Source: an uncultured Endomicrobiia bacterium (GTDB taxonomy: Bacteria > Elusimicrobiota > Endomicrobiia > Endomicrobiales > Endomicrobiaceae). From it: a DNA stretch of 44,090 nucleotides. The DNA lies in NCBI GenBank assembly GCA_905234925.1, contig CAJOJJ010000007.1, forward strand, positions 1-44,090, written 5' to 3'. The notes under the pieces were generated by a model, which saw only the letters and a program-made list of their open reading frames with translations, did not search any database and had not been told where the DNA came from. A program made the translations under genes and the position numbers. Positions 1 to 44,090 of this stretch are shown here, piece by piece (positions within the stretch are counted from its first letter, which is position 1; every line of letters starts with the position of its first letter).

Positions 1-1742
1 GAATAAAAAATGCCGATAAATATTGTGAAGAACTTACGAATGTTTTTAAAACGTCTGCACAGGAAGTTTCCGAAAATAAAAAAAATAAAGGTTATGTGGA
101 AATTTCACGCTGTGAATATTCCAATGCCGACAAAGATATCGTCGAAGATAAAATAAAAGAGTATCTTTATCAAAAAATAGAAGAACTTACAAAAAGATTT
201 TCCTACAAAGATATTACCATACTGTGCCGTGTAAATAAAGATGTTGAAAAAATAGGCAAATGGCTGCTTGAAAAAAATATAAACATAGAATCTTTTAAAA
301 CGTTGAATATTATAAATTCCGATATTGTAAAGGAACTTTTTTCAATACTTCAATTTTTGAATTTTCCAATGGATAATATATCTTTTGCGTCGTTTATAAC
401 AAGCGAAATATTTTTAAAAGAAACCAAATTGGATAAGCAGGAAATTTTAGATTTTTTATGCAAAAATTCTTTTGAAAGCAGAGGAAAAAATATTCTTTAC
501 ATAAAATTCAGAAAAACTTATCCCCAAATTTGGAAAGATTATGTCGAAGAATTTTTTAAATCTACGGGTTTTATTGCAGTGTATGAGCTGACCGTTGCCG
601 TAATTGCCAAGTTTAAAGTTTTGGAAAATTTCCCGAAAGACGGCAGTATAGTACTGAGATTTCTGGAGTTGATAAGCGATTTTGAAACCAAACAGCAGGG
701 ACTTCAGAATTTTATAGATTATTTTACCGATGATGAAGTAAATAAGAAAAATGAAAAATTTTTTATAAAAGTTCCGTCGGAAAATGCCGTAAAAATAATG
801 AGTATTCATAAAGCGAAAGGTCTTCAGTTTAATGTGGTAATAATGCCGTACTTTTCCATAGGCGGCATAAAAGCAGAAAGTCCTTTTCTTATAGAAAACG
901 ACGGTAAAATTTCTTTTGTCAAAATTGATCAGAAGCTGACGGATTATTCCGATAAGCTGAATGATATTTACTATAAAAAATATTTTAAGAGTCTATCCGA
1001 CGAGCTTAACATTTTATATGTTGCATCCACAAGGGCTGTTTACGAGTTTTACGGGCTTATAACTTCACAGTCCGATATTAAAGATGAAAAGAGAAGTTTT
1101 ATTGATGTTTTTATTCCGGAAGAAAAGCGAATTTTGGGAAATAAACAAATTTATGATATTATAAAAAATGAAGAAAAAAAATCGGAAGATATGCAAATAG
1201 TTGCTACGCAGCCTGATGATATTACGGAGTTGATATGCGACAGCGCCGTAGAAATTTACGGAGGAAAAAACAAAGATATTCTTCTTAAAGGGCTTATCGT
1301 ACATTATGCTTTATCTTTGATAGAGAGTTTTGATAAAAATTCCATTGAAGAAGTTACGGATAATGCGGTTAAAGAAACAAAACTTGTTTATCCCGATCAA
1401 GATGCTTTTGAATTAAAGAAAACTTTAAATAATTTGTTATCTAATAACGATATAGCTGAATTTTTTAATAAGGAAAATAAAATTTATAATGAGAAAGAAT
1501 TTGTTGACGGATACGGTAATACCGTAAGGCTGGATAAACTTGTTATAAAAGAAAATGAAATTGATATAGTTGACTACAAAACTTCAATATATGATAAAGA
1601 ATATATACAAAAACAGCTTGATAATTATCTCTCAGTTATAAAAGACATTTATCCTGACAAACCCGTAAAATGTTATGTAGTTGAAACCGAAAAAAATGCA
1701 GTCCATCCATTCGTTTTTTCACCGCATTACCCCTTAAGCTAA
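1..1742 (+). CDS. AddA/RecB-like helicase-nuclease, 3' part (5' end outside window)
   Basis: The frame is open from base 3 to the stop at 1740-1742 with no need for an internal start, so the gene enters from the left edge. Visible are superfamily 1 (UvrD-type) helicase motif V (SIHKAKGLQFNVVIMP, near base 800) and motif VI (LNILYVASTRA, near 1010). They are followed by a C-terminal RecB-type nuclease region with RLDKLVI and IDIVDYKTS (near 1530-1590), the PD-(D/E)XK signature. This order (helicase, then nuclease) is that of AddA/RecB enzymes that process double-strand DNA ends for recombination. The ATP-binding N-terminal half is not in view, so AddA versus another RecB-family protein cannot be settled. 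An A/T-rich hairpin begins inside its stop codon. Confidence 0.85.
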   Translation, partial: IKNADKYCEELTNVFKTSAQEVSENKKNKGYVEISRCEYSNADKDIVEDKIKEYLYQKIEELTKRFSYKDITILCRVNKDVEKIGKWLLEKNINIESFKTLNIINSDIVKELFSILQFLNFPMDNISFASFITSEIFLKETKLDKQEILDFLCKNSFESRGKNILYIKFRKTYPQIWKDYVEEFFKSTGFIAVYELTVAVIAKFKVLENFPKDGSIVLRFLELISDFETKQQGLQNFIDYFTDDEVNKKNEKFFIKVPSENAVKIMSIHKAKGLQFNVVIMPYFSIGGIKAESPFLIENDGKISFVKIDQKLTDYSDKLNDIYYKKYFKSLSDELNILYVASTRAVYEFYGLITSQSDIKDEKRSFIDVFIPEEKRILGNKQIYDIIKNEEKKSEDMQIVATQPDDITELICDSAVEIYGGKNKDILLKGLIVHYALSLIESFDKNSIEEVTDNAVKETKLVYPDQDAFELKKTLNNLLSNNDIAEFFNKENKIYNEKEFVDGYGNTVRLDKLVIKENEIDIVDYKTSIYDKEYIQKQLDNYLSVIKDIYPDKPVKCYVVETEKNAVHPFVFSPHYPLS

Positions 1743-1770
1743 AAAAAATTGCTCTTAAACAATTTTTTTT
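1741..1770 (+). terminator. Terminator-like A/T hairpin after the helicase-nuclease gene
   Basis: An 11-bp perfect stem (AAAAAAAATTG paired with CAATTTTTTTT) around an 8-nt loop starts at the last two bases of the stop codon. The T-rich right arm could act as the U-tract of an intrinsic terminator in the + direction. Its left arm could do the same on the other strand. The G+C content of the stem is low, so strength is uncertain. It overlaps the candidate ftsK promoter. Confidence 0.5.
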
Positions 1771-1777
1771 GTATAAT
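1749..1777 (+). promoter_or_regulatory. Candidate ftsK promoter (TTGCTC-17-TATAAT)
   Basis: A perfect -10 hexamer TATAAT (1772-1777) lies 17 bp after a weak -35 TTGCTC (1749-1754). The -10 ends only 9 bp before the ftsK ATG, so initiation 6-7 bp downstream would give a nearly leaderless mRNA. No Shine-Dalgarno is visible before that ATG, which fits. Confidence 0.5.
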
Positions 1778-1786
1778 AATCTGATT

Positions 1787-4117
1787 ATGGCAAATACGAA
1801 AAATAAAAATAAAATCAAAAAAGCAAAAAGCAAACAAAATAAAGAAGAAAATAAGGGTAAAAGAATTTTAATCGGTATTCTGTTTTGCGCTGCGGCTTTT
1901 TTTGTTGCATATTCTTTTATATCTGCAGACAATGCAGGTAAGGCAGGGCAGGCGGTATCTAATCTTTTACTTCAGATTTTCGGCACGGCAGCATATATGG
2001 TGCCGTTTATTTTGTTTTGGTTCGGAACGATTTATTGCGTAACATCAACGATATTAAGGAACAGAATTGATACGGTGCTTGCCTTAACTTCGGTTGCACT
2101 CGGTTCAATATTATGTTCCTTTATAAAAGACTCTTTTGATATACGGATTGCCGGAGGATGGATAGGGAACGTTTTTGCGAATTTATTTGATGATTTCTTC
2201 GGTAATTTTTCGATAGCTGCTGTATTTATTGCTTTGATATTTGTTTTATCGTATTTTTTCAGAATTTCGCTGTTGGGTTTGATAAAAAGTTTCATTAAGG
2301 GCATTATCGACGATATAAAACAGTGGTATGAATACAGAAAAACTCAAAAACAGGAAAAAGCCACAATAATAAACAACAGAAGTTTGAAAGAAGAGAAAAA
2401 AGTTAAGCAGGACGAAGAGCCTTTCGGTATCGGCGAAAAGCCGAGAATTATCGACAGTAAACAGGAAAAAGAAGAAGATAAAGATTTTGTTAAAGAACAA
2501 GTAAGACAAGCCCGAGAAAAAGAAGAGGAAAGGAAAAGACGGGAAGAGTTGCACTCAACAGAAGAAGAAAGAAATGATAGAAATGAACACAGTGAAGCTT
2601 CTGCGGAAGCTGAAGAAGCAGGAGAAATAAAAGAAATTTCTTCCAATCGGAATTTTGAAAAAATAGACACATCAGGTTTTAAATATGTTTTGCCTCCGGT
2701 TAGTCTTTTAAGAGACGGCGGATTAAATGATCAGCTTAATGAAGACGAATTACAGGACAGAGCCGAGAGACTAAAGAAAACATTGGAAGATTTTAGAATA
2801 AAAGCTGTGGTAAAGGATATTATCCCTGGTCCCGTTATTACAAGGTACGATATTATTCTTGCACCCGGCGTAAAAATTCAGTCGGTAATGAATATATCGG
2901 ATAATATTTCTTTGGCTATGAAATCGGCTGCAATAAGGATAGAACCTATCCCTGAAAAATCGGCAGTAGGCATAGAAATTCCAAATCCTAAAGCTTCTCT
3001 TGTAAGTTTGAAAGATATTCTTGATACCGAAGAATTTCATAATTCGAAGTCGTTATTGGCACTCGCTGTCGGAACTACTACAGACGGTAAGGGATATATT
3101 TCGGATCTTGCAAAAATGCCTCATTTGCTTATTGCAGGTTCGACAGGTTCTGGAAAAAGCGTCGGTGTTCACAATATAATTTTATCCATTTTGTTTAAAG
3201 CTCGTCCCGACGAAGTGAAGTTTATTCTTGTTGATCCGAAAAGAGTGGAAATGACGGCTTATAAAGATATTCCTCACTTGTATAATCCGTGCTGTATTGC
3301 CGAAGACGCCACAGTTATTACAAGAGCCAATGAAGCATCCGCAGCGCTGAAAAAGCTTGTAACCGTTATGGAGCAGAGATACGACAAATATGCAAGTGTA
3401 ATGGTAAGAAATATCGGTGAATATAATGCCAAAATGGCAGAACAGGGAAAAGAAAAAGATTATTTTATAGTTGTAATTATAGACGAGCTTGCCGATTTGA
3501 TGATGGTTGCTTCAAAAGAAATAGAAGATTCCATTCAAAGGCTTGCACAGATGGCAAGAGCCGTAGGGATACATTTGGTACTTGCTACGCAGAGACCGTC
3601 GATAAATGTTATTACCGGAACTATTAAAGCAAACTTCCCGGCAAGAATGTCGTTCCAAACCACATCTGCGATAGATTCTAAAGTTATTTTGGATTCGGTA
3701 GGAGCAGAAAATTTAATCGGAAAAGGAGATATGCTGCTTCTTCCTCCTTCGGAACCTCGCCCGGTACGTCTTCAGGGAGCATTTGTTTCCACAAAAGAAA
3801 TTGAACAAATAGTTAAATTTATTTCAGATCAGGATTTTCCCAAATATTATGAGCCGTTAGTCAATGAAGTAAGTCAGAATGCAGCTGCTACGGCTGCCGA
3901 TAAAGCGGAAAAGGATCTTATTCCTGCCTTGAGACTTGTTCTTGAAAGAAGAAGAGTTTCTCAGGATTTATTAAAGGCACAATTCGGCGGTTCGGCAAGA
4001 GCCACAAATATTTTAAGTGTTCTTGAAATGAGAGGCTTTATCCATAAACCTGAAGGAACGAACAGGTGGGAAATAAACTATAATTTAATTGAGGACTATT
4101 TAAGAATAAATGCGTAA
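1787..4117 (+). CDS. ftsK: DNA translocase FtsK/SpoIIIE
   Basis: FtsK pumps chromosomal DNA at the division septum and helps resolve chromosome dimers. The 776-residue product starts with a lysine-rich leader, then about four membrane segments (roughly residues 25-185), a long charged linker rich in E and K (about 190-300), and the motor. Walker A is GSTGSGKS (about residue 450) and Walker B IVVIIDELADL (about 560), followed by ATQRPSINVITGTIKANFP. A winged-helix gamma domain closes the protein (about 710-776: RRRVSQDLLKAQFGG, LEMRGFI). I chose ATG 1787 because the in-frame TTG at 1769 lies in the hairpin and -10 region. Its last 8 bases overlap lolA. XerD, its usual partner at dif, is encoded 4.3 kb downstream. 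Confidence 0.95.
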   Translation: MANTKNKNKIKKAKSKQNKEENKGKRILIGILFCAAAFFVAYSFISADNAGKAGQAVSNLLLQIFGTAAYMVPFILFWFGTIYCVTSTILRNRIDTVLALTSVALGSILCSFIKDSFDIRIAGGWIGNVFANLFDDFFGNFSIAAVFIALIFVLSYFFRISLLGLIKSFIKGIIDDIKQWYEYRKTQKQEKATIINNRSLKEEKKVKQDEEPFGIGEKPRIIDSKQEKEEDKDFVKEQVRQAREKEEERKRREELHSTEEERNDRNEHSEASAEAEEAGEIKEISSNRNFEKIDTSGFKYVLPPVSLLRDGGLNDQLNEDELQDRAERLKKTLEDFRIKAVVKDIIPGPVITRYDIILAPGVKIQSVMNISDNISLAMKSAAIRIEPIPEKSAVGIEIPNPKASLVSLKDILDTEEFHNSKSLLALAVGTTTDGKGYISDLAKMPHLLIAGSTGSGKSVGVHNIILSILFKARPDEVKFILVDPKRVEMTAYKDIPHLYNPCCIAEDATVITRANEASAALKKLVTVMEQRYDKYASVMVRNIGEYNAKMAEQGKEKDYFIVVIIDELADLMMVASKEIEDSIQRLAQMARAVGIHLVLATQRPSINVITGTIKANFPARMSFQTTSAIDSKVILDSVGAENLIGKGDMLLLPPSEPRPVRLQGAFVSTKEIEQIVKFISDQDFPKYYEPLVNEVSQNAAATAADKAEKDLIPALRLVLERRRVSQDLLKAQFGGSARATNILSVLEMRGFIHKPEGTNRWEINYNLIEDYLRINA

Positions 4118-4766
4118 AAATATTTTAATCTTTTTGACGGTATTGATAACGTTTTTTGTTTTTGCGGATTGCTCTTTTGGAGATGACAATATTGATATGA
4201 TATTGTCGAACATAGAAAAGAAAAATTCTTCCGTTAAAGATATGCAGGCAAATTATTCTCAAACCGTAACTTATTTTTCTACGAATGAGAAGACTAAAAC
4301 GGAAGGAATTTTTAAACATAAAAAGCAGGATTACATAAATTTGATTCAGCTTAGTCCCGAAAGACAATATGTTTATATCGACGGAAAAACTATAACCACT
4401 TATGTTCCTGCCAATAAGCAGGCAATAGTTGAAAAGTGGAAAAATGTCGTTGAAAATGATGTTATGCTGACTTCTGTTTTTAAGTTTTCCAAAAATTTTA
4501 AATTGTTAAAAAAAGATTATGATATAGAACTTCAAAATGAAACTAATGTCGACTATTCTTTTTTGATAATACCGAAAGACAAAAAAGAAAAATGGAGTAT
4601 GCGTATTACAATAAATAAAGCAAACAGTCTCGTTTCGGCGAGTTCTTTTAATAACGGTAATTTTAAAGTCGATATAGAAATAAAAAATTATAAAATAAAT
4701 AATAATTTTTCAAACGATGTTTTTAAATTTTCAGCGCCTAAAAATGTCGAAGTTATAGAATTATAA
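4110..4766 (+). CDS. lolA: LolA-like outer-membrane lipoprotein carrier
   Basis: LolA shuttles lipoproteins through the periplasm from the LolCDE exporter to the outer membrane. The 218-residue product has a hydrophobic signal peptide (about residues 3-20, ILIFLTVLITFFVFA) and a LolA-type beta-sheet body with the early motif MQANYSQTV and GIFKHKKQDYI. The Cys after FAD is not in a lipobox (Asp at -1), so it reads as a soluble periplasmic protein. The start overlaps the ftsK end by 8 bp, indicating translational coupling. LolA sequences diverge strongly; the fold-level call rests on length, signal peptide and motifs. Confidence 0.8.
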   Translation: MRKNILIFLTVLITFFVFADCSFGDDNIDMILSNIEKKNSSVKDMQANYSQTVTYFSTNEKTKTEGIFKHKKQDYINLIQLSPERQYVYIDGKTITTYVPANKQAIVEKWKNVVENDVMLTSVFKFSKNFKLLKKDYDIELQNETNVDYSFLIIPKDKKEKWSMRITINKANSLVSASSFNNGNFKVDIEIKNYKINNNFSNDVFKFSAPKNVEVIEL

Positions 4767-4782
4767 TATACAGAGGAAAAAT

Positions 4783-5619
4783 ATGAACGGTCCCGGAGCA
4801 ATTGTACAACATGAACGACTTTCAAAAAATTTAACATTGGATAGAGTTCACAAAGAAACAAAGATAAAAACGGAATATCTTGAAGCTATAGAGCATGATG
4901 ATGTTGCCGCTTTTCCTGCAGAACTTTATTACAAAAACTTTTTGAAAACTTATTCGAAATATTTACATCTTGATGCCGAAGAAATGATAAATATTTATGA
5001 ACAGGTAAAAATAGAAAAGTATCAGGAATATTTAAAACTTAACAAAAAAGACAGTTTAAACGAGAAAATACTTAAGTTCTATAAAAAATATAAGAGAACC
5101 ATAGCGGTAAGTTTAATATGTTTGGCAGTCTTGCTTGTTGTTTTTGTCATTGTAAAAATAGTCAATAATATAAATACTGCAATACCGGATGCCGATGAGA
5201 TTGACGGATATATGCAGAATATGGCAGTTTCTCAACAGACTTTTGAGTCCAACCTTGACGAGATGGAAGATGAAACTTTGCAGGAGGAAAATGTCTCTGA
5301 AGAATCTGTTTCTGCCGTTGAAGAACGTCGGCAGGAGCAGCCTAAGGCTGAGGTTGATTCAAAGGTGCAGCCCGTTGTGAAAGATATTACGTTGCAGATA
5401 AATGCTAAACATAATACTTGGATAAAACTGCAGTCGGATAACCGCACGTCTTTCGAAGGTATTTTGCAAAAAGGTCATCATTACACATCCAAAGCCAAAA
5501 ACAGATTTTCTTTAAAAGTTGGAGATACGGAGGGTGTAGAAGTTTATTTTAACGATAAATTTTTTGATGTTTCCGAGGGCGAAAGTAAAGTCAGAACGAT
5601 GGAGTTTAAAAGAGATTAA
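4783..5619 (+). CDS. RodZ-like HTH membrane protein
   Basis: The 278-residue protein has an N-terminal cytoplasmic helix-turn-helix (about residues 5-70, LTLDRVHKETKIKTEYLEAI, the HTH_25 type), a lysine-rich stretch, and one membrane helix (about 106-127). A low-complexity acidic linker follows, then a C-terminal beta domain (about 205-275) with the DUF4115 pattern WIKLQSDN...LQKG...KVGDTEGVEVYFN. This layout is that of RodZ, which connects MreB to the cell-wall elongation machinery. No mreB is in the window, so the cytoskeletal role is inferred from the family. A good AGAGG at 4772-4776 supports the ATG. It follows lolA by 16 bp and is 2 bp from rimO. Confidence 0.8.
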   Translation: MNGPGAIVQHERLSKNLTLDRVHKETKIKTEYLEAIEHDDVAAFPAELYYKNFLKTYSKYLHLDAEEMINIYEQVKIEKYQEYLKLNKKDSLNEKILKFYKKYKRTIAVSLICLAVLLVVFVIVKIVNNINTAIPDADEIDGYMQNMAVSQQTFESNLDEMEDETLQEENVSEESVSAVEERRQEQPKAEVDSKVQPVVKDITLQINAKHNTWIKLQSDNRTSFEGILQKGHHYTSKAKNRFSLKVGDTEGVEVYFNDKFFDVSEGESKVRTMEFKRD

Positions 5620-5621
5620 CT

Positions 5622-6941
5622 TTGAAAAAAAACAGAGTTTCCATTATTACTTTAGGCTGTTCCAAAAATACCGTGGAATCCGAGACGGTTGCAGGATTAT
5701 TTATAAAGAACGGCTTTGAAATTACGGATAATTTAAAAGAGACTGATAACATAATAATTCATACTTGTTCTTTTATACAGGATGCTCAGGAAGAATCGCA
5801 TAATCAGATAAATTATGCCGGAGAACTGAAAGAAAAAAATCCCGATTTGAAAATTTTTGTTTCCGGGTGTCTTTCGCAGCTTCTGCAGGATAAAATGATG
5901 GATAAATATCCGTTTATTGACGGTTACGTCGGTACGGGTAATTATTACGGCATTGTGGATTTGATTAAGAAAAAAAGATTTTTTGCAAATACGAGTTGTG
6001 CCGGAGGTGTGCAAAATTTTAAAACAAGAGTTTTATCCGGCACGTCGTCATCAACATATATTAAAATTTCGGAAGGCTGCACGCACAGATGCAGTTACTG
6101 TATTATACCGAAATTGAGAGGAAATCTTGTCAGCAGAACGATTAAGTCCGTTACCGACGAAGCAAAAGCTTTGGCTGCTGCAGGAATTCGAGAGCTTAAT
6201 ATTATAGCACAAGAAACTACGTCTTACGGGCTTGATATTTACGGAGAACTTTCTTTGGCAAAGCTTTTAAGAAAACTTTCCGAAATAAAAGACTTAAAAT
6301 GGATAAGGCTTTTATATGCGTATCCCTCGACGATAAACAAAGAACTTCTTGATACGATTTATGAAAATGAAAATATTTGCAATTATATTGATATTCCCAT
6401 ACAGCATATATCAAAAAATGTTTTAAAAAATATGAAACGTCCTTTGAATACAAGAAAAATTATTGAGTATATTAAAACAAAGTATCCTGAAATAATTTTA
6501 AGAACATCGTTGATAACGGGCTTTCCCGGTGAAACCGGGCATGATTTTAATGAGATGGTTTCGTTTGTTAAAGAAAATTATTTTGAGCATATAGGAATAT
6601 TCGGCTATTCGGATCAGGAACTTGCCCCGTCTTATAAAATGAAAAATAAAATTTCTCGGGAAGTTATTGAAAAACGAAAAGAAATTCTTGCCGAAGAACA
6701 GTTTAAGAACATTTTGAAAAATAATTCTTTAAAAATAGGAAAAACATTTGAAATACTTCCGGAATATGTTTACGGGAATAAAATTTTTGCAAGAGCATAT
6801 TTTCAGGCACCGGAGATAGATACCGCCGTCATTATAAATAAAAAAGAAAATATACGTCTTGGGAATTTTACAAAAGTTACGATTAAAGGTTATAAAAATT
6901 ACGATCTGTACGCGGAGCGTGCAACTCAGCTTCTCAGCTGA
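5622..6941 (+). CDS. rimO: Ribosomal protein S12 methylthiotransferase RimO
   Basis: RimO adds a methylthio group to an aspartate of ribosomal protein S12 using two iron-sulfur clusters. The 439-residue protein has the N-terminal MTTase domain (GCSKNTVESE, HTCSFIQDA, VSGCLSQL giving three cluster cysteines). The radical SAM motif CTHRCSYCIIPKLRG is near residue 152, and the C-terminal TRAM-like domain has its usual length. HTCSFI and SKN favour RimO over MiaB. It starts at TTG two bases after the preceding stop with only a weak upstream purine stretch, suggesting coupling. The last codons (ERATQLLS) run into intergenic repeat sequence: a micro-palindrome at 6910-6920 and CAGCTT words. Confidence 0.93.
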   Translation: MKKNRVSIITLGCSKNTVESETVAGLFIKNGFEITDNLKETDNIIIHTCSFIQDAQEESHNQINYAGELKEKNPDLKIFVSGCLSQLLQDKMMDKYPFIDGYVGTGNYYGIVDLIKKKRFFANTSCAGGVQNFKTRVLSGTSSSTYIKISEGCTHRCSYCIIPKLRGNLVSRTIKSVTDEAKALAAAGIRELNIIAQETTSYGLDIYGELSLAKLLRKLSEIKDLKWIRLLYAYPSTINKELLDTIYENENICNYIDIPIQHISKNVLKNMKRPLNTRKIIEYIKTKYPEIILRTSLITGFPGETGHDFNEMVSFVKENYFEHIGIFGYSDQELAPSYKMKNKISREVIEKRKEILAEEQFKNILKNNSLKIGKTFEILPEYVYGNKIFARAYFQAPEIDTAVIINKKENIRLGNFTKVTIKGYKNYDLYAERATQLLS

Positions 6942-6990
6942 GGACACAAAGTGTCCTACTCAGCTTATCAGCTTAGTATTGTACAATAAT
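6910..6990 (+). repeat. Repeat cluster at the rimO 3' end
   Basis: ACGC and GCGT around GGA (6910-6920) lie in the rimO coding end. AGGACAC and GTGTCCT around AAA (6941-6957) start on the last base of the stop codon. CAGCT words flank both sides (6927-6939, 6961-6973), giving a longer imperfect stem, and ATTGTACAAT (perfect 10-bp palindrome) follows. Confidence 0.75.
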
Positions 6991-6998
6991 TAAATTTT

Positions 6999-7028
6999 TT
7001 GACAATATAATTTTAATATAAGTAATAT
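6999..7028 (+). promoter_or_regulatory. Candidate pgsA promoter (TTGACA-18-TAATAT)
   Basis: A perfect -35 TTGACA (6999-7004) is followed after 18 bp by TAATAT (7023-7028), 4 of 6 matches to the -10 consensus. Initiation would fall near 7035, leaving a short leader with the GAGG at 7038-7041. Confidence 0.45.
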
Positions 7029-7050
7029 TTTGTTAATGAGGTTATATAAT

Positions 7051-7668
7051 ATGAATTTAGCAAACAAATTAACAATGCTTAGAGTTTTGTTGGTGCCGGT
7101 TTTTATAGTTCTTATGACGGTAGATACTTTTTGGACAAATTTATTTGCATTACTGGTTTTTATTGCGGCATCAATTACCGATTTTTTTGACGGTAAAATT
7201 GCAAGGAAACACAATATAGTTACTACGTTCGGTATATTTTTGGATCCTCTTGCAGATAAACTTCTTGTGGCTTCGGCATTTATTTCATTTATTTCAATTT
7301 ATATTTTAAATATTCCTGCATGGATGGTAATCTGTATAATTTCCAGAGAATTTATTATTACCGGTTTGCGTTCGATAGCAGCTTCCAAAAATGTTATTAT
7401 TCCTGCCAGTATATCGGGAAAAGTTAAGACTACTTCCCAAATGATAGCAATAATAACGATTCTTGTTATTTTGGTTGTAAATTCTTCTCTTATAAAATTT
7501 TATTCTCTTACACCGTATGATTTGGCTGACGGGACAAAAGTTCAGAAAATTTTCGGTTTAATTCTTTTAAAAGCACCTTTTTGGCTGATGATGATAACAA
7601 CAATTCTTACGCTTTATTCCGGAATCAGCTATATCTATAAACACAGAGATCTTTTCTCGGAAAAATAA
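7051..7668 (+). CDS. pgsA: CDP-diacylglycerol-glycerol-3-phosphate 3-phosphatidyltransferase
   Basis: PgsA makes phosphatidylglycerophosphate, the committed step to phosphatidylglycerol, in the inner membrane. The 205-residue product carries the CDP-alcohol phosphotransferase signature (DFFDGKIAR, then GIFLDPLAD), with about five membrane helices and a conserved ISREFIITGLR. I prefer ATG 7051 to the in-frame TTG 7030 or ATG 7036, because GAGG at 7038-7041 is 9 bp before it and it gives the family-typical start NLANKLTMLRVLL. It is followed after 4 bp by the hydrolase gene, so the two are probably one transcript. Confidence 0.92.
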   Translation: MNLANKLTMLRVLLVPVFIVLMTVDTFWTNLFALLVFIAASITDFFDGKIARKHNIVTTFGIFLDPLADKLLVASAFISFISIYILNIPAWMVICIISREFIITGLRSIAASKNVIIPASISGKVKTTSQMIAIITILVILVVNSSLIKFYSLTPYDLADGTKVQKIFGLILLKAPFWLMMITTILTLYSGISYIYKHRDLFSEK

Positions 7669-7672
7669 TAAA

Positions 7673-8305
7673 ATGATTAAATTTGATTCTATCGTATCGG
7701 GAGATTTTGCAGTCAATTGCTTTTTTGTTTATGATGATATTACAAAAAAGTCTGTTGTAATTGACCCGGGCTGTAGCGGCGGTAAAGTAATAAATAAAAT
7801 AGAAGAATTGAACTTGAAACCTGAACTTCTCATAAATACGCACGGACATTTTGATCATATTTTTTCAGATGATATAATAAGAAAAAAATTTAATATTCCT
7901 TTAGCAATACACTGCCAAGATTTAAATATGCTCGAGACTGCAGAGCTTAATTGTTCCGTAATGACGGGCGAACCTATAACGGTAAATAAACCCGAAATAA
8001 TTTTTGATAAAGATGAAAATAAAGAAACGTCTTTCTGCAAATATTCCGTTATTCATACTCCGGGACACAGTAAAGGTTCGGTCTGTATTTTAATTGATGA
8101 TATGCTTTTTGCCGGAGATACCGTTTTTTGCGGTTCAATAGGCAGAACCGATTTGTTCGGCGGTGATTATGACGAGATTATTTCTTCTCTGCATAAAATA
8201 AAAAAATTACCTAAAGAAACAAAGATTTTTCCCGGTCACGGTCCGTTTACGACAGTAAAGAATGAATTATTGTATAATTCATTCTTTAGAGGTATAGAGG
8301 GATAG
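7673..8305 (+). CDS. MBL-fold metallo-hydrolase (glyoxalase II-like)
   Basis: This is a 210-residue metallo-beta-lactamase-fold enzyme with the two-metal site motifs in order: THGHFDH (about residue 56), HTPGHSKGS (about 124), AGDTVF (about 143) and a late GHGP. Length and motif spacing match short glyoxalase II-like hydrolases, which cleave thioesters such as S-lactoylglutathione. The true substrate cannot be read from sequence, and persulfide dioxygenase or other thioesterase activity is possible. It starts 4 bp after pgsA. Confidence 0.85.
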   Translation: MIKFDSIVSGDFAVNCFFVYDDITKKSVVIDPGCSGGKVINKIEELNLKPELLINTHGHFDHIFSDDIIRKKFNIPLAIHCQDLNMLETAELNCSVMTGEPITVNKPEIIFDKDENKETSFCKYSVIHTPGHSKGSVCILIDDMLFAGDTVFCGSIGRTDLFGGDYDEIISSLHKIKKLPKETKIFPGHGPFTTVKNELLYNSFFRGIEG

Positions 8306-8459
8306 AGGTATGGATGTATGGAAACGGCCTTGACCGTCATTGCGAGGAGCAATGACGTTGCGACGAAGCAATCTTGCAGTTGCCGTTAATTATAAATTAT
8401 AAATTGTAAATTGTTGTTTCGTCGTTTTATTGTACATTGTACATTATACATTAATCAAA
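8306..8459 (+). repeat. Mosaic intergenic repeats before xerD
   Basis: In order: purine-rich words (GGTATAGAG, GGATAGAGG, GTATGGATG), and a GTCATT-type palindrome with arms CGTCATTGC and GCAATGACG around GAGGA (8335-8357) continued by CGACGAAGCAATCT. Then come a TTGCCGTT linker, AAATTAT/AAATTGT words (8389-8413), a TCGTCGTTTT linker, and GTACATT words (8431-8452). The last tract reaches the xerD start. Confidence 0.75.
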
Positions 8460-9329
8460 GTGGAATACTTGGATTCATTCATCAACTTCATATTAATCGA
8501 AAAAGGTCTTTCTAAAAATACGGCTTCTGCGTATAGAACAGACCTCAAAACGTATTTATCGTTTCTCGATAATAAAAAAGTTACTTATGATAAAATAACC
8601 CATAATGAAATTTCGGATTTTCTCTGGTATCTTAAAGATGATTTAAATTTCAAAGCAGCCAGTATTTACAGAATGGTGGAATCCATACGTCAGTTCTATA
8701 AATTTTTAATTTCGGAAGATTATATTAAGACAGATCCTACAATATATTTGGCTTCTCCCAAAACTCCCGTTATTTTACCTGATATGCTTTCGGTAGATGA
8801 AGTTACAAAGCTTTTGAATTCCGTTTCCGGTATAGATGATTTGTCCGTAAGAAACAGAGCTATGTTGGAACTTCTTTATGCGACAGGTTTAAGAGTTTCG
8901 GAACTTATAAGTATTAAATTGTCCGATATAAATATTGACGAATGTTATGTAAAAGTTTTCGGTAAAGGCAGCAAGGAAAGACTTGTTGTGTTCGGAAGCA
9001 AAGCGCAAAGTTACATAAAAAGATATTTAAGAATAAGGCCCGGAGCAAAATCCGATTTTTTATTTCTTACCCGTCTTAAAAAACCTATTTCAAGAATAGA
9101 ATTTTGGAGACAACTGAAACAGACGGCAATAAATGCAGGTATTACCAAAAAAATATCTCCTCATACGTTACGTCACTCTTTCGCAACTCATTTACTTACC
9201 GGCGGAGCGGACATCAGGGTTGTGCAGGAAATGCTCGGACACAGTTCAATTTCAACGACTCAAATTTATACACATATAAGCCAGGAACGGCTAAAGGAAC
9301 AGCATAGTAAATATCACCCTCGAGGATGA
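8460..9329 (+). CDS. xerD: Tyrosine recombinase XerC/XerD
   Basis: XerC/XerD recombinases resolve chromosome dimers at dif. From GTG 8460 the product has 289 residues: an N-terminal SAM-like core-binding domain (about 1-85) and a catalytic domain with all expected residues: Arg145 (ATGLRVSEL), Lys169 (GKGSKERL), His235 and Arg238 (HTLRH), His261 (GHSS) and nucleophile Tyr270 (TQIYTH). An in-frame TTG at 8430 would add residues encoded wholly by the GTACATT repeat, so I use GTG 8460, although no clear Shine-Dalgarno precedes it. The length and complete catalytic set suggest the housekeeping enzyme rather than a mobile integrase; D rather than C is by overall similarity only. Confidence 0.88.
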   Translation: MEYLDSFINFILIEKGLSKNTASAYRTDLKTYLSFLDNKKVTYDKITHNEISDFLWYLKDDLNFKAASIYRMVESIRQFYKFLISEDYIKTDPTIYLASPKTPVILPDMLSVDEVTKLLNSVSGIDDLSVRNRAMLELLYATGLRVSELISIKLSDINIDECYVKVFGKGSKERLVVFGSKAQSYIKRYLRIRPGAKSDFLFLTRLKKPISRIEFWRQLKQTAINAGITKKISPHTLRHSFATHLLTGGADIRVVQEMLGHSSISTTQIYTHISQERLKEQHSKYHPRG

Positions 9330-9338
9330 GACTTTATT

Positions 9339-9446
9339 GCGACCGAAATATTTTGGCTACAACTTTGAAACGCAAGAACTCGAGTATTATAAGACATACA
9401 CTTCGTTCTTGCGTTTCTTCGTTTCGCCTAAAATCTTTCTAGTCGC
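9339..9446 (+). other. Structured repeat element, copy A
   Basis: Inner stem GAAACGCAAGAAC (9367-9379) pairs perfectly with GTTCTTGCGTTTC (9405-9417) around a 25-nt loop. The outer stem 9339-9357 pairs with 9426-9446 with one T-C mismatch, a small internal loop and a bulged T. Copy B at 13539-13642 has the same architecture with different but compensating stem bases. It begins 9 bp after the xerD stop. No function is known to me. Confidence 0.8.
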
Positions 9447-9506
9447 CTTTTCTGTGTTCTTACATTTGTTGGTCTTCTTAAATAAAATTCAAAATATTTC
9501 GTCGCT

Positions 9507-9537
9507 CAAAAAACGCATTGATATTTTGCGTTTTTTG
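9507..9537 (+). terminator. Terminator-like hairpin downstream of element A
   Basis: CAAAAAACGCA pairs with TGCGTTTTTTG (11 bp) around TTGATATTT. The T-run of the right arm resembles an intrinsic terminator. A near-identical hairpin, same loop, follows element B at 13648-13676. Confidence 0.5.
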
Positions 9538-9708
9538 AATTGCAGTTTTTTCTGTGTCCTGCATTTGTTGGTTTATTCAAAAAGTCAGTCATTGCGAGCG
9601 AGACTACGTCGAGCGTAGCAATCCAGTGTCTTTGCCGTTGTAGTTTGTTGTTTAAACTTTTCAGCTTATCACCTTATCAGCTTATAAGCTTATAAGCTAA
9701 AGTTGTCT

Positions 9709-9738
9709 TTGACAATTTTTTGTTGTTTTTTTTATAAA
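9709..9738 (+). promoter_or_regulatory. Promoter of the riboflavin operon (TTGACA-18-TATAAA)
   Basis: Perfect -35 TTGACA (9709-9714) and TATAAA (9733-9738, 5 of 6) are separated by 18 bp. Initiation near 9745 would put the FMN aptamer about 15 nt from the RNA 5' end, the usual arrangement. Confidence 0.65.
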
Positions 9739-9760
9739 ATTTTTGTACAATAATAACATA

Positions 9761-9914
9761 TTCTTCGGGGAAGGTGCAATTCCTTACCGGCAGTGATGCT
9801 CAAAAAGAGCTAAGCCTGCGACTTCACTGAATGAAGTAAGTGAAATGAATCCGTGGGAATCGGATGCCGACGGTGAACGAAATGTTGTTTCGTGCAGTCC
9901 GGATGAGAGAAGAA
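9761..9914 (+). promoter_or_regulatory. FMN riboswitch (RFN element)
   Basis: The conserved FMN aptamer blocks are present: GGGGAAGGTGCAATTCC, CCGGCAGTGAT, GCCTGCGA, GAATCCGTGGGAATC, GATGCCGACGGTGA and AGTCCGGATGAGAGAAG. P1 is closed by TTCTTC (9761-9766) with GAAGAA (9909-9914). It sits directly before ribD and so should switch off the ribDEBAH operon when FMN is abundant. The variable helix near 9818-9845 is slightly extended. Confidence 0.96.
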
Positions 9915-9943
9915 ATCAAAGATTTGTTTTAATTTTTGTTTGC

Positions 9944-9981
9944 CCGAAAGAATTTATATTTTTTCGGAGTTTTTTATTTTT
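9944..9981 (+). terminator. Riboswitch expression platform: terminator overlapping the ribD Shine-Dalgarno
   Basis: CCGAAAGAA (9944-9952) pairs with TTTTTTCGG (9959-9967, one G-T wobble) around six bases, followed by AG and a T-run (9970-9981, one A). The 3' arm overlaps CGGAG (9965-9969), the only Shine-Dalgarno for ATG 9982, so this hairpin could both terminate transcription and hide the ribosome site. The antiterminator partner is not obvious to me. Confidence 0.7.
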
Positions 9982-11073
9982 ATGAAAAAAAATATCAACC
10001 ACAAACAATATATGCAGTTGGTGTTGTCTTTAGCCAAAAAAGGAGATGGTTTTGTTTTTCCTAATCCTTTAGTAGGGGCGATACTTGTTAAAGACGGGAA
10101 AATAATATCAAAAGGTTATCATAAATATTTCGGTGCGGCACATGCTGAAGCAGAGGCAATAAATTCCGCAAATAAAAAAGATATTGCAGGTTCAACATTG
10201 TACGTAAATTTGGAACCTTGTAACAATTGGGGTAAATGTCCGCCATGCGTAGATTTAATAATAAAATCTAAAATAAAAACCGTAGTATGTGCAATGAAAG
10301 ATCCCAACAAATTGACAGGCGGAAAAAGTTTCAAAAAATTAAAAGATGCAGGCATAAAAGTAATAAACGGCATTTTGGAAAAAGAAGCATTAAAATTGAA
10401 TAAAGAATATATTGATAACATTAAAAACACTAAACCTTATATTCTTGTAAAATCAGCTGTTTCTTTAGACGGTAAAATTGCAACGGAAACAGGTGATTCA
10501 AAATGGATATCAAATGATAAATCAAGAAAATTTGTTCATAAATTGAGAACAAATTTTGATGCAATACTCGTCGGAACAAATACAGTTTTAAAAGATAACC
10601 CGATGTTGTCGTCACACGGATACGGAAAAAATCCGGTAAGAGTGATTTTAGATGAAAAATTGAAAATTCCGGCAAAATATAATGTTTTGGACGGAACGAT
10701 ACCGACTATAATTTTATACGATAAGAAAATAAAAAAAATTCCTGCATATTTCAAAAAAGATTGCATACGATTGACGGCATTGGATTTTAAACAGGCAAAA
10801 AAAGATTTTAGTGTAGTAATAGAAAAGCTTAACAAGATGGCAATAAAAAAAATTCTTGTCGAGGGCGGCGGAGAAATAAATGCTTCCGTATTAAAAACGG
10901 GTAAGGTTGACGAAATTGTTTTATTTATTGCCCCGATAATTGTAGGAGGCAGAACTGCCAAAACTTTCGTCGAAGGATACGGCGTGAAGAAGATAAAAGA
11001 TTCTTTAAAATTTAATAAAATTGAAGTAAAGAAATTTGATACAGATGTCGCCATTTTTGCTAAGAGAAAATAA
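9982..11073 (+). CDS. ribD: Bifunctional riboflavin deaminase/reductase RibD
   Basis: RibD deaminates the pyrimidine intermediate from GTP cyclohydrolase II and then reduces its ribosyl side chain. The 363-residue protein has an N-terminal zinc deaminase domain (NPLVGAILVKDGK, HAEAEA, EPCNNWGKCPPCVD) and a C-terminal NADPH reductase (YILVKSAVSLDGKIAT, SKWISN, VGTNTVLKDNP, ILVEGGGEINAS). The zinc loop reads NNWGKCPPC where SHYGRTPPC is common. I chose ATG 9982; the frame opens at TTG 9940, but that lies inside the terminator hairpin. First gene of the FMN-controlled operon. Confidence 0.95.
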   Translation: MKKNINHKQYMQLVLSLAKKGDGFVFPNPLVGAILVKDGKIISKGYHKYFGAAHAEAEAINSANKKDIAGSTLYVNLEPCNNWGKCPPCVDLIIKSKIKTVVCAMKDPNKLTGGKSFKKLKDAGIKVINGILEKEALKLNKEYIDNIKNTKPYILVKSAVSLDGKIATETGDSKWISNDKSRKFVHKLRTNFDAILVGTNTVLKDNPMLSSHGYGKNPVRVILDEKLKIPAKYNVLDGTIPTIILYDKKIKKIPAYFKKDCIRLTALDFKQAKKDFSVVIEKLNKMAIKKILVEGGGEINASVLKTGKVDEIVLFIAPIIVGGRTAKTFVEGYGVKKIKDSLKFNKIEVKKFDTDVAIFAKRK

Positions 11074-11091
11074 TTTAGCTTAATTTTTTGT

Positions 11092-11114
11092 TATCCCGCA
11101 CTTGATGCGGGATA
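11092..11114 (+). repeat. GTCATT-family palindrome, short form
   Basis: TATCCCGCA and TGCGGGATA pair perfectly around CTTGA, the same loop seen at 38299-38303 and 23180-23184. It lies between ribD and ribE, followed by a TTTGTCGTTG linker and AATTATAAATT. Confidence 0.7.
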
Positions 11115-11153
11115 CAAGTTTGTCGTTGCTGTTAATTATAAATTGGAGTAATT

Positions 11154-11777
11154 GTGTTCACGGGAATAGTTGAAGATATAGGAAAAGTAATAAATATTAC
11201 GAATTCACGGATAGAAATAGAAACTGTTTTAACCGATGTTAAAACAGGAGACAGCGTTGCCGTTAACGGTGTCTGTTTAACCGTAACGGAAATAAAAAAT
11301 AAAATTCTTAGTTTTGACTATAGTCCGACGACAAGTGATATAACAAATATTTCATTACTAAAGAAAAATTCGGTTGTAAATTTGGAAAGAGCATTAACAT
11401 TGCAATCTCGTCTCGGGGGACATATAGTTTCGGGACATATCGATACATCAACGGAAATTATTGATATAAAAAAGGACGGTAATTTTTATTTTATTTCTTT
11501 TGCAGTGAATGAAGAAATAAAAAAATATGTCGTAAAAAAGGGGTTTGTTGCCATAGATGGTATCAGTTTAACGGTTGCCGAATTATCCGATACAAAATTT
11601 TCAGTTACAATGATACCCGAAACTTTCAATAAAACAATATTTCATACTCATAAAATCGGGAATATTGTGAATATAGAAATAGATGTTTTTGCAAAATATG
11701 TGGAAAAATTATTTAACAAGAAAGATGAAAAAAAGGAAATAACAATGGACTTGTTGAAAGCCAACGGCTTCCTTTAG
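11154..11777 (+). CDS. ribE: Riboflavin synthase alpha chain
   Basis: Riboflavin synthase dismutates two 6,7-dimethyl-8-ribityllumazine molecules to riboflavin. The 207-residue protein shows the internal duplication of the family: barrel 1 begins MFTGIVEDIGKV with VAVNGVCLTV, and barrel 2 has GGHIVSGHID and VAIDGISLTV. The GTG start at 11154 gives the invariant MFTG terminus, with GGAG at 11145-11148. Second gene of the operon. The gap to ribD (80 bp) holds a repeat palindrome but no clear terminator. In Escherichia coli this gene is called ribC; ribE is used in Bacillus. Confidence 0.95.
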   Translation: MFTGIVEDIGKVINITNSRIEIETVLTDVKTGDSVAVNGVCLTVTEIKNKILSFDYSPTTSDITNISLLKKNSVVNLERALTLQSRLGGHIVSGHIDTSTEIIDIKKDGNFYFISFAVNEEIKKYVVKKGFVAIDGISLTVAELSDTKFSVTMIPETFNKTIFHTHKIGNIVNIEIDVFAKYVEKLFNKKDEKKEITMDLLKANGFL

Positions 11778-11822
11778 AAGAATGGAAGATTAGATGATTA
11801 GAATATTGGAGGAAAATAGGAA

Positions 11823-13043
11823 ATGAAAAATAATAATTTTTCATCAATACAGGATGCAGTAAAGGATATTAAAAAAGGAAAGATGGTAATAGTTGTAGAT
11901 GATCCGTCGAGAGAAAATGAGGGAGATTTGGTCTGTGCTGCGGAAAAAGTAACTCCTCAGATAATAAATTTTATGACAAAATACGGCAGAGGTCTTGTCT
12001 GTGCTCCGGTAAACGGAGAAACGCTTGACAGAATAGAAATAGACGTTATGGAAAGAAAGCACGGAATGCTTACCAATAATATCTCTTGTTCTTTTACGGA
12101 ATCTGTCGACTATAAAAAGGGAACAACAACCGGAATATCCGCTTTTGACAGAGCAAAAACAATTAAGGCTTTAGCCGATAAAAAATCTGTTGCCGACGAT
12201 TTCGTAAGTCCGGGACATATTTTCCCGTTGAGATACAGAGACGGAGGTGTTTTAGTTCGTGCAGGACATACTGAAGCATCCGTTGATTTGGCTATGCTTG
12301 CAGGGCTTGATAAGAGTGCCGTTATATGCGAAATAATGAAGGAAGACGGCACTATGGCAAGATTAAAGGATCTTTTCCCTTTTGCAAAAAAACATAAACT
12401 TAAAATAATTACCGTACAGGATTTAATAAAATACAGAAGAGAAACGGAAAAGCTTATAAAAGAAGTAGTTACCGTTAATTTTCCGACGCAATTTGGTCTA
12501 TTCAAACTTTCTTTGTTTGAAGATATGATTACTAAAGAAAATCATCTTGCAATAATTAAAGGCGAAGTTAAAGGCAAAAAGAATGTTTTGGTAAGGGTTC
12601 ATTCTTCATGTGAAACCGGAGATATTTTTCATTCATTAAAGTGTGATTGCGGCGAGCAGCTGGAGAAAGCTCTTATGATGATAGAAAAGGAAGGAACTGG
12701 AGTAGTTCTCTATATGCATCAAGAGGGCAGAGGTATAGGACTTGCAAATAAGCTTAAGGCATATAAATTGCAGGAGCAGGGACTTGATACCGTCGAAGCA
12801 AATGTAGCATTAGGTTTTGCTCCGGATTTGAGAGATTACGGAATAGGTGCTCAAATTTTGTGCGAGCTTGGAATATCAAGTATCAGACTTATGACAAACA
12901 ATCCTAAAAAAATTATCGGGCTTGACGGATACGGTTTGAAAATAACAAAAAGAGTTCCTATAGAAATAAAACCTAACGATGTAAATAAAAGATATTTGAA
13001 AACCAAAAAAGAAAAAATGGGACATAAACTTAAGCTCATTTGA
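11823..13043 (+). CDS. ribBA: RibBA: DHBP synthase / GTP cyclohydrolase II
   Basis: This fusion supplies both riboflavin precursors. The N-terminal half (about residues 1-205) is 3,4-dihydroxy-2-butanone 4-phosphate synthase ([36 protein letters not shown]). The C-terminal half (about 210-406) is GTP cyclohydrolase II with zinc site [27 protein letters not shown] and [14 protein letters not shown]. The metal-binding run reads [10 protein letters not shown] where DDExRENEGD is usual, so one acidic position is proline. The stop is inside a 20-bp hairpin (TTAAGCTCA/TGAGCTTAA, 13030-13049) that may set the ribBA-ribH boundary. Confidence 0.95.
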
Positions 13044-13049
13044 GCTTAA
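13030..13049 (+). repeat. Hairpin across the ribBA stop codon
   Basis: TTAAGCTCA and TGAGCTTAA pair perfectly around TT, covering the TGA at 13041-13043. There is no T-run after it, so it is not an obvious terminator. It lies 16 bp before the ribH Shine-Dalgarno. Confidence 0.6.
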
Positions 13050-13075
13050 AACCTTTGGCTTTTTAAGGGGGAAAA

Positions 13076-13537
13076 ATGAAAACAATAGAGGGTGTTTTAA
13101 AATCAGACGGTAAGAAGTTTGCAATTGTCGTATCAAGATTCAATGAGTTTATTACAAATAAACTTATATCGGGAGCAACGGATATTTTAAAAAGGCATGG
13201 AACAAGCGAGGACGATATCACAACCGTTTGGGTTCCGGGTGCATTTGAGATTCCTGCCGTAGCAAAAAAATTGGCAGATTCAGAAAAATATGATGCCGTT
13301 ATCTGTTTAGGCTGCGTTATCAGAGGTGCAACGCCGCACTTTGATTATGTTTCTTCTGAAGTTTCCAAAGGTGTTGCTGCAGTAAGCTTGTCAAGCAAAG
13401 TACCTGTATCTTTCGGCGTATTGACGACCGATTCTATTGAACAGGCGATTGAGAGGGCGGGAACTAAAGCCGGGAATAAGGGTGCAGATGCTGCACTTAC
13501 AGCAATAGAGATGGTTAATCTCTATTGTCAATTATAA
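13076..13537 (+). CDS. ribH: 6,7-dimethyl-8-ribityllumazine synthase
   Basis: RibH condenses the RibD product (after dephosphorylation) with the RibB product to lumazine, the substrate of riboflavin synthase. The 153-residue protein has the family blocks [47 protein letters not shown] and [11 protein letters not shown] strong AAGGGGGA (13065-13072) precedes ATG 13076. Last gene of the FMN-controlled operon; structured element B begins on the base after its stop. Confidence 0.96.
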
Positions 13538-13538
13538 C

Positions 13539-13642
13539 GACCTTAATATTTGGACAATAATATTGAAACGCAAACCCTCGAGTATTACACTACATACACT
13601 TCGGGTTTGCGTTTCTTCATTCTTGTCTCAAATCTTAAGGTC
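13539..13642 (+). other. Structured repeat element, copy B
   Basis: Inner stem GAAACGCAAACCC (13565-13577) pairs perfectly with GGGTTTGCGTTTC (13603-13615) around a 25-nt loop differing from copy A mainly at four central bases. Outer stem GACCTTAATATTTG (13539-13552) pairs with CAAATCTTAAGGTC (13629-13642) with one T-C mismatch in the same place as in copy A. Confidence 0.82.
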
Positions 13643-13797
13643 TTGTCAAAAAATGCATTGATATTTTGCGTTTTTTCTTGAGTTGTCACATTTATTGATA
13701 AGCTTTTATTATTATTTTTTTATCATTCAAAAATCTTTTCAAAGTCTGTTTTATGCAGCTGTCGTTTTATGCGTTTTGTTGTTTAGTTGAAAATTTG
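13643..13797 (+). other. Gene-free stretch between element B and the secA promoter
   Basis: Starts with a terminator-like hairpin (13648-13676; AAAAAATGCA with TGCGTTTTTT, one T-G wobble, loop TTGATATTT as in the A copy), which could end the riboflavin transcript. The rest is A/T-rich sequence with TTATT runs near 13700-13730. I see no coding signal. Confidence 0.6.
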
Positions 13798-13826
13798 TTG
13801 AAAATTCTATCCAAATAAAGTAAAAT
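13798..13826 (+). promoter_or_regulatory. Candidate secA promoter (TTGAAA-17-TAAAAT)
   Basis: TTGAAA (13798-13803) and TAAAAT (13821-13826), each 5 of 6 matches, are spaced 17 bp, which would give a leader of about 30 nt containing the AAAAAGGAA Shine-Dalgarno. Confidence 0.6.
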
Positions 13827-13863
13827 ATTTCAAATATTATCAATATAAAAAAGGAAAAAGGAA

Positions 13864-16488
13864 ATGTTAAAAGAAATATTGGGTGCGATATTCGGATCGC
13901 AAAATGAAAGAGATATCAAAAAAATCAGACCTGTAGTAGAAAAAATCAATTCTTTGGAACCTGAAATTCAGAAACTTTCCGATGAAGAACTGAAAAATAA
14001 GACTTTGGAATTTAAAAACAGGCTTGCCAAAGGCGAAAAACTTGACAGCATTTTGCCGGAAGCTTTTGCCTGTGTGAGAGAAGCATCCAAAAGAACCATA
14101 GGTTTAAGACATTTCGACGTGCAGATGATAGGCGGATATATTTTACATCAGGGTAAAATTGCCGAAATGAAAACCGGTGAAGGAAAAACTCTCGTCGCTA
14201 CTCTTGCGGTATATCTTAATGCTTTGGAAGGCAAAGGTGTTCATGTTGTTACGGTCAACGACTATTTGGCAAAAAGAGATAAAGAGTGGATGGAACCCGT
14301 TTACAATGCTCTTGGTCTTACCGTAGGAAATATTTGCCATGATACATCAAACGAAGAAAGAAAAAATGCTTATAACTGCGATATAACTTATGTGACGAAC
14401 AACGAACTCGGTTTCGATTATCTTAGAGATAATATGGTTGTTACGAAAGAACAGCGTGTTTTAAGACCTTTAAATTATGCCATCGTCGATGAGGTCGATT
14501 CAATTTTAATTGATGAAGCAAGAACACCGTTAATCATTTCCGGAGCAGGCGAACAATCTACTGATAAATATTATGTTGCAAACAGAATTGTTCCTATGCT
14601 CAAAGGCAGACACATTACGGAGTCCGAAGAAATAAAAGCAAAATATGAAGGTATAGATTTGTCGAAAGGGTATGATTATCTCGTTGACGAAAAGAATCAT
14701 ACAGTAGTTCTTACCGAACAGGGTGTACAGAAAGCCGAAAAATTTTTAGGTGTAAAAAATATTTACGAAGATATGCAGTCCGAATGGGTACACCATATCA
14801 CACAGGCTATTCGTGCGCATGAACTTTATAAAAGAGATGTTGCTTATGTTGTTAAAGACGGAGAGGTTATTATTGTTGACGAATTTACCGGACGTCTTAT
14901 GCCCGGAAGAAGATGGTCCGACGGTCTCCATCAGGCAATAGAAGCAAAAGAAAATTTAAAAATTGAGCAGGAGAATCAAACTCTTGCAACAATTACTTTC
15001 CAGAATTTTTTCAGAATGTACAACAAAATTGCAGGTATGACAGGTACCGCCCTTACGGAAGCAGGCGAATTTTGGGAGATATACAAACTTGATGTTGTTG
15101 AAGTTCCTACAAATAATCCCATGATAAGAAAAGACTATCCCGATGTAATTTACAGGACAGAAAGAGAGAAATACAATGCAATTGTGGAAGATATTGAGCA
15201 GTGTTGGAGAAAAGGTCAGCCTGTTTTAGTCGGAACAAGGTCTATTGAGAAATCGGAATTGATTTCGGATATTTTAAGAAAGAAAGGTATTCCACACAAT
15301 GTTTTAAATGCAAAATATCACGAGCTTGAAGCTCAGATTATTGCCAATGCAGGCGCAAAAGGTGCCGTAACAATAGCTACCAACATGGCGGGAAGAGGTA
15401 CGGATATTGTACTTGGTGCAGGCGACGAAGAAAACGGAAAAATCGTTAGAGATGCCGGGGGGCTTTATATTATCGGAACTGAAAGACACGAGTCCAGAAG
15501 AATTGATAATCAGCTTAGAGGTCGTGCAGGACGTCAAGGTGATCCCGGTGCATCAAGATTTTATCTTTCCATGCAGGATGAATTGATGAGACTTTTCGGT
15601 TCCGACAGAATGTCCGTGCTTATGCAGAAACTCGGGCTCAAAGAGGGAGACGACATTCAGCATCCTTGGATATCTAAAGCAGTTGAAAGTGCTCAAAGAA
15701 AAGTAGAAGGAATGAACTTTGATATTAGAAAACAGCTTATTGACTACGATAATGTTATGAATAAGCAGAGAGAAGCTATATACCGTCTGAGAAATGAAAT
15801 ACTTGAGGGCGAAGACGTCTCTACAACAATACAAGATATGATTCTTGAATCCGTCGAGGAAAAAATAGAAAATTGGGCTCCGGAAAAAACTTATCCCGAA
15901 CAATGGGAGTGGGCAAACTTCCATGCTTGGATGATGAGAAGTTTCGGTATCAATTTTGAAATGAAAAATGCCGATGAAATAAGTTATCTTACAAGAGAAG
16001 CATTGAAAAATATTTTGCTTGATAAAATACATGAGGCATACAACAAGAGAAATGAAGAAATAGGCGAACCTCTTTTGAAGCATATTGAAAGAATGGTTAT
16101 GCTGCAGATGATAGATGTTGCTTGGAAAGATAATTTGTATGAACTTGATCAGTTGAAGAAAGGTATCGGTTACAGAGCTTATGCACAGAAAGATCCTAAA
16201 ATAGAATATCAAAAAGAGTCTTTTATACTTTTCGACGGTATGATGAAGAGAATCAGAGAAGCTACAATTGAATATGTGTTTAAAGTTCAGGTAAATGTTA
16301 CCGCCCGTCCCATACCGATAAAAAATCAAAATACAAATGCCGATGCGGTAGTTACGTCCGACGGTAAAGATAACAACAAAAATAATGACAAAAAATATAT
16401 CAATCCAAAAGATATAAAAAAGATAGGAAGAAATGATCCTTGTCCTTGCGGCAGCGGGAAAAAGTATAAAAAATGCTGCGGAGCTTAA
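13864..16488 (+). CDS. secA: Preprotein translocase ATPase SecA
   Basis: SecA drives secretory proteins through SecYEG. The 874-residue product has the SecA order: nucleotide-binding domain 1 with MKTGEGKT (about residue 102), [16 protein letters not shown] and [16 protein letters not shown], then the preprotein cross-linking domain. Nucleotide-binding domain 2 follows ([27 protein letters not shown]), then the helical scaffold. The C-terminal zinc tail has [18 protein letters not shown], the site that binds SecB or ribosomes. Shine-Dalgarno AAGGA is directly upstream of ATG 13864. It probably has its own promoter. Confidence 0.98.
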
Positions 16489-16553
16489 AACAACAATGTA
16501 CAATGTATAATGTACAATAAATAAAAAAAGGCAAAGCATTTTTAAGGATTTTA
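16489..16553 (+). repeat. GTACAATG word tract between secA and lnt
   Basis: GTACAATGTATAATGTACAAT (about 16498-16517) is three near-copies of one word. It is followed by an A-run and a degenerate GGC-AAA-GCA micro-palindrome, then AAGGA before the lnt ATG. Confidence 0.6.
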
Positions 16554-18029
16554 ATGAAACAATTAAAATTTTTATCTTTATCAATTTTTTCGGGTATATT
16601 GTTGGCGCTTTCATTTCCGAAATTTGATTTTTTTTATCTTGCTTTTTTCGCTTTTATTCCGATAATTTATGTCCTGTTTTCCAATGATTTAAAAAAGTCT
16701 TTATTGTACGGTTTTCTGTTTGGTTTTTCTTTTTGGACAGTGTCACTGTACTGGATGTTTCCTTTTATAAAGTTCAATACCGATACTTTGCAGGCAGGAG
16801 TAGTTGCATTTCTTTTATGGTGTTATTTATCTCTGTTTTTTGCCGTTTGGGCAATTTTTGTAAACTATTTAAAAAAAGACGCTAAGCCGGTTATGATAAG
16901 TTTTTTTGCAGCGTTTTTGTGGGTTGCATTGGAATTTGTCAGAACTTACCTTTCAACAGGGTTCGGCTGGAACTATTTAGGCTACAGCCAATCACAATTT
17001 AAAAACTTTATTCAGATTGCTGATATTCTCGGTGTTTCGGGAATATCTTTTTTTATTGTTTTTATAAATTTCCTCTTATTCTATTGGCTGAAAAAAATTA
17101 ATGAAGCAAAATATCTTTTTATTGCGATAATGGTTTTTGCAGCGGTATATGTTTACGGTTATATAAAAGTACAGGAATATCCTGCCGATTACGGAAATGA
17201 ATTGTCCGTAGGAATTGTTCAGCCTAATGTTAACCAATATAGAAAATGGGACAGAAAATACAATGAAAAATTTTTAGCCTCGTTTAGCAAAGATATAAAA
17301 TTTTTTAAGGATAAAAATTTATCTGTTATCGTTTATCCGGAAACGTTTCTTACGGAATATTTTGAGGAAGATAAAAATACGGAAAAATTTTTAAAAAGTA
17401 TTTCGTCTTTTGGTGAATTGAATTTAATAGGTTCTATAGCTTACGAAAATAATTTTGTGTATAATTCTCTCCTTGCCGTTAATAACAAATTTAAAATTTT
17501 GGACAGACATGATAAAAATCATTTGGTAGTTTTTGGTGAATATATTCCTTTCAGAGAGTTTCTTGCAAAATATTTCGAAGTTTTTAATAATATGGGAGAC
17601 TTTACAAAAGGGAAACAAATGGATGTTTTTGTATATAAAAATATAATGGTTGGCGCAACCATCTGTTCGGAGAATTTCTTTCCGGAACTTTCAAGAAATC
17701 TTGTTTTAAAAGGTGCAAAAATTTTGACGAATCATACTAACGACGGATGGTTTCTTGATACTGCCGCACCGTATCAGCATTTTGTTATGAATATTTTTAG
17801 AGCTGTCGAAAACAGGAAAAATGTTATAGTATGTGCAAACAGCGGAATATCGGGCGTAATAAACTGTCGAGGGGATGTCTTAAATCAGACGAGTTTGAAT
17901 AAAAAGATACTTTTTGCTTCTTATGCATATCAAAACAATGTTATAACTCTCTATGATAAATTCGGTTATTTGTTTCCTTACATAAGTATATTTATGACGA
18001 TGTTTTTATTACTCTTAATTCTTATTTAA
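16554..18029 (+). CDS. lnt: Apolipoprotein N-acyltransferase
   Basis: Lnt adds the third acyl chain to lipoproteins at the inner membrane, making them ready for Lol transport (LolA is encoded earlier in this window). The 491-residue protein has about six N-terminal membrane helices (to about residue 210) and a periplasmic nitrilase-fold domain with the catalytic triad in place: Glu in VYPETF, Lys in DRHDKNH, Cys in ATICSENFF. A final membrane helix ends it. NHTNDGWF and RAVENRKN are also family hallmarks. ATG 16554 follows AAGGA by 6 bp. Confidence 0.95.
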   Translation: MKQLKFLSLSIFSGILLALSFPKFDFFYLAFFAFIPIIYVLFSNDLKKSLLYGFLFGFSFWTVSLYWMFPFIKFNTDTLQAGVVAFLLWCYLSLFFAVWAIFVNYLKKDAKPVMISFFAAFLWVALEFVRTYLSTGFGWNYLGYSQSQFKNFIQIADILGVSGISFFIVFINFLLFYWLKKINEAKYLFIAIMVFAAVYVYGYIKVQEYPADYGNELSVGIVQPNVNQYRKWDRKYNEKFLASFSKDIKFFKDKNLSVIVYPETFLTEYFEEDKNTEKFLKSISSFGELNLIGSIAYENNFVYNSLLAVNNKFKILDRHDKNHLVVFGEYIPFREFLAKYFEVFNNMGDFTKGKQMDVFVYKNIMVGATICSENFFPELSRNLVLKGAKILTNHTNDGWFLDTAAPYQHFVMNIFRAVENRKNVIVCANSGISGVINCRGDVLNQTSLNKKILFASYAYQNNVITLYDKFGYLFPYISIFMTMFLLLLILI

Positions 18030-18183
18030 ATTGCAGTTATTTGTCATTCCCGAAGGTCGTATCGGGAATCTATGTTGACTCAAAAATTCACGAAGTGAAT
18101 TTTTACAATAAACTTTTCAGCTCTTCAGCCTTTCAGCTGTTCAGCTAAAAATTGCCAAGCGATTTTTAATAAAGGAATAAATT
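18030..18183 (+). repeat. Modular repeat gap before prfB
   Basis: In order: GTCATT palindrome with ATTCCCGA and TCGGGAAT (18043-18078). AAAAATTCAC and GTGAATTTTT around GAA (18082-18104). CAGCTNTT tract (18111-18146). AAAAATTGC and GCGATTTTT around CAA (18147-18167, one wobble). AAGGA Shine-Dalgarno (18172-18176) and the prfB ATG. Confidence 0.8.
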
Positions 18184-19270
18184 ATGTTAAACGATTTTGT
18201 ATCAAGAGTATCTTCTCTTAGGAGGTCTCTTTGACATTGAAGGAAAAGTCAAAGAAATATCGGAGTTGGATAAACAAGTTACGGCACCTGGTTTTTGGAA
18301 CGACCAAAACAACGCTAAAAAAGTAATGCTGAAACATGATAATTTAAAAGAAATAGTAAACTCGTGGGAAAGTTTAAAAGCCCGAGTTGATTCTCTTGTA
18401 GAAATGGATGAATTTCTTCAGCAGGAACACGACGAAGAACTTCTTGCAGAGTTGGAAAAAGATAAAATAAAATTCGAATCCGATTTAAAAAATATGGAAA
18501 CTAAAACGAAACTTTCCGGCAAACATGATATGAACAATGCCATAGTTTCCATACATGCCGGAGCAGGCGGAACGGAGTCTTGCGACTGGGCGCAAATGCT
18601 TGTGCGTATGTATTCCCGTTGGGCGGAAAATAAAGGTTTTGAATTTACTACCGTAGATATTTTGGATGGCGACGAAGCAGGAATAAAAAGTATTACTTTT
18701 ATGATAAAAGGTAAATATGCTTACGGGTTAATGCAGGCTGAAATCGGAGTTCATCGTTTGGTACGAATTTCGCCTTTTGATGCTAATAAACGCAGACATA
18801 CATCTTTTGCAAGTGTTGACGTAATACCGGAAGTTGACGACGATATTGATATAGTAATAGAAGAAAAAGATTTAAGAATAGATACATATCGTTCAACGGG
18901 TGCAGGCGGGCAGCATGTTAATACTACCGACTCCGCAGTCAGAATTACCCACATCCCGACGAATATTGTTGCACAATCTCAAACCGAAAGAAGCCAGATA
19001 AAAAATAAAGCTACGGCAATGAAATTATTAAAAGCAAAACTTTACGAATTTGAGCAGGAAAAGCTTAGAAAATCTTATGAAAAACATTACGACGAAAAAG
19101 GTTTGATAGCTTGGGGCAGCCAGATACGTTCTTATGTTTTTATGCCGTATCAGCTTGTTAAAGACCACAGAACGGAATATGAAACATCTCAGGTTGATAA
19201 AGTTATGGACGGAGAAATTGACGATTTTATATCTTCTTATTTAAATTGGAAGTTAGAAAATAAAAAATAG
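18184..19270 (+). CDS. prfB: Peptide chain release factor 2, programmed +1 frameshift
   Basis: RF2 releases peptides at UGA and UAA. Translation starts at ATG 18184 (AAGGA 18172-18176) and meets an in-frame TGA at 18232-18234 after 16 codons. The classic RF2 recoding site is intact: Shine-Dalgarno-like AGGAGG (18220-18225), three bases, CTT, TGA, C. Slippage at CTT continues in the +1 frame at GAC 18233, giving SLRRSL then DIEGKVKEI. The body has SPF for stop recognition (RISPFDANKRR) and the catalytic GGQ (STGAGGQHVN). The site makes synthesis of RF2 depend on RF2 shortage. Naive calling would start it too late, at 18197. Confidence 0.96.
18220..18235 (+). promoter_or_regulatory. prfB autoregulatory frameshift site
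   Basis: AGGAGG, a 3-nt spacer, slippery CTT and TGA followed by C reproduce the known RF2 frameshift signal, with the same spacing as in Escherichia coli. Confidence 0.95.
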
Positions 19271-19292
19271 TTGAACATAGGAGGTTATTTCT

Positions 19293-20864
19293 ATGGAAAA
19301 ATTTTCTTTATTTGTTGACGGAAAGGATGTTGATACGGGTAAGTACGAATATTTTCCGTATGCCGATCAATACATTACCGACTTTAAAAAAACTTTTCAG
19401 ATTATGACAAAACTGAAAAAAGGCGAAACTCCCGAAGATACCGATAAGTATATTTTTGCCAGATACTGCGTAGGTGATAACGAGTTAAATAAGAAAGCTA
19501 TTGATGCCGCATACAGAGCTTCTAAAATAATGAGAGATATGCCCATAGCCAAAAGAAGAAAAATCCTTTACGATGTTCATAAACATTTAATGATAAACAG
19601 AGAGAAAATTCTTGAACTCCTTGCCATAGAAGGACATCCTAAAAAGCTTGCCGATTGGGAATTTTATGCAATGGATAATGCTTTCAGTAAGACGACGCTT
19701 GATTTATTTAAAGATAGTATTTGGGAAGAAGCCGGTTCTATGGCTGAAGAAAAAGTTTATTTGGTAAGAAAACCCGACGGTGTTGTGGTCCTTGTTCCTC
19801 CGAAAAATGCTGCAGCAAGCAATTCTCTTTCTGCCGCATATTGTTTCTTGGGCGGCAATGCCGTAATAGTAAAAGCACCTCTAAAAGCCCCTATCGCAAC
19901 ACTTTTTGTTTGGAAAAATGTCATAGGTGCTGCCCTTAAAGAAAATGGTGCTCCGGATGGAATAATGAGTATAATAACCGGAAATTCGAAAGTTATTATG
20001 GATGAATGGCTGGAGAATCCCAAGGTAAACGATATATTTTTCTTCGGAGAAAGCGAGAACGGTTTGGAAATAGCCAAACGTGCTCACAATTTTAATAAAA
20101 AGGCGATTCTTGAACTTTCGGGAAACGATAATATGTTTGTTTGGGACGGCTGTGATATAGACGGAGCAACAGATTCGGCGTTGGATGCTTTTTTAGGTTC
20201 TACTCAGATTTGTATGTTGCCTAAAAATCTTATCGTTCACGAACAAGCTTATGATAAATTTAAAGAAAAGCTTCTCAATAAAGTTGCGAAACTTAAGTTC
20301 GGGCTTCCTTCAAGCGAAGAAACATTTTTTACGCCTGTTGTAAAAATAAAAGATTGTCAGGAATTTTTGGAAGATGCTTTAAGTAAAGGAGCCAAACTTT
20401 TGTGCGGCGGTAAAAAAGTTGATCATACCGGCACTCCGACGGAGAGAGGCGTATATTTTCAGCCGACGCTTGTTGAGATAGAAACAGATAATCCCGAAAT
20501 GTTTAATATGAAAGTTATAAGAGAAGAAAATTTCTTTCCCGTTATTCCTATAGTAAAAGTAAAATCTTCAAAGAAAACAAAAAAAGAAATTGATGCTGAT
20601 ATTTTCAAAAAAATGCTTGATATTGCACATAAGAATGAATATGGTTTAAGAGCATCGGTTTGGGTAAAATCCGCATTTTATACAAGACAGTTTATGAAAA
20701 ATATTGATAACTGTGCATTGCTTAGAATAAACTCCAGACATATAGCTTTTTCGTTATATCTTCCCGGTCAGGGCGGAGTAGGTAAAACAGGCGGTCCTTA
20801 CGGAGAAGCCAGTTTCTTGGTGCAAAAAACTACACATTTACAAGGAATAAGTTTAACAAGATAA
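19293..20864 (+). CDS. Aldehyde dehydrogenase family protein
   Basis: This 523-residue NAD(P)-dependent aldehyde dehydrogenase has the catalytic Glu274 (LELSGND) and nucleophile Cys307 (STQICMLPKN) at the spacing usual in the family. The cofactor-binding stretch includes VPPKNAAASNSLSAA and VIVKAP. The usual FTGS motif is FFGES here. An N-terminal extension of about 60 residues (YFPYADQYITDFKKTF) precedes the family core. The substrate cannot be inferred. GGAGG (19281-19285) supports ATG 19293. It ends one base before the histidine kinase gene, so the two are very likely co-transcribed. Confidence 0.88.
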   Translation: MEKFSLFVDGKDVDTGKYEYFPYADQYITDFKKTFQIMTKLKKGETPEDTDKYIFARYCVGDNELNKKAIDAAYRASKIMRDMPIAKRRKILYDVHKHLMINREKILELLAIEGHPKKLADWEFYAMDNAFSKTTLDLFKDSIWEEAGSMAEEKVYLVRKPDGVVVLVPPKNAAASNSLSAAYCFLGGNAVIVKAPLKAPIATLFVWKNVIGAALKENGAPDGIMSIITGNSKVIMDEWLENPKVNDIFFFGESENGLEIAKRAHNFNKKAILELSGNDNMFVWDGCDIDGATDSALDAFLGSTQICMLPKNLIVHEQAYDKFKEKLLNKVAKLKFGLPSSEETFFTPVVKIKDCQEFLEDALSKGAKLLCGGKKVDHTGTPTERGVYFQPTLVEIETDNPEMFNMKVIREENFFPVIPIVKVKSSKKTKKEIDADIFKKMLDIAHKNEYGLRASVWVKSAFYTRQFMKNIDNCALLRINSRHIAFSLYLPGQGGVGKTGGPYGEASFLVQKTTHLQGISLTR

Positions 20865-20865
20865 T

Positions 20866-23034
20866 ATGAATTATTATGCACTTTGTCCGTCAATAGTTAC
20901 TGCATTTGTTTTAATATTGGGATTTTTTGTCCTGTTTAAGAATAGAAAAAACAGATTGAACCTTCTTTATTTCTATCTGTCGATTTCTCTTTTTATTTGG
21001 CTTTTCTTTTTCTCTTTAATGTATTGGAATACAGGGAAATATGAGTTGTCTTACTTTTTTGCAAAACTTGGTTTTATCGGTGTTATATTAACACCTGTCA
21101 GTGCACTTCATTTTATCGCAGAATTTTTAAATAGTCGTATAAAAAATTATGCTGTTTATTTTTATTTGGCAACCATTCCCGTAATAATTATCAATTTCTC
21201 GTCGCATTTGATATACAGCGGATTAAGTTTAAATTTTTGGGGCTATTATCCTATAGCAGGTAAAATTTATTTTATTGCATTGTTTCAGTTTGTTGCAACA
21301 TTTCTTGTTGCAACGATTGTTCTTCTTAAATACTTCTTTAATAAAAATGTAAATTTGGTAAAGAAAGAACAGATAAAATATTTGATAATGGCATTTTCCA
21401 TTGCTCTTCTTGCATCGGGAGATTATATAATAAAATATCCGGGAATAAATTTTTATCCGTTTGGTTATATTGTAGTTATTTTCTTTAGTTTTTTGATGGC
21501 ATTAAATGCAATAAGAAATAATTTAATGGATATCAGACTCGCTATTACTAAAAGTTCGATATTTTTTGCTTTATATGTTGTGGTGCTTGGTATTCCTATT
21601 TACTTCGGTTTTGTTTTGGATCAATGGATAATAGCTTTTTTTCTTGTTTTTATTTTTTCATCGGTTGCCCCTGTTGCGTTAAGAGCATTGCAAAAGAAAG
21701 CGGAAAAAATTCTTCTTTCCGAACAGGAAAAGTATCAGCAACTTTTGATTCAGGCTTCCAAAGGTATGATAGAACAGCATGAAATAAAAAAACTTTCACA
21801 GCTTATAGTAAGAATAATAAAACAATCCGTCAAAATTAAGTTTGTCGTTTTGTATATTTTTGACGAAGATAAAAATTGTTTTTACAATGTGGCCTCAAGA
21901 ACAAGCGGAGATAAGAAAATAAATTCTGTCAGAATAGAAAAAGATAGTCCGATAGTAAGATATATGAAATTTAAAAATTCTCCGTTTTTATATTTCGGAT
22001 TAAGAGATGTGTTAAAAAAAGGTTTTTCCGAAATATGCAGTGATATTAATTTGATAGTTCCGTCAATATTCAGGGATGAAGTTTTAGGTTTTCTTCTCCT
22101 TGGAGAAAAAGAAAATAAAACTTTATACTCGTCAAAAGATATGGACTTATTTAAAACATTGGCAAATCAGGCTTCTCTCGCAATAGAAAACTGTTTCTTT
22201 TTGGAAAAATCCAAACATCAACAGGAAAAACTTTTTGAAGCTGAAAAACTTGCTTCTATCGGTGGTATGGCGGACGGTATGGCTCATCAGATAAGGAACA
22301 GATTGAACAGTTTTAATCTTGCTGCCGAAACGCTTCAATTTGATATTGATGATTTGTCTTCATTGGATAAAACTCTGACCGATAAAGCAAACGTAAAAGA
22401 TATAATAACCGATATGACGTCAATAATTACGTCAATAAAAAACAATGTTCAAAAAACAAATACGATACTTACGGGAATTTTAAATTTTGCAAAACACAAG
22501 GAATCCGATGCCGTTTTTGAATATTTTTCATTAAAAGAAATTGTAAATGCCGCTATTCTTCTTGTGGAAGTAAAACACCATAAAGAAAAAATTCCGATTA
22601 CTGTTGATGTTCCCGAAAATGATAGTATATACGGAATAAAATATCAGTTGCAGGAGGTTTGTTTTAATTTTATTGATAATGCTTTGGAAGCAGTCGTTGA
22701 AAAACAACAGCATTTAATTAATAAATTTTTTAACGATATTAAGGAAGAAAATTATGTTCCGAAAATAAAAGTTTCTTTAAATTTTGCAGATAAAAACAGA
22801 TATCAAATTATTTTTCAAGATAACGGGATAGGGGTTAAAGAAGAAAATAAACCCAAGATTTTCTCGGCATTTTTTACTACCAAACCGTCGAGTAAATCAG
22901 GTTCGGGTATAGGTTCTTATGTTGCAAGAAGAATGATTTGCGAAGCACATAAAGGTGATATAAAGTTTGATTCCGTGTACGGCAAAGGCACAACTTTTAT
23001 AATAACCCTGCCGATGTCCCAAAAAATTGCCTAG
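20866..23034 (+). CDS. Sensor histidine kinase (7TM, GAF, HisKA, HATPase)
   Basis: The 722-residue protein has about eight N-terminal membrane helices (to about residue 270) like the histidine-kinase 7TM sensor module. A GAF-like domain follows (about 285-455, VVLYIFDEDKN to LFKTLANQASLAIENC), then an H-box with His474 (MADGMAHQIRNRLNS). The ATPase domain has the N-box NFIDNALEAV, DNGIGV, FFTTK and GSGIGSYVARRM. The H-box resembles NtrB-type kinases. No response regulator gene is in the window, so it is an orphan kinase here. It follows the aldehyde dehydrogenase by 1 bp. Its last codons and stop are inside a 10-bp micro-palindrome (23021-23043). Confidence 0.92.
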   Translation: MNYYALCPSIVTAFVLILGFFVLFKNRKNRLNLLYFYLSISLFIWLFFFSLMYWNTGKYELSYFFAKLGFIGVILTPVSALHFIAEFLNSRIKNYAVYFYLATIPVIIINFSSHLIYSGLSLNFWGYYPIAGKIYFIALFQFVATFLVATIVLLKYFFNKNVNLVKKEQIKYLIMAFSIALLASGDYIIKYPGINFYPFGYIVVIFFSFLMALNAIRNNLMDIRLAITKSSIFFALYVVVLGIPIYFGFVLDQWIIAFFLVFIFSSVAPVALRALQKKAEKILLSEQEKYQQLLIQASKGMIEQHEIKKLSQLIVRIIKQSVKIKFVVLYIFDEDKNCFYNVASRTSGDKKINSVRIEKDSPIVRYMKFKNSPFLYFGLRDVLKKGFSEICSDINLIVPSIFRDEVLGFLLLGEKENKTLYSSKDMDLFKTLANQASLAIENCFFLEKSKHQQEKLFEAEKLASIGGMADGMAHQIRNRLNSFNLAAETLQFDIDDLSSLDKTLTDKANVKDIITDMTSIITSIKNNVQKTNTILTGILNFAKHKESDAVFEYFSLKEIVNAAILLVEVKHHKEKIPITVDVPENDSIYGIKYQLQEVCFNFIDNALEAVVEKQQHLINKFFNDIKEENYVPKIKVSLNFADKNRYQIIFQDNGIGVKEENKPKIFSAFFTTKPSSKSGSGIGSYVARRMICEAHKGDIKFDSVYGKGTTFIITLPMSQKIA

Positions 23035-23287
23035 CAATTTTTTAATGTACAATGTATAATGTATAATGTACAATAAAAAGCAACGACAGAAAATCTGTCA
23101 TTCCGTGCATCTGCAACGCAGATAGACACGGAATCTATGTTAAAGTTCATTTACATTTTTTTTCAGTTGTCATTCCGGACTTGATCCGGTATATATGTTA
23201 TAAAAAATACCTTAAACATTTCAGCTCTTCAGTTTTTCAGCTGACGAAAAACAAAGTTTTGTCGAATCATCTAAAAAGAATAAAATT
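23021..23287 (+). repeat. Repeat mosaic between the kinase and the O-antigen ligase genes
   Basis: In order: AAAAAATTGC and GCAATTTTTT around CTA (23021-23043, covers the kinase stop). GTACAATG words (23046-23074). GACAGA and TCTGTC around AAA (23085-23099). A long GTCATT palindrome (23097-23142) with ATTCCGTG/CACGGAAT outside and ATCTGC/GCAGAT around AAC inside. A second GTCATT palindrome (23169-23199) with CCGGA/TCCGG around CTTGA. CAGCT words (23221-23243). An imperfect AAAAC-AAA-GTTTT hairpin (23243-23263). No coding signal. Confidence 0.75.
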
Positions 23288-24922
23288 ATGAATATCTTTA
23301 GTAGAATAGTATTTGTATGTTTGTTCTTCTTTCTTCCGCTGGCTTTCGCAGGTACGGAAAGTTGGGCATTTTTTATTTTTCACGCATTAATAACATTTAT
23401 TTTTTGTTATATGCTTTTAACGATAAAATATTTTTATTTTACTAAAATTTCTAAAATAATATTTTCCATATTTTCAATATTGATACTTTTAGGTTTCCTG
23501 CAGAGTTTTAATTTTCACAATGTTGATGATACGGTATCTATAATTCCTTTTACGTTCTGCACCTTTTATACTTTTAAAGAAATTACTGCATTTTTTACAT
23601 ATGCATGCGTGTTTTTCATTGTTTTACAAACATTTCAAACTTTCAAGCAAATAAATAAATTAATTCTTGTAATTTTGTGTGCTTCTGCCGTTGTTATGGT
23701 GATAGGCTTACTCTATCAGAACGGTGAATATATTAAGTTTTTTTTGTTCGACAACAGTCGCGGTTCTTTTGGTCCGTTCGTCAACAGAAACAGTGCGGGA
23801 GCATTTTTGTCATTGTCATTTTTTGTTTCTTTTGCTTTTTTGTTTTCCAATATCTTCAAATACAAGAAAGAACATAAAAATAAACAGGAATTTGTTCTTA
23901 AAATTTCGATACAGTCGGTATTAACATTTTTACTTTTAATCAGCATAATTTTTGTTCGTTCAAGAGGTGTATATCTTGCAACTCTTATATCCCTTTTTAT
24001 AATGTTTTCTTTTATATCTTTTTATATTCCTCATCACGGAAAAACAAAAATTATATGTTTTATATCTACCGTAACGGTTTTCTGTTTATCCTGTTTTTTA
24101 ATTTATATAAATTGGGATGCAATAAGCGCATATACGCACAGAGTAAGTTTCGGCTTTTCGGAAGCAGCAAGACTGCAAATGTATTCGGCGGCGTTTGATA
24201 TGTTGAAAAAATATCCCGTTACGGGTGTAGGTTTTGCATCTTTTCCCGTAACGATAAAATATTTTCTGGACAATCCTTTCAATCAATGGGTAAGTTATTT
24301 GCACAACGATTGGCTGGAGCTTCTTCTTGATATCGGTTATATTTTTGGAACGGTAATAATAGGGTTAATAATTTATATAATTTATCTTTTTATTTCAAAT
24401 ACGGTAAATTTGAAGCGTGTAAAAAAATGTTTTTATCTCGGTATTTGCGGCGGTTTATTGTCATTCTGTATTTCAAGCGGTGTTGATTTTCATTTTCATA
24501 TTCCTGCCGACGCATTTTTATTTTTTACGGTTCTTGCATTGGCATCAACACTTTCGTTTCATAAAGCAAAAATATATATGGTAAAAATAAATATTCCGAT
24601 AAAAGTTTTATTAATTATTCTTTCGTTTATATTTTTATGTTTTTCTTTCAAAAATGCCGCAGCTTGGAAATTTATGACGTTTGCCGATAATTTGACTTTG
24701 GAAAATAAAATAGAATATTATCAAAAAGCTTTGAAATATTCTTCCGAACCGAGATACATACGCAAACTTATTTTCACGTATTACAATACAAAATTTTCAA
24801 GAACTCTTTCTGGGGAAGAAAAATCTGTTTATGCCGAGCAGGCTAATGTTTTTGCGGAAGGATATCTTGCAAAATATCCTTATGATAAAAAAATCTCCAA
24901 AATTTATCTGAATACTTTATAG
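23288..24922 (+). CDS. O-antigen ligase/polymerase-like membrane protein (Wzy_C family)
   Basis: A 544-residue membrane protein with about eleven hydrophobic segments. It has the O-antigen ligase (WaaL/Wzy) region: RSRGVYLATL, PVTGVGFASFP and, in the large periplasmic loop, YLHNDWLELLLDIGYIFG (about residue 338), followed by more helices. A C-terminal soluble tail of about 90 residues (ENKIEYYQKALKYSS) looks TPR-like. The family joins polysaccharide to lipid A core or polymerises repeat units; which, cannot be decided. The next gene encodes an initiating sugar-phosphate transferase, supporting a surface-glycan role. No clear Shine-Dalgarno precedes ATG 23288. Confidence 0.82.
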   Translation: MNIFSRIVFVCLFFFLPLAFAGTESWAFFIFHALITFIFCYMLLTIKYFYFTKISKIIFSIFSILILLGFLQSFNFHNVDDTVSIIPFTFCTFYTFKEITAFFTYACVFFIVLQTFQTFKQINKLILVILCASAVVMVIGLLYQNGEYIKFFLFDNSRGSFGPFVNRNSAGAFLSLSFFVSFAFLFSNIFKYKKEHKNKQEFVLKISIQSVLTFLLLISIIFVRSRGVYLATLISLFIMFSFISFYIPHHGKTKIICFISTVTVFCLSCFLIYINWDAISAYTHRVSFGFSEAARLQMYSAAFDMLKKYPVTGVGFASFPVTIKYFLDNPFNQWVSYLHNDWLELLLDIGYIFGTVIIGLIIYIIYLFISNTVNLKRVKKCFYLGICGGLLSFCISSGVDFHFHIPADAFLFFTVLALASTLSFHKAKIYMVKINIPIKVLLIILSFIFLCFSFKNAAAWKFMTFADNLTLENKIEYYQKALKYSSEPRYIRKLIFTYYNTKFSRTLSGEEKSVYAEQANVFAEGYLAKYPYDKKISKIYLNTL

Positions 24923-25067
24923 CCCCTTAATTTATCATTGCCGGTATCTTTGTCGTTTTCAATCATTCAATCTTCCAAATCCTTTGAGTTTTATTTCCAA
25001 ATATTGTATAATACATTTTAAACTTTTCAGCTGTTCAGCTAAAGATTTCTTTACAATTTGTAATATT
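24923..25067 (+). repeat. Intergenic gap before the sugar transferase
   Basis: Holds TTGCCGG and TTTGTCGTTTT linker words, AATC/AATCTTCC words (24961-24980), a promoter (24984-25012) and a short CAGCTGTT tract (25023-25040). No palindrome of the GTCATT type. Confidence 0.6.
24984..25012 (+). promoter_or_regulatory. Candidate sugar-transferase promoter (TTGAGT-17-TATAAT)
   Basis: TTGAGT (24984-24989, 4 of 6) and a perfect TATAAT (25007-25012) spaced 17 bp. A start near 25019 leaves a leader of about 49 nt that contains the CAGCTGTT tract. Confidence 0.6.
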
Positions 25068-26384
25068 ATGCGTATATTGTTTATAATATTCGATTTTATT
25101 TCTTTCATAGCGGCTGTCTTTCTCGGTTCGTTTATTCGAACCGGGCAGTATGATTATTTGTACGCAATAACGAATCTTGCAGTTTTAACTCCGTCTTTTT
25201 TTCTGTCAATATTCCTTTTATGGCTTTTCTCCTTTTATGAATTTGATTTTATTCATAAAAAACTTTTTAAATATCAAAACATAATTCTTATATTTATTTT
25301 AAACAGTTTCTTATCTGCGGGCTTGATTTACTTTACATCTACATTGTTCAAAACCGCCACTCCTAAAACAAATTTATTCATAATTTTAGCATTGTATTTT
25401 CTTATTGTTTATATTACCAGAAATATTTTTATCGGTATAAAGCTGAAACTTAAGAAAATAAATGTTGTTATTCTCGGGAAAAATCATACACTGGATACTA
25501 TTGTCGAAGAAGTTTCAAAATATTCCAATTATAATATTTTTTTAAATTCCGAAATCGTTGATACAAAAATTACAAAAACAATTCTGAAAAATTTTAGAAA
25601 GATATCTTTCGTTGTTGTATCAAGTGAACTTTTGTTTTCTAAAAAAAAGTGGCAGCAGGATTTTCTTCTTAAAGGTCTGGCTGTAATAAGCGAAATGACT
25701 TTTTTTGAAGATTTGTTCTGCCGAGTGCCTAAAATTGCATTTGGAGATACATTGTGGTTGTTGAAATATATCAGTGTCAGAAATACGGGCAGAAGCATAA
25801 AAAGATTCGTTGATATTTTTTTCTCGCTTTTGTTATTTCCTTTCTGCTTTATTGCAGGTTTAATAATATATTTGGCAATACTTATATTTGACAGACAGAA
25901 TCCTATATTCGTTCAAGTTCGTGTGGGAGTTAACGGCAAAATAATTGCTCTTTATAAGTTTAGAACTATGATAGCTGGGACTGAAAAATCTACGAAATTC
26001 GGTAAGGTTTTAAGAAGATTCCGTCTTGATGAAATTCCACAGATACTTAATATTTTAATGGGAGATACATCTTTCGTAGGACCTCGTCCGATATGGTCTA
26101 AAGAATACAGGTATCTCAATAAGTATATCCATAATCATAAGTTAAGAAATATTGTCCGTCCGGGGATTACAGGCTGGGCACAGTTGAACTATTCAGCACC
26201 GAATTTTTCAAAATTTATTGAAAATCCAAACGAGCAGAATGAAGCCAATTTTTTAAGAGCTTCGGAGAAGAGATTTGCTTACGACTTGTGGTATATCAAA
26301 AATCAATCGCTGTCTCTTGATTTGGAAATCTTTTTTAGAACAATAAAAAGGATGTTCATCTCAGATAAGAAAATTACAAAATAA
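25068..26384 (+). CDS. Polyprenyl glycosylphosphotransferase (initiating sugar transferase)
   Basis: The 438-residue membrane enzyme begins surface-glycan assembly by moving a sugar phosphate onto undecaprenyl phosphate. About four N-terminal helices and a CoA-binding-like middle are followed by the catalytic bacterial sugar transferase domain from about residue 240. It has RSIKRFVDIFFSLLL, PIFVQVRVG, LYKFRTM, RRFRLDEIPQILNILMGD, SFVGPRP and RPGITGWAQL. I use ATG 25068 because the longer frame from 24984 runs through the promoter and repeat words. No good Shine-Dalgarno is seen. The sugar is not predictable. Confidence 0.9.
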   Translation: MRILFIIFDFISFIAAVFLGSFIRTGQYDYLYAITNLAVLTPSFFLSIFLLWLFSFYEFDFIHKKLFKYQNIILIFILNSFLSAGLIYFTSTLFKTATPKTNLFIILALYFLIVYITRNIFIGIKLKLKKINVVILGKNHTLDTIVEEVSKYSNYNIFLNSEIVDTKITKTILKNFRKISFVVVSSELLFSKKKWQQDFLLKGLAVISEMTFFEDLFCRVPKIAFGDTLWLLKYISVRNTGRSIKRFVDIFFSLLLFPFCFIAGLIIYLAILIFDRQNPIFVQVRVGVNGKIIALYKFRTMIAGTEKSTKFGKVLRRFRLDEIPQILNILMGDTSFVGPRPIWSKEYRYLNKYIHNHKLRNIVRPGITGWAQLNYSAPNFSKFIENPNEQNEANFLRASEKRFAYDLWYIKNQSLSLDLEIFFRTIKRMFISDKKITK

Positions 26385-26626
26385 AACGACAGAAGATTGG
26401 ATGATTGGAAGATTGGATGAATACAGAAGTAACAAATTATAAATTGCCGTTTCATTTGTCGTTCCCGAAGAGCCGTTGGTCGGGAATCTATGTTAATAAA
26501 AACACATCTTTTCTTCCGACCATCCGACCATCCGAACCTCTGCCCCTCTGTGTTTTTTGTCGTTTGTCGTTTATTGTACATTGTATATTATACATTATAC
26601 ATTGTAGTTTTCGTCGTTTATTATCA
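26385..26626 (+). repeat. Repeat mosaic before the frameshifted gene
   Basis: GGAAGATTGGATGATT words (26393-26418), AAATTATAAATTG, and a GTCATT-type palindrome (26458-26495, CCCGA/TCGGG, tail AATCTATGTTA). CGACCATCCGAACC words follow (26518-26537), then TCGTTTGTCGTTT linkers and GTACATT words (26577-26606). The words continue into the start of the next reading frame. Confidence 0.7.
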
Positions 26627-27630
26627 TTGTACATTGTCGTTTTTCTTTCTTCCGTTGCTTTCGCCGATTTTACTCTCGGTATCTACGGCGTAAATGATGT
26701 AAATGAAATTCCAATCATAAAAAAAGCAGGGTTTAATACCGTCCAGACATATAATCAAAATCCCGAATATATATCTCGGCTTGCCGAAAAAGCCAAGCAA
26801 TACGATATGAAACTTCTTGTCTATCCAAACAGAATTATCGGTACCGATTACGAAAATGAAGCACACAAATATCCGATGTCTGCTTGGTATATTCTTGACG
26901 AACCTGATGTTAATCATGTTTCTTATGACAATATGATAGAAAGAGAGTCCGTCTGTAAAAATATTTTTCCAGAACATCAAACGGCATTTGTTATCGGGCA
27001 GGGAAAAACAAAAATTCCTTTTTATGATATTTGTGATATTTTAATGATGGATTGGTATCCCGTTCCTCATTTGCCGTTGGAAAGTTTCGGTGAAAATTTG
27101 AAGCAGGTTGTGCGGATAAACCTTTATGGGCGGTTGTACAGATTTTCGATTGGAAAGAGTTTAAACAATTTCGCCCGGATAATAACAGAATAGGCAGATT
27201 CCCGACAAGAGAAGAAATAAGGTTTATGTCTTATGATGCGTTGTTTAACGGAGCAACCGGACTGTTTTATTTTGTTTACAGGTCAAAAGGAAAGCCATTA
27301 CCGCAGTCAAGACCTGAAGAATGGAAATATATTTCGGAAGTAATACATGAACTTTCTTTTATGGGTAAAATTTTTGAAAACGGTAAACAAATAAAATCGC
27401 CGGTAAAAGTAAAGGAATCTTTAAAAGTTATGGCTTATGAATACGACGGAGAAAAATATATAATTATTGAAAATCCGACGAATGAAAACAAAACTATTCC
27501 AAAAAAATTTTATAATCAAAAAAAGTTTGAAGTTCTTTTTGAAAAGTTCGCAAATTTACAGGATATTATCCAAAAATCCAAAAACAATTTTAATCCGTAT
27601 AAGATATTAATATTTAAATGCAAATATTAA
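26627..27630 (+). pseudogene. Secreted TIM-barrel-like protein gene broken by a frameshift
   Basis: Two frames make one protein. The first encodes a short signal-like segment (YIVVFLSSVAFA) and a body DFTLGIYGVND, AGFNTVQTYNQN, AWYILDEPDVN, ILMMDWYPVPH. The second encodes DKPLWAVVQIFDWKEF, RFPTREEIRFMSYDALFNG and GLFYFVYRSKG. Continuity is restored if one base is added near 27108-27112, so the sequence has lost one base there (or there is an assembly error). The pattern resembles glycoside-hydrolase-type barrels, with DEP as a possible acid, but I do not recognise the family. The start is unclear: TTG 26627 lies in a GTACATT-type repeat, and the frame is open up to 26405. Confidence 0.65.
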
Positions 27631-27653
27631 GGTCGATATAGGCGTATGTTTCT

Positions 27654-30600
27654 ATGAAAAATTATATCTCCGGCGTAAATGAAGCTTCTCTTGCTCATTT
27701 TCTGTCCAAATACATTATTGAAAATGATAAATCACTCCTCGTTGTTTTAAAAAACAACGAGACGGATAATTTGTGTAATGATATTTCCGTTTTCCTTGAA
27801 GGAGAAGATGTTTCCGTTTTGGAATATCCTTCAGGAGACCAAGCCCAACAAATAACTACACTTTCAAAAATATCAAACGATAAAAGAGTAATAATTGTTG
27901 CCGATAAAGATTCCGTTCTGCAGGAAAATATATCTTTTGCTGCTCTTAGAAATAATTCCATAACTTTAAAAGAAAACAACGGATATAAATATAATTTTAT
28001 AATAACACAGCTTTCAAAAATAGGTTATACAAGAGAAAGTTTTGTCGAAGATAAAGGTCAGTTCTCCGTAAGAGGAGACATCCTTGATGTATGGTGTGAA
28101 GATAACGAAAAACCTGTCAGAATAACTTTTGATTTTGATACTGTAGAGACTATAAAAACTTTCGATTATATTACGCAGCGGTCTGACGAATATTTAAAAG
28201 AAATTACAATTCTTCCCTATAAACCTGTGGATGTAAAAACTACTCTGTTGGAAGAACTTAATGATGATTTTGTTGTATATTTGGATGAGAAACAGGATAA
28301 TTATGATAAATATAAAAAATTCAGTCTTATAGTAAATGATCCGTTAAATAAAAATTCTGTCCATTACAATTATCAGAGTTTTCAGGGATTTCAAGGCGAC
28401 ATAAAATATTTTATTAATCTTATTGGAGATTTTAAAAATTCAGGTGTTGATATAAAAATATATTCCTCAAACGAACCCGAAAAACAAAAAATGATAAATC
28501 TTTTTACGGAAAACGGCTGGCATGAACAAGATATTCCTAATATAAAAATACGGACTCTCTGGCACGGATTTTATTTGAAAGATGAGCTTGTCGTTATATC
28601 GACAAAAGAAATATTGTACAAGAGAAAACAGATAAGTTTTCCTAAGATGAAAAGCGGTAAAAGACTGGAAGGTATATGGGAAATTTCCGCCGGAGATTAT
28701 GTTGTACATGAAAAATACGGTATAGGAAAATATAAGGGATTGAAAAAAATCGAACAGCCGGACAAAACTGCCGAATATCTGTGTATAGAATACAGTAAAG
28801 GCGATAAACTTTATGTGCCTCCGGACGATTTTAAAGTGGTACAGAAATATATCGGAGTGGAAGGCGTAAAACCGAAACTTTATTCAATGGATACTTTTGC
28901 TTGGGAAAGAGTAAAATCAAGAGCAAGAGAAAATGCTTCCGAATTTGCCAAAGAACTGTTGAAACTTTATGCGGAACGCTCAAAAATAGAAAGAGCTCCT
29001 TATCCTGCTCCGGGAATGTTGGAAAAAGATTTGGCGGACTCTTTTCCTTATGAGGAAACAAGAGACCAATTAAAAGCAATAGAGGATATAAATAATGATT
29101 TTTCAAAACCGTATCCGATGGAAAGATTGATTTGCGGTGATGTCGGTTTCGGAAAAACAGAAGTCGCTCTTCGTGCGGCATTCAAGACGGCTTGTCAGTC
29201 GAAACAGGCGGCAGTGCTTGTTCCTACTACCGTTTTAGCCGAACAGCATTACAATACTTTCGTTAACAGGCTTGCTGCATTTCCTGCTAAGGTTGAAGTT
29301 ATAAGCCGTTTTCAAAAGACTGCCGAGCAGAAAAAAATTCTTGAAGAATTGAAAAAAGGAAATGTTGATATAATTGTAGGTACTCACAGACTTCTGCAGA
29401 AAGATGTGGAGTTTAAAGATTTAGGTCTTTTGATTATCGACGAAGAACATAGGTTTGGTGTCAGACAGAAAGAAAAAATCAAACAAATGAAAAAGAATAT
29501 TGATATATTAATGCTTTCCGCCACTCCTATTCCTCGAACTCTTTCGGGAGCACTGTACGGTCTTAGGGATTTATCGTTGATAGAAACTCAGCCTTACGGC
29601 AGACTGCCGATAGAAACAAATATTTCGTTCTATGATCCGAAACTTGTAAAAAATATTATAGAGGCTGAAATTTCAAGGAACGGACAAGTTTTTTATGTTT
29701 ATAACAGAGTGGAAACTATTTTGACAAAACAAGCGGAAATTCAAAAACTTGTTCCCGATTTAAGAGTAGAAGTTATCCATGGACAGATGAAAGCTCAGGA
29801 AATTGAAAAAGTTATGTGGCGTTTTTTAAACGAACAGATAGATGTACTTATTGCGACGACGATAATTGAGTCCGGTATTGATATACCTACGGTAAATACA
29901 ATGATAATAGAAGATGCACAAAATTTCGGACTTTCACAATTGCATCAATTAAGAGGAAGAATCGGAAGAGATAAACAGAAGGCATATTGTTATCTTTTAT
30001 ATAAAAAAACTGATATGAACGATGATGCGATAAAGCGTCTTGAAGCGATGAAAAATTTCAGCGAACTTGGTTCCGGTTACAAAATTGCACTTAAAGACTT
30101 GGAAATCAGAGGTGCGGGCGGAATATTAAGTTCCAAACAGCACGGTTTTGTGCGGGATATCGGTTATGAAATGTTTTCTCGTCTTTTAGCGGAAGAAGGA
30201 CAGAAAGTTAAAGGAATTTATAAGGATGAAAAAGAAAAGAAACTTCCGATAGAAATAGATTTGTATGTTGATGCTTATATTCCGCCGGAGTACATTGAGG
30301 ACGAAGATATCAGAATTTTATTTTACAGGAAAATATCCAACATCACAAATCTTTACGAAATAGATGATATTTCAAACGAATTAAAAGACCGTTTCGGTAA
30401 ACTTCCTCAAAGTGTGGACAATTTATTTAAAATTGCCGAAGTTAAAATAAATGCGGAAACAATTTCCGTGGAGAGAGTTTCGGAAGATAAAAAATATTTA
30501 TATGTTTATTTTAAGAAAGATACCGATTTCAGCAAAGTAAATACTATGCAGTTTATAAGAGATTATGAGAATATAATAGAATTTATAAGAAACGACAATT

Positions 30601-30692
30601 TCAGTTTTAAAATATTGAAAGATAAAATTTTTGATACAAATTATATAAAATATTTGGCAAAATTTTTTAACGAATTTAAATTTTATTTTTAG
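27654..30692 (+). CDS. mfd: Transcription-repair coupling factor Mfd
   Basis: Mfd removes RNA polymerase stalled at DNA damage and recruits UvrA. The 1012-residue protein has a UvrB-like N-terminal region, then the RNA-polymerase-interaction domain ([17 protein letters not shown], about residue 345). The RecG-like translocase has Walker [57 protein letters not shown] and [18 protein letters not shown]. The C-terminal D7 domain ends it. The N-terminal part before the polymerase-interaction domain is about 130 residues shorter than in Escherichia coli as I recall it. It is 8 bp upstream of rdgB. Confidence 0.96.
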
Positions 30693-30700
30693 GAGGAAAA

Positions 30701-31306
30701 ATGGAAATAATATTGGCAACAGGGAATAAACATAAAGTGGCTGAGATTACCGACATTTTAAAAGACTTGAACATACAAATTAAACCTATGACGGATTTTG
30801 ATAAATATCCCGAAGTTGTTGAAGACGGTAAAACTCTTCAGGATAATGCAATAAAGAAAGCAACGGAAGTTGCAAAATATTTTCACTCGTGGGCAATTGC
30901 CGACGATACCGGGTTGGAAGTACATTATTTAAACGGTGCGCCGGGAGTATATTCTTCCAGATATGCAGGAGAACATTGCACTTATGACGATAATAATCAA
31001 AAATTATTGAAAGCTCTTGAAGGCGTTCAGCCGGAAAACAGACAGGCACAGTTTAGATGCGTTATTGCTTTAAGCGATCCCGAAGGAAATGTGAAAATTA
31101 TTGCCGAAGGAAAAATTAAAGGCTATATTGCTGAAAATTTGTCGGGAATAACGGGTTTCGGATATGACCCTTTGTTTTATGTGCCTAAATATGAGAAAAC
31201 TTTCGCCGAACTTGGCGAAGAAATAAAAAATAAAATCAGTCACAGAGCATTAGCTTTAGCTGAGTTTAAAGTTCGTTTAGCGAACTTTAAAACGCCAATC
31301 TTCTAA
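30701..31306 (+). CDS. rdgB: XTP/dITP pyrophosphatase (RdgB/HAM1)
   Basis: It hydrolyses non-canonical purine triphosphates (ITP, dITP, XTP) to keep them out of nucleic acids. The 201-residue protein has ILATGNKHKVAEI at the N-terminus, ADDTGLEV, GAPGVYSSRYAG, GFGYDPLFYVP, TFAEL and the terminal SHRALAL motif. A strong AGGAGG 8 bp after the mfd stop supports ATG 30701 and an mfd-rdgB transcript. The last ten or so residues (VRLANFKTPIF) are encoded by an 11-bp inverted repeat (31265-31291) beyond the usual family end. Confidence 0.95.
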   Translation: MEIILATGNKHKVAEITDILKDLNIQIKPMTDFDKYPEVVEDGKTLQDNAIKKATEVAKYFHSWAIADDTGLEVHYLNGAPGVYSSRYAGEHCTYDDNNQKLLKALEGVQPENRQAQFRCVIALSDPEGNVKIIAEGKIKGYIAENLSGITGFGYDPLFYVPKYEKTFAELGEEIKNKISHRALALAEFKVRLANFKTPIF

Positions 31307-31373
31307 TCTTCAGCTCTTCCAATCCTCTAATCTTCGAATTTTTTAAAATTTGGTTGGCAAATTTTAAAAAATT
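31265..31373 (+). repeat. Two hairpins and TCTTCTAA words after rdgB
   Basis: TTTAAAGTTCG and CGAACTTTAAA around TTTAG (31265-31291) lie in the rdgB end. AATCTTC/AATCC words follow (31297-31336). Then a perfect 16-bp stem, AATTTTTTAAAATTTG with CAAATTTTAAAAAATT around GTTGG (31337-31373), covers the -35 of the yggS promoter. Confidence 0.75.
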
Positions 31374-31382
31374 TGCTATAAT
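31354..31382 (+). promoter_or_regulatory. Candidate yggS promoter (TTGGCA-17-TATAAT)
   Basis: TTGGCA (31354-31359, 5 of 6) and perfect TATAAT (31377-31382) spaced 17 bp. The -10 ends 11 bp before the GTG at 31394, so the mRNA would have a leader of only about 4-5 nt. The -35 lies in the loop and right arm of a 16-bp hairpin. Confidence 0.65.
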
Positions 31383-31393
31383 ATACGGATATT

Positions 31394-32101
31394 GTGAAAA
31401 CTATAGCAGATAATATAACTTTAATAAAGGAAAGGATTAACAAAGCAGCAAACGGCAGAGAAGTAAAACTGATTGCTGTTACTAAAACTTTTTCTGCTGA
31501 ATGCGTAAAAGAGGCATTGCTCTGTGAAATTGCTGACATTGCCGAAAGTAAAATACAGGAAGCTTTGCCAAAATTTGAAGTTCTTTCCGGCAAATTGCAG
31601 AATATAAAAAAACATTTTATAGGTCATTTGCAGTCAAATAAAGCAAAGAAGGCTGTTTTGAATTTTGATTTGATTCAGTCTTTGGACAGCATAGGTCTGG
31701 CTAAAGATATCAACAGACACGCTGCAGACATAAATAAAGTTCAACATTGCTTAATTGAATTGAAAGTTTCAAATGAAGAAACTAAGACAGGTGCTGACGA
31801 AGAAAAAGTTTCCGAGATTTATGAATATTGTAAAACAAATTGCAGAAATATTTTGATTGACGGAATAATGACTATAGCACCTTATTTTGACGATAAGGAG
31901 CAGGTTCGTCCTTATTTTAAGAAAGCTTTCAATGTTTTTACAAATTTGCAAAAAAAATATAAAGATACTAATTTTAAAATCTTATCCATGGGTATGTCGG
32001 ATGATTTTGAAATTGCTATACAAGAAGGAGCGAATATGGTTAGAGTAGGTACTGCCATATTCGGGGAGAGAATTTATGATAAGCAGGAAATTCTACGATA
32101 A
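31394..32101 (+). CDS. yggS: PLP homeostasis protein, YggS/PLPBP family
   Basis: PLPBP binds pyridoxal phosphate and buffers it, without known catalytic turnover. The 235-residue protein has the PLP-lysine motif LIAVTKTF near residue 28, HFIGHLQSNK, SNEETKTGADEE and the terminal GMSDDFEIAI and VRVGTAIFGER. The start is GTG 31394 with no Shine-Dalgarno and a -10 box 11 bp upstream. Its end overlaps proC by 26 bp, and yggS-proC-yggU is a widespread gene order. Confidence 0.93.
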   Translation: MKTIADNITLIKERINKAANGREVKLIAVTKTFSAECVKEALLCEIADIAESKIQEALPKFEVLSGKLQNIKKHFIGHLQSNKAKKAVLNFDLIQSLDSIGLAKDINRHAADINKVQHCLIELKVSNEETKTGADEEKVSEIYEYCKTNCRNILIDGIMTIAPYFDDKEQVRPYFKKAFNVFTNLQKKYKDTNFKILSMGMSDDFEIAIQEGANMVRVGTAIFGERIYDKQEILR

Positions 32102-32894
32102 AAAGGTTGTTTTTATCGGATCTGGAAACATGGCGGAAGCCATAATCTCGGGATTTGTAAAGTACGACATTGTAAAAAGAGCCAATATTGTTTGCAATGA
32201 TATTTCAACGGAAAGGCTTCAGGTAATATCGCAGAAGTATGCGGTATCCGTTCAACAGGATAAAGATACGGCGCTTGAAAATGCCGATATAGTTTTTTTG
32301 GCCATAAAGCCTCAGCAGTTTAAATCCGTTTTGGATGAGTATTCCAAACAGATTGCTAAGGCGAAAATTATTGTTACGATTGCTGCAGGAATAACGACGG
32401 ATTTTGTAGAAAGTAATACTTCTAAAAAAGCGGTAGTTATCCGTGTTATGCCCAATACACCTGCTCTTGTGGGCAAAGGTGCAATTGCGGTTTGCGGCGG
32501 CAAGAATGCTTCTCAGGAAGTAATTAACGATATAGCCGATTTGTTCTCTGTTATAGGAAGAGTTGTGGTTGTTAAAGAAAAATTAATTAATACAATAACG
32601 GCAGTTTCCGGTTCCGGACCTGCGTACATATTTTATTTCTCGGAAGTTTTAAGACAGGCTGCCGAAAAACTTGGGCTTCCGGAAGATATTTCAAAAGATT
32701 TGGTTTACCAGACGATATACGGTTCGGGCAAAATGCTTATTGAGAGCGGGCTTGAAGATTTTACTTTAAGGAAAAATGTTACTTCTCCCGGGGGAACTAC
32801 GGAAAAAGCTATGGATGTTTTCTTGAAAAGTGATTTTTCCGATGTGGTTCTTTCTGCAGTGGAACATGCCAAAAAGAGAGCAGAGGAACTTTAA
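32076..32894 (+). CDS. proC: Pyrroline-5-carboxylate reductase
   Basis: ProC makes the last step of proline synthesis, reducing pyrroline-5-carboxylate with NAD(P)H. The 272-residue protein has the Rossmann motif VFIGSGNMAEAI, FLAIKPQ, RVMPNTPALVGKGA, VSGSGPAYIFYF and the late TSPGGTTEKAMDV. ATG 32076 lies within the yggS frame (26-bp overlap), so translation is probably coupled. An AGGAA is inside the overlap, but no better site is seen. Confidence 0.96.
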   Translation: MISRKFYDKKVVFIGSGNMAEAIISGFVKYDIVKRANIVCNDISTERLQVISQKYAVSVQQDKDTALENADIVFLAIKPQQFKSVLDEYSKQIAKAKIIVTIAAGITTDFVESNTSKKAVVIRVMPNTPALVGKGAIAVCGGKNASQEVINDIADLFSVIGRVVVVKEKLINTITAVSGSGPAYIFYFSEVLRQAAEKLGLPEDISKDLVYQTIYGSGKMLIESGLEDFTLRKNVTSPGGTTEKAMDVFLKSDFSDVVLSAVEHAKKRAEEL

Positions 32895-32939
32895 TAAAAT
32901 AACAAAACTTTAATATATAGTTTTAGCAGGAGGTTGTAA

Positions 32940-33203
32940 ATGATTATTAAAGTGCGGGTAATTCCCAATTCCAAGAGAAACGAGGTTGTCAGCAGAATAG
33001 GTTCTATTTTGAGAGTAAAAGTTGCCGCACCTGCTGTTGAGGGCAGAGCCAATGAGGAATTGTGTGATTATTTATCTGATTTCTTTGACGTGAAAAAATC
33101 TAATATTTTACTTAGAAAAGGTGAAAGAGGAAGAGAAAAAACTATAGAAATTACGGGAAAAACCGAAGAAGAACTGGATGAAGTTTTAAATACTATACCG
33201 TAA
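32940..33203 (+). CDS. yggU: DUF167 / YggU family protein
   Basis: A small 87-residue protein of the UPF0235 family: IKVRVIPNSKRNEV, VKVAAPAVEGRANEEL, LLRKGERGREKTIEI. The biochemical function is unknown, but it is commonly next to yggS and proC as here. AGGAGG precedes ATG 32940. The 45-bp gap to proC has no repeat module. Confidence 0.92.
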   Translation: MIIKVRVIPNSKRNEVVSRIGSILRVKVAAPAVEGRANEELCDYLSDFFDVKKSNILLRKGERGREKTIEITGKTEEELDEVLNTIP

Positions 33204-33261
33204 AAATAAAGAAAAAAATAAAAAATTAAAGAAGTAAAAATTTATACTGGAAGGTGCTATT

Positions 33262-34305
33262 ATGAACAAAAAAATACCTGAAGCATTGTATTGGGAAAAC
33301 GGAACACTTTTTTTACTTAACCAAAATGAGCTTCCAAACAAAATTGTTTACAAAAAATGTAAAGCTTACACGGATGTTATTGACGCAGTAAAAAATAAAG
33401 TAATTGCAGGTGCTGCCGCAGTGTCGGTTGCCGTTGCGTACGGTGTGGTACTTGCAGGAATAAAATGTGCAAAATATCCTCCGATGACGAAAAGCAGTTT
33501 CATCAAAAAAGCCTGCGACGAGTTATCGAGAGTTTGGAATATTTCAATTTACCCAAAAAAAGCTATTGAAAAAATGATGGTTGTAGTCGATATGGCTGCA
33601 AAATTGAATCCTGAAAATTTTATAAATAAATTGGAAGAAACTGCAAAGGAAATTTATGAACAGGATATAGAAGCAAATATTGCAATGGCTGAATATGCTA
33701 CAAGACTGTTAAAGAAAGATTCCACGATAGTTACGCATGCAAATTCCGGAGCGCTTTCTTCTGCAGGTTTCGGTACGGCCATAGGAACAATAAAAACAGC
33801 TTTTAAAAGCGGTAAGGTAAAAAAGGTTCTTGTTGACGAAACGAGACCTTATTTTCAAGGTTCCAGACTTACTGCTTATGAACTTCAGCAGGAAAAAATT
33901 CCTTATATGCTTATGGCTGACAGTATGGCGGCTTTTATTATGAAAACGGAAAAAATTGATGCCGTTATCGTCGGTGCTGAAAAAGTTGCGTTAAACGGAG
34001 ATGTTGCCAATAATATAGGTACTTATGCTTTGTCAATATTTGCAAAATATCATAAAATTCCTTTCTATGTAATAGCACACACATCCGTTATAGATTTTGC
34101 TACCACATACGGAGTAAAAATAAAAGTGGAAGATTTACCCGGAGAAGATGTTTTAAAAGTCGGAGGAAAATTAATTTCCGTTAAAGATGCCGTTTCCAGA
34201 AATCCGGCTCTTGACGTTACGCCGGCATCAAATATTACAATGATTATCACGGAAAAAGGCGTATTTAAACCGAACAAAATCTCTACACTGAAGAAAAAGA
34301 AATAA
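33262..34305 (+). CDS. MtnA/eIF2B-alpha-like protein lacking catalytic residues
   Basis: The 347-residue protein has the methylthioribose-1-phosphate isomerase fold: YWENGTLFLLNQ, DETRPYFQGSRLTAYEL, MLMADSMAAFIM, NGDVANNIGTYALSIFAKYHKIPF. Yet the isomerase residues are gone. The cysteine of THCNxG is Ala160 (THANSG), the aspartate of GADRI is Glu240 (GAEKV), and VRGAPAIG reads VIAGAAAVS around residue 49. The SRPTA stretch is replaced too. So the methionine-salvage reaction is doubtful; a sugar-phosphate-binding or altered-activity paralogue is more likely. No other salvage gene is nearby. AAGG upstream of ATG is weak. A triloop palindrome begins at its stop codon. Confidence 0.8.
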   Translation: MNKKIPEALYWENGTLFLLNQNELPNKIVYKKCKAYTDVIDAVKNKVIAGAAAVSVAVAYGVVLAGIKCAKYPPMTKSSFIKKACDELSRVWNISIYPKKAIEKMMVVVDMAAKLNPENFINKLEETAKEIYEQDIEANIAMAEYATRLLKKDSTIVTHANSGALSSAGFGTAIGTIKTAFKSGKVKKVLVDETRPYFQGSRLTAYELQQEKIPYMLMADSMAAFIMKTEKIDAVIVGAEKVALNGDVANNIGTYALSIFAKYHKIPFYVIAHTSVIDFATTYGVKIKVEDLPGEDVLKVGGKLISVKDAVSRNPALDVTPASNITMIITEKGVFKPNKISTLKKKK

Positions 34306-34528
34306 AGTTGCTGAAAGCAATTTTATTTCAGCTGAGACAGAAATTGCTTTGCAATTTCTTAGCTGAGCCGGGTACTTTGTACCTTCAGCTTAGAGCTGAG
34401 AAGTTTGTTGTGAAAATTGCTAAGCAATTTTTGTTTATTATCAGATTTTTCGCAGAGCGAAAAATACCAAAAACCTATCGGCTTATCAGCTTTTCAGCTG
34501 TTCAGCTAAAAAATACGGAGTATTTTTT
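34304..34528 (+). repeat. Cluster of six triloop micro-palindromes before ileS
   Basis: Arms around exactly three bases: AAAGTTGCT/AGCAATTTT around GAA (34304-34324, one wobble). GAAATTGC/GCAATTTC around TTT (34340-34358). GGTAC/GTACC around TTT (34371-34383, nested in AGCTGA/TCAGCT). AAAATTGC/GCAATTTT around TAA (34413-34431). ATTTTTCGC/GCGAAAAAT around AGA (34445-34465). AAAAAATAC/GTATTTTTT around GGA (34508-34528). CAGCT words lie between them (34328-34400, 34478-34507). The open frame at 34308-34583 is composed of these repeats and is not a gene. Confidence 0.85.
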
Positions 34529-37303
34529 ATGGAAAATGATTATTCAAAAACAGTTAATTTACCGAAAACCGATTTTCAAATGAAAGCTAATTTGGCTCAG
34601 AGAGAACCGGACTTTTTAAAAGAATTATATGATGCCGAAATCTATGAAAAGATGAGAGCAAAAAATAAGGGGAAGAAAAAGTTTATTCTTCACGATGGTC
34701 CTCCTTATGCCAACGGCGAAATGCACATCGGACATGCTTTAAATAAAATTTTAAAAGATTTTATTTTGAAGTATAAAAATATGAAAGGTTTTGATACTCC
34801 TTACACTCCCGGATGGGATTGTCACGGGCTGCCTATAGAAACTCAGTGTTTAAAAGAATTAAAAACCGATAAACATAAAGTGGATAAAGCAGTTTTCAGG
34901 AAACAGGCAAGCGACTTTGCCAAGAGATTTGTTTCCATACAGAGAGAGGGCTTTAAAAGGCTGGGAGTTTTTGCCGACTGGGAAAAACCGTATCTTACGC
35001 TTGATCCCAAATATGAAGCTTCTATAGTAAAAGTTTTCGGTGAACTTGTAGAAAAAAATTATTTGTTCAGAAAGAAAAAACCCGTTTATTGGTGTTCTTC
35101 GTGCGAAACAGCTCTTGCCGATGCTGAAGTTGAATATGCGGATGTTTCATCGGATTCTATATTTGTAAAATTTCAAATAACGGAATTATCGGAAACTTTG
35201 AAAAGTAAAGCTGATTTATTGAAAGATTATTCGGTTCTTATTTGGACCACTACCCCTTGGACACTTCCGTCCAACGTGGCATTGGCATTTTCGCCGATAG
35301 CAAAATATGTTGCAGCCGAATATATTCTCAACGGTAAAGTTGAAAAAATTATCGTTGCAAGAGATTTGGCGGAAAATGTTAAGAATAAAATTTCAGCCGA
35401 AAGTTTTACCGTTAAAGCCGAATTTGACGGTAAAGATTTGGAATATATCAAATGTCAAAATCCTATAGTTGACAGAAAGTCTTTGGGCATACTTGCCGAT
35501 TATGTCAGTATGGAAGACGGTTCAGGTATCGTTCATATTGCTCCCGGACACGGACAGGAAGACTATCAGGCAGGGCTTGCGTACAAACTTGATATCATAT
35601 CTCCTTTAAATGACAGAGGTCAATTTACAAAAGAAGTTCCGGAATTTGAAGGAATAAATGTATTTAAAGCAAATCCATTAATAATTGAAAAACTTACCAA
35701 AGAAGGAAAACTTCTTGCAAGCATAAAAATAAATCACTCTTATCCTCACTGTTGGAGATGTAAGAAACCCGTTATTTTCAGAGCTACTCCTCAGTGGTTT
35801 ATGGGTGTGGATTTGAACGATTTAAGAAACAATCTTCTTAAAGAGATAAAAAATGTCAACTGGGTTCCAAAATACGGCGAGTCAAGAATTACCGGAATGA
35901 TACAGACCCGCCCGGATTGGTGTTTGAGCCGTCAGAGACTATGGGGAGTACCTCTTCCGATATTCTACTGCAAAGAATGCGGCGAACCTGTATTGGATAA
36001 AAAAATTATAGATAAAGTTGTTGAAGAATTTTCCGTACACGGTGCGGGAATTTGGTATGAAAAGCCCGTTGAAGAGTGGCTTAAAGGTTTTGATATAAAA
36101 TGTCCGAAATGCGGTAAGACGGAATTTAAAAAAGAAGAAGATATTCTTGATGTGTGGTTTGATTCCGGTGTATCAAGCGAAGCCGTATTATCGAGCGGGA
36201 ATTATGATTCTTTGGAATATCCTGCCGACTTATATTTGGAGGGAAGCGATCAGCACAGAGGATGGTTTCAAAGTTCGTTGCTGCCGTCGGTTGCCATAAA
36301 AGGAAAAGCTCCTTACAAAACGGTTCTTACGCACGGTTTTCTTGTCGACGGTCAAGGAAGAAAAATGTCAAAATCTTTAGGTAACGGAGTTGCCCCGTCT
36401 CAAATAATAAATAAGTACGGAGCTGATGTTTTAAGGCTTTGGGTTGCATCCTGCGACTATAGAGAAGATGTCAGAATTTCCGACGAGATTATTAAAGGGC
36501 ATACCGATACTTACAGAAAAATCAGAAATACTATCAGGTTTATACTTGGAAATGTCAGTGATTTGAAAGAAGAAGATATTGTAAAATTTCCCGATATGAA
36601 CGAGATAGATAAATATGCTTTGTTCTGTTTAAACGATGTGATTAAACAGGCAGAACTCGGCTTTGAAAATTATGAGTTTCATAAAACGGTTAAAATTATC
36701 AATGATTTCTGTACGGTATTTTTAAGCGGTTTTTATCTTGATGCGTTAAAAGATATTTTATATTGTGATAAAGTAAATTCCAAAGCAAGAAGAAGCGCAC
36801 AATCCGCAATGCTTGAAATAGGCACGGCTCTTATTGAAATAATGGCTCCTGTTTTGACTTTTACCATGCACGAAGCTTGGAAAGAAATTAAAAAAATCAG
36901 AAAAGGCCTGCCGGAATATGTTACTTTGGCTGATTTTCCTAAGATAAACAAAGAATATGTTTTAGAAAAAGATGTTCTTAATAAATGGGGCGGTCTTGTA
37001 AAAATAAAACAGTTGGTTTTGGCTGAAACCGAAAAACTCAGAAAAGATAAAATTATAGGTTCTAATTTGGAAGCTTGTCTGACCATTAAGTACGGTTCCG
37101 ATTATGCCTCAGCATTAAGTGATATCAACTTAGTAAATATCGTTATGGGCAGTTGGGATATTAAGTTGGAACAGTCTGACGTTAAAGATGAACTTTCCGT
37201 ATCTGTTGCCAAATCTTCATTCGAAAAGTGCGAAAGGTGCTGGAGACATGTTCACGACATATCTGACGGTTTATGTACAAGATGTACTGATGCAATAAAA
37301 TAA
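34529..37303 (+). CDS. ileS: Isoleucyl-tRNA synthetase
   Basis: IleRS charges tRNA-Ile and edits valine. The 924-residue enzyme has DGPPYANGEMHIGHALNK (HIGH motif, about residue 67), the editing domain with WTTTPWTLPSN, DWCLSRQRLWGVPLPIF, YLEGSDQHRGWFQSSLL, and KMSKS in GRKMSKSLGNG (about residue 613). The C-terminal zinc-binding tail has CERCW and CTRCTDA. The start codon directly follows a micro-palindrome whose loop holds the Shine-Dalgarno CGGAG (34516-34520). A strong terminator lies 12 bp past the stop. Confidence 0.98.
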   Translation: MENDYSKTVNLPKTDFQMKANLAQREPDFLKELYDAEIYEKMRAKNKGKKKFILHDGPPYANGEMHIGHALNKILKDFILKYKNMKGFDTPYTPGWDCHGLPIETQCLKELKTDKHKVDKAVFRKQASDFAKRFVSIQREGFKRLGVFADWEKPYLTLDPKYEASIVKVFGELVEKNYLFRKKKPVYWCSSCETALADAEVEYADVSSDSIFVKFQITELSETLKSKADLLKDYSVLIWTTTPWTLPSNVALAFSPIAKYVAAEYILNGKVEKIIVARDLAENVKNKISAESFTVKAEFDGKDLEYIKCQNPIVDRKSLGILADYVSMEDGSGIVHIAPGHGQEDYQAGLAYKLDIISPLNDRGQFTKEVPEFEGINVFKANPLIIEKLTKEGKLLASIKINHSYPHCWRCKKPVIFRATPQWFMGVDLNDLRNNLLKEIKNVNWVPKYGESRITGMIQTRPDWCLSRQRLWGVPLPIFYCKECGEPVLDKKIIDKVVEEFSVHGAGIWYEKPVEEWLKGFDIKCPKCGKTEFKKEEDILDVWFDSGVSSEAVLSSGNYDSLEYPADLYLEGSDQHRGWFQSSLLPSVAIKGKAPYKTVLTHGFLVDGQGRKMSKSLGNGVAPSQIINKYGADVLRLWVASCDYREDVRISDEIIKGHTDTYRKIRNTIRFILGNVSDLKEEDIVKFPDMNEIDKYALFCLNDVIKQAELGFENYEFHKTVKIINDFCTVFLSGFYLDALKDILYCDKVNSKARRSAQSAMLEIGTALIEIMAPVLTFTMHEAWKEIKKIRKGLPEYVTLADFPKINKEYVLEKDVLNKWGGLVKIKQLVLAETEKLRKDKIIGSNLEACLTIKYGSDYASALSDINLVNIVMGSWDIKLEQSDVKDELSVSVAKSSFEKCERCWRHVHDISDGLCTRCTDAIK

Positions 37304-37315
37304 TGAATAAACAGG

Positions 37316-37352
37316 AAAAAAGAACCCTGGTATTTTACGGGTTCTTTTTTTT
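37316..37352 (+). terminator. Rho-independent terminator of ileS
   Basis: A 12-bp stem AAAAAAGAACCC with GGGTTCTTTTTT (37316-37327, 37339-37350), a loop that can close further as GTA/TAC, and continuing T residues. The clearest intrinsic terminator in the window. Confidence 0.9.
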
Positions 37353-37353
37353 C

Positions 37354-37382
37354 TTGCATTTTTTTCATTTTTTTTATATACT
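37354..37382 (+). promoter_or_regulatory. Candidate tRNA promoter (TTGCAT-17-TATACT)
   Basis: TTGCAT (37354-37359) and TATACT (37377-37382, 5 of 6) are spaced 17 bp and lie between the ileS terminator and the tRNA-Cys 5' end at 37403. Confidence 0.5.
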
Positions 37383-37402
37383 ACTTCCCGTTCTTTTGAA
37401 AT

Positions 37403-37476
37403 GGTGCGATGCCCGAGTTGGTTAAGGGGACGGTCTGCAAAACCGCCTTGCATCGGTTCGAATCCGATTCGCACCT
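37403..37476 (+). tRNA. tRNA-Cys (GCA)
   Basis: Acceptor arms GGTGCGA (37403-37409) and TCGCACC (37469-37475) pair, the anticodon loop is CTGCAAA (anticodon GCA), and the T-arm carries GGTTCGAATCC. The discriminator base is T (37476), the known identity base for cysteinyl-tRNA synthetase. CCA is not encoded, so a CCA-adding enzyme is needed. Confidence 0.93.
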
Positions 37477-37494
37477 TTTTTATTTTACCCAAAT

Positions 37495-37571
37495 GCTCGG
37501 TTAGCTCAGTTGGTTAGAGTGCTTCCTTGACATGGAAGAGGTCAGAGGTTCGAATCCTCTATCGAGCACCA
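37495..37571 (+). tRNA. tRNA-Val (GAC)
   Basis: Acceptor GCTCGGT (37495-37501) pairs with ATCGAGC (one G-T wobble). The anticodon stem CTTCC/GGAAG holds loop TTGACAT (anticodon GAC), the T-arm is AGAGGTTCGAATCCTCT, and the discriminator is A. CCA is encoded at 37569-37571, unlike its neighbour. It lies 18 bp after tRNA-Cys. Confidence 0.93.
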
Positions 37572-37727
37572 AAAAAATTGCGAAGCAATTTTTAATTGAT
37601 AATTTATAATATATAATTTACAATTAGTGTAAAATTTTGCTCTGCAAAAATTTCTGTTTTAATATAAAAAATCGCAAAGCGATTTTTACATACAATTATA
37701 AATTGTAAATTATAAATCGGAGTTATC
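37572..37727 (+). repeat. Micro-palindromes and AT words after the tRNAs
   Basis: AAAAATTGC/GCAATTTTT around GAA (37573-37593), able to act as a tRNA operon terminator. AATTTATAATATATAATTT words (37597-37625). TTTTGC/GCAAAA around TCT (37635-37649). AAAAATCGC/GCGATTTTT around AAA (37667-37687). AAATTGTAAATTATAAAT words (37692-37716), then CGGAG and the yajQ ATG. Confidence 0.8.
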
Positions 37728-38225
37728 ATGGCTAACAATTTTTCTTTCGATATCATATCTGAAGTTAATTTTATGGAAGTTGATAACGCAATAAATCAGG
37801 CTCAGAAAGAGCTTGCTCAGAGATATGATTTTAAAGGTTCCAAATCATCAATAGATTACAATAAAAACGATAAAAAAATCACGTTGATAGGCGACGATGA
37901 ATTTAAGTTGAAAGCTTTAACGGATATCGTAGAGGGGAAATTTGCAAAAAGAGGAATTTCTCTCAAGTGTATGGATTTTAAAGCAAAAGAGCAGGCTTTT
38001 GAAGGAACGGTAAGGCAGGTTATAGAGCTTGTCAGCGGACTTCCGTCGGATAAAGCAAAAGAATTAACCAAGATGATTAAGAATGAAAAGTTTAAAGTTA
38101 ATACACAAATCGAAGGTTCAAAAATAAAAGTTTCATCGCCCAAAAAAGATGAACTTCAATCCGTTATTTCTTTTTTGAAAAACGCTAATTTCTCATTGCC
38201 TTTACAATTCACCAACTACCGCTAA
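37728..38225 (+). CDS. yajQ: YajQ family nucleotide-binding protein
   Basis: A 165-residue UPF0234 protein with two ferredoxin-like halves: FSFDIISEVNFMEVDNAINQ, RYDFKGSKSSIDY, LIGDDEFKLKAL, AFEGTVRQVIELVSGLPS and the final LPLQFTNYR. Members bind nucleic acid or cyclic di-GMP in some bacteria; the role here is unknown. CGGAG at 37718-37722 is its Shine-Dalgarno. Confidence 0.94.
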   Translation: MANNFSFDIISEVNFMEVDNAINQAQKELAQRYDFKGSKSSIDYNKNDKKITLIGDDEFKLKALTDIVEGKFAKRGISLKCMDFKAKEQAFEGTVRQVIELVSGLPSDKAKELTKMIKNEKFKVNTQIEGSKIKVSSPKKDELQSVISFLKNANFSLPLQFTNYR

Positions 38226-38410
38226 AAATTGCGCAAATAATTTTGAAGATTAGAGGATTAGAAAAGTAGAAAAATAGAAGAAAGTTTGTCATTGCGGACT
38301 TGATCCGCAATCTATGTTAAAAAAAATCACGAAGTGATTTTTACATCTTAACTTCAAATCTTCCAATCCTCAAATCATCCAATCTTCTAATTTAACGGAG
38401 TTAAATTATC
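38226..38410 (+). repeat. Modular repeat gap before the radical SAM gene
   Basis: In order: GATTAGAG/TAGAAAA words (38246-38280). GTCATT palindrome ATTGCGGA/TCCGCAAT around CTTGA (38288-38320). AAAAATCAC/GTGATTTTT around GAA (38322-38342). AATCTTCC words (38355-38388). TAATTTAAC/GTTAAATTA around GGA (38388-38408), which contains the Shine-Dalgarno. The order matches the gap before prfB. Confidence 0.82.
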
Positions 38411-39016
38411 ATGAGTGACTATTCTTATAAATATGCCGGTAACTTATACTTAAATATAACCAACCGTTGTATGATGGCTTGTCCTTATTGCATAAAACAT
38501 AAATGGGAAAATAAATTCAGAGGAAATTCTCTCAAACTTGACAGAGAACCGACTGTGAAAGAGGTAATCGACTCTATCGGAGATCCGTCTAAATACGGAG
38601 AGATAATTTTCTGCGGTTACGGCGATGCATTAATAAGACTTCCCGAAGTAATAGAAATTTCAAAATGGCTGAAAAGTAAAAATATACGTGTAAGAATCAA
38701 TACGGCAGGGCTTGCCAACAGATATTATAAAAAAAATATTCTTCCGGAATTAAAAGATTTGGTAGATGTTATTTCCATAAGCCTTAACGGAACAAATCCC
38801 AAAGAACATAATGAAATTAACAGACCTATGTTTAAAGAAGAATCTTTTGACGAAATTATAAATTTTGCTAAGACAGCAAAAGAATTTATTCCGACGGTTG
38901 TTATAACTGCTGTTGAACTTCCCGGACTTGATGTTTCAAAAGTTAAAGATATTGCCAAATCCGCAGGAGTTTTGTTCCGCTCCCGCCCATACCTCGACGA
39001 ATACGAAGAAAACTAG
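38411..39016 (+). CDS. Small radical SAM protein (TatD-linked type)
   Basis: The 201-residue protein has the radical SAM cluster motif NRCMMACPYC (CxxxCxxC, residues about 19-26) within LYLNITNRC, then EIIFCGYGDALIRL, RINTAGLAN and SISLNGTNPKEHNEINRP. Its length and N-terminus (YLNITNRC, followed by FCG) resemble the TatD-linked radical SAM family. The usual GEP motif at the SAM site is GDA here. No TatD gene is in the window. The substrate is unknown. Its start codon follows a GGA-triloop palindrome carrying the Shine-Dalgarno, and its stop codon abuts another (GCACGC/GCGTGC around GAA, 39016-39030). Confidence 0.82.
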   Translation: MSDYSYKYAGNLYLNITNRCMMACPYCIKHKWENKFRGNSLKLDREPTVKEVIDSIGDPSKYGEIIFCGYGDALIRLPEVIEISKWLKSKNIRVRINTAGLANRYYKKNILPELKDLVDVISISLNGTNPKEHNEINRPMFKEESFDEIINFAKTAKEFIPTVVITAVELPGLDVSKVKDIAKSAGVLFRSRPYLDEYEEN

Positions 39017-39180
39017 CACGCGAAGCGTGCGAGGTATAGAAGGATAGATGTATGGAAACGACAGGTTATGAGATTATAAGGTTATTAGGTTATTAGTTTT
39101 TTGTAGTTTGCCGTTAAACTTATAATCTTATAACCTAATAACCTAAGTAACTGTTCAACTATTCAACTAATATAATAACA
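39016..39180 (+). repeat. Repeats between the radical SAM and YfhO-like genes
   Basis: GCACGC/GCGTGC around GAA (39016-39030), GAGGTATAG words, a tract of ATTATAAGG/GGTTATTA words (39063-39096), a TTTGCCGTT linker, and the same words in inverted orientation (39119-39146). TTCAACTA words (39154-39170) and TATAATAACA before the ATG end it. Confidence 0.75.
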
Positions 39181-41361
39181 ATGAAGAACAATATCAATAA
39201 ACTTACCAATTTTCATATAGCCTTAATATTATTCTTCATTATTCTTATTTCTCACCTTGATATCATTCTATATTCTTCCGGACAATATTTTTCTTGGCAT
39301 AATTATGGGGATTTGAATTATTATGTAAATTTAAGAGTATTTACGTTCGGCAGTTTGTTGTCGGGAATATTTCCTTTTTGGACTACGAAGATTCTCTGCG
39401 GGGTGCCGGTTTTTGCAAATTCGGAGTCCGCAATTTTTTATCCTTTAAATCTTATATATTTTATTCTTCCTGTATCTAAAGCAATAAATTTTTCTTTTCT
39501 TATACACTTTTTTATTTTATCTTTTTCATCTTTTTTATGGATAAATAATAAGATAAGATATAAATTTATATCCCTTATTGTTGCAATAGTTGCGGCATTT
39601 TTATCAAGTACTTATTTACACGCATGTGCGGCACATCTTTCCAATGTAAATACTTGTTGTTGGTTTCCTCTTTTATTATATTTTTATGATAAAGCTTTCG
39701 AAGAAAAAACTTATCGTTATATTTTTCCTGTTTCGGTTATTCTTTGTCTGCAGATATTTGCAGGACATTGGCAGTATGTTTATTATACCGCATTTGTCTC
39801 TTTAATTTATGTCCTTGTTTTCTGCAGGAACAGAAATGTGCTTGTTGTAATTTTTTCTTCATATACGATAGCTTTATTTTTAGCTGCTATTCAGCTTGTA
39901 TCCAGTCTTGATTTTTATTTTGAAGGGGCAAGGCAGCTTGGAGAAGATAAAATAGGAACATCTTATTTTTCCGGGTTGGAGTATTTATTTACTTTACTTT
40001 TCCCGGGACATATTTTATCTATTGGCGAAAACGGTTCTTTTTGGGAGCCGACAATATATTTCGGAGCATTAAATTTTCTTATTGTTATTTTAGCAGTGAC
40101 TCACGCATACAACAAAAATATTTTAAAAATATGCGGAGTTATTTTATTTTTATATATTCTTACTTTTAAACCTTTTTCAGACATGGCAGATAAAATAATA
40201 CCGTTCTTTTCCTGGTTTAGAACTCCATGTAAAATTTTATTTTTTGCAAATGTTTTAATTCTTCCGATACTTGCTTACGGCATAAAATATGTTTTGTTAA
40301 AACGACTAAAAATAAGTAAGATTTTTGTTGTGTCCTGCCTTATCTTGTCGATATTTATAATTACTTTTTTTGCAGATATTTCGGACTTCCTTATAAAAAT
40401 TTTCCGTTATCAAAAAATGGAAATTTTTACCGGCAGTATTTTATACGGTTCGGTAATATTTTCGGGAATATTGATTTTTCTTCTTTCGGTGTTGTTATAT
40501 TTTAGAAAAAATATCGTGCCGAAAATTATTTTGATTTTTTTACTTGTTTTAGAACCTGTATTGATAATGAGAACTTTTATACACAAATATGATTATGAAA
40601 GCACTTTTAATTTCGGTTTTTATAAGAGAGAAAATTTTAATGAACAGACGAGATTTTTTTACAATATTAATTTGGATTTGATAACCGGAATAGAAAATTG
40701 TTCCGCATCATACCCCGATGCCGTAAAAAATTATGTTCTGTTTATGAAACATTTAAGACATAAGTTTAATATGAATAAAATTCTCGGACTTTTAAGATGC
40801 AGTTATATCGTCAACGGTACGGCAGAACATATTTATTCCATAGAAAAAACGGGAGTAGAGACTTTAAACAGACTTAATATACTTTATGACTATAAGTTTG
40901 AAACAGATAAAGAAAAAATTTATGATATTATGTCCGACGATAATTTTGATATATTTGATACGGTTGTTTTGGAAAAAGAGCCTCATTTCGGCGTGCATGG
41001 TAAAGGGCATGGAATGATAAATCCGGTATATTTTGACGAGACATCTATAATTTTTGAATGTAAGACTGACAAACCTGCAATTATTTTATATACGGATAAT
41101 TTTACGAAAGGGTGGCAGGCATACGAGCTTAATAATCCTGCACAAAAATATGAAGTTATATGTGCAGATTATATTTACAAAGCAATATCGGTTGATAAAG
41201 GTTATCACAGAATAAAAATAGAATACAAACCGTTTTCGTTTATTATCGGTAAATGGATTTCCGTTTTCTCTTGGATGATATTCTTAATCTTGTGGATTAT
41301 ATCATACAGAAGAAAAAAGCTAAAAAATATTTCACAAAATACAATAAATTTTATACAATAA
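39181..41361 (+). CDS. YfhO-like polytopic membrane protein
   Basis: A 726-residue protein with about a dozen membrane helices and a large C-terminal extracytoplasmic domain. Features shared with the YfhO / GT-C-like family are the N-terminal GDLNYYVN followed by FPFWTTKILCGVPVFAN, FYPLNLIYF, and QIFAGHWQYVYY. The terminal beta domain has NFTKGWQAYELN, IYKAISVDKGYHRIKIEY (as in the family's PGW, GEH and RYxP motifs). Such proteins are thought to glycosylate surface polymers with polyprenyl-linked sugars; activity here is unproven. No Shine-Dalgarno is visible before ATG 39181. Confidence 0.8.
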   Translation: MKNNINKLTNFHIALILFFIILISHLDIILYSSGQYFSWHNYGDLNYYVNLRVFTFGSLLSGIFPFWTTKILCGVPVFANSESAIFYPLNLIYFILPVSKAINFSFLIHFFILSFSSFLWINNKIRYKFISLIVAIVAAFLSSTYLHACAAHLSNVNTCCWFPLLLYFYDKAFEEKTYRYIFPVSVILCLQIFAGHWQYVYYTAFVSLIYVLVFCRNRNVLVVIFSSYTIALFLAAIQLVSSLDFYFEGARQLGEDKIGTSYFSGLEYLFTLLFPGHILSIGENGSFWEPTIYFGALNFLIVILAVTHAYNKNILKICGVILFLYILTFKPFSDMADKIIPFFSWFRTPCKILFFANVLILPILAYGIKYVLLKRLKISKIFVVSCLILSIFIITFFADISDFLIKIFRYQKMEIFTGSILYGSVIFSGILIFLLSVLLYFRKNIVPKIILIFLLVLEPVLIMRTFIHKYDYESTFNFGFYKRENFNEQTRFFYNINLDLITGIENCSASYPDAVKNYVLFMKHLRHKFNMNKILGLLRCSYIVNGTAEHIYSIEKTGVETLNRLNILYDYKFETDKEKIYDIMSDDNFDIFDTVVLEKEPHFGVHGKGHGMINPVYFDETSIIFECKTDKPAIILYTDNFTKGWQAYELNNPAQKYEVICADYIYKAISVDKGYHRIKIEYKPFSFIIGKWISVFSWMIFLILWIISYRRKKLKNISQNTINFIQ

Positions 41362-41403
41362 TAAAATCTTAATTTAAATTATAATATTTTTTTCGGAGAA
41401 ATA

Positions 41404-42192
41404 ATGGAAAGTATATTGAATATTATAGTTCCTTTAATGACAGGGCTGCTTTATTTTGCTATGGCGGCAGAGGTTATTCGTGTAAGTAAAATAAGGAAAT
41501 TTATGTTCGGCGAAATAGGCTATCAAAAGTTATTTGTGGCTTTTATCATGTTGGGTATATATTTTATTACCCGTCCTTTGCAGAATATTTTGGGACCACA
41601 CCCTATGCCTATGATAATAAATTCTCTAAGGCAGTTTTTTATTATGGGTATAATCGCTCCGTCGATATTTGTCGGTATTCTTCATTGGGTTCCGGGTGAA
41701 AGCGGTGCTCCCAAATCGACGGTTTTTGCATCTTACTGTATGGGAATGTTGATGGGAATAATTTTTGTACTTATTAACTCGATGGCTGTTGACGGTTCTA
41801 AAGTTATAGCAAATATAGGTTCTTTAAATTTATATGATGCTACGTGGTTTTCCGGAACAGATGTAAAGATTCAGTTGATATTGATACATCTTATTTGTCA
41901 GCTTGTTTCTCCGGTGGGCTTAATCCTTCTTGCAGCAGCATTTGTCCGTCACAGAAGGCATACATATATGCTCGGACATATTTATACGAATATGAAAACA
42001 AAATGGAGATATCTTGAAACAGGTTTAATAATTCTTCCCGGATCGTTTATTTTATCCGGACTTTTTGCAATGTTTGGAAGATATTATACTTATTTGTGGG
42101 TTATATATTTTGTCGGCTCTATCATTGCGGGAGGATTCGTTTTATATAGTATAAAGCTTGCTCCTCGAGAAAAACCCGCAGACCTGAAGTGA
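41404..42192 (+). CDS. Unknown seven-helix membrane protein
   Basis: I do not recognise the family. The 262-residue product shows about seven hydrophobic segments (near residues 5-25, 40-60, 77-97, 108-128, 155-178, 205-225, 230-250). Conserved-looking polar motifs are ITRPLQNILGPHPMP between helices 2 and 3, HWVPGESGAPKS, and VRHRRHTYMLGHIYTNMKTKW near the fifth helix. The topology resembles 7TM sensor modules, but no signalling domain follows. CGGAG (41394-41398), with a short TTTC/GAAA stem around GGA, precedes ATG 41404. It is 7 bp upstream of dnaX, so probably co-transcribed. Confidence 0.75.
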   Translation: MESILNIIVPLMTGLLYFAMAAEVIRVSKIRKFMFGEIGYQKLFVAFIMLGIYFITRPLQNILGPHPMPMIINSLRQFFIMGIIAPSIFVGILHWVPGESGAPKSTVFASYCMGMLMGIIFVLINSMAVDGSKVIANIGSLNLYDATWFSGTDVKIQLILIHLICQLVSPVGLILLAAAFVRHRRHTYMLGHIYTNMKTKWRYLETGLIILPGSFILSGLFAMFGRYYTYLWVIYFVGSIIAGGFVLYSIKLAPREKPADLK

Positions 42193-42199
42193 GGGAAAT

Positions 42200-43933
42200 A
42201 TGTCATACTTGGTTTTAGCTCGTAAGTTTCGTCCTGCAACGTTTGATGAAGTTATCGGTCAGGACCATATATCACAAACTTTAAAAAATGCAATAAAAGA
42301 AGATAAAGTTGCACATGCATATTTGTTCAGCGGTCCCAGAGGAACAGGTAAAACTACTATGGCAAGAATTTTTGCCAAAGCACTTAACTGTAAAAACGGT
42401 CCTACTCCGGAACCGTGCTGCAAATGTGAAAACTGTGTAGAAATTGCAAAGAATCAAAGTATTGATGTTATGGAAATTGATGCCGCATCAAACACGGGCG
42501 TTGACAATATCAGAGAAATCAGAGAAAATGTAAAATTCGGGGCAACATCTTCAAAATATAAAATTTATATCATAGACGAAGTTCACCAACTCTCGACAGG
42601 CGCTTTTAATGCGCTGCTTAAAACTTTGGAAGAGCCTCCCGAACATGTTATATTTATTTTGGCAACTACCGAACAGCATAAAGTGCCGATAACAATTCTT
42701 TCCAGATGTCAGAAATACAGATTCAGACTTTTATCCACCAACGAAATTGCACGTGCCATAAAAAATATTGCACAGAAAGATAATTTTGAAATTGAGGACG
42801 AGGCTTTGAAAATTATTATCAATGCTTCAGGCGGCTCGATGAGGGATGCCTTAAGTCTTTTGGATCAGGCAATTTCTGCAACAACGGGGAAAATAACCGA
42901 AGAATATATCAGAAATCTTATCGGACTTTTGCCGAAAGAAATTATTTCTTCGACGGTAGATTATATTGCAAAAAATGATGTTGATTCAATAATAAAGATG
43001 TGTAAAAGAGTTTATGAAGAAGGCTATAATGTTTTGCAGTTTGCGAAAGATTTAAGAGACCATTTAAGGCAACTTATGATATTCTCCGTAAATCCCGATA
43101 TAGCGGATGTATCTACCGAAGATAAAAAACTTTTTGACAGGCAGAAAACACTCTTTCCGATGTCTCGTTATATCAGAATGGGAAATTTGATTTCAAAAGG
43201 TTTGGAAGAAATGAAATGGCACGATCAGCCGAGAATTCTTTTGGAACTTTATCTTTTAAAAATGGCAGAACCTTATTATAACGTCGGAGAATTAATTGCT
43301 AAAATTAATGATATTGCCAAACACGGTGCAGCTTCTTTTCCTCAGACGACAGAGCAGCAGGAACAGAAAATTTCGCGAATTGAAAGTTTAAAAGATACTC
43401 CTGTTTCTGCGGATGACTATGTCTTGGAGCAGGAACAGGTTGAAGAGGAAAGTGTTGAAACTATGGCAGATGCCGTAGGTAATGATTTGATGGGGTTGTG
43501 GACGGAGATTGTTGCCGAATTTTCTAAAAAACATCCTATGTCCGCACAGAGTTTGAAAGAAGCCGTAGTAAAAGAAATAAATGCAAATACATTTCAAATA
43601 TCGGCTAAAAGTCCGATGTCATTGAATATGATAAAGCCCTATTTGGAAACGATACGGAAATTAATGACAAGAAAGAGCGGAAGAGAAATTAATGTTGCTT
43701 TAAAAATTGACGATATACAGGAAAAAGGCGGCATTGTTAAGGAAGATATAAAAATAGAAAATGACAATGCAGCAGTAAATTCAGAAAATTTTGTTGTTGT
43801 AGAAGATTTAAAAGAAACTGCAGCTACCGCAATACCTTCAAAAATAGAAAGTCTTGCTAAGAAGTTCGGCGGCTCTGCAGTTAAAAAAGAGAGAAGAGTA
43901 ACACGAGTCGTAGAAGAAACAGAAGAAGAGTAA
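42200..43933 (+). CDS. dnaX: DNA polymerase III gamma/tau subunit
   Basis: DnaX is the motor of the clamp loader. The 577-residue protein has ARKFRPATFDEVIGQDH, Walker A GPRGTGKTTMARI (about residue 46), the zinc cysteines CCKCENC preceded by a distant Cys, and Walker B YIIDEVHQLS. LATTEQHKVPITILSRCQ and sensor 2 GGSMRDALSLLDQ follow. The C-terminal 200 residues are a divergent, acidic tau-like region. No in-frame slippery heptamer of the Escherichia coli type is seen, so a separate gamma form is not evident. GAGGG lies 5 bp before ATG 42200. Confidence 0.96.
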   Translation: MSYLVLARKFRPATFDEVIGQDHISQTLKNAIKEDKVAHAYLFSGPRGTGKTTMARIFAKALNCKNGPTPEPCCKCENCVEIAKNQSIDVMEIDAASNTGVDNIREIRENVKFGATSSKYKIYIIDEVHQLSTGAFNALLKTLEEPPEHVIFILATTEQHKVPITILSRCQKYRFRLLSTNEIARAIKNIAQKDNFEIEDEALKIIINASGGSMRDALSLLDQAISATTGKITEEYIRNLIGLLPKEIISSTVDYIAKNDVDSIIKMCKRVYEEGYNVLQFAKDLRDHLRQLMIFSVNPDIADVSTEDKKLFDRQKTLFPMSRYIRMGNLISKGLEEMKWHDQPRILLELYLLKMAEPYYNVGELIAKINDIAKHGAASFPQTTEQQEQKISRIESLKDTPVSADDYVLEQEQVEEESVETMADAVGNDLMGLWTEIVAEFSKKHPMSAQSLKEAVVKEINANTFQISAKSPMSLNMIKPYLETIRKLMTRKSGREINVALKIDDIQEKGGIVKEDIKIENDNAAVNSENFVVVEDLKETAATAIPSKIESLAKKFGGSAVKKERRVTRVVEETEEE

Positions 43934-44090
43934 AATATTAGCAACGACAACAAAAATGTACAATGTACAATAAACGATAACAACAATGTCGTCATTGCGA
44001 GGGCTTTAGCCCGTGGCAGTCTGGTGTCTCTGTCTTTTGCCGTTGCCTTTTTCGTCTGTCATTCCCGCAGAGCAGTTGGGCGGGAATCTA
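43934..44090 (+). repeat. Repeat mosaic after dnaX, running off the window
   Basis: GCAACGACAACA linker, GTACAATG words (43957-43971), and a second linker. A GTCATTGCG palindrome follows with GGGC/GCCC inside (43991-44027) and tail CTGGTGTCTC, then a TTTTGCCGTTG linker. A further GTCATTCCCG palindrome (44058-44090, CCCG/CGGG, tail AATCTA) is cut by the window edge. Confidence 0.75.

Follow-up and report, generated by a model that had tools for sequence, protein, structure and literature searches.

The window (the whole analysed stretch of 44,090 nucleotides) carries on its forward strand an open reading frame with an ATG start at 33262..34305, the 347-aa product of which is, on profile, alignment and model evidence, probably a pseudoenzyme derived from MtnA. 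It is preceded by yggS, proC and a DUF167 gene (31394..33203, forward strand) and followed by ileS (34529..37303, forward strand). The order yggS-proC-DUF167-mtnA-ileS is common to the window and to relatives with a canonical mtnA, and the gene is therefore an orthologue of theirs and not a paralogue. The initial annotation of this DNA had pointed out that no methionine-salvage gene lies nearby. This is correct but uninformative, because canonical relatives likewise have mtnA by itself, flanked by DUF167 and ileS; what does carry information is the loss of the partner aldolase (see below). The 223-bp spacer between the mtnA homologue and ileS (34306-34528) is longer than in most canonical congeners. 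A T-box or other RNA element was considered as a cause and rejected, there being no Rfam match in the spacer. Elsewhere in the window, an FMN riboswitch at 9757-9918 precedes an open reading frame at 9940.

In the profile search, the product scored 319.9 bits against TIGR00512 (salvage_mtnA, cut-off 279) and 220 bits against PF01008, and it aligns end to end to the MtnA structures 1T9K and 2YRF. An AlphaFold2 model (pLDDT 92.1, pTM 0.90) gave a TM of 0.92 against the product complex of the Bacillus subtilis enzyme, 2YVK. By overall sequence and fold the protein is thus an MtnA, with the intact fold that had been claimed for it, and the prediction that databases would mislabel it mtnA was borne out by a score above the NCBI equivalog cut-off. 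A second, canonical mtnA, for which the initial annotation had proposed a search, was not found in the assembly of the window species (86% complete), where this is the single PF01008 protein; congener genomes have at most one match each. The closest named relative of the window species (G000) is Candidatus Ruminimicrobiellum caprinum (G004), in Endomicrobiaceae. Ruminimicrobiellum is a rumen genus with reduced genomes and a possible association with ciliates (PMC11257099). The independent metagenome-assembled genome of Ca. R. caprinum (locus L032), in which the corresponding protein (90% identity) has identical key residues, rules out an error of sequencing or assembly.

Both residues of the MtnA catalytic dyad, the Cys of THCNxG and the Asp of GADR, are replaced. 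The motif THCNAG reads THANSG in the window protein, with Ala160 (codon 33739..33741; this and the codons below are all on the forward strand) for the Cys, and GADRI reads GAEKV, with Glu240 (33979..33981) for the Asp; the two exchanges, already named in the initial annotation, can be seen both in the translation of the open reading frame and in the alignment columns. The numbers 160 and 240 are presumably also those of the catalytic Cys and Asp of B. subtilis MtnA, and the columns themselves were confirmed by alignment. Among about 97 aligned MtnA sequences, every row from outside the genus that covers the catalytic column has Cys, and the single further deviation in that column is a Ser in one congener. 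The scaffold motifs DETRPxxQGSRLTA and NGDVANNIGTY, reported earlier as retained, were both found, and the replacement of VRGAPAIG and SRPTA was likewise confirmed. VRGAPAIG has become IAGAAAVS (R49A, P52A, G55S), with Ala49 (33406..33408) in place of the homologue of Arg22 of PH0208, a ribose-1,5-bisphosphate isomerase. The SRPTAVNL region has become VWNISIYP (R92W and neighbours), with Trp92 (33535..33537) in place of the homologue of Arg65. A further change, K251N, was absent from the earlier list and turns ANK into ANN: Asn250, homologous to the sugar ligand Asn214, is retained, and Asn251 (the two codons at 34009..34014) replaces the homologue of Lys215, which binds both 1-phosphate and sugar. 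Three of the four 1-phosphate side chains are hence gone (R49A, R92W, K251N), and Gln199 (33856..33858), homologous to Gln166, is the only one left. The gene is a concrete case of misannotation, in which an equivalog-level mtnA call falls on a protein without the catalytic residues.

In PH0208 the 1-phosphate is bound by Arg22, Arg65, Gln166 and Lys215 and the sugar by Asp204, Asn214 and Lys215; the C135S mutant is inactive, C135A does not bind substrate, and isomerisation is stopped by mutating both catalytic residues (PMC5789824). According to the alignment, the window protein retains just Gln199 and Asn250 of these ligands. By analogy with the mutants of this homologue, isomerase activity was probably lost, as the initial annotation had claimed, since the catalytic pair and the larger part of the 1-phosphate site are gone. 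That annotation had also raised the possibility that the lost Cys or Asp is supplied from shifted positions, and this was ruled out by the ungapped alignment through the motifs and by the AlphaFold2 model. It is very unlikely that the protein is a working MtnA isomerase relying on other residues: a score above the equivalog cut-off and the retention of MTA phosphorylase (MTAP) would fit such an enzyme, but the dyad, three of the four 1-phosphate ligands and the downstream aldolase are lost, and no Cys or Asp has taken over from a shifted position.

In a species tree built from seven concatenated proteins, the window species groups with G004, followed by G007; G005 and G009 form a pair, and the canonical species G001, G002, G003, G006, G008 and G010 group together. 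Ala160 is found in the window species and in G004, whose proteins have their substitutions in common. The MtnA of G007, which is cut by a contig end, has Gly in the Cys column and has lost the RGAPAIG and SRPTA motifs as well. In G009 (L122 / L039) the catalytic Cys160 is replaced by Ser and Pro52 by Gln, the remaining motifs are nearly canonical, and the genome is without the aldolase; this is possibly an early or alternative stage. Between DUF167 and ileS, its sister G005 has a decayed mtnA remnant with in-frame stops (L118:988-1533). There is no mtnA at the locus in G013, which belongs to another genus, and MtnA is missing from most of the family. The IleS of G013 (L124) shares about 90% identity with its Ruminimicrobiellum counterpart, and the ProC just 67%, which suggests transfer or a mixed bin. 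G001 and G002 possess the aldolase, but the contigs in question stop short of mtnA. G021 has a distant MtnA with the Cys intact, and in its genome, 83% complete, no aldolase was found.

These states bear on the idea that the canonical MtnA of Endomicrobiaceae already had a second, non-catalytic role, as a scaffold or in binding a partner, which is now the sole role under selection. The second lineage that lost both the Cys and the aldolase and still has an intact open reading frame (G009) argues for it, and human MtnA carries the alias Mediator of Rho Dependent Invasion in a PDB title. However, decay in the sister of G009, absence from G013 and the lack of MtnA in most of the family indicate that any such role is dispensable elsewhere, and a quarter of the conserved positions was rebuilt (see below), which is beyond what simple retention needs. 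We consider this explanation unlikely.

MTAP or a kinase, followed by the isomerase and a class II aldolase, makes up the DHAP shunt or 5-deoxyribose salvage (PMC6079011; PMC10986504). This aldolase, which cleaves the product of MtnA, occurs in every one of the nine genomes that have canonical mtnA orthologues (G003, G006, G008, G010, G016, G018, G020, G026 and G029) and in none of the six with an altered, decayed or missing MtnA at the locus (G000, G004, G005, G007, G009 and G013). Placed on the tree, this co-occurrence counts as about three independent events rather than fifteen. In G003 the aldolase sits between the TatD/radical-SAM gene and the 262-aa gene preceding dnaX. The same anchors can be seen in the window, namely a TatD-linked radical SAM protein (38411..39016) on the left and the 262-aa protein with dnaX (41404..43933) on the right, and between them lies a gene for a 726-aa protein (39181..41361; all on the forward strand) where G003 and G006 have a 3D-domain protein, the class II aldolase and a 179-aa protein. 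In the window, G007 and G009 the radical-SAM gene is followed by the 726-aa gene, with no aldolase, and a gap in the metagenome-assembled genomes was thereby ruled out as the cause of the absence. The site was rearranged more than once, because in G001 the 726-aa gene precedes the 262-aa gene and the aldolase is on a different contig. The 726-aa product is membrane-protein-like, without an NCBIfam match, and evolves fast (58% identity to G007, versus 80-90% for its neighbours).

MTAP (mtnP) is retained in the window species with 80% identity, so that production of the upstream metabolite may continue. No clear APH-family kinase for an MtnK route was found in the genomes examined, which is consistent with an MTAP-type shunt. 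The pathway context of an MtnA is thus incomplete in the window species, with MTAP kept and the downstream aldolase absent. A 590-codon open reading frame in G028, a member of the family (L181, G028:C13:22493-23518 and onward), appears from its sequence to fuse a distant but canonical MtnA to a class II aldolase domain, which connects the two enzymes directly. In canonical relatives, a divergent nucleoside-phosphorylase-like protein (L170:1835-2566) lies beside a radical-SAM protein; it was not found in G000, G004, G005, G007 or G009 and was possibly lost along with the shunt.

Neither the window species nor G004 has stops or frameshifts in the gene. Between these two closely related genomes, on which conservation was measured, dN/dS is 0.053 (95% CI 0.034-0.079) at a dS of 0.93, a value near 1 that makes the estimate error-prone, longer branches being saturated; pairs of canonical MtnA at similar distance gave 0.056 and 0.059. 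Out of 223 columns invariant in eight canonical relatives, 60 are changed in both genomes, and at 54 of these the two share the new residue. Across the 60 rebuilt codons pS is 0.60 and pN 0.05 (dN/dS 0.044), which indicates that the new residues themselves are held. A custom codon maximum-likelihood model estimated dN/dS as 0.045 on the background, 0.247 on the stem and 0.034 at the tips. Tips equal to 1 (2dlnL 299.8) and tips equal to stem (6.9) were rejected, as was, more modestly, stem equal to background (5.6, p about 0.02); tips equal to background (1.3) and stem equal to 1 (1.8) were not rejected. The stem branch of the MtnA protein is 0.39, ten times the 0.038 of the seven-gene concatenate, and the tips are about equal. 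The codon model points to a burst of change on the stem, followed by normal constraint. The gene is an intact open reading frame that stayed under purifying selection after the loss of catalytic residues, and the constraint at the rebuilt positions supports the new role that the initial annotation had proposed.

The loss of the aldolase, together with decay in G005 and deletion in G013, could suggest a gene on its way out, on which selection relaxed after pathway loss and which is not broken yet. This is strongly disfavoured and highly improbable: dN/dS is 0.053 over a dS of about 0.9, tips equal to 1 is rejected with a 2dlnL of about 300, and both copies are free of stops and frameshifts. A pseudogene under relaxed selection was ruled out on the same grounds.

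The tight hold on the rebuilt columns is also what one would expect of a new enzyme whose pocket was remodelled to take a different substrate, Glu240 serving as acid/base and the Cys being dispensed with. Glu240, Asn250 and Gln199 are still present, a Glu could in principle replace the Asp as base in a new reaction, and the burst on the stem is compatible with positive selection, given that a stem dN/dS of 1 was not rejected. However, the aldose-ketose isomerases of the family need the Cys, and with the 1-phosphate clamp gone there is no evident anchor for a phosphate. No new catalytic dyad can be made out in the sequence, and there is no new partner gene cluster. A new enzyme therefore seems improbable to us.

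In order to place the protein among known systems, we compared it with three members of its superfamily. With MtnA (2YVK, 1T9K) it shares fold, length, most of the scaffold and the locus of the canonical orthologues in relatives; it differs in the replaced catalytic Cys and Asp, in three replaced 1-phosphate ligands and in the loss of the partner aldolase. With the ribose-1,5-bisphosphate isomerases (PH0208, Tk-R15Pi) it shares the fold, and its Ser162 corresponds to the 5-phosphate contact Ser137, a position held by Ala or Thr in canonical MtnA. However, Cys and Asp are missing, Gly163 stands in the place of Lys138 from the 5-phosphate site, and the score against TIGR00511 is 132.6 bits for a cut-off of 314.1, so that by score and dyad it does not belong to this type. 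In human eIF2B-alpha, which senses sugar phosphates without catalysis, the two catalytic columns hold Ala129 and Glu198; its sugar-ring contacts are Gly196, Ala129, Tyr130, Glu198 and Asn208, and its phosphate contacts are Arg132 and Lys234 (PMC8187479). We verified the columns of Ala129 and Glu198 against the PDB chain sequence. The exchange of Cys for Ala and of Asp for Glu in an intact fold is thus found at exactly the same columns in the window protein (Ala160, Glu240), which makes the eIF2B comparison in the initial annotation stronger than was claimed. Loss of 1-phosphate ligands is likewise common to eIF2B-alpha (EIF2B1; 7KMF, 7KMA) and the window protein, and four of the five ring contacts appear to be matched (Ala160, Gly238, Glu240 and Asn250). 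In contrast, the 6-phosphate ligands R132 and K234 fall on Gly163 and Val276 in an ungapped motif alignment, the Lys beside the Asn is lost, and the origin from a bacterial MtnA is independent. To our knowledge, bacteria have no eIF2B partner subunits. Binding of a sugar phosphate, which the initial annotation had put forward, is not supported, since the ligands of both the MtnA 1-phosphate and the eIF2B-alpha 6-phosphate are missing.

Taken together, the MtnA homologue is probably a non-enzyme with a new job. At a probability of about 0.62, we favour an MtnA-derived pseudoenzyme that was dismantled and rebuilt in place, is held by selection and most likely acts without catalysis as a binding partner. 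Its source would have been a single-copy mtnA, converted at its own locus. In the ancestry of this Ruminimicrobiellum clade, the DHAP shunt (the salvage route of MtnP, MtnA and aldolase) would have lost its aldolase, and the isomerase active site would have been taken apart (C160A, D240E, R49A, R92W, K251N), either order of these two losses fitting the data. Roughly one in four conserved positions would have been rebuilt in a burst, and the product would since have been kept under strong purifying selection, with the MtnA fold and probably the family dimer preserved. As assessed by alignment, the pocket appears rebuilt and less charged, with the sugar-ring end (Ala160, Gly238, Glu240, Asn250, as in eIF2B-alpha) putatively kept and the phosphate clamp not, which would suit a non-catalytic binding or scaffold protein that is convergent with eIF2B-alpha. 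Such a protein may bind another one, either gated by a ligand or in a purely structural role; it might conceivably bind a small sugar-like ligand and signal or scaffold.

Non-catalytic members of this superfamily, the eIF2B regulatory subunits, are already known. In the literature searched, we found no bacterial MtnA that had turned non-catalytic yet stayed under selection with the dyad exchange of eIF2B-alpha, nor a paper treating methionine salvage in Endomicrobia. It is a tentative and somewhat doubtful proposition that a bacterial MtnA repeated the eIF2B-alpha step, from salvage isomerase to non-catalytic metabolite-binding regulator by the identical dyad exchange, with the enzymatic ancestor and half-way (Cys to Ser), decayed and deleted forms in related species. 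The eIF2B regulatory subunits presumably derive from sugar-phosphate isomerases, through an ancient change whose steps are lost. A similar change inside a single bacterial genus, with relatives that still carry the enzyme at this locus, would make the steps readable and testable: the partner enzyme is lost, the catalytic residues are lost, the pocket is rebuilt and the protein is held.
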